From Gemmata sp. (GTDB lineage: Bacteria > Planctomycetota > Planctomycetia > Gemmatales > Gemmataceae), in contig JANWYJ010000027.1 of the NCBI GenBank assembly GCA_025055115.1, forward strand, positions 1 to 47,211: a stretch of 47,211 nt of DNA. The letters are read 5' to 3'. Position 1 is the stretch's first letter. Every line of letters begins with the position of its first letter. The notes beneath the pieces are model-generated. The model made no database searches. It saw nothing but the letters and a program-made list of their open reading frames with translations, and was not told where the DNA came from. The translations under genes were made by a program, and so were the position numbers. This document shows positions 1-47,211 of this stretch, piece by piece.

Positions 1-229
1 GCGGGGGTGGGGGGTCGGGCTCCGGGGGGGGGGCCTGGGTCGCGGGTGGTGCTGCCGTGGCGCCGGGCTGTTCTTGGCCACTCCCGGCGGCGATGCCGTC
101 TTCGTCTGCGGGGGGGGGCGGTACCTCGGCGGGGGGGGGAACTTCGACCGGGGCCGGTACCTCCGCTTTCTTGCGGCTGCGTGAGGTCGATCGGGACGTC
201 TTCACAGTTTCCGATTTCGATTCCGACAT
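1..229 (-). CDS. N-terminal part of an unidentified protein, possibly Rho
   Basis: An open frame runs from an ATG at 229-227 on the minus strand off the left edge of the window (76 codons visible). A GAGG Shine-Dalgarno sits about 8 bases before the ATG. The peptide starts MSESKSETVKTSRSTSRSRK, then becomes rich in Pro, Ala and acidic residues. Two runs of nine C encode proline triplets, and the frame stays open through both. No conserved domain is visible in this fragment. A low-complexity, Lys/Arg- and Pro-rich N-terminus downstream of polA and coaE would fit transcription termination factor Rho, which I recall following these genes in planctomycetes. That identity rests only on gene order and composition. 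The homopolymer runs make this region prone to sequencing error. Confidence 0.45.
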   Translation of the reverse strand, partial: MSESKSETVKTSRSTSRSRKKAEVPAPVEVPPPAEVPPPPADEDGIAAGSGQEQPGATAAPPATQAPPPEPDPPPP

Positions 230-421
230 GGGAAAACCTCGGCGGGCAAAACATCCATTCCTCGTGCGGGGCCGTCGGTTAACGGGAGACGCGGTCGCGC
301 TCCTTGAACGTTAACGGCAACTCAGGAGAGATTCGGCCCCACATGAAATCCACCCATTCCATCCGGGAATGTCACGTATACTTCATACCCGTGTATCATC
401 ATTGTCTTACAGCGAGGAAGC

Positions 422-1036
422 CTATTTCCATCGGGCGAGAAGTTCGTCGACACGTGCTTGCAGTTCCGGAAGACTGGCATCATTCATTATTATGGCATCG
501 GCCAGGGCTTTTTTGCGTTCGATTGGCCATTGTGCCGCTTCGCGGGCGGCTAGGTCGCGTTCGTTCCAGCCACTGCGAGCGGCCAGGCGCGCCAGGCGGA
601 GGGGGCGGGGAGCATCCACGAAAACCAGCCGATCGATTGCCGGCTGCCACCCCGCTTCCAGGAGCACCGCTGCATCTAAGACGATCAGGGGCACTTGCGG
701 GTTCATCTGGGCGGCGGCGATTTGTTTTTGCATTTGGGCTGTAATATAAGGAAACACGATCGTTTCCAAGACGTTCCGCTCCTGGGGGTCGGCAAACACA
801 ATACGCGCAATGGCGCGGCGATCGAGGCTGCCATCGGCTTTCTGAATTTTTTCCCCCCAACGTTGCACCAATGCAGCCACGATCTCCGGTTGGCGGAGGG
901 CGTCGTGGCCCAGTGCATCAGCATCAATCACCCAAGCGCCGCGATTGGCGAAGCAGCGTGCGACGGTGCTTTTGCCTGCGCCAATCGCCCCGACAAGCCC
1001 GATGACTGGTTTGGGACCACGCGGCAACGCGGTCAT
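422..1036 (-). CDS. coaE: Dephospho-CoA kinase
   Basis: A 204-residue protein of normal CoaE length. It phosphorylates the 3'-hydroxyl of the ribose in dephospho-CoA, the last step of coenzyme A synthesis, in the cytoplasm. A P-loop (GAIGAGKS, residues 16-23) is followed by the family's DADALGHD segment, which matches the usual substrate-binding D-AD-hxH pattern. The later DAAVLLEAGW and LARLAARSGW segments fit the lid and CoA domains. It lies downstream of polA on the same strand, separated by 132 bases, so it may be co-transcribed. Large open frames on the opposite strand here are coding shadows. Identification is secure. Confidence 0.95.
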   Translation of the reverse strand: MTALPRGPKPVIGLVGAIGAGKSTVARCFANRGAWVIDADALGHDALRQPEIVAALVQRWGEKIQKADGSLDRRAIARIVFADPQERNVLETIVFPYITAQMQKQIAAAQMNPQVPLIVLDAAVLLEAGWQPAIDRLVFVDAPRPLRLARLAARSGWNERDLAAREAAQWPIERKKALADAIIMNDASLPELQARVDELLARWK

Positions 1037-1168
1037 AACCCCTTTCCCGGGCCGTGGTACTTGTCCGACCCGTTGTGATGCGAGGACACCCGTTGTGATC
1101 GGAGGATAGCCACCTCCGGTTACACCTCCGCCCGCCGGGGGCGTTGCGGAGGGCGAAGGGTCCGCGTT

Positions 1169-4129
1169 TCACACTTCTTCAACGTCCAGCCAGTTGCGAC
1201 CCACCGCGACATCGACCTTCAATGGCACACTCAGTTCCAAAGCGGCGGTCATTTCGTCGCGGGCCAGTTGGACGACCGTTTTCACTTCCTTGGGTGGCGC
1301 CTCGAAGACCAATTCATCATGGACCGTGAGGAGCATTTTTGCTTGCAAATGGCGTGCCGAAAGCTGACGCGATACGGCGAGCATAGCCCGTTTCATCAGA
1401 TCGGCGGCCGAACCTTGGATTTCGTAGTTAATGGCTTCGCGTTCCGCGGCCCCCCGGTTTTGATAGCGCGATTGGGGATTGATGGCTTCGGGGTTGAGAC
1501 GTCGTTTCCGCCCCAACAGCGTGTGAACTTCTCCGGTGGTATGGGCTTTGGCGAGCAGACGCTGTTGGTATTCCAGCACCTTGGGGTAGCGGGCAAAATA
1601 GGCGTCGATGAACTCTTCCGCTTCCTTTTTCGGGATACTCAGGCGCATCGACAAACCCATTGCACTCATGCCATACAGAACACCAAAGTTGACGGTTTTG
1701 GCCAAAGCCCGTTGGGTTTTGCTGACCGCGGCCTCAGGCACCTTGAAAATTTGCGCCGCAACCGCGGTGTGAACGTCCCGATCCTCGATGAAGGCGCGGC
1801 GTAAGGTTTCATCACCACAGAAGTGCGCCAGCATGCGCAGTTCGATTTGCGAATAGTCGGCCGTGATCAATTTCCAACCCGAGCGGGGGATGAAGGCTCT
1901 GCGCAGTTGTGCCCCTTGTTCGGTGCGGGCTGGGATGTTTTGCAGGTTGGGATCACTTGAGCTGAGCCGCCCCGTTTCCACCGCGGCCTGGTTGAACGAC
2001 GTATGCACGCGGCCCCGGGCATCGGCCATCGTTGGTAGCACATCGACGTACGTATTCTTCAATTTCATCAGTTTTCGATAGTCGATGAGCTTTTTGGGCA
2101 GTTCATGGCCCAGGGCCGCCAAGCGTTCCAGCGATTCTTGATCGGTGGAGGGTTCGTTTTTGATCCCGGTGCGCCGCTGTACTGGCAGTTTCATCTCGTC
2201 GAAGAGAATTTTCTGCAATTCGCGGAGGGAAGCGATATTGAACGGTCGCCCGGCCAAACGGTGGATGTCGGCTTCCATAGCGGCCAGTTCGGCGGTCATT
2301 TCCTGGCTCAGTTTCTTTAGAAAGGGCACATCAATGCGAATCCCCGTGAACTCCATGTCGGCCAGAACGCTGATGAGGGGGATTTCGACCTCGTCGTAGA
2401 GTCGGCGCAGCCCAGCGGCTTCGAGTTGTGGTTCGTAAAGCTGGGCGAGTTGTAAGGCCGCGTCGGCATCTTCACAGGCGTAGTCTTTCACCCGCGTCAC
2501 CGGGACTTGCGCCATGCGGATTTGCGATTTGCCTTTGCCGATCAGTTCGGCGATGGCAATGTTTTTGTGATGCAGGTCCTGGAGTGTCAGGTCATCCAGG
2601 CCATGACCGCGTTCTCCGGGGTGCAACAAGTAATGAGCGATCATGGAATCACCGGCAACACCAGCAAGTCGGACTCCGGCAGCGGCCAGGACGATTTGAT
2701 CGAACTTGATGTTGTGATTGCGTTTGGCGATGGAGGGGTTTTCGAAAATCGGGCGCAGCGCCGCGAGGGTGGTATCGGGATCGAGTTGGGCGTCGGTTTG
2801 CGGGCCGCGTACCGGCAGATAGTATGCCCGTTGGGGTTCCCAGGCGAACGCATAGCCCACGATGGGGTCGCTCAGGGGGTTGAGGCCGTTGGTTTCGAGG
2901 TCGAAAACGAAAGCGGATTGTTCTTTCAGCGCCTGGAGGAAGCGGGCGAACTTCTCCGGGGTGTCGATGGTTTCGTAGCCGGCGTAGCTCCAGTGATCGT
3001 CAGAGGGGGGAGGACTCTCCACTTGGGCTGGGGCGTCGGCATCATGGTCAAACAATGAGGGCTGAAGGGGGGGGCTTGGGGGGTGAGGAGGAGAGGCGGT
3101 GGCCGCGGCGTGCGGGCGGGGGGAGGAGTTGTCCTTTCGGCCTGATTTTTCGTTGTTAGTGCTTTGGAGAGAAGAGGTTACGTCGGTCGATGGCGGGCTG
3201 ATCCCAGCTGTGGCCAACAGTTCGGCATTCTTTTGGGCACCGTGGGTGGCGAGGGTTTTGCGGACCCGTTCCGCGAAGCGGCGGAACCCGAATTCATGGA
3301 ACAGTTCCAGTAAACGTGGGCCATCCCAATCGCGACGACGCCAACCGTCCCAATCGAAGGTGATGGGCACGTGTCGATTGAGTGTGACCAATTGGCGGCT
3401 TTTGAGAAGGTCGCTCTTGGCGATCGCCTGTTGCAGGGCTTCGCGAACTTTGGGGCCGCCCGGGGCCGTGTCGGCATGGGCGATCAGGTTCTCCAGCGTC
3501 CCGTACTGTTGCAGCCATTTCGTGGCGGTTTTCGGCCCTACGCCTTTGACCCCCGGGATGTTATCCACGTTATCACCGACAATCGCTTGATAGTCGATGA
3601 CCTGATCTGGGCGGATGCCCCAATCGGCGATGATGGCGGCTTCATCGAGGACTTCGTAGCCTTTGCGCAAATTGAGCAGTTTGATCCGTGCGTTGACGAG
3701 TTGCCGGCAGTCCTTGTCGGCCGTGCAGAGGTAAACGTCCAGCCCCCGCTCGGCGGCTGCGGTGGCCACGGTGGCCATAATGTCGTCGGCCTCGTAACCC
3801 GGGACCATGAGCAAGGGGATACGCATGGCCTCCAGCACTTGATGAATCATCGGTTCTTGGGTCCGCAGATCGTCGGGCGGTGTTTCGCGGTGGGCTTTGT
3901 AGTGCGGGTCGATCTGCGTGCGGAAGGTCGGTTCCGGATGGTCGAATGCAGCTAGAAGATAATCGGGCTGACGATCGTAGAGGGTCAGCAAGGCCCGTGT
4001 GACACCAAAAACGGCGTTGGTAGGCCGCCCGTCGGGAGCAGTCATCCGTCCTACGCCATAGTACATCTGAAAAATCAGCCCGTGAGCATCCAGTAAGTAG
4101 AGGCTGCCCGCGGTGTGTGGATCGGACAT
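1169..4129 (-). CDS. polA: DNA polymerase I
   Basis: A 986-residue three-domain DNA polymerase I, used in Okazaki-fragment maturation and repair. Residues about 1-300 form the 5'-nuclease domain (YEADDIMAT, TADKDCRQL and a helix-hairpin-helix near GVKGVGPKTATK). Residues about 310-380 are a low-complexity linker rich in Pro and Ser, longer than in E. coli. The 3'-5' exonuclease follows, with its catalytic Asp and Glu kept in FDLETNGL, so proofreading is probably active. The polymerase domain carries motif A (ADYSQIELR), motif B (RALAKTVNFGVLYGM) and motif C (LTVHDELVFE). The start MSDPHTAGSLYLLDAHG agrees with the family. coaE follows it on the same strand. Identification is secure. Confidence 0.97.
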   Translation of the reverse strand: MSDPHTAGSLYLLDAHGLIFQMYYGVGRMTAPDGRPTNAVFGVTRALLTLYDRQPDYLLAAFDHPEPTFRTQIDPHYKAHRETPPDDLRTQEPMIHQVLEAMRIPLLMVPGYEADDIMATVATAAAERGLDVYLCTADKDCRQLVNARIKLLNLRKGYEVLDEAAIIADWGIRPDQVIDYQAIVGDNVDNIPGVKGVGPKTATKWLQQYGTLENLIAHADTAPGGPKVREALQQAIAKSDLLKSRQLVTLNRHVPITFDWDGWRRRDWDGPRLLELFHEFGFRRFAERVRKTLATHGAQKNAELLATAGISPPSTDVTSSLQSTNNEKSGRKDNSSPRPHAAATASPPHPPSPPLQPSLFDHDADAPAQVESPPPSDDHWSYAGYETIDTPEKFARFLQALKEQSAFVFDLETNGLNPLSDPIVGYAFAWEPQRAYYLPVRGPQTDAQLDPDTTLAALRPIFENPSIAKRNHNIKFDQIVLAAAGVRLAGVAGDSMIAHYLLHPGERGHGLDDLTLQDLHHKNIAIAELIGKGKSQIRMAQVPVTRVKDYACEDADAALQLAQLYEPQLEAAGLRRLYDEVEIPLISVLADMEFTGIRIDVPFLKKLSQEMTAELAAMEADIHRLAGRPFNIASLRELQKILFDEMKLPVQRRTGIKNEPSTDQESLERLAALGHELPKKLIDYRKLMKLKNTYVDVLPTMADARGRVHTSFNQAAVETGRLSSSDPNLQNIPARTEQGAQLRRAFIPRSGWKLITADYSQIELRMLAHFCGDETLRRAFIEDRDVHTAVAAQIFKVPEAAVSKTQRALAKTVNFGVLYGMSAMGLSMRLSIPKKEAEEFIDAYFARYPKVLEYQQRLLAKAHTTGEVHTLLGRKRRLNPEAINPQSRYQNRGAAEREAINYEIQGSAADLMKRAMLAVSRQLSARHLQAKMLLTVHDELVFEAPPKEVKTVVQLARDEMTAALELSVPLKVDVAVGRNWLDVEEV

Positions 4130-4461
4130 GGGTCAGAACGAGCCTGAAGGAATCAGAGAGGTTCGGAGTATCGCGCTTTTCTCGTTGATGTTGGCTCCCT
4201 GTGGATGGTCGTCGTTGAGGGTAGTCTACCTCTGAGGCGGTCAGCCGGTCAAGCATATCCTGGGTCCGGGTCCAGCTTCTCCAGTTTCTTTCGGTACAGT
4301 TGGCGCACCCGGCATAACTGCCGCGACAACCCCCGGTTCCGTCGCGATTCGAGTTGACAGCCCTTCAATGCCCTTTAAGCTCAAAATAGTGAAAGGTATC
4401 CCACGCCCCGTGCCATCACCCCATACCCGGCTGTTTCTTCCACCGACCGCGAGGAACTCAC
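4130..4461. other. Intergenic region between divergent polA and a coiled-coil gene
   Basis: A 332-base divergent spacer. The only promoter-like element I see for the rightward gene is TTGACA at 4354-4359, without a convincing TATAAT-like box at 16-18 bases. I see no RNA gene or repeat. Promoters for both flanking genes must lie here if they are transcribed separately. Confidence 0.4.
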
Positions 4462-6039
4462 ATGCCGAAGAAACCCCAGGAAACGAGCGTGCCGCTCATC
4501 ATCGCGTTGGTGTTCTTCATTTTGACCACCATCGCCTTCGGTGTCATGTGGTACCTTTCCTATTCCGACATGGAGCAGGCGTTGGCGGATGTCAAAAAGG
4601 AGAAAGACGCGCAAACACCGCTGAAAAACACTGCCCGCGACTGGGAATTGAAAGCCCGGGTTTATCGGGTGTACTTGGGGATTGCCGACCCGGAAGATAT
4701 TAAAACCCTCGACGCGGAAGCCAAACCCGGGGACGTTATCGCCACCGAACTCGATAACATCAACACCGCCATGAAGAACAAACTGGCGGTTCCCAACATC
4801 ACCGACCTACCCGAGGAGTTCAAATTTTGGACCACCGATGCCAGCAAGAAGGCCAATCCGGCCCCCGCTCGCGGGCTGGCCGACCAATTCGCTGAGCTGA
4901 AGAATAAAGATGCCATCTACCAGGCCACGGCGAAGGAACGCGATGCCTACCGGGCGCAAATCGCCGACATGAAAAATGCGGTATCGGCCCTGATGGCCCT
5001 GCAAAAGACCTTCCAAAACGAAATCAATCGGCTTCCGGCGGAATTCAAAGCCGAATTGGAGAAAGTGACCAAAGCGTTCGACAAACGAACCAAAGATTAC
5101 GAAGCCTCCGAAGCTTCATCCCGGAAACAAATCGACGCTCTGAGTGAAGAGAAAGCGCAACTGTTGGCCGAGGTCAGCAAGTTACAAAAACAAATCGCCG
5201 CCCTGCAGTTCGATAACCAAATTCTCCAAGAAAAAGTCCGCGGTGCCCGTGGCGACAGTCAATTTGCCTACGACGAACCGCAAGGGAAAATCCTCCGCCG
5301 CTTGCCCGATGGTGTTGTCGAAATCAATCTTGGGTCGGCGGTCAATGTTCGTCCTGGTTTGACCTTCACGGTGCTGCCACCCGATTTCCCCGAGAAAGGG
5401 CGGCAATCGCGGATGCGGATGATCCGCGTTCCCGACGGTAAGGGCTACTTCACCTCGGTGGAAACGTTCATTCCCAAAGGTTCTATCGAGGTGTATCAGG
5501 TGTTAGGGCCGAATCTGTCGCTGGCTCGTATCCAACCGGGTACAGAACTCGACCCCATTCGCGATGGTATCGCCGTGGGCGACTTACTCTATAACTCAGT
5601 CTGGCGTAAGGGAGTGGCCGATCATATCGCCCTCATTGGTATCTTCGACGTCAACGGGGATGGGATCGACGACATTCAGAACGTCGTTCGTGAATTGACC
5701 AAGATGGGTATTCCCGTGGATGCTTACTACGACATGAAGAAACGGGCCTGGGTGGGGGAAGTGACCGAGCGAACACGCTTCATCGTCGAAGGCTACATGC
5801 CGATCAACTCCGCAACCGACCCCAACCGCGACGAAAAGACCAAACTGCTCGGCCTGATCAGCAACGCCATCAACGATGCGAAACGCAAGGGGGTGGAACC
5901 GGTCAACTTCCGGGATTTCTTTAGCCGCATGGGCTACAAGTTCCGCTTGGACGTCACCGACGATAAGATCAATCAGGCCACCGCTCCGTACTTGAGCAAT
6001 GTGACCGTCGGTGAAACCTTCACACCGCCGAAACCGTAA
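4462..6039 (+). CDS. Membrane-anchored coiled-coil protein, function unknown
   Basis: 525 residues. After a short cytoplasmic head (MPKKPQETSV) there is one transmembrane helix at about residues 10-33. A long region rich in Lys, Glu, Ala and Gln follows, with heptad-like spacing at about 150-265, so a coiled coil is likely. The C-terminal half is globular: a small beta domain beginning GKILRRLPDGVVEINLGSA resembles the SH3-like C-terminal fold seen in FlgT-type proteins. A DVNGDGIDD stretch looks like a calcium-binding loop. I do not recognise a named family. The architecture suggests a periplasmic scaffold anchored in the inner membrane. The gene stands alone, divergent from polA and followed by a long gene-free stretch. 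Confidence 0.85.
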   Translation: MPKKPQETSVPLIIALVFFILTTIAFGVMWYLSYSDMEQALADVKKEKDAQTPLKNTARDWELKARVYRVYLGIADPEDIKTLDAEAKPGDVIATELDNINTAMKNKLAVPNITDLPEEFKFWTTDASKKANPAPARGLADQFAELKNKDAIYQATAKERDAYRAQIADMKNAVSALMALQKTFQNEINRLPAEFKAELEKVTKAFDKRTKDYEASEASSRKQIDALSEEKAQLLAEVSKLQKQIAALQFDNQILQEKVRGARGDSQFAYDEPQGKILRRLPDGVVEINLGSAVNVRPGLTFTVLPPDFPEKGRQSRMRMIRVPDGKGYFTSVETFIPKGSIEVYQVLGPNLSLARIQPGTELDPIRDGIAVGDLLYNSVWRKGVADHIALIGIFDVNGDGIDDIQNVVRELTKMGIPVDAYYDMKKRAWVGEVTERTRFIVEGYMPINSATDPNRDEKTKLLGLISNAINDAKRKGVEPVNFRDFFSRMGYKFRLDVTDDKINQATAPYLSNVTVGETFTPPKP

Positions 6040-6392
6040 CTCCGCTCGATTCGTGTGACCCTCGTTCCGCCGCGTTGCGATTCCTTACCTTCCGCCGCGG
6101 CGGAGCAGCTCGGCTTGCGGACATTTTTGGCCCATGTCCGTTTCGGCCCCATGTCCGTCGTCCTGAGGGCAGTTGGCACACTTCCGATAACGGGGGACAG
6201 GGCAGCATGCACCACAAGCGTGACCGATAAGCGGTCATTGGGCCATCGCCAACTTTCTCCAATGGCCAGGGACTTTCTCTAATGGCCAGGTCGGGGGAAA
6301 CCGAACCGAGCGCGGTGATAGCGCGGTGATGTGGGAGCGATCCAGCGTTGTCGTGATGATAGGTCGCTCTGCAGATCGGATTGCGGGTCCCG

Positions 6393-6445
6393 GCTATGAT
6401 GGGTTTATCTTTGCTCATGTGCCGCCAGCGGCACACAAATTCCGC
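6393..6445. repeat. Diverged repeat with hairpin, copy 1
   Basis: Begins GCTATGATGGGTTTATC and contains a perfect 7-base inverted repeat at 6419-6434 (GTGCCGC, 2-base loop, GCGGCAC). The second copy is at 6819-6871. The conserved palindrome with degenerate flanks resembles a REP-like or small mobile repeat. No terminator T-tract follows the hairpin. Confidence 0.65.
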
Positions 6446-6665
6446 GGGGAGTTTCCTCCGTTTGGCAGAATCGTTAGGCCGGTCGTTCTGGCTGAGGCCA
6501 TTCGATGAAATGGGATTGTTGCCAGTGGGGCATCGCTGGCTTGCACTCGTTCACAACGCCAGGGCGGTCACAATTAGAACCTTCGAGTGCGGCGTTTTTG
6601 AGGTTTTGGAATTGCCGCGAGAAGGTGTGGCTCATCCATTCGCGGCTTCTTGAGCGGTATCGGGC

Positions 6666-6695
6666 CGGTTGGTCTCGACCGCGACGGCTCAGATA
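6666..6695. repeat. 30-base direct repeat, copy 1 (copy 2 at 6740-6769)
   Basis: The two 30-base segments start CGGTTGGTCT and end GACGGCTCAGATA. They differ at three central positions and lie 74 bases apart. They are part of the mosaic of diverged short duplications upstream of tRNA-Ser. Confidence 0.65.
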
Positions 6696-6818
6696 TCTGG
6701 GTTGTGCCATGCTGGGGGCACATGGCGGCGGTTGTGATACGGTTGGTCTTAGCCGCGACGGCTCAGATAGGTGGCTTGGGAGTTCGGAGATCGGGACCTT
6801 GCCCCTATGGTGCGACGT

Positions 6819-6871
6819 GCTATGATGGGCTTATCCTTGCTAAGGTGCCGTTGGCGGCACACGAACTTCGC
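6819..6871. repeat. Diverged repeat with hairpin, copy 2
   Basis: Pairs with 6393-6445. The inverted repeat is retained at 6845-6860 as GTGCCG, a 4-base loop and CGGCAC, although the loop sequence has changed. Confidence 0.65.
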
Positions 6872-6884
6872 AGGCATCTGCCCC

Positions 6885-6918
6885 TGTGAGGAGAGGTGGC
6901 TTGTGAGGAGAGGTGGCT
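6885..6918. repeat. Perfect 17-base tandem repeat covering the 5' end of tRNA-Ser
   Basis: The 17-mer TGTGAGGAGAGGTGGCT occurs at 6885-6901 and again, directly adjoining, at 6902-6918. The second copy includes the first 12 bases of the tRNA. The duplication places a spare copy of the acceptor 5' strand immediately before the gene. Confidence 0.9.
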
Positions 6919-6995
6919 GAGTGGTCGAAAGCACCGCTTTGCTAAAGCGGCGAGGGGGTAAAACCCCTCCGCGGGTTCGAATCCCGCCCTCTCCG
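6907..6995 (+). tRNA. tRNA-Ser (anticodon GCU)
   Basis: An 89-base cloverleaf with a long variable arm. The acceptor GGAGAGG (6907-6913) pairs with CCTCTCC (6988-6994), and the discriminator is G6995. The anticodon stem CCGCT/AGCGG (6934-6938, 6946-6950) encloses loop TTGCTAA with anticodon GCT at 6941-6943. The variable arm GAGGGGGTAAAACCCCTC is strong. The T stem is GCGGG/CCCGC (6971-6975, 6983-6987). CCA does not appear to be encoded. A recombinase remnant lies on the 3' side, which suggests use as an integration site. Confidence 0.96.
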
Positions 6996-7077
6996 CTCCA
7001 CGCGGACACGACTTGGCCGTGACTCACACGGGGTGGCACGAACGGCCACCCCGTCGTCGTTACTGTCCTTTCGGATT

Positions 7078-7106
7078 GTCTTTCGCAATCGGCACTTGGT
7101 CGCCAG
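7078..7106. repeat. 29-base direct repeat, copy 1 (copy 2 at 7153-7181)
   Basis: Both copies contain GCAATCGGCACTTGGTCGCC and differ at one base (C/G) within 29. The spacing is 75 bases. On the minus strand both encode GDQVPIAKD in the same frame, which is a consequence of the duplication and not evidence of a gene. Confidence 0.8.
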
Positions 7107-7339
7107 CCCGTATCCCCTGTTGACTTACAGACGTTGTATTGGGACTCGAATAGTCTTTGGCAATCGGCACTTGGTCGCCAGTGGCCACCCCAGCGCCGTT
7201 GACATCCTCGGTTGGCAAGTCACTGCCGTGCCCCCACCGCGGCCTGCCGCACCGTTTTTTGCAGCCCGGGGGCATACCGTGTTGCAGTGTGCAAGCCCGG
7301 TTCGAAAAGCTGATCCCTATCCGCCGGGATTTCTTGCCA

Positions 7340-7374
7340 TCGAAGCGAGTGGTCGGCAGCAATGGCATTGTGAG
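7340..7374. repeat. 35-base direct repeat, copy 1 (copy 2 at 7413-7447)
   Basis: The shared core is GTCGGCAGCAATGGCAT, with three mismatches in 35 bases and a 73-base offset. Copy 2 overlaps the end of the recognisable recombinase remnant, so the duplication occurred within or next to the decaying gene. Confidence 0.75.
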
Positions 7375-7435
7375 CTTGAGACTTCCGCCGCAAGCTCGTT
7401 CCCACAACCACGTCGAAGCGAGCCGTCGGCAGCAA

Positions 7436-7615
7436 TGGCATCGTGAGTCGGCTGTGTTTCCCATCGACGGGTTGCCACTCTTGGGAAAGTACCTTGAATC
7501 AGTCATTCAACTCACCCCACCGAGCCAAGGCGAGGATTGTCCACCAGGCTGGGTTCGCCCCGCGGAGCAGCTTCTCGACTCTGTTGCGGTCAATGAACCG
7601 ATGCCGCCGGCTCGC
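7436..7615 (-). pseudogene. Tyrosine recombinase (phage-type integrase) remnant
   Basis: Reading the minus strand from 7615, the frame gives RRHRFIDRNRVEKLL, then ANPAWWTILALARWGELND, a TGA stop at 7499-7501, and in the same frame FKVLSQEW followed by PVDGKHSRLTMP. I recognise the spacing of the catalytic-domain start of Gemmata-type site-specific integrases (RF..R...EKLL, WR...ALAR.GGLR.PSEVL.L.W.DVD....R). The position of the catalytic box I arginine after the GGL-like segment is Asn, followed by Asp and the stop, so the protein cannot be active. No N-terminal domain or C-terminal Arg/Tyr boxes can be traced. It lies 441 bases downstream of tRNA-Ser, pointing toward it, as integrases of tRNA-inserted elements often do. 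Its extent is approximate. Confidence 0.6.
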
Positions 7616-8576
7616 ATCGGCCGTCAGGATTTGCACCGCGCCGCAGAGGTTCTCGTCCATCGGTGTGTTCGGACAGGTTGACGATCCCCGCGACGGTGGG
7701 CACCTTCGGTCATTCTCGGAGGTGGTGGAGACACACCCTGAGGCATAGAAGCATGGGTCAGTGGCAGTTCTGACGGCGCAGGTGCCCACGGTCTGGGGTC
7801 AGCTGGTGGCGGTGGCGATGGGGTATCGGCCTTTCAGACTGCTTGGCGGTGTTGATTCAGCGATAAATCCAATCACCAAAAGAACTTTATTGTGCCGCTC
7901 GGACGAGCACCAACATCAGACGAATATTTTTTTGTGTTGTATCCGGCACGGGGACGCGGTTGGGGGGAGTAGCCGGTATTCAGTTGGGGGGAGTCGGTAG
8001 TCAGTGTTCAGGGAAAGACCTTTCCTGGAGACCCTCCGACACATCATCCCCGCGCATGGTGATTGTCATGACCCACTGAGTACACACTCGGTGCCCATCA
8101 GCCCCCGCGCGAAGCGGCTAAGGCCTCGGCAGACAGCGTGGCTGACGGACACCAAGCACGCCTCCGGTCGCTCCATCGTGTGAGCGCCCTCCGACAAGGC
8201 ACCGACCCAGTCTCCGACAGGGACGTTGGATACCCTCTGCGCTGACACGGCGCAGCTGGGCTAACACCGCGCAGCCGACTACCATCCGGACGCATGATAG
8301 CGTTCGCAGCCAGCCACAGGCCAGGGCTATGACTCGCTGACCTCAAGGATAGCCAGGTTGGTGTCAGGCGACGGGCGAGCGCTCGCCATTACCACGCGAT
8401 CAAGGTCCGTGGGGCCAACGGGGTCGAGACCGACGCTGCAATGAGTGCTGGCGTGATCCACGCGATCCACGATATGCCTATACCCGCACAATCTTTCGTG
8501 TCAGGGGGGCCGCTGGGCGGGTATTGTCGCTTCTCGATGGCGCGGTCCCCTCACAATAACCCTTTTGGAGTGTCCT

Positions 8577-9413
8577 ATGACTCTCTTCGCTTCTCTCCCA
8601 CCACTGACCCCGTTCCAGTACAACGTTGTCGACAATGTCTTCTCGTTGACAGTGGCCACGATGGGTGCTGCGGCCATTTTTTTCTTCGCCGCTCGGTCGC
8701 TGGTCGCTCCGAAGTTCCGCCCGGCCCTCATGGTTTCCGGCCTGGTGGTAGCGATCGCTTGCTACCACTACTTCATGATCCGGCTGAGCTGGCAGTCCGC
8801 ATACGCTTACAGCGACGGGGCATTCAACCCCACGGGCAAAGGGTTTAACGATTTTTACCGCTACGCTGACTGGATTCTCACGGTCCCCCTGCTGCTGGTC
8901 GAACTGGTCGCGGTGATGGGGCTGGCCAAGGAAGTCGCCCGCCCGCTGCTGACCAAGCTGGTGATCGCCGCCGCCCTGATGATCGGCCTCGGCTATCCGG
9001 GCGAAGTATCCCAAGACTGGACCACACTGATGATCTGGGGAATGCTGAGCACTCTTCCCTTCCTGTATATTCTGTACGTTCTGTGGGTGGAACTGGGCAA
9101 GTCGCTGGCCACCCAACCCGAGTCGGTGCGATCGCTGGTATCCTTGGCACGGATTCTGATTGTCATCACCTGGATGTTCTATCCGATCGCCTACGCGATT
9201 CGCGGTGATTCCCTGCCGGGGGCCATCCCGGGCATTATCCCCGAGAAGTCCGGGCTGGGGGTGGTCGGCACCCAAGTCGGATATGCGATTGCTGACCTGA
9301 CGGCCAAAGCCGGTTTTGGGATGCTGATCTTCTTCATTGCCCGAATCAAGACCGAAACCCTCTCCCCCGAGGAACGGGCCGAGCAATTGCAGGCCACGGC
9401 GCTGATGACCTGA
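8577..9413 (+). CDS. Proton-pumping rhodopsin of the proteorhodopsin/xanthorhodopsin group
   Basis: 278 residues and seven hydrophobic helices: a retinal-binding light-driven pump of the inner membrane. Helix C reads RYADWILTVPLLLVE, giving the outward proton-pump triad D98 (acceptor), T102 and E109 (donor). Helix B keeps H64, the partner of the acceptor Asp. Helix G has D240 and the Schiff-base lysine K244 (ADLTAK). L106 occupies the spectral-tuning site that favours green light. Aligning helix E on the YILYV segment shared with bacteriorhodopsin puts G155 at the W138 position, where xanthorhodopsin has the glycine that opens a carotenoid-binding fenestration. The ATG at 8577 is preceded by GGAG with 6-base spacing; a TTG four codons earlier lacks a site. 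It is the first gene of a seven-gene operon that supplies its own retinal. Confidence 0.96.
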   Translation: MTLFASLPPLTPFQYNVVDNVFSLTVATMGAAAIFFFAARSLVAPKFRPALMVSGLVVAIACYHYFMIRLSWQSAYAYSDGAFNPTGKGFNDFYRYADWILTVPLLLVELVAVMGLAKEVARPLLTKLVIAAALMIGLGYPGEVSQDWTTLMIWGMLSTLPFLYILYVLWVELGKSLATQPESVRSLVSLARILIVITWMFYPIAYAIRGDSLPGAIPGIIPEKSGLGVVGTQVGYAIADLTAKAGFGMLIFFIARIKTETLSPEERAEQLQATALMT

Positions 9414-9435
9414 TGCGTAGCGGAATGGCCCCGTG

Positions 9436-10263
9436 ATGGCCCAGGTCGTCACTCTGGCGGTGCTGGTCGCGGTGGTTGGGATGCCGCATGGCGGCCTCGA
9501 CCACCGATTCGGACGAGCACTTCTGCGCCCCGCCTTGGGGCCGCAATGGAGCATAGTATTCGTGGCTAGCTACCTAGCGGTGATGATGGTAGTCGTGGCC
9601 GGCTGGTGGTGGCTTCCTGGGCTGACTGTCGCTGGATTTGTGATTCTCTCCGCGGTCCATTTCGGACTGACGGAGGACCGATGCGATGCACCCATCGGCC
9701 TGGTACGCTCGGCCCTCTTCGGCGGAATGGTTGTTTGGGTGCCAGCATTGTTTTGGCCGGCGGAGTTCAGCCGGCTACTGACCTGGGTCATACCGCATAG
9801 CTCGGGGGGGGCGGAAATCATCGTGGCCCCGGCGTTTCAGACGATGCTTGCTGCCATGCTGCCGATCACGCTCGCATGGGCATTCGCCACCTCCCTGTGG
9901 TGCGGAATCCGGGTCATGGTGTTCATCGTTCTTTTCGCTGTCACACCGCCGCTAGTCAGCTTCGCGTTGTACTTCTGCGGTTGGCATTCGGGCATCGAAC
10001 TTTACCGCCTGAGTCGCCAGGCGAACCCACACAATGTGTGGTCCGGTTTGGCCCGGGTTGTCCGTGCAGCCATCCCCCTGGCCAGCCTGGCGGTAGTCAT
10101 GATCGCTGTCGGTGGCTGGGTTGTGGCGCGGGATCGCCCGCTGACGCCGGCGCTGGTTCAAACCATCTTTATCGGGCTGAGTGTGGTGGCCGTACCCCAC
10201 ATGCTCTTGCACTGGATGGCCATCCGACGAAACCTCAATCCGTTCGCAGAGATCGACTCGTGA
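9436..10263 (+). CDS. blh: Beta-carotene 15,15'-dioxygenase, Brp/Blh family
   Basis: 275 residues, a polytopic membrane enzyme that cleaves beta-carotene into two retinals. The family's iron-binding histidine motifs are all present: GMPHGGLDH (H18, H23), VHF (H75), YFCGWHS (H184) and PHMLLH (H255, H259). Start: GTG at 9433 and ATG at 9436 are adjacent codons; ATG is preferred, and neither has a strong ribosome-binding site. It begins 22 bases after the rhodopsin stop, and its TGA overlaps the GTG of crtY. Within this operon its role is to deliver the chromophore to the opsin. The first 15 residues are already hydrophobic, so there is no separate signal peptide. Confidence 0.94.
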   Translation: MAQVVTLAVLVAVVGMPHGGLDHRFGRALLRPALGPQWSIVFVASYLAVMMVVVAGWWWLPGLTVAGFVILSAVHFGLTEDRCDAPIGLVRSALFGGMVVWVPALFWPAEFSRLLTWVIPHSSGGAEIIVAPAFQTMLAAMLPITLAWAFATSLWCGIRVMVFIVLFAVTPPLVSFALYFCGWHSGIELYRLSRQANPHNVWSGLARVVRAAIPLASLAVVMIAVGGWVVARDRPLTPALVQTIFIGLSVVAVPHMLLHWMAIRRNLNPFAEIDS

Positions 10264-11396
10264 CCGACTACGACTACATCCTGGTTGGTGGCGGGTTGCA
10301 AAGTGGCCTGTTGGCGCTGGCCTTGGCGGACCGACGACCGGGAGTGCACGTATGCATGGTGGAGGCCGCCGACCGAATCGGTGGCAACCACACTTGGTCG
10401 TTCCATGCGGCCGATGTTCCACCCGATGTTTCACGTCTGATTGAACCACTCGTGGTGGCCGCGTGGCCGGCCTACGAAGTGCGGTTCCGCGACCATACCC
10501 GTGTCGTTCCGTCGCGGTATGCATCTGTTACTTCGGAACGCTTTGAGGCTGTCGTGCGTCGGACGATCGCCCTCCACGGCTGGGACCTACACCTCGGAAC
10601 GGCCGCCACCGCTGTTACAGCCGAGCGTGTGACGCTCGACTCGGGGGCCACCCTCCACGGGCGATGCATTATCGATGCCCGTGGGCCAAGTGGGGTCACC
10701 GGGGGGTGTGGGTATCAGAAGTTTCTCGGCCTGGAGGTGGAGACGGACTCTCCTTGGCCCGATCAGCTTCCGGTCATGATGGATGCGTCCGTACCCCAAG
10801 ACGACGGCTTCCATTTCGTTTATACGCTGCCGTTGGCGCCCACTCGTGTGTTGGTCGAAGACACCTACTTCGCAGATGGACCTGAACTCGACCGCACGGT
10901 TGCCCGCCAACGGATCGAGGCTTACTTGTGCCAACGGGTCCGTCGGTGGCGGGTGATGCGGGAAGAATCCGGTGTGCTGCCGATGCCGTGGCACACCCCC
11001 TCAGCCCAGCCGCCGGGGGGTCCGTTGGTCAGTGGCTACGCGGGCGGCTGGTTCCACCCCGCCACGGGATATTCATTCCCCGTGGCTTTGCGCTTGGCGC
11101 TGACGATAGCCACCGTGCCGCCGCAGGAGGCTGCCCGGGCAGCGGCTGCTCTGGCGCGGCGGCTGTGCCCACGCTGGTGGTTTGCTCGCTTTCTGAACCG
11201 TCTCCTCTTCCGGCTGGTCCCCCCCCACGCCCGCTGGCAAGTGTTCGCTCGGCTCTATCGGACGCTCCCGCCGGCGGTCTTGGCACGATTTTACGCCCTC
11301 GAGTTCTCCGCCGCCGACGCCGCCCGCATCATAGTGGGCCGTCCACCGCGGATCAACCCGCTCCGCGCGTTTGGCCTCTCCTGGAGTAACCCATGA
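10260..11396 (+). CDS. crtY: Lycopene beta-cyclase, CrtY type
   Basis: 378 residues. It cyclises both ends of lycopene to give beta-carotene. The N-terminus carries the dinucleotide-binding motif DYILVGGGLQSGLLAL (residues 5-20) and the CrtY signature GGNHTWSFH (41-49). GGWFHPATGYSFP toward the C-terminus is also typical. The start is a GTG at 10260 that overlaps the blh stop by 4 bases (GTGA), so the two are probably translationally coupled. The frame is open upstream inside blh, but that extension has no family similarity and was rejected. The 3' end overlaps crtE by 4 bases. Its length matches the family. Confidence 0.93.
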   Translation: MTDYDYILVGGGLQSGLLALALADRRPGVHVCMVEAADRIGGNHTWSFHAADVPPDVSRLIEPLVVAAWPAYEVRFRDHTRVVPSRYASVTSERFEAVVRRTIALHGWDLHLGTAATAVTAERVTLDSGATLHGRCIIDARGPSGVTGGCGYQKFLGLEVETDSPWPDQLPVMMDASVPQDDGFHFVYTLPLAPTRVLVEDTYFADGPELDRTVARQRIEAYLCQRVRRWRVMREESGVLPMPWHTPSAQPPGGPLVSGYAGGWFHPATGYSFPVALRLALTIATVPPQEAARAAAALARRLCPRWWFARFLNRLLFRLVPPHARWQVFARLYRTLPPAVLARFYALEFSAADAARIIVGRPPRINPLRAFGLSWSNP

Positions 11397-12427
11397 TTGT
11401 CACTGAACCTGTGGCAGCGTCGCCGCAGATGCTGGTGCCACCGGCGGAATCGGATACCCTCACGGCACTGGTTCAGTCGGTCCGCCCCGCGCCCGCGGGC
11501 ATCCCCCAATCGCTCTGGGACGCAGCCCTGGTCGGACCGATCGCGGAGTTCCTGTCTCGCCCGGGCAAGCGCTTCCGCGGTCGGTTGGTGGAGTTGTCGT
11601 GGCGCTTGGCCGGCGGTCGTGGTAATCCCCCCCCGGAACTGCCAGTGGTCGTTGAGTTGCTCCACGCCGGTTCACTGATTGTGGACGACATCGAGGATGA
11701 TTCGGTACAGCGCCGCGGCCGGGCTGCGCTCCACCGTCAGGTCGGGCTACCACTGGCTCTCAATGCTGGCAATTGGCTTTACTTTTGGCCGCTTTCCCTC
11801 TTAGGGCGGATGGGCTTTCCGTGTTCTATCGAACGCGAGATGCACCGACGCGCGGTCGATGCTGTCCGGCGCTGCCACGAAGGGCAGGCTCTCGACCTGG
11901 CGGCCCGTCTGGGGGAGCTGCATCCATCCGACATCCCTGCTGTGGCCCACACGATCAGTGCTTGGAAAACCGGCAGCCTGATGGCTCTGGCAGCGGAGCT
12001 GGGGGCGATCGCGGCTAAGGCCGAGCCGGCCATTACGGATGCCCTGGCGCTCTTCGGCGAGCGTCTGGGCGTGGGGCTGCAAATGTACAACGACCTATCG
12101 GAACTGACGGGAGCTGCGGGACCACTCAAATGCACGGAAGATTTGCTCCACGGACGGGTGACGTGGCCTTGGGCCTGGGCCGCCCAACGGCTGCCGGCGG
12201 CTCTCTTCGATGCTCTACAGGCCCGCGGGGCGAAGTTGGCTGCTGGGTCTGGCGATGCCGGTGCCCTGGCACGCGACCTGCGCACGGCCCTTGGCCCGGA
12301 TCCGGCCCAGCCGATCCGAGCGTGGCTGGCGGATGCCGTCGCGGACCTTTCAACCGCGGTTCTCCCCGGACCCGCTCTGGAGGAAGTGCGGGCCGAGATA
12401 GCGCGGCTGGAGGTATCCTATGCCTGA
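11393..12427 (+). CDS. crtE: Geranylgeranyl diphosphate synthase-like polyprenyl synthetase
   Basis: 344 residues, trans-isoprenyl diphosphate synthase fold, expected to supply GGPP to phytoene synthase. The substrate-binding GKRFR (58-62), the first Asp-rich motif DDIED (98-102) and the KTGSL segment near 192 are conserved. The second Asp-rich motif, normally DDxxD, reads NDLSE (233-237), so two of the usual acidic positions differ. Activity may be altered, or this may be a lineage variant. The first 40 residues are an extension of low conservation. The ATG overlaps the crtY stop (ATGA), and the stop overlaps crtI by 8 bases. A second prenyl synthase fused to DUF116 lies at 44816-46618, so this one is probably dedicated to carotenoids. 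Confidence 0.88.
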   Translation: MIVTEPVAASPQMLVPPAESDTLTALVQSVRPAPAGIPQSLWDAALVGPIAEFLSRPGKRFRGRLVELSWRLAGGRGNPPPELPVVVELLHAGSLIVDDIEDDSVQRRGRAALHRQVGLPLALNAGNWLYFWPLSLLGRMGFPCSIEREMHRRAVDAVRRCHEGQALDLAARLGELHPSDIPAVAHTISAWKTGSLMALAAELGAIAAKAEPAITDALALFGERLGVGLQMYNDLSELTGAAGPLKCTEDLLHGRVTWPWAWAAQRLPAALFDALQARGAKLAAGSGDAGALARDLRTALGPDPAQPIRAWLADAVADLSTAVLPGPALEEVRAEIARLEVSYA

Positions 12428-13919
12428 CCTGCGGGCTGCAGTCATCGGCAGTGGCTTTGGCGGGCTGGCCGCCGCATGCCGGTTGCAGGCGCTGGGGGTG
12501 CGCACAACTCTCTTCGAAGCCCGCGACCGACCCGGCGGCCGGGCCTATGTCTATCACGACGCCGGTTTCACGTTCGACGCCGGGCCAACCGTCATCACGG
12601 CCCCCGAGTGCTTGGAGGAAGTGTTTCAAGCGGGCGGTCGTCGCCTCGCGGATTACGTCGAGCTTCTGCCCGTCACCCCACTGTATCGACTCATCTGGCC
12701 GGATGGGGTGCGATTCGACTACGTGCAAGATGAGGCGGCGTTACTCGAACAAATCCGTCGCCTTCACCCCGCCGACGCCGACGGCTACCGCCGCTTCGCC
12801 GCCTATGCCCGGAGGGTCTTCGAGAAGGGTTATGTCGAACTGGGGGCCAAGCCATTCCTACGCTTCTGGGACATGGTGAAGGTGGCCCCGCACCTGGCCC
12901 GATTGCGCGCCGACCGCAGCGTTTACCAAACGGTGGCCCGCTTCGTGACCGACGAGCACCTGCGGCAAGCGTTCAGCTTCCACCCGCTGTTGATCGGTGG
13001 CCATCCGTATGAGACCAGCGCCATTTACACACTCATCCACCACATCGAACGCGCCTGGGGAGTGTTCTTCCCCCGCGGTGGAACCGGTGCATTGGTGAAT
13101 GCCTTCGTCCGGTTGTTGGCCGACCTCGGTGGCGAGTTACGCCTCAATGCCCCGGTCCGCGCGGTGCGCGTCGCGATGCGGGCCAAGGGTCGCAGCGCCA
13201 TTCATCATGTGACCACGGACGCGGCCGGGACCGAGCCATTCGACCTCGTGGTATCGAACGCCGACGTGTATCACACCTATGCAACCTTGTACCGCCAGAC
13301 TCCGCAAGCGGCCCCGACGGTCCGCCGACTCGAGCGAATGGAGTGGTCGATGTCGCTGGTCGTGATCTACTTCGGTACCAATGTCCGCTATCCTGAGTTG
13401 GCTCATCACACCATCCTGTTCGGCCCGCGGTACAAAGGGTTACTCGACGACATTTTTCACGGCGCTCGGCTCCCGGAAGACTTCAGCCTTTATCTTCACG
13501 CCCCCACGGTGACCGATCCATCGCTGGCACCGCCAGGGTGCGAAGCGTTTTATGTCCTCAGCCCGGTGCCGCACCTGGGCCGAGCACCGATCGACTGGGC
13601 GGTGGAAGGGCCGCGCTATGCCGACCGGATTCTGGAGCGTCTGGAAGAACATCTGCCCGGCCTGCGGCGGCATATCGTCACGCGGCGGGTGTTCACACCG
13701 GCGGATTTTGCCACGGTACTCAACGCACGGCATGGTTCGGCGTTCTCGGTCGCTCCCCGGCTGACCCAAAGTGCCTACTTCCGCCTCCCCAATCGCGATC
13801 GCTATATTCCCGGCCTTTATCTCGTCGGTGCCGGCACACACCCCGGGGCGGGTGTACCGGGGGTCGTGAACTCCGCGAAAGCGACGGTGTCTGTCATCGC
13901 CCAGGACTATCAGCTATGA
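12420..13919 (+). CDS. crtI: Phytoene desaturase, CrtI type
   Basis: 499 residues, FAD-dependent, converting phytoene to lycopene. The N-terminal dinucleotide fold is clear (AAVIGSGFGGLAAACRL, then FEARDRPGGRA). The C-terminus carries the bacterial CrtI signature GAGTHPGAGVPGVV near 474-487. Length fits four-step CrtI enzymes of about 490-510 residues. Together with CrtY downstream in the pathway, lycopene is the expected product. The ATG is preceded by GGAGG at 12409-12413 with 6-base spacing, the best ribosome-binding site in the operon. It overlaps crtE by 8 bases and crtB by 4 (ATGA). Specificity is inferred from context, since the CrtI family also includes ketolases and diapophytoene enzymes. 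Confidence 0.94.
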   Translation: MPDLRAAVIGSGFGGLAAACRLQALGVRTTLFEARDRPGGRAYVYHDAGFTFDAGPTVITAPECLEEVFQAGGRRLADYVELLPVTPLYRLIWPDGVRFDYVQDEAALLEQIRRLHPADADGYRRFAAYARRVFEKGYVELGAKPFLRFWDMVKVAPHLARLRADRSVYQTVARFVTDEHLRQAFSFHPLLIGGHPYETSAIYTLIHHIERAWGVFFPRGGTGALVNAFVRLLADLGGELRLNAPVRAVRVAMRAKGRSAIHHVTTDAAGTEPFDLVVSNADVYHTYATLYRQTPQAAPTVRRLERMEWSMSLVVIYFGTNVRYPELAHHTILFGPRYKGLLDDIFHGARLPEDFSLYLHAPTVTDPSLAPPGCEAFYVLSPVPHLGRAPIDWAVEGPRYADRILERLEEHLPGLRRHIVTRRVFTPADFATVLNARHGSAFSVAPRLTQSAYFRLPNRDRYIPGLYLVGAGTHPGAGVPGVVNSAKATVSVIAQDYQL

Positions 13920-14821
13920 ACGAGCGCGAGGTGATCCGCCGCCACTCCAAAAGCTTCGCCCTGGCCGCTCGGCTTCTGCCACCGATCGAGCGCCAGCGGG
14001 CCGAGGCCCTCTATGCCTGGTGCCGGACCGCCGATGACCAGATCGACCAGGCTCTGGAACCGGCGGCTGCGGTGGCAGCGCTGGCCGAACTGCGCCGCGA
14101 AGTCGAGGACGTGTACGCGGGGCGGCCGGTCAGCACTCCAGCCGCCGTTGCCTTGCGGCGAGTTGTGGAAACATGCAGTCTTCCACGCGAATACCCGCTG
14201 GAGATGCTCGCGGGCTTCGCCATGGACGTTGCGGGCACACGTTACGTGACCGAGGCTGACTTGCTCCTGTACTGCTACCGGGTCGCCGGCGTGGTGGGGC
14301 TGATGATGTGCCATGCCCTGGGGGTTACGGAGGAAGAAGCCCTCCCGCACGCGGCCGACCTGGGCATTGCGATGCAATTGACAAACATCGCCCGCGACGT
14401 GGCCGACGACTGGGCACGCGGCCGACTGTACCTGCCGGCCACATGGTTGGCCCGATCGCCTACCCCAGGGGAACCCCTCCAGGATGAACTGCTTGTCCCA
14501 GCCGTGCGGCAGTGCCTGGCTTTGGCCGAACGCTATTACCGATCCGGGGAGCTGGGTTTCCAATACCTTACGCCGCGGTGCCGGTTTTCCGTTCGCGTGG
14601 CGGCGCGGGTGTATCAGGCCATCGGTTGGCAAATCGCCGCCCGCGGATACCGACCTTCCGCCGGACGTGCCGTCCTAAGCCAACCGCGAAAATGGCTGTT
14701 CCTTGTTCGAGCGATGATACAAACGCTGTGGGAGGGGCTGACTCCCAGCCGTCTGGCCCGCCGACGGAGACTTCACCCCCTCCCGGTTTACTCTCCGAAC
14801 TTTGAGGTGCAACATGCCTAA
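13916..14821 (+). CDS. crtB: Phytoene synthase
   Basis: 301 residues, squalene/phytoene synthase family. It joins two GGPP head to head to form phytoene. The first Asp-rich motif is in WCRTADDQID (residues 36-44) and the second in TNIARDVADDWARGRLYLP near 155-173. Both are intact. The N-terminal HSKSFALAARLLPP is characteristic. The ATG overlaps the crtI stop by 4 bases. A much longer frame open upstream lies inside crtI and was rejected. The 3' end overlaps the next small gene by 8 bases. Being surrounded by carotenoid genes favours phytoene over squalene as the product. Confidence 0.94.
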   Translation: MNEREVIRRHSKSFALAARLLPPIERQRAEALYAWCRTADDQIDQALEPAAAVAALAELRREVEDVYAGRPVSTPAAVALRRVVETCSLPREYPLEMLAGFAMDVAGTRYVTEADLLLYCYRVAGVVGLMMCHALGVTEEEALPHAADLGIAMQLTNIARDVADDWARGRLYLPATWLARSPTPGEPLQDELLVPAVRQCLALAERYYRSGELGFQYLTPRCRFSVRVAARVYQAIGWQIAARGYRPSAGRAVLSQPRKWLFLVRAMIQTLWEGLTPSRLARRRRLHPLPVYSPNFEVQHA

Positions 14822-15071
14822 CGTTCCGCCATCCTGGCAGCAGGCCGCATCCACAGCGGCTTTCGCTGTGGCTTTGACAGCGATCATGGGGGTTGCCTTG
14901 TTTGTCACAGTCGGTATGAACCCCAAATCTCACGAATACTCCTATTTACCCTGGTACTACGCGGCCGGTTGTGCGGTCGCGGCACTCTTCTTCCACCGCC
15001 TCAGCCGCTGGCTAGACCGACCCGCTCCTGGAGTTGTGCCGTCCGAACTACGGACGACGACCGAAAAATAG
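14814..15071 (+). CDS. Small two-helix membrane protein ending the rhodopsin operon
   Basis: 85 residues, no recognised family. Two hydrophobic stretches, about residues 11-35 and 45-62, are separated by a polar loop containing NPKSHEYSYLP. The second ends in HRLSRWLDRP, so the C-terminal tail is probably cytoplasmic by the positive-inside rule. The ATG overlaps the crtB stop by 8 bases, and the frame keeps the operon's phase and overlap style, which argues it is real and co-translated. It is too small and lacks the histidine motifs to be a carotenoid hydroxylase or ketolase. The last residues (RTTTEK) and the stop lie inside a 26-base repeat that recurs at 15124-15150, so the C-terminus may have been altered by duplication. 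Confidence 0.75.
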   Translation: MPNVPPSWQQAASTAAFAVALTAIMGVALFVTVGMNPKSHEYSYLPWYYAAGCAVAALFFHRLSRWLDRPAPGVVPSELRTTTEK

Positions 15072-15150
15072 GCTGTCGCCAGCGGTTGTCGTAGCTCGTT
15101 AGAAATATCCCGATGGCTTGGAGCTACGGACGACGACCGAAAAAATAGGC
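15048..15150. repeat. Direct repeat at the 3' end of the rhodopsin operon
   Basis: CTACGGACGACGACCGAAAA plus TAGGC occurs at 15048-15073 and again at 15124-15150, the second with one extra A. Weaker similarity continues about 20 bases further in both copies. The first copy contains the stop codon of the 85-residue protein. Offset is 76-77 bases. Confidence 0.85.
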
Positions 15151-15256
15151 CACTGCCCGCGGTTCTTGCACCAGGTCCGGTGTGTTGCGGTACCCCCCCC
15201 GTTTTTTCTGACTTTTTCGCATTTGGGAACGGTCGGGAGCCGCGGCTTCCACGAAT

Positions 15257-15330
15257 CGTTTCGTCACGAGCGTGGTGACAGCCAGCCCGAACACCGTTTC
15301 GTCACAAGCGTGGTGACAGCCAGCCCGAAC
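15257..15330. repeat. 36-base near-tandem direct repeat
   Basis: Two copies, 15257-15292 and 15295-15330, separated by 2 bases. Shared core GCGTGGTGACAGCCAGCCCG; one mismatch (G/A) in 36 bases. Confidence 0.9.
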
Positions 15331-15498
15331 CATCCTTCCCGATCCGCTATCAAGCCGCGATCTGGTGACCAACACGCGCAGAGATCGTCCAGGATGCCGC
15401 GGAGCGGTCACTGCCGGTGGACGACTGGAGCCAGCCTCTCTCGGTTGACTTTTTGTGCTTGGCCCGCCTGGCGTCGGTGTGGGCGATAGGGGACCCCT

Positions 15499-15606
15499 TC
15501 GGTGAGCGGAACCGCGTCGGTCGCATCGATCACAACGCGATTAGCGTAAAGAACATTTCATCCTGCAGCCGCTCGGTGAGCGGAACCGCGTCGGTCGCAT
15601 GGATCA
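15499..15606. repeat. 34-base direct repeat pair
   Basis: Copies at 15499-15532 and 15573-15606 share the core GTGAGCGGAACCGCGTCGGT, with one mismatch in 34 bases and an offset of 74 bases. This is close to the 73-77-base offset of several other pairs in the two regions flanking the rhodopsin operon. Confidence 0.9.
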
Positions 15607-15831
15607 GAATGACGAACCTCCGATGGTGAGCCGCTAGCGGTTCGTCCAGAAACCATGATCCCGTTCAGGGCCATGACCCCGCTTATCCTCCACTGGGGTC
15701 GTGGATGATCGCCCCTTCTTGGTGCCAATTCTGACATATCCATTCATGGTGGTTTGGTGTAATCTGATGGATAAAAAGTCCGGTGATCGCTTCCGGTCGA
15801 TCATCGGCGAGCAGTCATGAGGGGGGGACCT

Positions 15832-16821
15832 ATGGCACAGCGGCGGGCATTCACACTGATTGAACTTCTGGTTGTGATTGCGATTATTGCCCTTTTGATT
15901 GGGCTTTTACTGCCCGCGGTGCAGAAGGTTCGCGCCGCGGCGGCGCGGTCGAAGTGTCAGAATAACCTCAAACAAATCGGCCTAGCTTTGCATCATTACC
16001 AAACGACGGTGGGAACGTATCCGACGGTGTCAGAATTGCCCAAGGGCCGGACGTCGCAACCGTGGTCGGCCCATGCTCGCTTGTTACCCTATTTGGAACA
16101 AGAGAGCCTGCACAAGTTGATTGATTGGAATACCGTGCCCAATGACTATACTAGCCGTCCGAATGTCGCTCGGGTGCGGGTTGCGGTATACATCTGCCCC
16201 AGCGAAATCAACGATCGCGAACGGGTTACCCCCAACATCGTTCACTATCCGCTGTGCTATGGCTTCAACGAAGGGACGTGGTTCGTCTACGATCCGGTCA
16301 GCGGCCAACACGGCGATGGGGCCTTTGCCCCCAATCTATGGACGAAACCCAGCGACTACAGCGATGGGATGTCCAACACCTTGGGGTTGGCGGAAGTCAA
16401 GGCCTACCAACCCAACATGTGGGACTCCCTGAAACCCGACACACTCGGTGTTCCCCCCCCCAATAGTCCTGCCGACCTGGCCCCGTATTATGGCGGAACT
16501 GTGGATGGCAACGGCCATACGGAATGGGTGGAGGGCGACGTGCGGGAAACCGGGGTTACGACCGCCTTCACGCCGAACACCTTGGTAGCGTACACTGCAA
16601 ATGGGGTGACTCAAGACATCGATTTCACCTCGTCGCGCGATGGCGAATCCATCACCGCCCCCACCTATGCCGCTATCACCGCACGCAGCTATCACACGGG
16701 TTTGGTGAATGTGATGTTGATGGATGGTTCGGTCCGTTCGGTGCGCGATGGCATCGATCGCACGGTGTGGCGGGCCTTGGGGACGCGGGCCGGCGGCGAG
16801 ACGATCCCCAGCGACTACTGA
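15832..16821 (+). CDS. DUF1559 prepilin-like protein
   Basis: 329 residues. The N-terminus has the class III/type IV prepilin-like cleavage and methylation segment ([20 protein letters not shown]), followed by [20 protein letters not shown] and a large extracytoplasmic domain. This is the DUF1559 family, greatly expanded in Planctomycetota, whose function is unknown; pseudopilin-like surface assembly is presumed. The C-terminal [16 protein letters not shown] is the family's H-X9-DG-like ending. The ATG at 15832 follows a G-rich ribosome-binding stretch; an ATG at 15817 is also in frame. It is followed 11 bases later by a small membrane protein gene, probably in the same operon. Confidence 0.93.
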
Positions 16822-16832
16822 GTGAGGCTTCT

Positions 16833-17252
16833 ATGGCGACGCCGCCTCGTATCCGCTACCTGGTGATAGGGCTTGCGGCCGTTGTCGTCGGTGGTGTGGT
16901 GATCGGGTGGCTGGTCACCCGCAACCCGATCCCGGAGTTGGCCCCCGCCGCTGCACAACAGAAAGCCCAGGAGTTTCTTGACGCGCTGCGCTCCGGGCGA
17001 ATCGATGAGGCCTGGGCTGGTACGTCCACCGATTTCAAATCGATGTACGGCCGCGAACGTTTCCGCCAATTCGTCAAGTCGAAGCCGGTCTTGGCGTCGC
17101 CAGTGGAGTTTGTGAGCTGTGAACAGAAAATGGACAACCCTTTGCCTCTGTTGGAATGCCATTTTCGCCCCGCGCGCGGCAGCGGCCGGATCGTCGTCGT
17201 TCTCCAATTTGATCAGACGGAATGGAAAATCGGTCGGCTGAGTGTCGAATAA
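16833..17252 (+). CDS. Membrane-anchored protein with an NTF2-like domain
   Basis: 139 residues. One N-terminal transmembrane helix at about residues 9-28 (YLVIGLAAVVVGGVVIGWLV) is followed by a small domain beginning QKAQEFLDALRSGRIDEAW. Its helix-then-strands pattern and the AQEFLDALRSG motif resemble NTF2-like DUF4864/DUF4878-type domains. No enzymatic residues are obvious. It is 11 bases downstream of the DUF1559 gene on the same strand, so co-expression is likely. This start gives the transmembrane anchor; the frame is open upstream only as a shadow of the preceding gene. Confidence 0.75.
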   Translation: MATPPRIRYLVIGLAAVVVGGVVIGWLVTRNPIPELAPAAAQQKAQEFLDALRSGRIDEAWAGTSTDFKSMYGRERFRQFVKSKPVLASPVEFVSCEQKMDNPLPLLECHFRPARGSGRIVVVLQFDQTEWKIGRLSVE

Positions 17253-17582
17253 ACCTCTGGCCCGTTGTTCCGGTTCTGCTTCTTCCCCCGCGTCTCTCCG
17301 GTGGTAACGTTTCCGACTCACCGCGGCCGCCCCAAGGCCAACAATTCTCGCAACCAACCTGGAGATGCCCCACGGACTGACGCTAAACTGAGGCGATGAG
17401 ATGATGGGCATTCTCGGCGACGGTCCGAGAGACGGTTCGGGTCCGCACACCGAGTACCACTCGGTTCACGAAAGAGTGCTTGTGTGATCACCGGTCGTCA
17501 AGGCGGTTCCAACTCCCACCCAGTTGGAGCCATAGGGTTTTTCAGTTCCATGACCGGTGTTTGGAAAGAACCTCCCGGCATT
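17253..17582. other. Convergent intergenic region
   Basis: 330 bases between two converging genes. I see no RNA gene, repeat or strong terminator hairpin with a T-tract. Confidence 0.5.
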
Positions 17583-19640
17583 TCACCCGCGGCCGATTTG
17601 GGCCTTGGCCGCTTGGACGACCGCATCCACGGTGAAGCCAAAGTGCTTGAGTAGGTCTTTGATCGGAGCTGAGGCACCAAAGGAACGCATTCCCAGAATG
17701 GCTCCCGTCGGTCCGGCGTATTTTTCCCAGCCCAGAGCAGAACCCATTTCAATACACACCCGGGCGGTCACCTGGGGAGGCAACACACTCTCCCGGTAGG
17801 CACGATCTTGCTGTTCAAACAATTCCCAACTGGGCAGGCTCACTACGCGGGCGGCAATGTTGTCGGCGGCGAGTTTCTCCGCTGCCTCCACGGCCAAAGC
17901 CACTTCGCTGCCGGTAGCAATCAATAGCACCGCGGGGTTGGGCACGTGGTTGAGGGCGTAGCCGCCGCGGGCTAATCCTGAGGCCGGGGCGTATTTGCTG
18001 CGATCCAGAGTGGGCACCGGTTGCCGCGTCAGGGCTAAGACCACGGGGCTGTGGGTTTGTTGCAGGGCCACTTTATAAGCTTCCGCGACTTCATTGGCAT
18101 CGCATGGACGAATCACAATCAGATTGGGGATCGCCCGTAGCGACATCAACTGTTCGATGGGCTGGTGCGTTGGGCCATCTTCGCCCACACCGATGCTATC
18201 GTGAGTGAAGACATACAACACGGGAACGCCCATCAGCGCGGCTAAGCGAATCGCTGGCCGGCCATAGTCCGAGAAGATCAAAAAACCGGAGCCATAGGGG
18301 CGCAGCTTGGAGAGGGCCAGGCCATTCATGATGGCTCCCATGGCATGCTCACGAACACCGAAATGGATGTTACGACCCGCGGGTGTTTTCGCGGTGAAGA
18401 CTCCGGCACCTTCGAATTTCATGTAGGTTTTCGTCGATGGGTTCAAATCGGCAGACCCGCCCACCAACCACGGGAGGTTCTTGGCAATCGCGTTGAGCAC
18501 CTGGCCTGAGCTTTCGCGGGTCGCCAGCCCTTTGGCATCCGCGGGGAAGCGGGGAATGTCCTTGTCCCAGCCGTCGGGTAGGCGTCGTTGCTCCAGGAGT
18601 GCCAATTCCGCAGCTTCTTTGGGATATTGGGTTTGGTAATCGGCGTAGAGTTGCTTCCACGCGGCATGAGCCGCCGCGCCGCGAGCACCCAGACCCTGGC
18701 GGAATAGGTCGTACACGCCGTCGGGAACCCAAAACGATGCCTCTTCCGGCCAACCATAGGCTTTCTTGGTCAACCGGACTTCGTCAACTCCCAAGGGTTC
18801 TCCGTGGGCGGTGTGCGTGTTGGCCTTATTCGGGGAACCATAACCAATGACGGTTTTGAGGGTGATGAGGGTGGGTTTGTCTGCCCGTTGGGCTTGCTCG
18901 AGGGCCTGCACCATCGCGTCCAGATCGTTCCCGTCGGCAATGCGAAGCACATTCCATCCGTAAGCCGCGAAACGTTGGGGCACGTCTTCACTGAAGGCCA
19001 GGTGCGTATGACCGTCGATGGTGATACCGTTGTCGTCGTAGATGAGGGTGAGATTATTCAGTTGCAAGTGCCCTGCGAGGGACGCCGCTTCGCTGGCCAC
19101 ACCTTCCATCATGCAACCATCGCCGCAGATGGCATAGATGCGGTGCGCAAAGAGCGCTTCGAATCCGGGGCGACCATAGTAGGCAGCTTTCCACTTCTGG
19201 GCAATCGCCATACCGACAGCATTGGCCACCCCTTGCCCGAGGGGGCCGGTGGTGGTTTCCACACCGGCGGTCAGATCGCTTTCCGGGTGGCCGGGGGTGC
19301 GGCTTTTGAGCTGGCGAAACTGCTTCAATTGCTCCATCGGCAGCGATTCTTCGTCGAACACGCGGCCCTGGTGTGGATCGGCGTGGCGAATTCGGGCGAG
19401 GTGGATGAGGGCGTAGAGCAACATCGAGGCGTGGCCATTGGAGAGAACGAAACGGTCGCGGTTGGGCCACAGTGGGTCGGCTGGGTCGTAGGTCAAGAAG
19501 CGGTTCCACAACACATACGCCATCGGGGCTAAGCCCATGGGGGCCCCAGGGTGACCCGAATTGGCCTTCTGCACCGCGTCCATGGCCAAGGTGCGGATCG
19601 TGTTGATGGCGGTGATGTCCAGTGGGGTGAACTCGGCCAT
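17583..19640 (-). CDS. tkt: Transketolase
   Basis: 685 residues, normal for bacterial transketolase. It transfers two-carbon units between sugar phosphates in the non-oxidative pentose phosphate pathway, using thiamine diphosphate. Conserved segments: [15 protein letters not shown] near the N-terminus, [14 protein letters not shown], the TPP/Mg motif [19 protein letters not shown], and the central pyrimidine-domain [14 protein letters not shown] and [20 protein letters not shown]. The ATG at 19640 (MAEFTPLD) has a GAGG-like site; 16 more in-frame codons upstream are not conserved-looking. It is divergent from the HU gene. Identification is secure. Confidence 0.97.
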
Positions 19641-19998
19641 AGTTGCCTCACGAACGAGTAAGCCTTGCAGTAGAGAATACAGCCCCAACCTCTGTGAGCA
19701 ACCAGCCGTGCCGCCGAAATCCCATCACGACCTCGGGTGTCAGCACACCTCTGACGATCGTTGGCCGTGGCGGTGCTTGTCCCCATTGACCTTGTGGCGA
19801 ATCGTGGCGCAAATAGCACCTGTAGCGGCTGAAAATGACGAAAAAAACGCTGCAAAAGACGGAAAACGGCCGTCGACCTTCAAAAATACGGGATATTTCT
19901 AGGGAAATTCCGTTGTTTGGTTGACAAAACCCCGCGAAAATCCGTAGTTTTCAAGCAGTTTGGCTGCTTCCATTCACAACGCAAGTTGGAGAACCATC
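19641..19998. other. Divergent regulatory region between tkt and the HU gene
   Basis: 358 bases, notably AT-rich toward the HU gene (19840-19960). It contains the HU promoter candidate described separately. No RNA gene is seen. Confidence 0.5.
19921..19949 (+). promoter_or_regulatory. Candidate sigma-70-type promoter for the HU gene
   Basis: A consensus -35 TTGACA at 19921-19926, a 17-base spacer, and GTAGTT at 19944-19949 as a weak -10. The start codon lies 50 bases downstream. The surrounding AT-rich DNA supports promoter activity; the -10 is poor, so this remains a prediction. Confidence 0.5.
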
Positions 19999-20334
19999 AT
20001 GGCCAAAGCCAGCGGGAAAAGCCCCAAATCGATCACCAAATCACAATTCTTCGCCGAAATTGCCACGGAGACAGGCCTGAAAAAAAGCGATGTGGTGAAA
20101 GTTTTCGACGCCATGACGAAAATCATCACCCAACAACTGAGTGCCAAAGGTCCCGGGGTTCTCACGCTGCCAGGGTTGTTCAAACTGAAAGCCAAACGCA
20201 TTCCGGCGAAAAAGGGGGGCGAGCTGGTTCCCGATCGTTTCAACCCGGGCAAAATGATCAAAACCAAGGACAAACCCGCACACACCCGCGTCACGGCCCG
20301 GCCCCTGAAGGCACTCAAAGACCTGCTGAAATAG
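19999..20334 (+). CDS. HU-family DNA-binding protein
   Basis: 111 residues. Basic nucleoid protein that bends DNA as a dimer. It has the HU fold order: helix pair (SQFFAEIATETGLKKSDVVKVFDAM), beta saddle, and an arm containing RFNPGKM, where the usual RNPxTG-type arm tip is modified. The tail RVTARPLKALKDLL and Lys-rich head are typical of planctomycete HU proteins. Start at 19999 follows TTGGAGA; a 13-codon upstream extension in the same frame lacks a site. A consensus TTGACA box lies upstream. It is divergent from tkt. Confidence 0.92.
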   Translation: MAKASGKSPKSITKSQFFAEIATETGLKKSDVVKVFDAMTKIITQQLSAKGPGVLTLPGLFKLKAKRIPAKKGGELVPDRFNPGKMIKTKDKPAHTRVTARPLKALKDLLK

Positions 20335-20421
20335 TTCCGCCAACGCACATCCGGCCCGCCCGGAGCAACTGGGAACCAATCCCCGCTGAGGCCGAGTCGC
20401 TCCGGGTTCGGCCTACCTCTC

Positions 20422-20457
20422 CCCTTGGTTCCAACGACGCCCTGGGTTCCAACGACG
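20422..20457. repeat. 18-base tandem repeat
   Basis: Two adjoining copies, 20422-20439 and 20440-20457, share GGTTCCAACGACG and differ at one or two bases. They lie just past the 3' end of the deacetylase gene. Confidence 0.75.
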
Positions 20458-20508
20458 TGGGGGTGAGCGCAATCACCATCGACAATCAGCGGTTTGCCCT
20501 TCCGGCCA

Positions 20509-21531
20509 TCATCCCTCGATTCCTCTCAAGAACTCGACCACACAAGGTCCAACCACCTCGAGGTTATATCCACCTTCTTGCACGATCAACGTCGGTCGTT
20601 GGAGATGGCGAAGGTTGGCACCCATTTCTCGAAAATACGTCGTGGGCAGATGCATGCCGCCGATCGGATCGGATTCGTGAGCGTCGGTCCCCAAGGCCAC
20701 GATGAAAAACTCGGGCCGAAAACGCTCAATAGCCACAAGCGCTTGTGCTAAGGCGTCGCGGTACTCGGGCACGCCACTGCCCAACGGCAGGGGTAGATTG
20801 AGATTGGTTCCTAGGCCCCGACCCGTGCCGGTTTCGTCGGCATAGCCGCTAAAAAACGGGTATAACCCCCGCGGATCGCCATGAATTGACACCGTCAGGA
20901 CGTTCGGTTGCTCGTAGAAGATATGCTGCGTGCCGTTACCGTGGTGCACATCCACGTCGAGAATGGCAACCGGGCCGAAACGGGCCAGGATCGCGGCGGC
21001 CACGGCAGCGTTATTGAAGTAGCAGTATCCGCCGCAACGATCGGCTTCGGCATGATGCCCAGGTGGACGTGTGAGAACATAGACGTTTCTTTCCTGGCTG
21101 CAAGCGAGCAAATGTGCCGCGTAGCTGGCCGCCGTGGCTCCTGCGAACGCCGCCGAGTAGGTGCCGGGCAAGATCGGCGTGTAGGTGTCGTAACAGAAGC
21201 GACCGCGCAAGGCCCGCGGCCCCAACGCCCGCGGATGAGGCCCGAAGGGAAATACACTCGGCCACCGGTGGGGCATAGGCCCATTGCCAGCGCCTCCAGC
21301 TTCGGCGCTGGCTTGCTGCAAGTACGCCACATAGTCCGCCTGGTGAACGGCCGTCAGAGGGGGTTCTGTCGTGGCGGGCGGTTCTTCGAAGGTGAACCCC
21401 CCCGCCGTCGCCAGGGCCGTGCGGATCGCTGCATAACGCAACGGCACTTCGTAGGCGGGAATGACCTCACCCCCATCCACTTCGACGGTGGGGGCGTGGT
21501 CGGCTTGTCGCGGATTGGTGATCACGCGCAT
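20509..21531 (-). CDS. Histone-deacetylase-family protein, acetylpolyamine amidohydrolase-like
   Basis: 340 residues, zinc-dependent arginase/deacetylase fold. Active-site segments are complete: RPPGHHAEAD (tandem His), GGYCYFNNAAVAA, the metal ligands in ILDVDVHHGNGTQ, and the third ligand in LGTDAHESDPIGG. The start MRVITNP resembles acetylpolyamine amidohydrolases, which release acetate from acetylated putrescine or spermidine. A protein-lysine substrate cannot be excluded. The ATG at 21531 has GGAGG 11 bases upstream; an ATG at 21549 is in frame but has no site. It is divergent from the receiver-domain gene at 21606. Confidence 0.9.
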   Translation of the reverse strand: MRVITNPRQADHAPTVEVDGGEVIPAYEVPLRYAAIRTALATAGGFTFEEPPATTEPPLTAVHQADYVAYLQQASAEAGGAGNGPMPHRWPSVFPFGPHPRALGPRALRGRFCYDTYTPILPGTYSAAFAGATAASYAAHLLACSQERNVYVLTRPPGHHAEADRCGGYCYFNNAAVAAAILARFGPVAILDVDVHHGNGTQHIFYEQPNVLTVSIHGDPRGLYPFFSGYADETGTGRGLGTNLNLPLPLGSGVPEYRDALAQALVAIERFRPEFFIVALGTDAHESDPIGGMHLPTTYFREMGANLRHLQRPTLIVQEGGYNLEVVGPCVVEFLRGIEG

Positions 21532-21605
21532 CTGGCGTTGTTCCTCCATTGCCAGGCTTAGGGTTTGCTATAATGCCTTCCCAGTGAAGAAAACACGAGG
21601 ACGCC

Positions 21606-22034
21606 ATGCCGCGCATTCTCATTGCTGATGATAACCCCTCCAATGCCGATTTGCTCGATGCCCACCTCGATGGTACCGAATTTGAAACCAAAGTCGTTTC
21701 CAATGGCGAAGAGGCCATCGCCGTGGCCCGGGAATGGAAACCCGATCTGATTTTACTCGATGTGATGATGCCCCGATTGAGCGGCTTTGAAGTTTGTTCC
21801 CGGTTGCGGGCCGATCCCGCGACTCGCGAGATCGCGATTCTGATGATCACCGCCCTCGACCAATCGTCTGATGTCGGCAAAGCCGTCGAGGCGGGCACCG
21901 ACGACTTCATCACCAAACCCATCAACAAGACGGAACTGCTCCTGCGCGTTCGCGCACTGCTTGCCAGCCGCACTGAATCGAACGAAGTCGACCGTACGTT
22001 GGCGTATATGGGCCGTGTCTTACAAGGGTTGTGA
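21606..22034 (+). CDS. Single-domain response regulator
   Basis: 142 residues, one receiver domain and no output domain. The acidic pair D8/D9 (LIADDN), the phosphoacceptor D52 (ILLDVMMP), T82 and K104 (TKPI) are all present, so it should be phosphorylated. The sequence resembles PleD/DivK-type receivers. Output would be by protein-protein contact. Its TGA overlaps the GTG of the next gene, an RlmI-like methyltransferase, an unusual pairing. No histidine kinase is adjacent; the nearest is at 31249-32634. Start ATG at 21606 fits the family. Confidence 0.93.
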   Translation: MPRILIADDNPSNADLLDAHLDGTEFETKVVSNGEEAIAVAREWKPDLILLDVMMPRLSGFEVCSRLRADPATREIAILMITALDQSSDVGKAVEAGTDDFITKPINKTELLLRVRALLASRTESNEVDRTLAYMGRVLQGL

Positions 22035-23230
22035 GCACCGCGATGATTCCTCGAGTGGTTCTCAAGCCGAAGCGGGCCCAGCCGTTCTTTGGCCGTCATC
22101 CGTGGGTTTTCGCCGGTGCCCTGGATCGCGTCGAAGGTACTCCCGCCGATGGCGACGAAGTGGAACTCTTTTCCACCGCAGGACACTTCATCGCCCGCGG
22201 ACTCTACAACAGCCGCTCGAAGATTCGCGTTCGGCTCTACAGCTGGGCCGAGGGCGTCGCCCTCAACCGCGCCTTCTTCCAGCGCCGCCTCGAAGAAGCG
22301 ATCGCTTTACGTCACAATATCTTACACCTCAATGCCCCCGATGCTGGCTATCGAATCTGCTTCAGTGAATCCGACTATTTGTCCGGTTTGATCATCGACC
22401 GCTACGCCGATTGGCTGGCCGTACAATTCACCGCCTTGGGATTGGCCCAACGCCGGTTCATGATCAGCGAGATTTTGTGCGAGCTGCTCTCGCCCCGGGG
22501 ACTTTACCTCCGCACCGAAAAAGGCATTGGCCGCCTCGAGGGTGTTGAACTGCGCGATGAATTGCTTTGGGGTGAACCGCCGCCTAGTGATCTGAGCATT
22601 GCTGACAATGGACTGCGGTTGTTGGTCAACCTCCCGGAGGGACACAAAACCGGCTACTATCTCGATCAACGCGACAATCGCCACGTTGTGGCTCGCCTGT
22701 GCGCGGGCCAACGGGTTCTCGATGCCTTCTGTTACAGCGGCGGGTTTAGCCTCTTTGCGGCACAGGCCGGGGCAGCCGAAGTGCGCGGCATCGATGCCTC
22801 CGAAACGGCTCTCCAACTGGCCCGCCGCAATGCCGAAGTCAACGGTTTCTCCAACATCACGTGGGTGAACGCCGATGTATTCCACGAGTTGGCGGAATTG
22901 GTGGCACGCGGTGAGAAGTTCGGAGTGGTGATCCTCGACCCACCCAAATTTGCACGCAACCGCGCAGCGGTGCCGGAAGCGATGAAAGGCTACCGCCGCC
23001 TGCACCAATTGGCCCTCAAACTCCTCGAACGCGACGGCATTCTCGTTTCCTGCTGTTGTACGGGGCTGATCACGATGGTGGAACTGGAAGAATTGCTCGC
23101 ACAAGTGGCTGTTGAAGCCCGGCGCGACGTGCAAATTCTCCAGCGCCGGGGGGCCGCGGCCGATCATCCGGTCGCAGTGACCTGCCCGGAAACCGGCTAC
23201 TTGAAATGCCTCATCAGCCGCGTCATCTGA
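22031..23230 (+). CDS. RlmI-like 23S rRNA (cytosine-C5) methyltransferase
   Basis: 399 residues. An N-terminal PUA-like RNA-binding domain (RVVLKPKRAQPFFGRHPWVF) precedes a class I SAM methyltransferase. VLDAFCYSGGFSLFAAQAGA is the SAM-binding loop, VVILDPPKFARNR the catalytic DPPxF, and LVSCCCTG the cysteine motif. RlmI methylates C1962 of 23S rRNA in E. coli; the exact site here is inferred. The GTG at 22031 overlaps the upstream receiver stop; an ATG at 22043 is an alternative and agrees well with the start of the PUA domain. The 3' end of the gene is partly duplicated 71 bases downstream. Confidence 0.9.
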   Translation: MSTAMIPRVVLKPKRAQPFFGRHPWVFAGALDRVEGTPADGDEVELFSTAGHFIARGLYNSRSKIRVRLYSWAEGVALNRAFFQRRLEEAIALRHNILHLNAPDAGYRICFSESDYLSGLIIDRYADWLAVQFTALGLAQRRFMISEILCELLSPRGLYLRTEKGIGRLEGVELRDELLWGEPPPSDLSIADNGLRLLVNLPEGHKTGYYLDQRDNRHVVARLCAGQRVLDAFCYSGGFSLFAAQAGAAEVRGIDASETALQLARRNAEVNGFSNITWVNADVFHELAELVARGEKFGVVILDPPKFARNRAAVPEAMKGYRRLHQLALKLLERDGILVSCCCTGLITMVELEELLAQVAVEARRDVQILQRRGAAADHPVAVTCPETGYLKCLISRVI

Positions 23231-23308
23231 TCCCGTGTCCCAAGAACCACAATAACCGCGGCAACAGAGTCTTGAAATGCCGTATCCGCCGCGTGATCTC
23301 ATCCCTTG
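23200..23308. repeat. Duplicated 3' end of the rlmI-like gene
   Basis: About 38 bases covering the last codons and the stop (from 23200) recur from 23271 with 6 mismatches. Both start CTTGAAATGCC. The downstream copy, read in the matching frame, still encodes LKCRIRRVI, against LKCLISRVI in the gene, but has lost the stop. Confidence 0.75.
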
Positions 23309-23380
23309 GTCGCACTCGAGGGAAACGAGCAAGTGCCAGGAGGCAGCCGCGGGCCAGCAAGGAGCGGCGACGGCGATGGC

Positions 23381-23440
23381 GATAGGCTGTTCAAACTTTG
23401 GTCAGGCCATGATAGGCTGTTCAAATTTTGGTCAGGCCAT
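23381..23440. repeat. 30-base tandem duplication over the pyrC stop codon
   Basis: Two adjoining copies, 23381-23410 and 23411-23440, start GATAGGCTGTTCAAA and end GGTCAGGCCAT, with a single mismatch. The second copy contains the last codons and stop of pyrC (23432-23434), so the first is a spare copy of the gene's end. Confidence 0.92.
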
Positions 23441-24754
23441 GCGGCTCATTTTGATCTCGCCGCCCACGATTGTTGCCACCGCGCGGCCGGTCACGTCCCA
23501 ACCATGAAACGGCGTGTTACGGCTTTTGGACTGGGACGTATGCTTATCGATTTTCCATTTCACGTGGGGATCGATCACCGTGACATCTGCCGGGCGGCCG
23601 GGCAAGAGCGTACCGCGGTCGATGCCCAGGACCGCTGCGGGATGGCAGGTCATTTTGGCGAGCATTCGCGGCCAGCTCAGGTGTCCTGGTTCGATCAGGT
23701 AAGTAATGCACAGGGGCAGGAAAGTTTCTAGCCCCAGGATGCCATTGGGAGCTTGATCGAGTTCGCGTTCTTTCTTCTCGGGGGCGTGCGGGGCGTGATC
23801 GGTAGCCAGAACGGTGAGCGTATCGTCCTTCAACCCTTCCAGAACCGCCCGCCGGTCGGCTTCCGTTCGGAGGGGGGGGGACATTTTGAAGTTGCTATCG
23901 AAGCTGCGCAAGCATTCGTCGGTGAGGATGAAGTGATGGGGGCAAGCTTCCCCGCTGATCCAGAACGAGGGTTTGCCGGCGGCGCGGAGGGCTTCAGCCC
24001 GCTTGCGACCTTGGCGAATCAGTTCCACGCCCCCTGCCGTCGAAACGTGCAGAATGTGGCATTTTCCTCCGGTCAGTTCGGCTAACACAATGTCGCGGTA
24101 AATCATAATGTCTTCGGCCACGGCGGGCATGCCGCGTAAACCCAATTGCATGCTCACAAAGCCTTCGTTCATCACCCCGCCTTGGGTCAGTTCGAGAACT
24201 TCCGCATGAACGAGGACCGCTTTGTTGAACATTTTGCAATATTCCAAGGCCCGCCGCATGATTTCGGCGGAATAGATGGGAGCGCCATCGTCGGTGAAGG
24301 CCACCGCCCCACCTTCGACCAATCCTCCAATTTCGGCCAGTTCCTTCCCTTCGCGGTTTTTCGTCACCGCCCCAATCGGAAAGACATTGCAATACCCAGC
24401 CCGTTCCGCTTGATGAATGACAAACTCCGCCGCCGCACGGGTATCGATCGCCGGTTCGGTATTCGGCATACAAGCAACCGAGGTGATACCCCCAGCCACA
24501 GCCGCCGCCGTTCCGGTGGCAATGGTTTCATCTTCCTCCCGCCCCGGTTCACGCAGGTGAACATGCATGTCGATCAATCCCGGGGCTACGATCAACCCAG
24601 TACAATCGAGGGTTTTGACATCCCCGCGCAACTGTGCCGGACGCGGACCAATGCCGGCGATGCGGCCGTCCGCGAGCCAGACATCCGTGATGGCATCGAG
24701 ATTTTGCACCGGGTCGATGACACGACCATTGCGCAGATGCAGCGGGTGAATCAT
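23432..24754 (-). CDS. pyrC: Dihydroorotase
   Basis: 440 residues, class I dihydroorotase of the amidohydrolase superfamily, which interconverts carbamoyl-aspartate and dihydroorotate in pyrimidine synthesis. The metal-binding DMHVHLREPG sits at about 61-70, followed by the family segment GGITSVACMPNT, and ATDHAPHAPEKK carries the catalytic Asp and the substrate-binding histidine. GILGLETFLPL is also typical. It is on the same strand as pyrB, but separated from it by a small secreted-protein gene and repeats. The stop codon lies in a 30-base tandem duplication. Identification is secure. Confidence 0.96.
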   Translation of the reverse strand: MIHPLHLRNGRVIDPVQNLDAITDVWLADGRIAGIGPRPAQLRGDVKTLDCTGLIVAPGLIDMHVHLREPGREEDETIATGTAAAVAGGITSVACMPNTEPAIDTRAAAEFVIHQAERAGYCNVFPIGAVTKNREGKELAEIGGLVEGGAVAFTDDGAPIYSAEIMRRALEYCKMFNKAVLVHAEVLELTQGGVMNEGFVSMQLGLRGMPAVAEDIMIYRDIVLAELTGGKCHILHVSTAGGVELIRQGRKRAEALRAAGKPSFWISGEACPHHFILTDECLRSFDSNFKMSPPLRTEADRRAVLEGLKDDTLTVLATDHAPHAPEKKERELDQAPNGILGLETFLPLCITYLIEPGHLSWPRMLAKMTCHPAAVLGIDRGTLLPGRPADVTVIDPHVKWKIDKHTSQSKSRNTPFHGWDVTGRAVATIVGGEIKMSRMA

Positions 24755-24845
24755 GGCCAGCTACAGGGAAGAAGAAATCGGCGCGAACAAACGCCGGGTG
24801 CCACGACCATGCGGCTCCCGGCGTTGGAGGACTGCTAACGCCGCG

Positions 24846-25340
24846 TTAGCGATTGCGCAGCCGGCCGAAGAAGCCACGACGGACCGGGGTCGATTCCGTG
24901 TAGGTCGCCGTCATCACCCCGCCGCTCGTCGTACCGCCAATTTGGACGACGGTTCCATCGGTGGTGGTGTAGATACCCGGCGGTAGATTTCCGGTGGCCG
25001 GAACCACGGTGGTGGTCTTGGGCATGCTCACGGTATTATCGCTCTTGGTGCCAGGCATCGGCATGGGTTGCGGGGCCGGTGTCGGCATCGGTGCGGGGCT
25101 GGTGGGCATCGTCACCATCGGCATGGTCGTGTAGGTGACGCGATTGCTGCGATTGCGCAGCCGGGCGAACAGACCACGCCGGGTCGATTGCACCGGAACG
25201 TATTCCACATACATGGTACCAGTTGTGCCCATCATCACCGGGGCACTCGTGGTGGGAGCGGGGGTGGCCGGTTTGTCTTCGGCCCCAACAACACCCACCG
25301 CCAACACGGCCACAGCCACTGCGAACAGATACCGTTTCAT
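24846..25340 (-). CDS. Small secreted protein with a duplicated RRGxF.RLRNR motif
   Basis: 164 residues. A clear signal peptide (MKRYLFAVAVAVLAVGVVGA, cleavage likely after AGA- or VGA-type Ala) is followed by a Thr/Pro/Met-rich low-complexity chain. The motif RRGLFARLRNR (about residues 55-65) is repeated at the very C-terminus as RRGFFGRLRNR, each preceded by a short beta-like segment (MYVEYVPV, TATYTEST). I do not recognise the family; similar short tails occur in planctomycete exported proteins. A strong AGGAGGA lies 6 bases before the ATG. It sits between pyrB and pyrC, but there is no functional reason to link it to pyrimidine synthesis. Confidence 0.8.
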   Translation of the reverse strand: MKRYLFAVAVAVLAVGVVGAEDKPATPAPTTSAPVMMGTTGTMYVEYVPVQSTRRGLFARLRNRSNRVTYTTMPMVTMPTSPAPMPTPAPQPMPMPGTKSDNTVSMPKTTTVVPATGNLPPGIYTTTDGTVVQIGGTTSGGVMTATYTESTPVRRGFFGRLRNR

Positions 25341-25510
25341 GATGCTTCCTCCTGAAACACACTGATTCCTCTACCGCGCATCGGTAGGGCGATCAGGTGG
25401 AAACAGTGTAGGAATTACGTACAAAGGTGGAAATGGGTCCGTTTCGTAAAGTGACCTGACGGGTATTGGAAATTGGCATCATCTGGGAATAGGAAGCTTC
25501 CCCCTTTACC

Positions 25511-25570
25511 CCCTGGTAACTCGCCCTCGGGGCTTGTGCTCCCTGGTGACTCGCCCTCGGGGCTTGTGCT
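25511..25570. repeat. 30-base tandem repeat
   Basis: Adjoining copies 25511-25540 and 25541-25570 differ at one base (A/G at position 8). Core: ACTCGCCCTCGGGGCTTGTG. Confidence 0.92.
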
Positions 25571-25608
25571 CCATTCACTGAAGACCGCCATTGGCACGCA
25601 GACAGGCC

Positions 25609-25655
25609 GTTGCCTCAGGGGGAAATAGCTGTTGCCTCAGGGGGGGGAAATAGCT
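25609..25655. repeat. 22/25-base tandem repeat abutting the pyrB stop
   Basis: Copies 25609-25630 and 25631-25655 (GTTGCCTCAG, G-run, AAATAGCT) differ only by three extra G in the second. The second copy ends one base before the pyrB stop codon. Confidence 0.88.
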
Positions 25656-26570
25656 TCAGGTGCTCGTACTCAATTCACTTAAGACAGCCATTCGCACGGC
25701 CAACCCATTGGTGACCTGATCCAGAATCGCCGAGCGCGGACCATCCGCGACTTCAGGGCTGATTTCCACACCGCGGTTGATGGGACCAGGAGCCAAAATC
25801 AACACGTTGGGCTTGGTTTTCCGCATCCGGTCACTGTCAACTCCAAAGAGTAACCGGTATTCCCGAATCGAGGGAAACAGCCCACTGCGTTGTCGCTCGA
25901 ACTGCACGCGCAGCAGGTTCAACACGTCGCACCGCGGCAAGACATCATCGAGCCGGTGGGCAACTTCCACCCCCCAGCGTTCGACTTCCGAGGGAACCAA
26001 CGTCGTTGGCCCACAGACGATCACTTTGGCACCCAGAGTTGTCAGCCCGTGGATATTACTACGGGCAACGCGGCTGTGCATAATATCCCCAATCAACCCC
26101 ACCGTGAGTCCGTCAATGCGTTGAAGACGCTGACGGATCGTGAAAATGTCAAGCAGGGCTTGGGTAGGGTGTTCGTGGGCACCATCGCCTGCATTGATGA
26201 CGCGAACGTGGGGATGGAGATATTTCGCCAGCATGTGCGGCGCCCCCGGCGACGAATGCCGCACCACGACGATATCAATTCCCATGGCTTCAATATTCTT
26301 GGCAGTATCAATAAACGATTCCCCCTTGGCGGTACTGGAGCCACTGGGGGAAAAATCCAGCACATCGGCCCCTAACCGCCGTGCCGCCAAGCCAAAGCTC
26401 ATCCGAGTGCGTGTCGAGGGTTCGTAAAAGAGATTGACGACGACCTTGCCTTTCAGATCGTCCCGTTTGGGCTGATCACCAACACCAACCCCCTTATAAG
26501 TTTCCGCAACATCCAGCAGACGGGTGAGAGCGGTGGCCGACATACCTTCTAAACCGAGCAGGTGCTTCAT
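25656..26570 (-). CDS. pyrB: Aspartate carbamoyltransferase catalytic chain
   Basis: 304 residues. It condenses aspartate and carbamoyl phosphate in pyrimidine synthesis. The carbamoyl-phosphate loop [10 protein letters not shown], the HPTQALLD motif and the aspartate-domain [13 protein letters not shown] are intact. The ATG at 26570 ([11 protein letters not shown]) is the family start; a TTG four codons upstream also opens the frame. No regulatory chain (pyrI) is adjacent. The end of the gene (about 40 bases) is repeated in diverged form 100 bases further downstream. Identification is secure. Confidence 0.96.
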
Positions 26571-26608
26571 AGTTTTGTCCAAAATTTCACTTGTGGAATA
26601 ATTTTCAG

Positions 26609-26638
26609 TTTACGCCTCAATGCTTTATGCCTCACTGC
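26609..26638. repeat. 15-base tandem repeat upstream of pyrB
   Basis: TTTACGCCTCAATGC (26609-26623) is followed directly by TTTATGCCTCACTGC (26624-26638): two mismatches in 15. It lies between the stop of the amidohydrolase gene and pyrB. Confidence 0.6.
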
Positions 26639-26667
26639 TTGCGCAACGTCCTGAGCTTGCGCAGGGG

Positions 26668-28245
26668 TTATCCTCGCTTCAACGCACGGCCGGGCAAGGC
26701 CGCGGTGCGTTGGCCGTCCATAAGCACTGCTGTTCCATTGACAAAGACATGCTCCACTCCGACAGCCAGTGCGCGACCATCCTCGTACGTCGAGCCATCC
26801 CGGAGAGTCTGTGGATCGAAAACGACCACATCGGCGGCCATTCCGGGGCGGATCAGGCCCCGGTCTTTCAGCCCAAAGCGCCGGGCGGCGTGGTAAGAGC
26901 ATTTCATCACGGCTTCTTCGAGCGGCCAATCGCCGTTGCGGACATGATGCCCCAAATAGCGGGCAAAACAACCCGTGCCGCGGGGGTGGGGATGGCCGCC
27001 TACATAAATCCCGTCGCTACCGGCCATCATCAGTGGGTGGCGCATGAGTTGAAGAATGTCGCGTTCGCTACGTTCCGCGAAGTGGCGAATCACACACCCG
27101 GCGGCCAGATCGGTGGCGATCAGCAATTCACAAAGAAAATCCACCAGTGCCCGGGGGGAGGGTGGGTGAGAAGTCCGTTGATGGAGGGCACAGGCTTGCC
27201 AGAGAGTGAGTCCCTCATAGCGTTGCCAATCGGGATGGGGCAGACTGGAGAGGCGGATCGTTTCGATCGGGAAGCGTGGGTTCGCCAGCGCCGTTTCGAG
27301 TTGCTGGCGGGTCGTGGCATTTTTGAGCCGGGAAATCGTGGCTTCGATGCCACCTTCCAACACATCCGGCGGAAGTGTGAGCATCGCCACGATGGTACTG
27401 CCGTAGAGATAACAATAGAGGTCGAAGGTGACCTCGATGCCCTCCGCCCGGGCGGCGTTGAGAAGCGGAATGGTTTGCTCCGCCAGACAATTGAAATGCG
27501 AGACGTGGACTGCGCATTGTGCCCGGCGGCCGATGTTGAACACTTCTTGCAGGGCCGCGGGGGCTTTCTGGGGCGTGTAGCCCCGCATATGCGTGACGTA
27601 AATACCGCCGAAGGGAGCGATTTCTTCACACAAGGCGGTCAGCTCGTCTTCGTCGGCATACAGGCTGGGAACGTAATCCAAGCCGCTGGAAAGCCCCAGT
27701 GCTCCTTGTTCCATGCCTTCTCGAACAATAGCTCGCATTTGCGCCAATTCCCCCGCGGTGGGCTGGCGGGGTTCCAGACCCATCACTTCCATGCGCACAT
27801 TGCCGTTGGGAATCAGTACACCCACGTTGATGGCACATTGTTGGTCGAACTGGGCCAGAAACTTTGTGATGCTCCGCCACTCGCGACCTGGGGTCGGGAA
27901 GTTGCCATTGAAGCCGGCGGTGTAGCGGCGCATGTACGCCATCGTCTCTGGTGAAGCCGGAGCGAAAGCCACACCGTCTTGCCCCAGAATGTGCGTGGTG
28001 ACGCCTTGGCGCACACTCGGCTCATGCAGGGGATCGGCCAACAGGGCCAAATCACCGTGGACGTGGGCGTCGATGAATCCCGGGCAGACGACTTTCCCGT
28101 GGGCATCGAGAACCTGGCGTGCCGAGGCCCTGGGGAATTTCCCCACAGCAGCAATCCGGTCGCCTTGGAGGGCGACATCCCCGTGAAACCACGGCAAGCC
28201 ACTGCCATCGACGATGCGCCCATTGCGAATGAGAACGTCGAACAT
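26668..28245 (-). CDS. N-acyl-D-amino-acid deacylase-type amidohydrolase
   Basis: 525 residues, amidohydrolase superfamily. The N-terminus MFDVLIRNGRIVDGSG and the metal site GFIDAHVHGDLAL are typical of D-aminoacylases, which hydrolyse N-acyl-D-amino acids. LGLSSGLDYVPS, YVTHMRGY, VHVSHFN and the catalytic MAGSDGIYVGGHPHPR also fit. The conserved lysine or cysteine bridging ligand of the family falls near the GLSSGLDY segment, but I cannot assign it with certainty. Length is normal. It lies upstream of pyrB on the same strand, separated by about 100 bases with a small tandem repeat. Substrate is inferred; D-hydantoin- or dipeptide-related substrates are possible. Confidence 0.88.
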   Translation of the reverse strand: MFDVLIRNGRIVDGSGLPWFHGDVALQGDRIAAVGKFPRASARQVLDAHGKVVCPGFIDAHVHGDLALLADPLHEPSVRQGVTTHILGQDGVAFAPASPETMAYMRRYTAGFNGNFPTPGREWRSITKFLAQFDQQCAINVGVLIPNGNVRMEVMGLEPRQPTAGELAQMRAIVREGMEQGALGLSSGLDYVPSLYADEDELTALCEEIAPFGGIYVTHMRGYTPQKAPAALQEVFNIGRRAQCAVHVSHFNCLAEQTIPLLNAARAEGIEVTFDLYCYLYGSTIVAMLTLPPDVLEGGIEATISRLKNATTRQQLETALANPRFPIETIRLSSLPHPDWQRYEGLTLWQACALHQRTSHPPSPRALVDFLCELLIATDLAAGCVIRHFAERSERDILQLMRHPLMMAGSDGIYVGGHPHPRGTGCFARYLGHHVRNGDWPLEEAVMKCSYHAARRFGLKDRGLIRPGMAADVVVFDPQTLRDGSTYEDGRALAVGVEHVFVNGTAVLMDGQRTAALPGRALKRG

Positions 28246-28367
28246 AGAGTTGGACCCGTTAGGTAGCCGATGGTGTTCTGACAGGATTACACGAGGACTC
28301 CAACGGTGGAAATCCTGGAAATCTGCCCGAAGTTCGTTATTGTTGTCACAAAGTGGTGGGGGGAAGT

Positions 28368-29687
28368 ATGTCGGCCGATCCGCCGGTACCGCATACCCGC
28401 ATTCTCGCTGGCTTGCTGTTGGGAGCGATGGCGGGGTGTCTGGTGAACGTTGTGTTCGTGGAGCCGGGATTGCCGCCCCTGATCCCGCCGTGGTTGCGAT
28501 GGATCAATGCCAATATCGCCGAACCAGTCGGGCAGGTTTTTCTCCGCCTGCTGTTTGTGACTGTGGTTCCGTTGGTGTTCGCTTCGTTAGCTGTTGGCGT
28601 GACCCAAATCGGTAGCTTGGGGGCCGTGGGCCGGGTGGGCGCGAAAACCATCGGTTACTTCCTCTTGACCAGCACCATGGCCGCGATCATCGGCATCGTG
28701 CTAGTGAATCTGGTGGAACCCGGCCGCGGTTTGCCCGATGAGACCATTGCCGAACTTCAACGCACCTACGGCGGCGATGCGGCCCGACGCAAAAAAGCCG
28801 ATTTCACCGTATTGGAGTTTGTCAAACAGATCGTACCAAGCAATCCGATCAGTGCCGCGGCCCATCTGGAGATGCTCGGGATTATCACCTTCGCCCTGTT
28901 GGTCGGAATTGGCCTGACCCGGCTCGAACCGCACAAAGCCGAGCTGATGAAACGGCTGCTCGAAGCTATGGGCGAGCTGATGGTTACCATCATTCAACTG
29001 GCGATGCGGTTGGCTCCCTATGGCGTTTTTTGTCTGATATTCAAAACGGCTTCCGAATTTGGCTTTGATCTGCTGAAGTTGTTAGGCCAATATGCCGCCG
29101 TGGTGCTCGTCGGGTTAGCCATTCAAGGAGGGCTGATCTTACCGCTTTTTGTGAAGGTTCTCACTGGCATCAATCCGGTGACGTTCTTTACCAAGATTCG
29201 CGCCTCCATCGTGACTGCGTTTAGTACCAGTTCCTCCAACGCCACCTTGCCGACGAATCTGCGGGTCGCGCAAACGGAATTTCGTGCCCCCATTCCCATC
29301 GCCGGTTTCGTGCTGCCCTTAGGGGCCACCATGTGCATGGCTGGGACGGCGTTGTTCGAAGGGGTCACGGTGATGTTTCTCGCCCAAGTCTTTCTGCCAG
29401 AAGCACTTTCGATTGGCGACCAGGTGTTAGTCGTGATCCTGTGCGTACTGACGGCGGTGGGGGCTGCGGGGGTGCCGGGCGGCTCGATTCCGCTGTTGAT
29501 GTTGGTTTTAGCCTCAATCGGGGTCGAACCTGGGGCGATCGCGTTGATTTTGGGCATTGACCGGATTTTGGACATGTCGCGAACAACAGTCAATAACATT
29601 GGCGATATGTCCGCGGTGGTGATCGTCGCGTCTAGCGAAGGGATGTTGGATCGACCCGAACCCGTGGTTGAACCACCGAAGGCTTAA
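28368..29687 (+). CDS. Dicarboxylate/amino acid:cation symporter
   Basis: 439 residues, DAACS/SLC1 fold with eight membrane segments and two re-entrant hairpins. HP1 holds the serine-rich AFSTSSSNATLP; TM7 shows GATMCMAGTALFEG; HP2 shows AGVPGGSIPL. TM8 reads DRILDMSRTTVNNIGD, which aligns with GltPh D390, D394, R397, T398, N401 and D405. The arginine that binds the substrate side-chain carboxylate and the Asp that binds the amino group are therefore kept, and glutamate or aspartate is the likely substrate, with Na+ or H+. The ATG at 28368 follows GGGGGAAG; an in-frame codon at 28353 is less likely. An extra loop between TM3 and TM4 (about residues 115-150) is charged. Confidence 0.93.
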   Translation: MSADPPVPHTRILAGLLLGAMAGCLVNVVFVEPGLPPLIPPWLRWINANIAEPVGQVFLRLLFVTVVPLVFASLAVGVTQIGSLGAVGRVGAKTIGYFLLTSTMAAIIGIVLVNLVEPGRGLPDETIAELQRTYGGDAARRKKADFTVLEFVKQIVPSNPISAAAHLEMLGIITFALLVGIGLTRLEPHKAELMKRLLEAMGELMVTIIQLAMRLAPYGVFCLIFKTASEFGFDLLKLLGQYAAVVLVGLAIQGGLILPLFVKVLTGINPVTFFTKIRASIVTAFSTSSSNATLPTNLRVAQTEFRAPIPIAGFVLPLGATMCMAGTALFEGVTVMFLAQVFLPEALSIGDQVLVVILCVLTAVGAAGVPGGSIPLLMLVLASIGVEPGAIALILGIDRILDMSRTTVNNIGDMSAVVIVASSEGMLDRPEPVVEPPKA

Positions 29688-29693
29688 GGTCAG

Positions 29694-30254
29694 TCAGTCG
29701 CCGCTGGCAGTCGCCGCTTGCCAGAGCCGCCGGAAGATTTTCACCAAATCCGCAGTTTGGTAGTGAGCATTCAGCCCGCTGGGATTGGGCAGGACCCACA
29801 CGCGGGTTGCACCAATCGCTTCCGCTTGAAGACCCAGCGTGGCACGCGGGCGACGAAACGCCACGCGGTACGCTCCGATACCCAATATCGCCAGAAAGCG
29901 CGGTTTCCATTGGTGAACCTTCTGGCAGAGGATTTCACCTCCCGCACGGAGTTCGTCAGCGCTCAATTCGCTGGCGCTGGCCGTCGCACGAGCTACCAAA
30001 TTCGTAATACCATAGCCCCAAGCGAGCAGTTCCCGTTCCTCGGGGGGAGTCAGCCGCCGGGGGGTGAAGCCGGCCCGATAAAGGGTGGGCCAGAAGCGGT
30101 TGCCCGGGTGGCCAAAGTGATGGCCAATGGCGGCCGTGTACAGCCCCGGGTTGATGCCACAGAAGAGCACCCGTAACCCCGGGGCGATCACATCCGCGAC
30201 GGTTTTATGCCGAGCCGCCTCCAAATCAGCCCGGGTGGGGCGTGGTGCGGTCAT
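29694..30254 (-). CDS. mug: G/U mismatch-specific DNA glycosylase
   Basis: 186 residues, Mug/TDG branch of the uracil-DNA glycosylases, removing uracil or thymine opposite guanine. The catalytic GINPG motif (FCGINPGLYTA), the HFGHPGNRFWPTL segment and the helix-intercalating LPNPSGLNAHY are intact. The Asn in GINPG activates water. The last codons contain a 13-base tandem repeat (GCGGCGACTGCCA, then GCGGCGACTGA). Its start overlaps the stop of the radical SAM gene by 4 bases, so they probably form a repair operon. Confidence 0.95.
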   Translation of the reverse strand: MTAPRPTRADLEAARHKTVADVIAPGLRVLFCGINPGLYTAAIGHHFGHPGNRFWPTLYRAGFTPRRLTPPEERELLAWGYGITNLVARATASASELSADELRAGGEILCQKVHQWKPRFLAILGIGAYRVAFRRPRATLGLQAEAIGATRVWVLPNPSGLNAHYQTADLVKIFRRLWQAATASGD

Positions 30255-31081
30255 GCTCGGCTCTCACAGGCCCAAGTGGGTTGCGGGGTGGGTCCTGGGG
30301 GTGGGAAAAATCCCGCAGCCCCTTCAAAAACCGTGGTCTGGCCTCGCAGACGATCAACGAATTGCCGGTAGTGGGTATCGTTCCAGCCGAATTCGCTCAA
30401 CAACTGCCACGCTGCCGGTCCCGTATCGGCTCCAAAACGGCCGCCGGCATCGTGAAAGTTTTGGCAGACGAGTACATCCGGTGCGAAGTGGGTGAGTTTT
30501 TTCACAAACTCCGTCACATTCTGGATGGGCAAAGTCGGGGTGACACAGATGCCGACAGCCAGGCCCGCAGCCTGAAGTTGCCCCAACGCCATCCAACGCT
30601 GGTCGAGCGGGGGGGCTTTGGGTTCGAAGCGGCGGCGAATCGCCTCGGAATCGGTGGGAATCGACACATTCACCCGCAGATGGCGGTAATCCTGCAACAC
30701 GTCGATATCGCGAACCACCAGCGGTCCGCGGGTTTGCACGACCAAGCGCGGCTGGAAGGGCAGCATCGCTTCGAGAATGCCCCGGCTGAGCATCAGGGTG
30801 CGTTCCGCGGGGAGGTACGGGTCGGTCACGCTCGACATATAGACGGCTTGCCCCGCGACTTTCTTAGCCTGACGGTGGGCGAGTGTTACTGCGTTTTTCT
30901 TGGCCACCAGCCACCGTCCCCACTGTTCGGCCGGTTGGCGGTTTTGCGGCAGAAAGGCCGCATAGCAGTAGGTGCAACCAAAGGTACAACCCAGATACGG
31001 ATTACACGTCCATTGGAAACCACCACGTTGGATGAAGCCCGTCGCCGGTGAAAAGATCGACCGGCTTTCTAGCAGTTCCAT
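30251..31081 (-). CDS. Radical SAM protein, SPL/Rv2578c-like
   Basis: About 276 residues. The iron-sulfur motif CTFGCTYCY follows the family's TGFIQRGGFQWTCNPYLGC segment. SSVTDPYLPAERTLMLSRG is the next conserved block. The arrangement matches the spore-photoproduct-lyase-like radical SAM group found in many non-sporulating bacteria, whose substrate is unknown. Start: ATG at 31081 (MELLESRS) has GGAG 9 bases upstream; an ATG at 31120 is in frame, but its GGAG is only 2 bases away. The stop overlaps mug by 4 bases, suggesting a linked role in DNA damage processing. That role is inference. Confidence 0.88.
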   Translation of the reverse strand: MELLESRSIFSPATGFIQRGGFQWTCNPYLGCTFGCTYCYAAFLPQNRQPAEQWGRWLVAKKNAVTLAHRQAKKVAGQAVYMSSVTDPYLPAERTLMLSRGILEAMLPFQPRLVVQTRGPLVVRDIDVLQDYRHLRVNVSIPTDSEAIRRRFEPKAPPLDQRWMALGQLQAAGLAVGICVTPTLPIQNVTEFVKKLTHFAPDVLVCQNFHDAGGRFGADTGPAAWQLLSEFGWNDTHYRQFVDRLRGQTTVFEGAAGFFPPPGPTPQPTWACESRA

Positions 31082-31248
31082 GAAGGGGTTCTCCACACCG
31101 ATGCAAGCCCGGAAGGTCATCTCCGGGCAACCAACTATCCGGTGACCGCGCTCCGGTGGTCTGGGAGGCCCGGATTGGCTAACAATGTGCCACTCGGGGA
31201 CCGGCCCACCCGTGCCCGCTCGCTTGCCTGGCGCGGGCGACCGTTTCC

Positions 31249-32634
31249 TTACGCCGTGCCGGCGCGCGGAAGGGTGACGCGGAAGGTGGTGCCTTTGCCG
31301 AGTTTACTATGCACGCGCACCTGACCGCGCATCGCCTGAACGAGGTGTTTGACGATCGATAACCCCAGCCCGGTGCTGCCTTGCTCGCGCCCCCGAGCCT
31401 TGTCCACACGATAGAAACGCTCAAAGACGCGGTTGACATCCGATTCGGGAATGCCGATGCCAGTATCTTCCACTTCAAAACTGACAGTATCGCTAGTCGC
31501 TCCCCAGCGCACGGTGATGCGCCCGCCGTTGGGGGTGTATTTGATGGCGTTATCGACCAAATTATCCATCACTTGCCGCAAAGCGTCCGGATCGGCCCAC
31601 ACGGGGACATCGGCGGGAACATCCGTGGGGGGCTTTTCCACCAACGTGAGCGTTTTGGCATCGGCCCGGGGGTGGTGCCGTTCCATGCAATCGGAAATGG
31701 CTTTTCCCAGCGGCACGGCCCGTGGTTCTAATCGCAACGCCCCCGATTCGATTTTCGACAGGCTGAGCATGTCTTTGATGAGAGCGGAAAGCCGTTCCGA
31801 TTCCCGATCGATCTGGTTGAGGAAGTTACCGCGTTCCTCCGGGTCGTCGGCTGCGCCATCCAGCAGGGCTTCAACACTCGATTTGATGACGGCCAGCGGG
31901 GTTTTCAATTCGTGCGAGGCGTTGGCGACGAAATCTTGCCGCATGCGCTCGGCTTGTCGAACATCCGTCATATCGTCGATCACGATGACCGCCCCCGGCA
32001 TGCCATGACCCGGAAAACGCGACACATAAACCGACAAATACCGCGGCGACGGACCACTGAGTTCCAATTCTTCCCGATACGGTTCGCTCGCTTCCAGCCC
32101 TTTGCCGACCACCTCCCGGAATGCCGTCAGCCGGGTGACGTCGCTGAGGGGTTGGTTGACGGCTTTCGAGGCATCGAATTCCAGCAACTGACCGGCGCGC
32201 TCGTTGGCAAAGAGAACCCGGCGTTGGGCATCAATAGCGATAACGCCTTCGGCCATCCCGGAGAGAATGGCGCGGAGTTGTTCCCGGTCGTGTTCCAGCA
32301 GGCGGAAGGTGGCCGCGAGCCGATCGCTCATCGTGTTGAAGGTTTCGGCCAGTTCGATGTGTTCGCTACCGCCGCCGACGCGGATTTTGTGCCCTAAATC
32401 GCCCTCGGCCAGCTTGCGAGCGCCTTCTCGCAATTCGACCAACGGGCGTGTGATCGCCCGCGCCAGCAGATAGGCGGCACCGATGGCCGCCAGCACGACG
32501 AAACCGATCGCCGCAGCCACCTCACGCACCAAATCGAAAAAAACATCCGCGGCCCGCTGATAGATCAACAGCCCTACAAGTGCAACGGTGGTAATGACTA
32601 ACAACAAATAAGTCAGAAACAAACGCTGGAACAT
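31249..32634 (-). CDS. Sensor histidine kinase, PhoR/WalK-like
   Basis: 461 residues in the inner membrane. Two transmembrane helices (about 5-25 and 38-60) enclose only about a dozen periplasmic residues. Then come HAMP (about 60-112), PAS (about 115-225), HisKA with phosphoacceptor H241 (ASHELKTPL), and HATPase_c with DNLVDNAIKYTPNGG, DTGIGIPE and GSTGLGLSIVKH. Sensing is therefore likely through the PAS domain or the membrane. The order matches PhoR, but the minimal loop leaves no external sensor domain. No response regulator is adjacent, so the partner is unknown. Start: ATG 32634; a TTG 16 codons upstream is possible but lacks a site. Confidence 0.93.
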   Translation of the reverse strand: MFQRLFLTYLLLVITTVALVGLLIYQRAADVFFDLVREVAAAIGFVVLAAIGAAYLLARAITRPLVELREGARKLAEGDLGHKIRVGGGSEHIELAETFNTMSDRLAATFRLLEHDREQLRAILSGMAEGVIAIDAQRRVLFANERAGQLLEFDASKAVNQPLSDVTRLTAFREVVGKGLEASEPYREELELSGPSPRYLSVYVSRFPGHGMPGAVIVIDDMTDVRQAERMRQDFVANASHELKTPLAVIKSSVEALLDGAADDPEERGNFLNQIDRESERLSALIKDMLSLSKIESGALRLEPRAVPLGKAISDCMERHHPRADAKTLTLVEKPPTDVPADVPVWADPDALRQVMDNLVDNAIKYTPNGGRITVRWGATSDTVSFEVEDTGIGIPESDVNRVFERFYRVDKARGREQGSTGLGLSIVKHLVQAMRGQVRVHSKLGKGTTFRVTLPRAGTA

Positions 32635-32756
32635 GGAGAGCCGTTGGCGGTGGAGGTCCCGAAGTTCGTCACCTATCGACAATCTAAAGTCTTTACGGCC
32701 TTCTGTAGCCTCCGCCCGCTATCTTCAAGGAAAAATCATCAACTTCTTACCGTTCT

Positions 32757-33779
32757 TCATTTTCCCGAGGGAATCAGAGCCTTCAACAGCGGTTCGCGCC
32801 AAGCCCGTTGGGTGCGGTCGTAAGCCCCGAAACCAGCGGCGAATTCCCAATAGGCCCAACTGAAACCCCGGGCTTCGGCTTCGCGCACCACTGCGGCCGT
32901 CCAGCGGGCGCGGCTGTCCATGTCGGCTTTTTCGTAAGCGCCGAATTCGCCCAGAAAGATCGGTCGCTTGTGCTTCTTGGCCCATTCCGCGGCCTGATCG
33001 AACTTCTGACGCAGTTCGGCCATTTCGGCGGCGGTGCCTTGCCAGCGGATACCACTGAGTTTCTTCACGTCGTCGGAAGCCCACGAAGCCCCTTGATGGG
33101 TGAACCGGAATGGCTCGTAGTAGTGGACCGTCACAATCAGGTTAGGATCATCGGGTAATTTCAGCTTGGGTAAGGCCCAAATACCATTCCAAAACGGCGG
33201 GCCGACGATCACCGCCCGGGTGGGATTGGTAGTTCGAACGGCTTTCAGAAGTTGGGGGATGGCCTTGTTCCATTCGTCATCAACAAATTTGTCATGAGGT
33301 TCGTTATAGAGTTCGAAAACGACCGATGCCGGTTGATTCTGGTACCGTTGGGCGATTTGTTCCCAGATGGCGATCAAGCGGGGGAGGTGTTGTTCGGGTT
33401 GCTTGTCCATTTCGTCGTAGTGATGCACGTTCAGCACCACATTGAGTTTGTTGGCCGCAGCCTGTTCGAGCACCCAGTCGATGCGTTGGAAGAACTGGGG
33501 GTCGATGGTGTAGGGGGCCTTGGGGGCGGCATGGGCCGACCACTTGATCGGCACGCGGACGGTCTGAAATCCGGCCGCGGCGATGATCGGGAAGTAACGG
33601 GCTTCGAGTTTCAACCCCCAATCCCCCTCCTGAGGTGCTTCGAGGGCATTGCCGAGGTTGATCCCCCGACCGAGTGACCGGTTGACCGCGAAAATGTCGG
33701 TTTTCGCCGCCGGGGTTTGGGCGTTGCAGATACTGTGGCCAACCGCTGCGAAAAACAGAGCCAGGAGAAACCGACGCAT
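32757..33779 (-). CDS. Secreted glycoside hydrolase family 5 enzyme
   Basis: 340 residues. A signal peptide (MRRFLLALFFAAVGHSICNA) points to export. The GH5 barrel is clear: GRGINLGNALEAP at the start, VRVPIKWS, LNVHHYDE, the acid/base E160 in FELYNEPHD, and the nucleophile E278 in PIFLGEFGAYEKAD. GH5 enzymes cut beta-1,4-glucans or mannans; the sequence alone does not decide. There is no carbohydrate-binding module. It stands as a single gene between valS and the histidine kinase, on the same strand. Endoglucanase is the default guess. Confidence 0.92.
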   Translation of the reverse strand: MRRFLLALFFAAVGHSICNAQTPAAKTDIFAVNRSLGRGINLGNALEAPQEGDWGLKLEARYFPIIAAAGFQTVRVPIKWSAHAAPKAPYTIDPQFFQRIDWVLEQAAANKLNVVLNVHHYDEMDKQPEQHLPRLIAIWEQIAQRYQNQPASVVFELYNEPHDKFVDDEWNKAIPQLLKAVRTTNPTRAVIVGPPFWNGIWALPKLKLPDDPNLIVTVHYYEPFRFTHQGASWASDDVKKLSGIRWQGTAAEMAELRQKFDQAAEWAKKHKRPIFLGEFGAYEKADMDSRARWTAAVVREAEARGFSWAYWEFAAGFGAYDRTQRAWREPLLKALIPSGK

Positions 33780-33806
33780 GGCAGCATCCTGAAGATGAAT
33801 AGAATA

Positions 33807-36800
33807 TTAGTTGGATTGGAGGTCTTTCAGGTTTTCTTCCAATAGGGCGATTTGTTTTTCGATCTCCGCAACGAACTCCCGTTGTTGTTGCACCACCTCC
33901 GCGGGGGCATTGGCGACGAATTTTTCGTTGCGGAGCTTGTTTTGGGTGTTTTCAAGGGCTTTGCGTTTGTCGGCGAGTTGTTTTTCGAGCCGTTTGGCTT
34001 CGGCCACCGGGTCGATCAGCCCCGCCAGGGGAACATAGGCTTCAAATTCCGCGGTGATGAGAGTGCCAGATTGTCGGGGTTTGGTGATCTGGGGGCCGGC
34101 CGTCAGTGTGGCGATGCCGGCCAATGGGCCGATGAAGGCGGCCAGTGCGTTGAAGTCTGCGGCCACTGCGTCGGAGCATTTCACGCGGACGTCCAGCTTG
34201 ATTTTTTCCTCCACCTGGTAGCGATTGCGGATTTCGCGGACCCCGCGGACGAGGTGTTGCATCCGGGCAAAGCGGGTTTCCACGGGGGGGCTGATCCATT
34301 GCTGGGGGTAACTCGGCCAGCGCGCGATACAGGCCGCTTCTTCGGCTGGCGTTGGTGCCGGAAGTCCCCGTTGGGGAGCGGCTTGGCCGAGGGCTTCCCA
34401 CAGCGATTCGGACACAAACGGCATCACGGGGTGAACCAGCCGGAGGATGCCATCGAAAGCCCCCGCCAGGACCCGTTGCGCCACGGGGCGGGTGGTATCG
34501 TCTTTGAGCCGGCCTTTGCTCATTTCGATATACCAGTCGCAAAATTCGCTCCAGACAAACTCGTAAATGAGCCGGGCCACGTCGCTGAACTTATAGGCTT
34601 CGAGAGCCGCGGTGACGGCTTGGGTGGTGGTGGCCAAACGCGACAACAGCCAGCGGTCTTCGGTGGGCAGTGCCGCCGGGTCGACAGGAGCGGGACGATA
34701 CCCTTCGAGGTTCAGGAGCAAAAAGCGGGCGGCATTCCACAATTTATTGGCGAAGTTGCGGCCTTCCTCGAAGCGGTCGGAACCTTGTTTGGCGGTGGGG
34801 CGTTCGGGATCATCGGTGGGCCACGGTCCGCCGGGCCGGAATTCCTTTTTGCACGCGGGACAGGCCAGTTTTTTCGTGCGCATGTACATGTGTTCTTGCT
34901 TGACCGGAACATCCTGACCGCAGTGAGGACAAATGTTCGAGACCGGCAAGCGGGCGTCTTGCGTCTCGGTGGCGATTTTGACAATACCATAGCGCAGGGC
35001 ATCAGTTCCGTAAATCTCGATAATGTCGAGGGGATCGACACCGTTGCCCTTGGTTTTGCTCATCGTTTCCCCGAAGCCATCGAGGATTTTCGGGTGGATG
35101 TAGACATGATGGAAGGGAATTTCGCCCACGTTGTAGAGTCCCATCAGCACCATTCGCGCCACCCAGAGGGTGATGATGTCGCGGCTGGTGACGAGGGTAC
35201 TGGTCGGGTAGTACTGGCGGAGTTTCTCCCAATCGGCGGGGGTGCGGTCGGGGCGATTCTCGGGTAGCGTTGGCCCTGGCCAGCCCAAGGTGCTATGTGG
35301 CCAGAGGGCCGAGCTGAACCAGGTGTCGAGCACGTCGGGATCGCGAGTGAAGCCATCGGCTTCGAGAGCGGCTTCGATATCGTCATTGCCTGGAGCCAGG
35401 CATACCACGAAATCCACGTTGAAATCGTCCGCAGCGCGATGGGGCTTATTCTGCCACGAAATCGCAATCCCGGGGCGTGTGCGAAGAAACGGCTGGAGTG
35501 CCCGCGGGGTTGGTTCGGCGACCATGCGGAAGACTTCGGGGGGCTGTTGTTCGGTTTTGTACCACACCGGGATTTGATGACCCCACCACAATTGACGGCT
35601 GATGCACCAATCGCGTTTTTCGGCCAGCCAATCGAGATAGGAACGGGCGTAGCGTTCGGGGAAGAACTTGACCCGGCCCGTGGTGACGGCATCCATTGTC
35701 ATTTGTGCTAAGCCGGGCTGGCCATCGTCGCGGTCCGACATCTTGACGAACCATTGATCCGACAAATACGGTTCGATGGGCGTTTTGCTGCGGTCGCTGA
35801 ATTTCAGCGGAATGATACGTTGTTCCTGGCCAACATACAGGCCCAGTTCTTGCATCTTGTGGGTGACGGCCTCGCGGGCTTTGTAACGATCCATCCCGCG
35901 ATATTCACCACCGTTGTCGTTGATGGTGCCATCGGGGTTGAGAATGTTGATGATGCCGATTTCGGGGTGTCGCTGCCAGCAGGCGTAGTCGTTGGGGTCG
36001 TGGGCGGGCGTGACTTTCACACAACCGGTGCCCAGGGTCGGATCGGCCAAAAGTCCGTCGGCGATGATGGGGATTTTCCGCCCGGTATGGGGTTGGATGA
36101 CGTGTTGGCCAATCAGGTGCTTGTACCGTTCATCGGCGGGGTGAACGCACAGCGCTGTATCGCCGAGCATGGTTTCCGGTCGCGTCGTGCTGAAGGCAAT
36201 GAACACCCCGGGTTGTCCATCGACAGGGTAGCGAAAGGTCCAGAAGCTACCGGGGGTTTCTTCGGTGTAGGTTTCGTCGTCAGCGACACTCGTTTGCAGT
36301 TGCGTATCCCAGTTGACCAGGCGTTGGCCGCGGTAGATGTAGCCAGCGCGGAACATGCGAAAGAACGTTTCCCGAACGGCGCGGGCACAGACGGGGTCGA
36401 GCGTGAAGCGGGTGCGCCGCCAATCGCAACTGGCTCCCAGCGCTTGGAGCTGTTCGAGGATGCGGGCTTCGTATTTGTCTTTCCAAGCCCAGATGCGTTT
36501 GACCAACTCCGCGCGTCCCAGATCGTGGCGGGTTTTCTTCTCGTGCGTGAAAATGAGCCGTTCGACGACCGATTGGGTGGCAATGCCTGCGTGATCGGTT
36601 CCGGGAATCCACAGGGCGTTGTAACCTTGCATACGCCGCCAGCGGATCAAAACATCCTGAAGGGTATTATTGAGCGCATGCCCCATGTGCAGCGCTCCGG
36701 TGACATTGGGCGGTGGAATAACGATGCTGAACGGCTGTCTGTGTGGATCGGGGTCGGAGTGAAAATAGCCCCGTTGCTCCCACACCGCAAGCCATTTCTT

Positions 36801-36845
36801 TTGGGCTTGGGAGGGGTCAAAGGTTTTCGGCAGTTCAATAGCCAT
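33807..36845 (-). CDS. valS: Valyl-tRNA synthetase
   Basis: 1,012 residues, class I aminoacyl-tRNA synthetase charging tRNA-Val, with editing domain. Signature HMGH at 53-56 and TMSKT in the catalytic core, then the anticodon-binding domain and a C-terminal coiled coil (KRLEKQLADKRKALENTQNK). After the TMSKT region there is an insertion with two paired cysteines, CPHCG and CPACKKEF, about 20 residues apart, looking like a zinc ribbon (DNA about 34815-34940); most bacterial ValRS lack it at this place. The ATG at 36845 has AGGAAAGG upstream; a start 10 codons earlier is possible. It is adjacent to cimA on the same strand. Confidence 0.96.
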   Translation of the reverse strand: MAIELPKTFDPSQAQKKWLAVWEQRGYFHSDPDPHRQPFSIVIPPPNVTGALHMGHALNNTLQDVLIRWRRMQGYNALWIPGTDHAGIATQSVVERLIFTHEKKTRHDLGRAELVKRIWAWKDKYEARILEQLQALGASCDWRRTRFTLDPVCARAVRETFFRMFRAGYIYRGQRLVNWDTQLQTSVADDETYTEETPGSFWTFRYPVDGQPGVFIAFSTTRPETMLGDTALCVHPADERYKHLIGQHVIQPHTGRKIPIIADGLLADPTLGTGCVKVTPAHDPNDYACWQRHPEIGIINILNPDGTINDNGGEYRGMDRYKAREAVTHKMQELGLYVGQEQRIIPLKFSDRSKTPIEPYLSDQWFVKMSDRDDGQPGLAQMTMDAVTTGRVKFFPERYARSYLDWLAEKRDWCISRQLWWGHQIPVWYKTEQQPPEVFRMVAEPTPRALQPFLRTRPGIAISWQNKPHRAADDFNVDFVVCLAPGNDDIEAALEADGFTRDPDVLDTWFSSALWPHSTLGWPGPTLPENRPDRTPADWEKLRQYYPTSTLVTSRDIITLWVARMVLMGLYNVGEIPFHHVYIHPKILDGFGETMSKTKGNGVDPLDIIEIYGTDALRYGIVKIATETQDARLPVSNICPHCGQDVPVKQEHMYMRTKKLACPACKKEFRPGGPWPTDDPERPTAKQGSDRFEEGRNFANKLWNAARFLLLNLEGYRPAPVDPAALPTEDRWLLSRLATTTQAVTAALEAYKFSDVARLIYEFVWSEFCDWYIEMSKGRLKDDTTRPVAQRVLAGAFDGILRLVHPVMPFVSESLWEALGQAAPQRGLPAPTPAEEAACIARWPSYPQQWISPPVETRFARMQHLVRGVREIRNRYQVEEKIKLDVRVKCSDAVAADFNALAAFIGPLAGIATLTAGPQITKPRQSGTLITAEFEAYVPLAGLIDPVAEAKRLEKQLADKRKALENTQNKLRNEKFVANAPAEVVQQQREFVAEIEKQIALLEENLKDLQSN

Positions 36846-36883
36846 GGGTGCCTTTCCTGTGAAAACCGTTGCCACAGAGGAGT

Positions 36884-38494
36884 TTAGAGTTCCCCAGCGC
36901 GGCGTTCGACATCCTTGAACAGTTTGTACTCAATACTGTCGACCAATGCCAACCACGAGGCTTCAATGACGTTTTCGCTCACGCCGACAGTCCCCCACAC
37001 ATCGGTGGCATCGCGCGATTCAATAACGACACGCACCCGTGCCGCGGTACCGGCCCGCGGATTGACGACACGCACCTTGTAATCCACCAGGTGCATCTCG
37101 TGCAAGCGCGGGAAGTATGGTAACAGAGCCTTGCGCAACGCCCCATCAAGGGCATTGACGGGGCCATCACCGGTGCTGGCCGTATGCTCGATCTGCCCGT
37201 GGATTTTCAGCCGCACGGTCGCTTCCGTGATCGGCTCCCCGTCGGCGCGTGCTTCAATATTGACGCGATAACTGATGCGTTCGAACCACGGCTTGTATAA
37301 TCGCAGTTTGTTTTGCACTTCCCACGGTTTATGAAGTTTGGCGATTTTGCGCACCAGCAGATCGAACGATGCTTCGGCGGCTTCAAACTCATAGCCCTTA
37401 TTTTCGAGTTCTTGGACTTCGTGAAGAATTTTGGCCATGAGGGCTTTATCGTGGTGAATGTCGTATTTGGCGGTTTTGGTGAGAATGGTCGATTGCCCCG
37501 AAAGTTCCGAGACCAGAATCCGCCGTTCGTTCCCCACCGCTTCGGGGTTGATGTGTTCGTAGGTGCTGGGGTCTTTCGCGACCGCGTGGGTGTGCATACC
37601 CCCCTTGTGGGCGAAGGCACTCTGGCCGACAAACGGCTGGCCGGTGCGGAAATTCATGTTCGCCAATTCGTAGACGTACCGCGACGTTTCGGTCAGCCGT
37701 TGCAGACACCCGGGTTTCAGCACATCGTATTGGTACTTCAAGGCGAGATTGGCAATGACGCTGATCAGATCGACGTTTCCGCACCGCTCACCCAGGCCGT
37801 TGATGGTACCTTGCACCTGCGTAGCGCCGGCCCGAACGGCAGCCAGAGAGTTAGCCACGGCCAGATCGCAGTCGTTGTGACAATGGATGCCTACGTCGCA
37901 GGGCAACTCCCGGCGCACCTGCTGCACGACCTCGGCAATCCGTTCCGGCATGGTGCCGCCGTTGGTATCGCACAGGATGACGACACTGGCCCCGGCGGCG
38001 GCGGCGGTTTGCAATGTCCGCAGCGCATACTCAGCATTGGCGCGGTAACCGTCGAAGAAGTGTTCCGCGTCGTAAAACACCTCGCGGCCTTGCTGGCGGC
38101 AGAAGGTGATGGAATCGGCGATCATGCGGAGGTTTTCTTCCAAGCTCGTCCCAAGGACGTTGGTGACGTGGAAGTCCCAGGTTTTGCCGACGATGGTTAC
38201 CACCGGCGTCTGCGCTGCGATGAGGGCCTTCAGACCGGTGTCGTTGTCGGGTGTGGTATTTTTTTTGCGCGTCATGCCGAAGGCTACGACTTTGGCATGA
38301 CTGAGAGGGAGTTGTTGGACCGCTTGGAAATACTCAGCGTCCTTGGGATTGGAAAGGGGGTAACCGCCTTCGATGTAATCGATGCCAATTTCATCGAGGC
38401 GTTTGGTGAGCAGCAGTTTGTCTTGCAACGAGAAATTGACACCTTCGCCTTGGCTGCCGTCGCGGAGCGTGGTGTCGTAGATGGCGATACGCAT
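36884..38494 (-). CDS. cimA: Citramalate synthase
   Basis: 536 residues, DRE-TIM metallolyase. It condenses pyruvate and acetyl-CoA to citramalate, the first step of the threonine-independent isoleucine route. The TIM barrel starts IYDTTLRDGSQGEGVNFS; metal ligands lie in GIHCHNDCDLAVAN; FAHKGGMHTHAVAKDPSTYEHI is the subdomain characteristic of CimA rather than LeuA. The C-terminal LeuA_dimer regulatory domain is present (about 400-520), so feedback inhibition is expected. Start: ATG 38494 (MRIAIYDT) agrees with the family; an ATG at 38569 has its GGAGG touching the codon. Upstream lies an Ile/Val leader peptide with a terminator, a classical attenuator. Confidence 0.92.
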   Translation of the reverse strand: MRIAIYDTTLRDGSQGEGVNFSLQDKLLLTKRLDEIGIDYIEGGYPLSNPKDAEYFQAVQQLPLSHAKVVAFGMTRKKNTTPDNDTGLKALIAAQTPVVTIVGKTWDFHVTNVLGTSLEENLRMIADSITFCRQQGREVFYDAEHFFDGYRANAEYALRTLQTAAAAGASVVILCDTNGGTMPERIAEVVQQVRRELPCDVGIHCHNDCDLAVANSLAAVRAGATQVQGTINGLGERCGNVDLISVIANLALKYQYDVLKPGCLQRLTETSRYVYELANMNFRTGQPFVGQSAFAHKGGMHTHAVAKDPSTYEHINPEAVGNERRILVSELSGQSTILTKTAKYDIHHDKALMAKILHEVQELENKGYEFEAAEASFDLLVRKIAKLHKPWEVQNKLRLYKPWFERISYRVNIEARADGEPITEATVRLKIHGQIEHTASTGDGPVNALDGALRKALLPYFPRLHEMHLVDYKVRVVNPRAGTAARVRVVIESRDATDVWGTVGVSENVIEASWLALVDSIEYKLFKDVERRAGEL

Positions 38495-38589
38495 ACCAAT
38501 TCCAGGTGGGGTCGTGGATTCAGGGGGTTGTGCCAGCAGTTCGGTCGCCAGAACGGGTCGCTCGTTCATCCTCCGCCGGCCCTGCAACG

Positions 38590-38616
38590 AAAAAACCCCG
38601 AAGGGGTGCTTCGGGG
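38590..38616 (-). terminator. Rho-independent terminator acting as the cimA attenuator
   Basis: On the minus strand CCCCGAAG (38616-38609), a 5-base loop CACCC, CTTCGGGG (38603-38596) and then six T (38595-38590). It lies between the leader peptide and cimA, in the direction of cimA transcription. Its 5' arm overlaps one side of a competing 8-base-pair antiterminator, listed separately. Confidence 0.9.
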
Positions 38617-38646
38617 TCGTCGTGGCTGATGGAGGGGCCGACCCCG
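38612..38646 (-). promoter_or_regulatory. Antiterminator pairing in the cimA leader
   Basis: CGGGGTCG (minus strand, 38646-38639), just past the leader-peptide stop, is perfectly complementary to CGACCCCG (38619-38612). The latter includes the C-run of the terminator's 5' arm, so the two structures exclude each other. A ribosome finishing at the stop codon would cover 38646-38639 and let the terminator form; one stalled on Ile/Val codons would leave it free. Confidence 0.75.
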
Positions 38647-38649
38647 TGT

Positions 38650-38736
38650 TCACCCGCTGCGCATAATCGCAATAACGCCCACAATCGCGATCGTGAACGT
38701 CGGGCACAGGGCGGTTGTCGCAGCTTGGCTCAACAC
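38650..38736 (-). CDS. Branched-chain amino acid leader peptide of cimA
   Basis: A 28-codon frame, GTG at 38736 to TGA at 38650-38652. Its second half reads FTIAIVGVIAIMRSG: four Ile and two Val within nine codons, plus Leu earlier. It ends about 35 bases before the terminator hairpin. Enrichment in the end products of the pathway that cimA feeds is the hallmark of attenuation. The start is uncertain: GTG, the TTG just after it, or internal codons are possible, and the ribosome-binding site is weak. A five-codon frame (ATG at 38745) overlaps the GTG and could couple into it. Confidence 0.75.
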   Translation of the reverse strand: MLSQAATTALCPTFTIAIVGVIAIMRSG

Positions 38737-38824
38737 GGTTCAGACATCCCAATGTTTGAACACTTCATCAACTTAGCTCGCCACGGTGGACTGTCAAGGG
38801 CCATTCAGCAGGAACGACGAATGA

Positions 38825-41800
38825 TCAGCGGATCGTGTCGCCTTCTTCCTCCTCGTCCTCGTCCTCCTCGGCGCGAAGGCTGCGCTCGGGTATTGGGTCG
38901 CCTTCGATGACGAAACCGCGGACCTGGGTTTGCCCATCCACGTTCAGCAGGACGCGGTAGGTTCCCGCGGGAACCAAGGGTGGCAGAACCCCAGGGCGAG
39001 CCGTTCCTCCCCGGGTACTCCAGGTGACGCGATGCAGCCCGGGGTTGGTAGGTCCGGTCATCTCGGCGATCTTTTTGCCCTCGACATCCTGGAATTCCAG
39101 CGTCACTTTGTTGGCTTTTTGGGGCAAGGAATAGTAGATGTGGGCACCTGGCGGCGGGTTCTGCCCGACAAACTGCCGCCCCGACGAGCCGTGCCGCGGC
39201 AAGGGCTGCCAGCGGGTAACGGTGTTGGGCCGATAGAGGGTCGGCTCGGTGGCGATCTTCTCGCTGGTCATTTGCCGCAGGGCCGTGACATCGAGAATCC
39301 ACAGGCTGCGGCCGTGGGTGGCCGCGACAATCTCTCCGGCCGTGGGATGAACCGCGATTTCGTGGACCGCGACGGTGGGGAGGTTGTTGTTGAGTTTGGT
39401 CCAGGAACCGCCGCGATCGAGCGAGACGAAAAGTGCAAATTCCGTGCCGCAATAGAGCAAATTCGGATTCACCACGTCCTCGCGCAAGCACCGTGTCGAA
39501 CCGTAGGGCAGGTTCGCGGTGATCGGCTTCCACGTTTGCCCGAAGTCATCGGTCATGTAGAGGTAGGGGTTATCGTCGTCGAGGCGGTGAGCGTCGAAGC
39601 ACACATAGGCGCGGCCTTCGGCGAAACGCGAGGCTTCGATGGTGGCGACCCACGTCGGTTTCTTCAGCCCAACTTTCTCGGTGACATTCGTCCAATCTTT
39701 GCCACCGTTGCGTGTCACCCACAAATAGCCATCATCGGTGCCCACCCACAGCACATCGGGGTTCTTGGGCGATTCGGCCAAGGCGGTGGCACTGCCGTGT
39801 TTGGTTCGGGTGATCTCGGGCGAGATGATCTTCGGGTCATCACCTTTTTTGACGGATTTGAAGACATAGTTCCCAGCACAGTAGAGGATGTGCGAGTTGG
39901 CATGGGAGAGAATGTAGGGCGTGTTCCAGTTGAAACGGTAACGGGGGCCACCCGGCGGCGGGACGGGTTTGATCGACACCCGCTCCCCGGTGCGCAGATG
40001 GTAGCGCACCATGCCACCATTTTGGCTTTCGGCGTAAATCTGGTCAGGGTCGTTCGGATCGACGCGGCAGACATACCCATCGCCACCGTTGAGGGAGATG
40101 ACATCCTCGTTCACCGGCCCCGGACGGCCGAGCTTGATACTGGGTAAGCCCCAGCAGCCGTTGTCTTGCAAGCCGCCATAGCACCAGTAAGGTTTTTTGG
40201 TGCAGACCGCGACGTGGTAGAACTGCCCCAACGCGAGGTTGTTGTGGTGGTCCCAGTTTTGGCCGCGGTCGTAGGTGGTGTAGAAGCCGCCGTCGGTGCC
40301 GATGATTTGATGGCGGCCGTCTTTGGGATTGATCCAGAGGGCGTGCTGGTCAGCGTGAATGCCGCGGCCCGCGGTTTGGAAGGTTTTGCCACCATCGCGG
40401 GAGACCGCTAGGTTCACGCCCAGAACGTAAAGGTAGTTATCATCACTGGGATCGACACGAATTTGGCTGAAGTACATCGGCCGCGGGTTGATGCTGTTGA
40501 TCCGCGTCCAGGTTTCGCCGCCATCGGTCGATTTGTAGACACCGCCGTATTCGTGGCTGTTGGGGCCTTGGCGGTCTTGAACGTTGGCAGCTTGCCCTCC
40601 GTAGTTGGCACTGTAGGGTCGGGTAGCGGTGGCTCCGCCGGGGCCACCGAAGCCGCCCATCGGTTGGGGTCGTTCCCCGTAGGTGAGTTCGACTTTGATG
40701 ATTTTCCCGTCGCGATTGACCTCAAGTGTCACTTTGTCGTTGGGTTTGGCCTTGCTGGCGACATCCAGCATCTGGTCGTAGGTTTGGATGCGGTTCTCGC
40801 CCATTTTCGTGACGATATCGTCCACCTTCAGACCCGCTTTGTCGGCGGGGCCATCCGCGACGACGCGGATGAGGCGAGCACCTGCACCACCTTCGGCATC
40901 TTCCCCCAAAAGACCCATGTAGGCATTGCTGGCCGCAGCGCCCTTCTTGGGGGGAGTACCCATGCCAATTTTCGAACAATCGACAATAGCAAAGACGACA
41001 TTGGGGTTTTTGCGGTAAATATCCAGACCGATACGGCCCATGTCGTTGGTTGGTAGGCCGTTGGTGAGCTTCTTGAACGTTTTCCCACCGTCGGTGGTTT
41101 TGTAGATGCCGGCGTTCTTGCCCCATTTTTTCACCGGGTCGTAGGTGTCGTAGCCGTCGGGAATGCCACCCCCGGGCCAGGAGTCGTATTCATCGCGACG
41201 CCGTTCCCACATAGCGACATAGATCGTATCGGGATCGGTGGGGTGCATGCGGGCATCAATCACGCCGGTATTCTCATCGAGGTAGAAGATTTTCTCCCAG
41301 GTTTTGCCGCCGTCGGTGGTCTTGAAAAGTCCGCGTTCTTCGTTGGGACCATAAAGCCGTCCCAGGGCACCGACGTACACGATATCGGGATTGTGGGGGT
41401 GAATGAGGATTTTGCCGGTTTGGAAGGTCTGCTTCAGGCCCATGTGCTTCCAGGTTTTGCCCCCGTCGGTGCTTTTATAAACGCCGTCGCCATAGGAAAC
41501 GGAGTTGCGCGGATTGTTTTCCCCGGTGCCCACCCAGACGATATTGCGGTCGGACGGGGCGACACAAACATCACCAATCGACACGGTGGCTTCTTTGTCA
41601 AACAGATGCTGGAATGTGACGCCGTTGTTGGTGGTTTTTACCAAACCGCCGGAGGCTGTGGCGACATAGTATGTGGAGGGGTCGGCCTCATAGACCGCAA
41701 TGGCCGTGATGCGCCCGCTCATGTTCGCCGGGCCGATGTTCCGCCAAGTGAAGGCTTTCACCCATTCCTCGGGAAGGGTGAATTTCGGCGGGGGCGTTTC

Positions 41801-41932
41801 TTTCTCCTCGCGGACTTTTCCTTTGCCTTTGGGCTGTGCGGACAATTCCGGGGGTGAGGCGGTAGTCAGTAGCCCGATGCCCACGACCAAGGCCCAGCAG
41901 CCCAGCATGTAACGAGACCAACTCCTGATCAT
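38825..41932 (-). CDS. Secreted sortilin-like beta-propeller protein with PDZ insert
   Basis: 1,035 residues. A signal peptide (about residues 1-32) leads into BNR/sortilin-type propeller blades, with repeated STDGGKTW-like Asp-box turns. A PDZ-like domain (about residues 335-420, AGARLIRVVADGPADKAGLKVDDIV) interrupts the propeller and is followed by a Gly-rich linker. Propeller blades resume to about residue 880, then a beta domain (VTLEFQDVEGKKIAEMTGPTN) and an acidic tail of Glu/Asp. Families like this are annotated as VPS10 or glycosyl hydrolase BNR proteins; no catalytic function is established. The ATG at 41932 has GGGAG at proper distance, and a TTG five codons earlier is less likely. 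It precedes cimA's leader on the same strand. Confidence 0.9.
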   Translation of the reverse strand: MIRSWSRYMLGCWALVVGIGLLTTASPPELSAQPKGKGKVREEKETPPPKFTLPEEWVKAFTWRNIGPANMSGRITAIAVYEADPSTYYVATASGGLVKTTNNGVTFQHLFDKEATVSIGDVCVAPSDRNIVWVGTGENNPRNSVSYGDGVYKSTDGGKTWKHMGLKQTFQTGKILIHPHNPDIVYVGALGRLYGPNEERGLFKTTDGGKTWEKIFYLDENTGVIDARMHPTDPDTIYVAMWERRRDEYDSWPGGGIPDGYDTYDPVKKWGKNAGIYKTTDGGKTFKKLTNGLPTNDMGRIGLDIYRKNPNVVFAIVDCSKIGMGTPPKKGAAASNAYMGLLGEDAEGGAGARLIRVVADGPADKAGLKVDDIVTKMGENRIQTYDQMLDVASKAKPNDKVTLEVNRDGKIIKVELTYGERPQPMGGFGGPGGATATRPYSANYGGQAANVQDRQGPNSHEYGGVYKSTDGGETWTRINSINPRPMYFSQIRVDPSDDNYLYVLGVNLAVSRDGGKTFQTAGRGIHADQHALWINPKDGRHQIIGTDGGFYTTYDRGQNWDHHNNLALGQFYHVAVCTKKPYWCYGGLQDNGCWGLPSIKLGRPGPVNEDVISLNGGDGYVCRVDPNDPDQIYAESQNGGMVRYHLRTGERVSIKPVPPPGGPRYRFNWNTPYILSHANSHILYCAGNYVFKSVKKGDDPKIISPEITRTKHGSATALAESPKNPDVLWVGTDDGYLWVTRNGGKDWTNVTEKVGLKKPTWVATIEASRFAEGRAYVCFDAHRLDDDNPYLYMTDDFGQTWKPITANLPYGSTRCLREDVVNPNLLYCGTEFALFVSLDRGGSWTKLNNNLPTVAVHEIAVHPTAGEIVAATHGRSLWILDVTALRQMTSEKIATEPTLYRPNTVTRWQPLPRHGSSGRQFVGQNPPPGAHIYYSLPQKANKVTLEFQDVEGKKIAEMTGPTNPGLHRVTWSTRGGTARPGVLPPLVPAGTYRVLLNVDGQTQVRGFVIEGDPIPERSLRAEEDEDEEEEGDTIR

Positions 41933-42187
41933 GGCAGCGACTCCCAAACATTGAGATTAGCGGAGAGAATACGCCATTGCCCGGCTCGCGACTACGAAAA
42001 AGTACCCACTTTCACTCACAACATTGACAACGAATTGTCGTCGTGACACCGCCGGCCCTATGCGTGGTGGCGTCTAGCGCATCATGCGACTCACTGTGTG
42101 GGTTGCCCCGAGGGATGGAGACAACACTTCGCGCGGCAGTGGCGGAAAAAAGTGGGGGAGTTGGCGTGGGGGAGGAGCCGGAGGGAG

Positions 42188-42271
42188 TGCCGAGGAGAGG
42201 ACTTGAACCTCCACGCCCTTGCGGGCGCCAGAACCTGAATCTGGTGCGTCTGCCAATTCCGCCACCTCGGC
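42188..42271 (-). tRNA. tRNA-Leu (anticodon CAG)
   Basis: 84 bases on the minus strand. Acceptor GCCGAGG (42271-42265) pairs with CCTCGGC (42195-42189), discriminator A at 42188. The anticodon arm is CCAGA-TTCAGGT-TCTGG with anticodon CAG. The long variable arm (CGCCCGCAAGGGCG) and the AATTGGCAGACGC D-arm are typical of leucine tRNA. CCA is not encoded. Confidence 0.96.
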
Positions 42272-42356
42272 ATTGTTGTGGGTCTGCGCCAAATTGTGGC
42301 TGGCGAAAGACCCACAACACGGTGGTTATCGTATCTTAAAACCCCAGGGCGGAACG

Positions 42357-43064
42357 TCAAGCCATAGGATGGCGTCGGCGAATGATCCGACGGCGTTCTT
42401 TGCAACCACCAAGAATCCAATTTTTGATGATTTCGAGTTGTTCTTTGGGCGGTGGTGGACGACCCTCATCCGGCATCCGGCCGGAGATGATCGATTCGTA
42501 CAACGGGCTTTTGTCAGGATCACCCGGGACAATGATCGGGTCGCCACCGCGGCCACCCTTGCGAATCGCCGCGAGCGTCGTCAGATCGACACCGCCTTTG
42601 GCCCGACCCGCGGCCCCGTGGCAGTTGTTGCAATAGGCGCGCAGAATCGGTTCAACTTGCTTGAACGAGACGGCTTTGACCTCGATTTTTTTGGGTTCAG
42701 GTGGCTTCGGCTGGGGTTCCGGTTCTGGCTTCTTCGGCTCCGGTTCTTTGGCTTTCACTGGGGGTTCTGGTTTCGGCTCCGGCGGCGGGGGTTGGGGTGA
42801 GGGGGACGGAGTGGGCGGTGGTGGAGCCGGGGAAAGGGGGGGCGGTGGTAGAACATTGGGAGGACTGTCGGCCGGGCTGTTGGATTTGGGTTTCTCCACA
42901 ACCTCAATCACTTTGGGTTTTGCGGCTCCCAGCCACACACCCACAGCCAAACCGGTCATCAGTAAAAAACCGAATATCGAGCCGAAAATCCAATGACCAT
43001 TGGCCGATAGGGGTTCGGATTCCGTGGCGTGAAAGTGCTGCTTGGGGTAACGATAGTTTGGCAT
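42357..43064 (-). CDS. Membrane-anchored monohaem cytochrome c
   Basis: 235 residues. One transmembrane helix at about 25-46 (HWIFGSIFGFLLMTGLAVGV), then about 75 residues very rich in Pro, Glu and Lys as a spacer. A small C-terminal cytochrome c domain carries the haem site C145-N-N-C148-H149 and a likely distal ligand M197 (SGRMPDEG). The spacing and NCHG...GGVDL pattern match the planctomycete cytochrome C domain found in this phylum. It would sit on the periplasmic face as an electron carrier. The ATG at 43064 is the family-like start; the frame open upstream runs into the tRNA and is artefactual. It lies between two tRNA-Leu genes. Confidence 0.85.
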   Translation of the reverse strand: MPNYRYPKQHFHATESEPLSANGHWIFGSIFGFLLMTGLAVGVWLGAAKPKVIEVVEKPKSNSPADSPPNVLPPPPLSPAPPPPTPSPSPQPPPPEPKPEPPVKAKEPEPKKPEPEPQPKPPEPKKIEVKAVSFKQVEPILRAYCNNCHGAAGRAKGGVDLTTLAAIRKGGRGGDPIIVPGDPDKSPLYESIISGRMPDEGRPPPPKEQLEIIKNWILGGCKERRRIIRRRHPMA

Positions 43065-43093
43065 AACCGGTGGGCATGTTGGGGGAAGGTGAG

Positions 43094-43174
43094 TGGCCAA
43101 GGTGGGAGTTGAACCCACACGCCTTGCGGCGCTCGATTTTGAGTCGAGTGCGTCTGCCATTCCGCCACTTGGCC
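43094..43174 (-). tRNA. tRNA-Leu (anticodon CAA)
   Basis: 81 bases on the minus strand. Acceptor GGCCAAG (43174-43168) pairs with CTTGGCC (43101-43095), discriminator A at 43094. The anticodon arm is CTCGA-CTCAAAA-TCGAG with anticodon CAA, reading UUG. The variable arm is CGCCGCAAGGCG. CCA is not encoded. It is 823 bases from the CAG isoacceptor and on the same strand. Confidence 0.96.
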
Positions 43175-43307
43175 AACTCTAGTTCAAGATAGACGCTGGG
43201 GCTAGCAAGAGCAAGAGTTCTCTGGGTGACAAGAAAGAATCTTCGCCGCAGGACGGCGGTTTGCTAACACGAAGAAGAGTCAGGCCTGATCTCAAGGAGA
43301 AACGCTC

Positions 43308-44090
43308 GTGACCGAACTGCCCGAACGCCTGGATGTGGTCGCGGTGGCCCCCCATCCGGATGATTTGGAAATTCTCTGCGGCGGAACGCTCGCCAAGCTC
43401 GTTCGCCAAGGCTACCGTGTTGGCATTTTCGACCTGACCAGCGGCGAACCGACTCCCCGTGGATCGCTGGAAAAACGCCAACAAGAAGCCGAAACCGCCC
43501 GGCAAATCCTCGGTGTGCAGGTGCGCGTCAATGTCGCCTTGCCCAATCGTGTGCTGATGGATGGCCCCGAAGCCCGCTTCGCTCTCGCGACGCTCTTCCG
43601 CCAATACCGCCCCAGTATCGTGATTGTCGCCATGGGGCGAACACCGGCGGCCTCGCCGGATCATTTTCAAGGTGGCTTGATCGGGGAAGCGGCCCGCTTC
43701 TACTCGCAACTGACCAAATGGGACGAGCGTTTTGACGGCACCCCGCCCTACCGCGTGCCGCATCTGGTCTATGCTCCGTTCCCCTTCGATGCCGAAGTCC
43801 GCCATTGGCATAGCCAATTCGTGACCGACATCAGCGATACCATCGAGATCAAGCTGGCCGCGGTGCGAGCCTATGAATCGCAATTCGACACCCACCGCTT
43901 TCAACGGGTCGAGCATATGATCCGCTCGGCGAATGGCTTTCACGGCGCCCGTTGTGGTTACTTGTACGGCGAATTGTTCGCGCTTCCCACGCCCGTCGGT
44001 GCGCCCGATTTGGTCCAACTGGTGCACGGCAGCAAAGGTTCGATCGCTCCGGTGCAGTTGCCGGGTAAGGACCATCTGCCGATGGGGTGA
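43308..44090 (+). CDS. PIG-L deacetylase, BshB-like
   Basis: 260 residues, zinc-dependent LmbE/PIG-L fold. The metal motif is APHPDDLEILCGGTLAKL (residues 14-31), with Asp as general base. IFDLTSGEPTPRGSLEKRQQEA closely resembles BshB1, which removes acetate from GlcNAc-malate in bacillithiol synthesis, and the LGVQVRVNVALPN segment agrees. The third zinc ligand, expected as an HxD/HxxH-type His, fits SPDHFQGG. GTG start at 43308, with AGGAGAAA nine bases upstream. No bshA or bshC lies in the window, so the pathway is inferred. It is a single gene, convergent with the chorismate-lyase-like gene. Confidence 0.87.
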   Translation: MTELPERLDVVAVAPHPDDLEILCGGTLAKLVRQGYRVGIFDLTSGEPTPRGSLEKRQQEAETARQILGVQVRVNVALPNRVLMDGPEARFALATLFRQYRPSIVIVAMGRTPAASPDHFQGGLIGEAARFYSQLTKWDERFDGTPPYRVPHLVYAPFPFDAEVRHWHSQFVTDISDTIEIKLAAVRAYESQFDTHRFQRVEHMIRSANGFHGARCGYLYGELFALPTPVGAPDLVQLVHGSKGSIAPVQLPGKDHLPMG

Positions 44091-44114
44091 TAGTCCGTGC
44101 CGTGCAGGAGTTGT

Positions 44115-44705
44115 TCAGGACGTGGCTCCAAGTGGGGACTTGGCTGGAATCGGGGCGAGAATCTCCAGCACCTCCACCGCGGGGCGATCACCCGTGTAAA
44201 TGACGCCCAAGCGGCCAAAAGTCTCGGCTGGGGGGGCCGCGTTGAACCACTCGGCCATCAGCGGCGAAAGATGAACGCGCAAAAACGCGACCGGCTCGAT
44301 CCGCCGCAGCATGTTGTGTTCAATCAGAATTCGCCCTAATGGGGTCTGGCCTTCGAGAATGGCCTGGCGAACCGCATCGGGGCAGACCCCGAGGTTGATG
44401 CGCACCAAGCCGAATTGCACGACCTGGCGTGTGTCGTTGTCAAGGCGCAACAAAATCTTGCGAGCGTACTCGTGGCCATGGCGTTGGCAGGCCAAGACTT
44501 GGACTGTCACCGGAGCCTGATAAAACTGTTCAACCGTCACTGTCATGTGATGGGTATGAACGAGCAGTTGGTGGTACGGTTCCGGAACCTCGTGTGGCGC
44601 GATTTCGACGGCCTCGGGTCGGTCCGGTGAGTCGGGGAACAGTTCATAAAGATGCTGGAACGTGGGGGCCGTGGTCAACAAAGCAGGCTCTCGGTGTTGG
44701 GCCAT
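44115..44705 (-). CDS. Chorismate-lyase-like protein (DUF98/UbiC-like)
   Basis: 196 residues. The pattern HHMTVTVEQFYQAPVTVQVL, then FGLVRINL, TPLGRILIEHNMLRRIEPVAFLRV and a final YTGDRPAVEVLEILAP matches the general plan of DUF98/chorismate pyruvate-lyase-like proteins. These remove pyruvate from chorismate or bind related ligands. The conserved Arg in the LGRIL segment and the C-terminal Glu (VEVLEI) are at the expected places. Assignment is from memory of the family and tentative. ATG 44705; a TTG nine codons upstream is possible. It lies just downstream of a prenyltransferase on the same strand, a combination seen in quinone pathways, so a role there is conceivable. Confidence 0.55.
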   Translation of the reverse strand: MAQHREPALLTTAPTFQHLYELFPDSPDRPEAVEIAPHEVPEPYHQLLVHTHHMTVTVEQFYQAPVTVQVLACQRHGHEYARKILLRLDNDTRQVVQFGLVRINLGVCPDAVRQAILEGQTPLGRILIEHNMLRRIEPVAFLRVHLSPLMAEWFNAAPPAETFGRLGVIYTGDRPAVEVLEILAPIPAKSPLGATS

Positions 44706-44815
44706 GGCGGCCACTTCAGGGAGTATCAACAATGGAGGATACCGCGGATGGGCGGGGGGCTTTCAGATGGCCGGGATGTTGGCTCCCGGCCGATGAGATA
44801 GTGCGGAAAGCTGTA

Positions 44816-46618
44816 TCATTTACCTAGCTCGACGAATTGGACCACCCCCGGTTGCGGGAGTTCCCCTTTCTCCAAAACGCTATCGACCAAGTAGTAGAGC
44901 AACTCGCGGAGTTCGGTGGGTTCGACGTCGTCGGCCAGGGCCTCGGCTTTGGCGCGGAACTTATCCACCAGTTTATCGGCCTTCTCAAAGACCTTGGCGG
45001 CAAAGTACAGCTGTCGGACGCGGGCAACAATTTCTTCCGCCCTTGCACCGGATGCAGCGTGAGCCTGGCCGATCAGGTGGAGCAGTTCCTCCCGCTGCGC
45101 GGGTGTCAAGCCTTCGAGCGCCAGCGCCAGAAGGAGCGTGGGGCGGGCCGCGAGAACATCCTGACCACGCAGGAGTTTGTTGTCGTCGTCGCCGACCCAA
45201 TCCTTGATGTCGTTGAGAATTTGGAAGGCGACGCCGATATGACGGCTGAAATCGGCGAGCATTTTTTCGTAGGCGGTGGCTTCACCCGCCAAGCGCACGC
45301 CCGTATAGAGGGCCGCTTCAAAGGCCGGAGCCGTTTTGAGAGCGTAAATTTTGAGGGCATCGAGGGTAGTCAGCGCTTTGTCGTGGGCTTCCCGCCATAA
45401 CAGTTCCGCCCCCTGACCTTCCGCTAGCTTCACATGGGCTTCGGCGAGTTTGTCGAGAATGTCAGCCGCCACCTCCGCCCCCAGAGCCTGCCGATCGCGG
45501 GACACACACCGGTAGCCCAACCCCAACAGATAATCGCCGACATTGATCGCCGTGGGGACACCGTAGACACGATGCAGCGTTTGCTGCCCGTAGCGGAAGG
45601 CGTCGTCGTCTTCGATGTCGTCGTGAATCAAACTGGCCTTGTGGAAGGTTTCGATGGCGATGGCGGCCCGTTTGACGTGATCCGGCAATTCCCAGCCTGA
45701 CTCGGCGCGTGTCGCGGGGGCGCCGCGGAGAGCATCGTATGTCGCCAGGGTGATGAAGGGCCGGCTGCGTTTGCCCCCACGAGCCAGGAAATCGTAGGCG
45801 ATCTGCTCCTGCAGGCGCAACGGATCGCCTTCGGGAGAACCCGCCCGCGGACGGGGTACCAAACGCGACAGTTCTGGTTCTTCAAACAGTTGGTGGGCCG
45901 CCCGCATCAGGTGCATAAACGTTTTCGTTTTCTGCTCTGGCGGTGGTGTGTGAACACCGATCGACTCGAAGACCCAATCGTTATCAACCGAGGTATTTTT
46001 GCAATTGCTCGACAGTAGCGGCGTGGCCAGACACGGTATACCGGCCAGAAGCACCTTATCGAATGCCTTCTCCAATACATTCAAACACGCAACACCGACA
46101 ATAGCATCGACATGCCCGCTCACGATGATCTTCAGCACAATCGGTGTGCCTTCACTGACCAGTACTTTGTAACCGAGTTGTTCAGCCTTGGTTCGGAAAT
46201 CGCCCACATCACAGGCGCCGCATTTTTTGCAATCCAGTCCGAATTCGTCGTATTCGGCAGGACAGCCTTCGGCGTTCTTCAAGCAATGTGGCAGCAGCAA
46301 TAACCGGCGATGGAAGGGTATGGCCGCAACCTGCTCGCGCCAAAACGCGTTGGTGAGCATCACCATGGTGAAGCCCAGAACCGATTCGCTCAATCCTAGC
46401 GACTTCAGGACGGTTTCGGCCATCGCCCGGGTCGATTCCTTCGTCAGAGGTTTGCTTTTATCCAGTGGCCGAACGAACTGTTCGACCGCCGCACGGATGC
46501 GGTCGCGGATCGCACGGTCTTGCGGAACCTCTTTGAACGCGGCGGAATTGACTTTCGGGGGTTTGGTCGGCGCGTGTTCGCCGGCCGCTTCCTTCTCGAT
46601 CTCAGCAACAGTCGACAC
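44816..46618 (-). CDS. DUF116-polyprenyl diphosphate synthase fusion
   Basis: 600 residues. Residues about 30-225 form a cysteine-rich DUF116 domain (LLLPHCLKNAEGCPAEYDEF, CKKCGACDVGDF, and Cys 178, 196 and 206), probably binding metal or an iron-sulfur cluster. Residues about 265-590 form a trans-isoprenyl diphosphate synthase: GGKRSRP (281-287), first Asp-rich motif DDIED (333-337), and second motif NDIKD (469-473). The first Asp of the second motif is Asn, a common variant. This is probably the housekeeping prenyl chain enzyme (quinone or hopanoid precursors), distinct from the carotenoid-operon CrtE. GTG start at 46618, with a GAAAGG site. The chorismate-lyase-like gene follows on the same strand. 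Confidence 0.9.
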   Translation of the reverse strand: MSTVAEIEKEAAGEHAPTKPPKVNSAAFKEVPQDRAIRDRIRAAVEQFVRPLDKSKPLTKESTRAMAETVLKSLGLSESVLGFTMVMLTNAFWREQVAAIPFHRRLLLLPHCLKNAEGCPAEYDEFGLDCKKCGACDVGDFRTKAEQLGYKVLVSEGTPIVLKIIVSGHVDAIVGVACLNVLEKAFDKVLLAGIPCLATPLLSSNCKNTSVDNDWVFESIGVHTPPPEQKTKTFMHLMRAAHQLFEEPELSRLVPRPRAGSPEGDPLRLQEQIAYDFLARGGKRSRPFITLATYDALRGAPATRAESGWELPDHVKRAAIAIETFHKASLIHDDIEDDDAFRYGQQTLHRVYGVPTAINVGDYLLGLGYRCVSRDRQALGAEVAADILDKLAEAHVKLAEGQGAELLWREAHDKALTTLDALKIYALKTAPAFEAALYTGVRLAGEATAYEKMLADFSRHIGVAFQILNDIKDWVGDDDNKLLRGQDVLAARPTLLLALALEGLTPAQREELLHLIGQAHAASGARAEEIVARVRQLYFAAKVFEKADKLVDKFRAKAEALADDVEPTELRELLYYLVDSVLEKGELPQPGVVQFVELGK

Positions 46619-47007
46619 GGTGCTTACCTTTCCGGCTCAGCAAGAAGCGCGAGAAAAACTCGCGGGGGATGGTTTGGTCAAGGTATGAAATTGGGCGAAC
46701 CCGAACTAGTTTGACGGCCAGCGATTCGCGATGCAATCAAAAACTGGGCCGGTATGGCCGCTCTCATCGTCTCTTCGTGGACTATCCACTCGCTCGCCAT
46801 AGACCCGCGCCGCCGGGGAGTTGGACAGTGTGTCTTGAAACGTGTATCGGCTTTGGTCATATCGGTTGGAGATGGGCCGCAAGATCTCACGGACACAAGC
46901 TTTCACGATCATTTGGGCGTATTTCAGTGTGAATGACTCCTGCCCCGATGGCTCCCCCCAGTCCAGCATGCCCCAGGGCGACTGGCTGATGGCGGACACG
47001 CGGAAGG
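46619..47007. other. Intergenic region near the right edge
   Basis: 389 bases. It should contain the promoter of the DUF116 fusion gene. A minus-strand frame of about 100 codons (46706-47011) has no recognisable motif. I see no RNA gene or repeat. Confidence 0.4.
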
Positions 47008-47211
47008 TCATGCCCCCCGAACCTGCTCCGGTCGGGCTGGCATGGCAACTACTGGACAGAACATGCCTTGCTGGAAGACAGTGTAGCCCAATTCCGCCTC
47101 TGATGGCTGGCCGGAGTATGAATGTATGCCCATGCCATGTTCCGCGAGGAGGTACGGGTCGAGACCCAGTATCTGACTCGCTGATGCCGGTAACTCCACG
47201 GCGACCACCAG
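47008..47211 (-). CDS. Possible C-terminal end of an unidentified protein
   Basis: A minus-strand frame is open from the right edge to a TGA at 47008-47010 (67 codons). The peptide includes QILGLDPYLLAEHGMG and ELGYTVFQQGMF, which look like ordinary protein composition, but I recognise no family. It could be the tail of a gene starting beyond the window, or chance. Confidence 0.25.
   Translation of the reverse strand: MVVAVELPASASQILGLDPYLLAEHGMGIHSYSGQPSEAELGYTVFQQGMFCPVVAMPARPEQVRGA

Follow-up and report, generated by a model that had tools for sequence, protein, structure and literature searches.

A planctomycete xanthorhodopsin-clade opsin that keeps the fenestration glycine and carries a methionine in the predicted carotenoid chain slot

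Introduction

The closest described relatives of the opsin reported here are rhodopsins of the xanthorhodopsin (XR) clade, among them the published carotenoid binders XR, GR, and Kin4B8. In XR of Salinibacter ruber, the carotenoid chain lies in a slot to which Leu194, Leu197, Ala198, Gly201, and Ile205 belong, among others (PMC3646047, available text). GR binds echinenone or canthaxanthin, and its G178W variant, in which carotenoid is blocked, is described in the available part of the same report as a better pump (PMC9151804). Kin4B8 binds lutein and zeaxanthin; according to the accessible text of PMC12308411, it does not bind beta-carotene, and its S208A substitution lowers zeaxanthin binding to 2% of the wild-type level. 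For the residues at Kin4B8 positions 204, 205, 208, and 209, that text gives Y, A, S, Y in Kin4B8; Y, M, M, A in XR; Y, L, M, L in GR; and Y, M, T, D in KR1.

Surveys infer a carotenoid antenna from the glycine that opens the fenestration (e.g., PMC13043013, as far as its text is available). The Octadecabacter XRs, as described in the available part of PMC3646047, have the equivalent of XR Gly156 together with a changed slot and did not bind salinixanthin, from which its authors conclude that the glycine is insufficient. A Salinivibrio XR has Trp at position 156 and Leu at position 201 (PMC4094778, in part). Five green-light rhodopsins from freshwater planctomycetes were reported in 2019 (PMC6461901, in part). 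Here, we describe a planctomycete opsin in which an open fenestration appears to be combined with a filled carotenoid groove, which is its unusual point.

Materials and methods

The window is the whole stretch of DNA that was analyzed, a Gemmata sp. contig of 47,211 nucleotides. Seventy-nine loci were gathered by matching six peptide patterns derived from the window opsin; Met200 lies within one of the patterns, so this set favors opsins that resemble the window opsin. The alignment holds 127 rows, with 76 from these patterns, 45 from Pfam-model searches, 5 from the PDB, and 1 from the window. Sequences with a stop or of too short a length (L019, L080, L192, L193, L170, L087, and L196) and two identical rows were dropped; exclusion by name applied to L001 and L155, which are the window's own, and to L175 and L202, whose genes are already represented by L078 and L076; and the weak PF01036 matches L096, L097, L194, L195, L208, and L209 have no alignment row. 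The unrooted tree of 55 rows excludes L079, L062, L063, L095, L098, L091, and L197, as well as rows at least 85% identical to a kept row. For site counts, 22 rows were placed by hand outside the XR clade, Ala155 was scored as open, and Cys200 was scored as small. The own-genome search for pigment genes used models for PF04116, PF00067, PF04240, PF00487, CrtR, and CrtO, none of which is specific to CrtW.

Clade membership

The opsin gene and the residues on which the argument turns are as follows.

8577..9413, plus strand: xanthorhodopsin-clade opsin, 278 aa, ATG at 8577 (PF01036, 144.6 bits; PDB match, tree, and fold)
8868..8870, plus strand: D98, primary proton acceptor position (counted from the start at 8577)
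8880-8882, plus strand: T102 (counted from the start at 8577)
8901-8903, plus strand: E109 (counted from the start at 8577)
9039..9041, plus strand: G155, codon GGA, the fenestration glycine, equivalent by alignment to XR Gly156, GR Gly178, and Kin4B8 Gly153
9174..9176, plus strand: M200, codon ATG, in helix F, aligned with XR Gly201 of the carotenoid chain slot (slot as given in the available text of PMC3646047)
9306..9308, plus strand: K244, the retinal Schiff base lysine (residue read in the translation)

The original prediction had read D98, T102, E109, and K244 as fitting an outward proton pump and L106 as the leucine of green-absorbing types, and all five residues are found at those numbers. 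G155 is present as well, as is H64, which we take to occupy the counter-ion histidine position, so that the window opsin has the D-T-E triad, the Schiff base lysine, and the histidine of the XR family. The placement of G155 on XR Gly156 was also borne out, since a HMMER alignment to 3ddl and a MAFFT alignment with XR numbering agree on it.

The best PDB match of the window opsin is XR (3ddl; E = 5.5e-79), followed by psXR, GR, Kin4B8, and TR; the match to green proteorhodopsin (2l6x) is much weaker (E = 1.8e-22). An AlphaFold model (mean pLDDT, 88.8) superposed on TR, psXR, XR, and zeaxanthin-bound Kin4B8 with Z scores of 34.0 to 35.4. By sequence, tree, and fold, the opsin is thus nearer to XR, GR, and Kin4B8 than to proteorhodopsin, and its identity as a green proteorhodopsin is ruled out by Gly155, by its place on the XR side of the tree, and by the PDB match. 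It is near certain, judging from its sequence, to be a new XR-clade opsin with a predicted proton-pumping function. The Foldseek and VIA lists were uninformative as a guide to carotenoid binding, the matches listed there being microbial rhodopsins.

In the tree, the window opsin groups with that of L002 at 100/99 support, within a 6-row set of near relatives (99/95) that lies within a 21-row planctomycete set (100/94). The nearest named relatives, at 66 to 80% identity, come from Fimbriiglobus and Gemmata metagenome-assembled genomes (MAGs), both being genera of the Gemmataceae; further planctomycete opsins lie at ~57 to 65%, and the planctomycete XR-clade opsins L002 to L063, L197, and L198 together span 57 to 85%.

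The pairing of the D-T-E triad with a fenestration glycine is real, and the glycine is beyond chance: position 155 is Gly in 62 of 68 planctomycete XR-clade rows, Phe in 5, and Trp in 1, most of these rows having been gathered by their likeness to the window opsin. The combination is nevertheless not the special feature for which it had been taken, because XR-clade members commonly show both; D-T-L-E plus the glycine occurs in all five best PDB matches (XR, psXR, GR, Kin4B8, and TR). Gly at XR position 156 is also not strictly defining, since Phe or Trp stands there in 23 of 105 XR-clade rows. Given this clade-wide glycine and the planctomycete green rhodopsins reported in 2019, such an opsin is an ordinary find at the level of its headline features.

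The opsin is the sole rhodopsin match in its own genome (4.93 Mb, 98% complete, 100 contigs), a search in which 14 control genomes also gave 0, so that its sensitivity is uncalibrated. A rhodopsin was found in 2 of the 19 genomes of the genus (own genome included), a set that contains 3 genomes of less than 85% completeness. Across the phylum, a sample of 392 genomes, again including its own, gave a match in 18, and in 16 of them it was over the cut-off. The trait is therefore patchy, which within the genus suggests transfer or repeated loss.

Carotenoid groove and ring anchors

XR (Z = 34.2) shares with the window opsin the D-T-L-E motif, the lysine, Gly156, Thr160, Ile205, and Tyr207, whereas its Gly201, Met208, Met211, and Asn191 correspond to Met200, Ala207, Gly210, and Leu190. 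GR (6nwd) and psXR (9wfa), likewise of the same clade and with D-T-L-E and the glycine, differ in having Gly at 201 and Met at 211; GR Thr179, which adjoins the glycine, is Met156 in the window opsin. Kin4B8 (7ytb and 8i2z), also of this clade, shares the equivalents of its Gly153, Tyr204, and Ala205, but its Ser208, Tyr209, and slot glycine are replaced by Gly210, Asp211, and Met200. The Octadecabacter XRs of subgroup II resemble the window opsin, going by the available description in PMC3646047, in being proton pumps with the Gly156 equivalent and a changed slot. In 9jou/9jov, a proteorhodopsin with the fenestration glycine, the residue at the place of Met200 is Ala.

At the five XR slot positions, the window opsin has I193, V196, I197, M200, and I204 (1/5 identical), whereas Kin4B8 and GR are each identical to XR at 3/5, both with Gly at 201. 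By sequence, the helix F chain slot of XR is thus not retained. A count over 13 published XR carotenoid-contact positions points the same way (4 identical in the window opsin, 8 in GR, and 7 in Kin4B8), although it discriminates poorly, since eight relatives with Ala200 score 4 to 5 of 13 and L197, which bears Met200, scores 6. Met200 is found in the window opsin, in L002 (80% identity), and in L197 (85% identity; a single-contig genome from another genus of the same family), while L003, L004, L005, L007, and L198 have Ala. Since L002 and L197 have Met200 too, a sequencing error is ruled out. In the tree, from which L197 is absent, a change from Ala200 to Met200 maps to the branch leading to the window opsin and L002; because the tree is unrooted, its direction follows only from the nearest relatives. 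The available portions of PMC13093654 and PMC11790970 hold nothing for or against Met200.

The ring anchors differ as well. Extending the alignment without gaps places Y206, A207, G210, and D211 at the Kin4B8 positions 204, 205, 208, and 209, so that Ala207 and Gly210 stand where XR has Met208 and Met211, and Gly210 where Kin4B8 has Ser208; the hydrophobic pair found in the keto binders is absent, as is the serine. Asp211 could act as a stand-in anchor, by analogy with the Asp of KR1. A bulky residue at the fenestration itself had been proposed as evidence against an antenna; none is there, and the bulky residue sits instead in the adjoining groove. Given Met200 in the slot, Gly210 in place of Ser208, and the Octadecabacter precedent, the premise that the glycine opening suffices to let a carotenoid antenna touch retinal finds no support in that form.

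Among the planctomycete rows, 55 of 68 combine Gly155 with Ala200. When positions 155 and 200 were scored together in the 105 XR-clade rows, 76 were open/small, 6 open/large (the window opsin, L002, L197, L030, L037, and L074), 20 bulky/large, and 3 bulky/small. The association is strong as a raw count (Fisher P = 2e-13, kinship ignored), but it is not demonstrable after correction for kinship, because the independent pairs are too few: of the four pairs, 1 to 2 agreed and none ran the other way (P = 0.5 to 1), and this test needs at least 6 differing pairs before P = 0.05 comes within reach, whatever the real relation. Phe155 does not demand a bulky residue at 200, since all 12 PR-type rows with Phe155 have Ala200. 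The apparent covariation is accordingly a lead from aligned sequences rather than proof.

Retinal operon and other pigment genes

The opsin gene is followed by five genes on the same strand.

9433..10263, plus strand: blh, beta-carotene 15,15'-dioxygenase, retinal-making (TIGR03753, 150.1 against a cut-off of 95.25; PF15461, 148.4 bits)
10260..11396, plus strand: crtY, lycopene beta-cyclase, GTG start inferred (TIGR01789, 311.8 bits against a cut-off of 215.2)
11393..12427, plus strand: crtE-type polyprenyl (GGPP) synthase (PF00348, 126.7 bits; NCBIfam models all below cut-off)
12420..13919, plus strand: crtI, phytoene desaturase family (TIGR02734, 648 bits against a cut-off of 238.1)
13916..14821, plus strand: crtB-type phytoene synthase, ATG start inferred (PF00494, 241.6 bits; NCBIfam CrtB models below cut-offs)

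The order is opsin-blh-crtY-crtE-crtI-crtB, with the frames overlapping by a few bases from blh onward. Going by the known roles of these families, the operon is predicted to make beta-carotene and split it to retinal. This C40 product is the pigment that Kin4B8 does not bind (PMC12308411, in part). That it would make carotenoids with no hydroxylase or ketolase of its own had been foreseen, and the family matches (blh, crtY, crtE, crtI, and crtB only) agree; neither kind of gene was found in the operon within the window. A scan for promoters and terminators around the operon gave nothing above shuffles.

The full set of six genes stands in this order at 44 of the 66 planctomycete loci examined, with L006 and L211 representing the same place, and no locus has them out of order. 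The remaining 22 are ordered as far as present, and 21 of these end at most 500 bases past the last gene found; in L003, 1,510 bases follow crtE without a crtI match. An extra gene of ~176 aa lies between crtE and crtI in L004, L005, L006, and L007. We considered whether it might be a hidden hydroxylase and rejected this, as the copy in L211 (the L006 locus; positions 7122-7649), the only one tested, is PsiE-like (PF06146, 34.9 bits). The window, L002, and L210 have no room for the PsiE-like gene, since crtE directly adjoins crtI in them. A hydroxylase hidden in the crtI-crtB gap of L002 was likewise rejected, as the sequence there looks by eye like an aldehyde dehydrogenase fragment.

In the opsin's own genome, the CrtZ-type (PF04116), P450 (PF00067), and CruF-type (PF04240) models each gave 0 matches, compared with matches in 2, 7, and 3 of the 14 control genomes, respectively. 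PF00487 gave five matches at four places, three of which are acyl-desaturase-like by eye (L151 and L152 also match DesA, below cut-off; L150 was judged by eye only), and the best CrtR match, L149, scored 26.7 bits against a cut-off of 475. The genome search that the original prediction had called for gave no CrtZ-type match; for crtO it returned L159, which matches CrtO over nearly its full length at 312.4 bits, far below the cut-off of 1000. L159 may conceivably be a ketolase; the CrtO-like oxidoreductase group includes other functions. The caution that any antenna would have to come from elsewhere or be unusual stands. Among relatives, PF04116 matches occur in 14/25, 2/5, and 5/11 genomes of three sets, and the proteins inspected (L109 to L112 and L114 to L117) are sterol-desaturase-like or undecided; L105 yielded no frame that could be read.

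On contig C93 of this genome (L224:6122-11401), two CrtI-family genes precede, in a row, an acyltransferase gene and a gene for a family 2 glycosyltransferase. This cluster is likely a second carotenoid pathway in the same cell, with a predicted C30, glycosylated product; it fits the production of C30 carotenoids via squalene that has been reported for a planctomycete (PMC12078418, in part).

Interpretation

We favor, at a probability of about 65%, the reading that this Gemmataceae-type XR-clade opsin would pump protons outward in green light on retinal alone, with no antenna bound as in XR or Kin4B8. The adjoining blh-crtY-crtE-crtI-crtB genes would supply beta-carotene and split it to retinal; the fenestration glycine would be an inheritance from the XR clade; and the carotenoid groove would have been filled in this opsin's branch by the change from Ala200 to Met200, in the direction that the nearest relatives suggest. 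With the groove apparently filled and both the keto-type and the Ser208-type ring anchors absent, the opsin most likely works without such an antenna. The lack of a classic antenna is the likelier state, about two in three, because Met200 has a published precedent, the ring anchors are weak, and there is no sure source of xanthophyll. Against this stand G155 and the conserved Tyr206 (Kin4B8 Tyr204), both of which are kept, and the chance that Met200, being flexible, lies along the groove and leaves it passable.

It is possible, and would overlap with the favored reading, that the glycine is a roleless leftover, or that its only use is in the retinal pocket, in contact with lipid, or in the packing of oligomers. 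One planctomycete subclade has a bulky residue at position 200 in all five of its tree rows and Phe155 in two of the five, as if the groove had been filled before the glycine was lost, and the better pumping reported for carotenoid-blocked GR G178W (PMC9151804, in part) also fits. On the other hand, G155 is kept in 3/3 Met200 opsins of the window's group, although three are too few to speak for either neglect or selection.

We think it unlikely that there is a working antenna built on a 3-hydroxylated xanthophyll such as lutein or zeaxanthin, taken up from algae or neighbors, with its ring in the G155 opening, its chain passing a flexed Met200, and Asp211 as anchor. Such a pigment would need an outside source, as no CrtZ-type or P450 hydroxylase was found in the genome, and the retention of G155 and Tyr206 and the polar Asp211 where KR1 has Asp (PMC12308411, in part; gapless extension of the alignment) are consistent with it. 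Met200, however, occupies the chain slot, where XR, GR, and Kin4B8 have Gly and 9jou/9jov have Ala, and Gly210 stands at the Ser208 that Kin4B8 requires, as the available text of PMC12308411 has it.

An unusual endogenous antenna, either an acyclic C30 carotenoid glycoside from the second cluster or a ketocarotenoid produced by a divergent CrtO, is improbable: the C93 genes, the planctomycete precedent for C30 carotenoids via squalene (PMC12078418, in part), and the nearly full-length CrtO match of L159 speak for it, but that match is far under the cut-off in an oxidoreductase group with other functions, an acyclic C30 pigment lacks the ring that would occupy the opening, and the known groove is obstructed by Met200. 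Just as improbable would be a fenestration uncoupled from the groove, in which selection keeps the opening while the groove stays closed and G155 admits a lipid chain, a short or C30 pigment end-on, or a carotenoid in a new orientation; if true, the xanthorhodopsin fenestration would have a third mode of use.

Should the favored reading hold and the opsin simply have no antenna, the finding is an ordinary one. The window opsin, L002, and L197 are nonetheless natural cases in which the glycine is kept and a bulky residue stands in the carotenoid chain slot, and these Gly155/Met200 opsins bear on the reliability of the glycine rule and on whether the many Gly-bearing planctomycete rhodopsins do carry antennas.

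Additional observations

An antisense open frame of 358 aa (8478-9554, minus strand) spans the opsin gene; it has no Pfam match and is most likely an effect of high G+C. Elsewhere in the window, positions 44816-46618 (minus strand) encode a 600-aa fusion of DUF116 (PF01976) and polyprenyl synthetase (PF00348), a pairing of which we know no other case. Finally, the opsins of L187, L182, and L188, from the phylum of a Bdellovibrionales MAG (L078), have Ala for Gly at the fenestration, and those of L187 and L182 are very similar to Kin4B8 in helix F.
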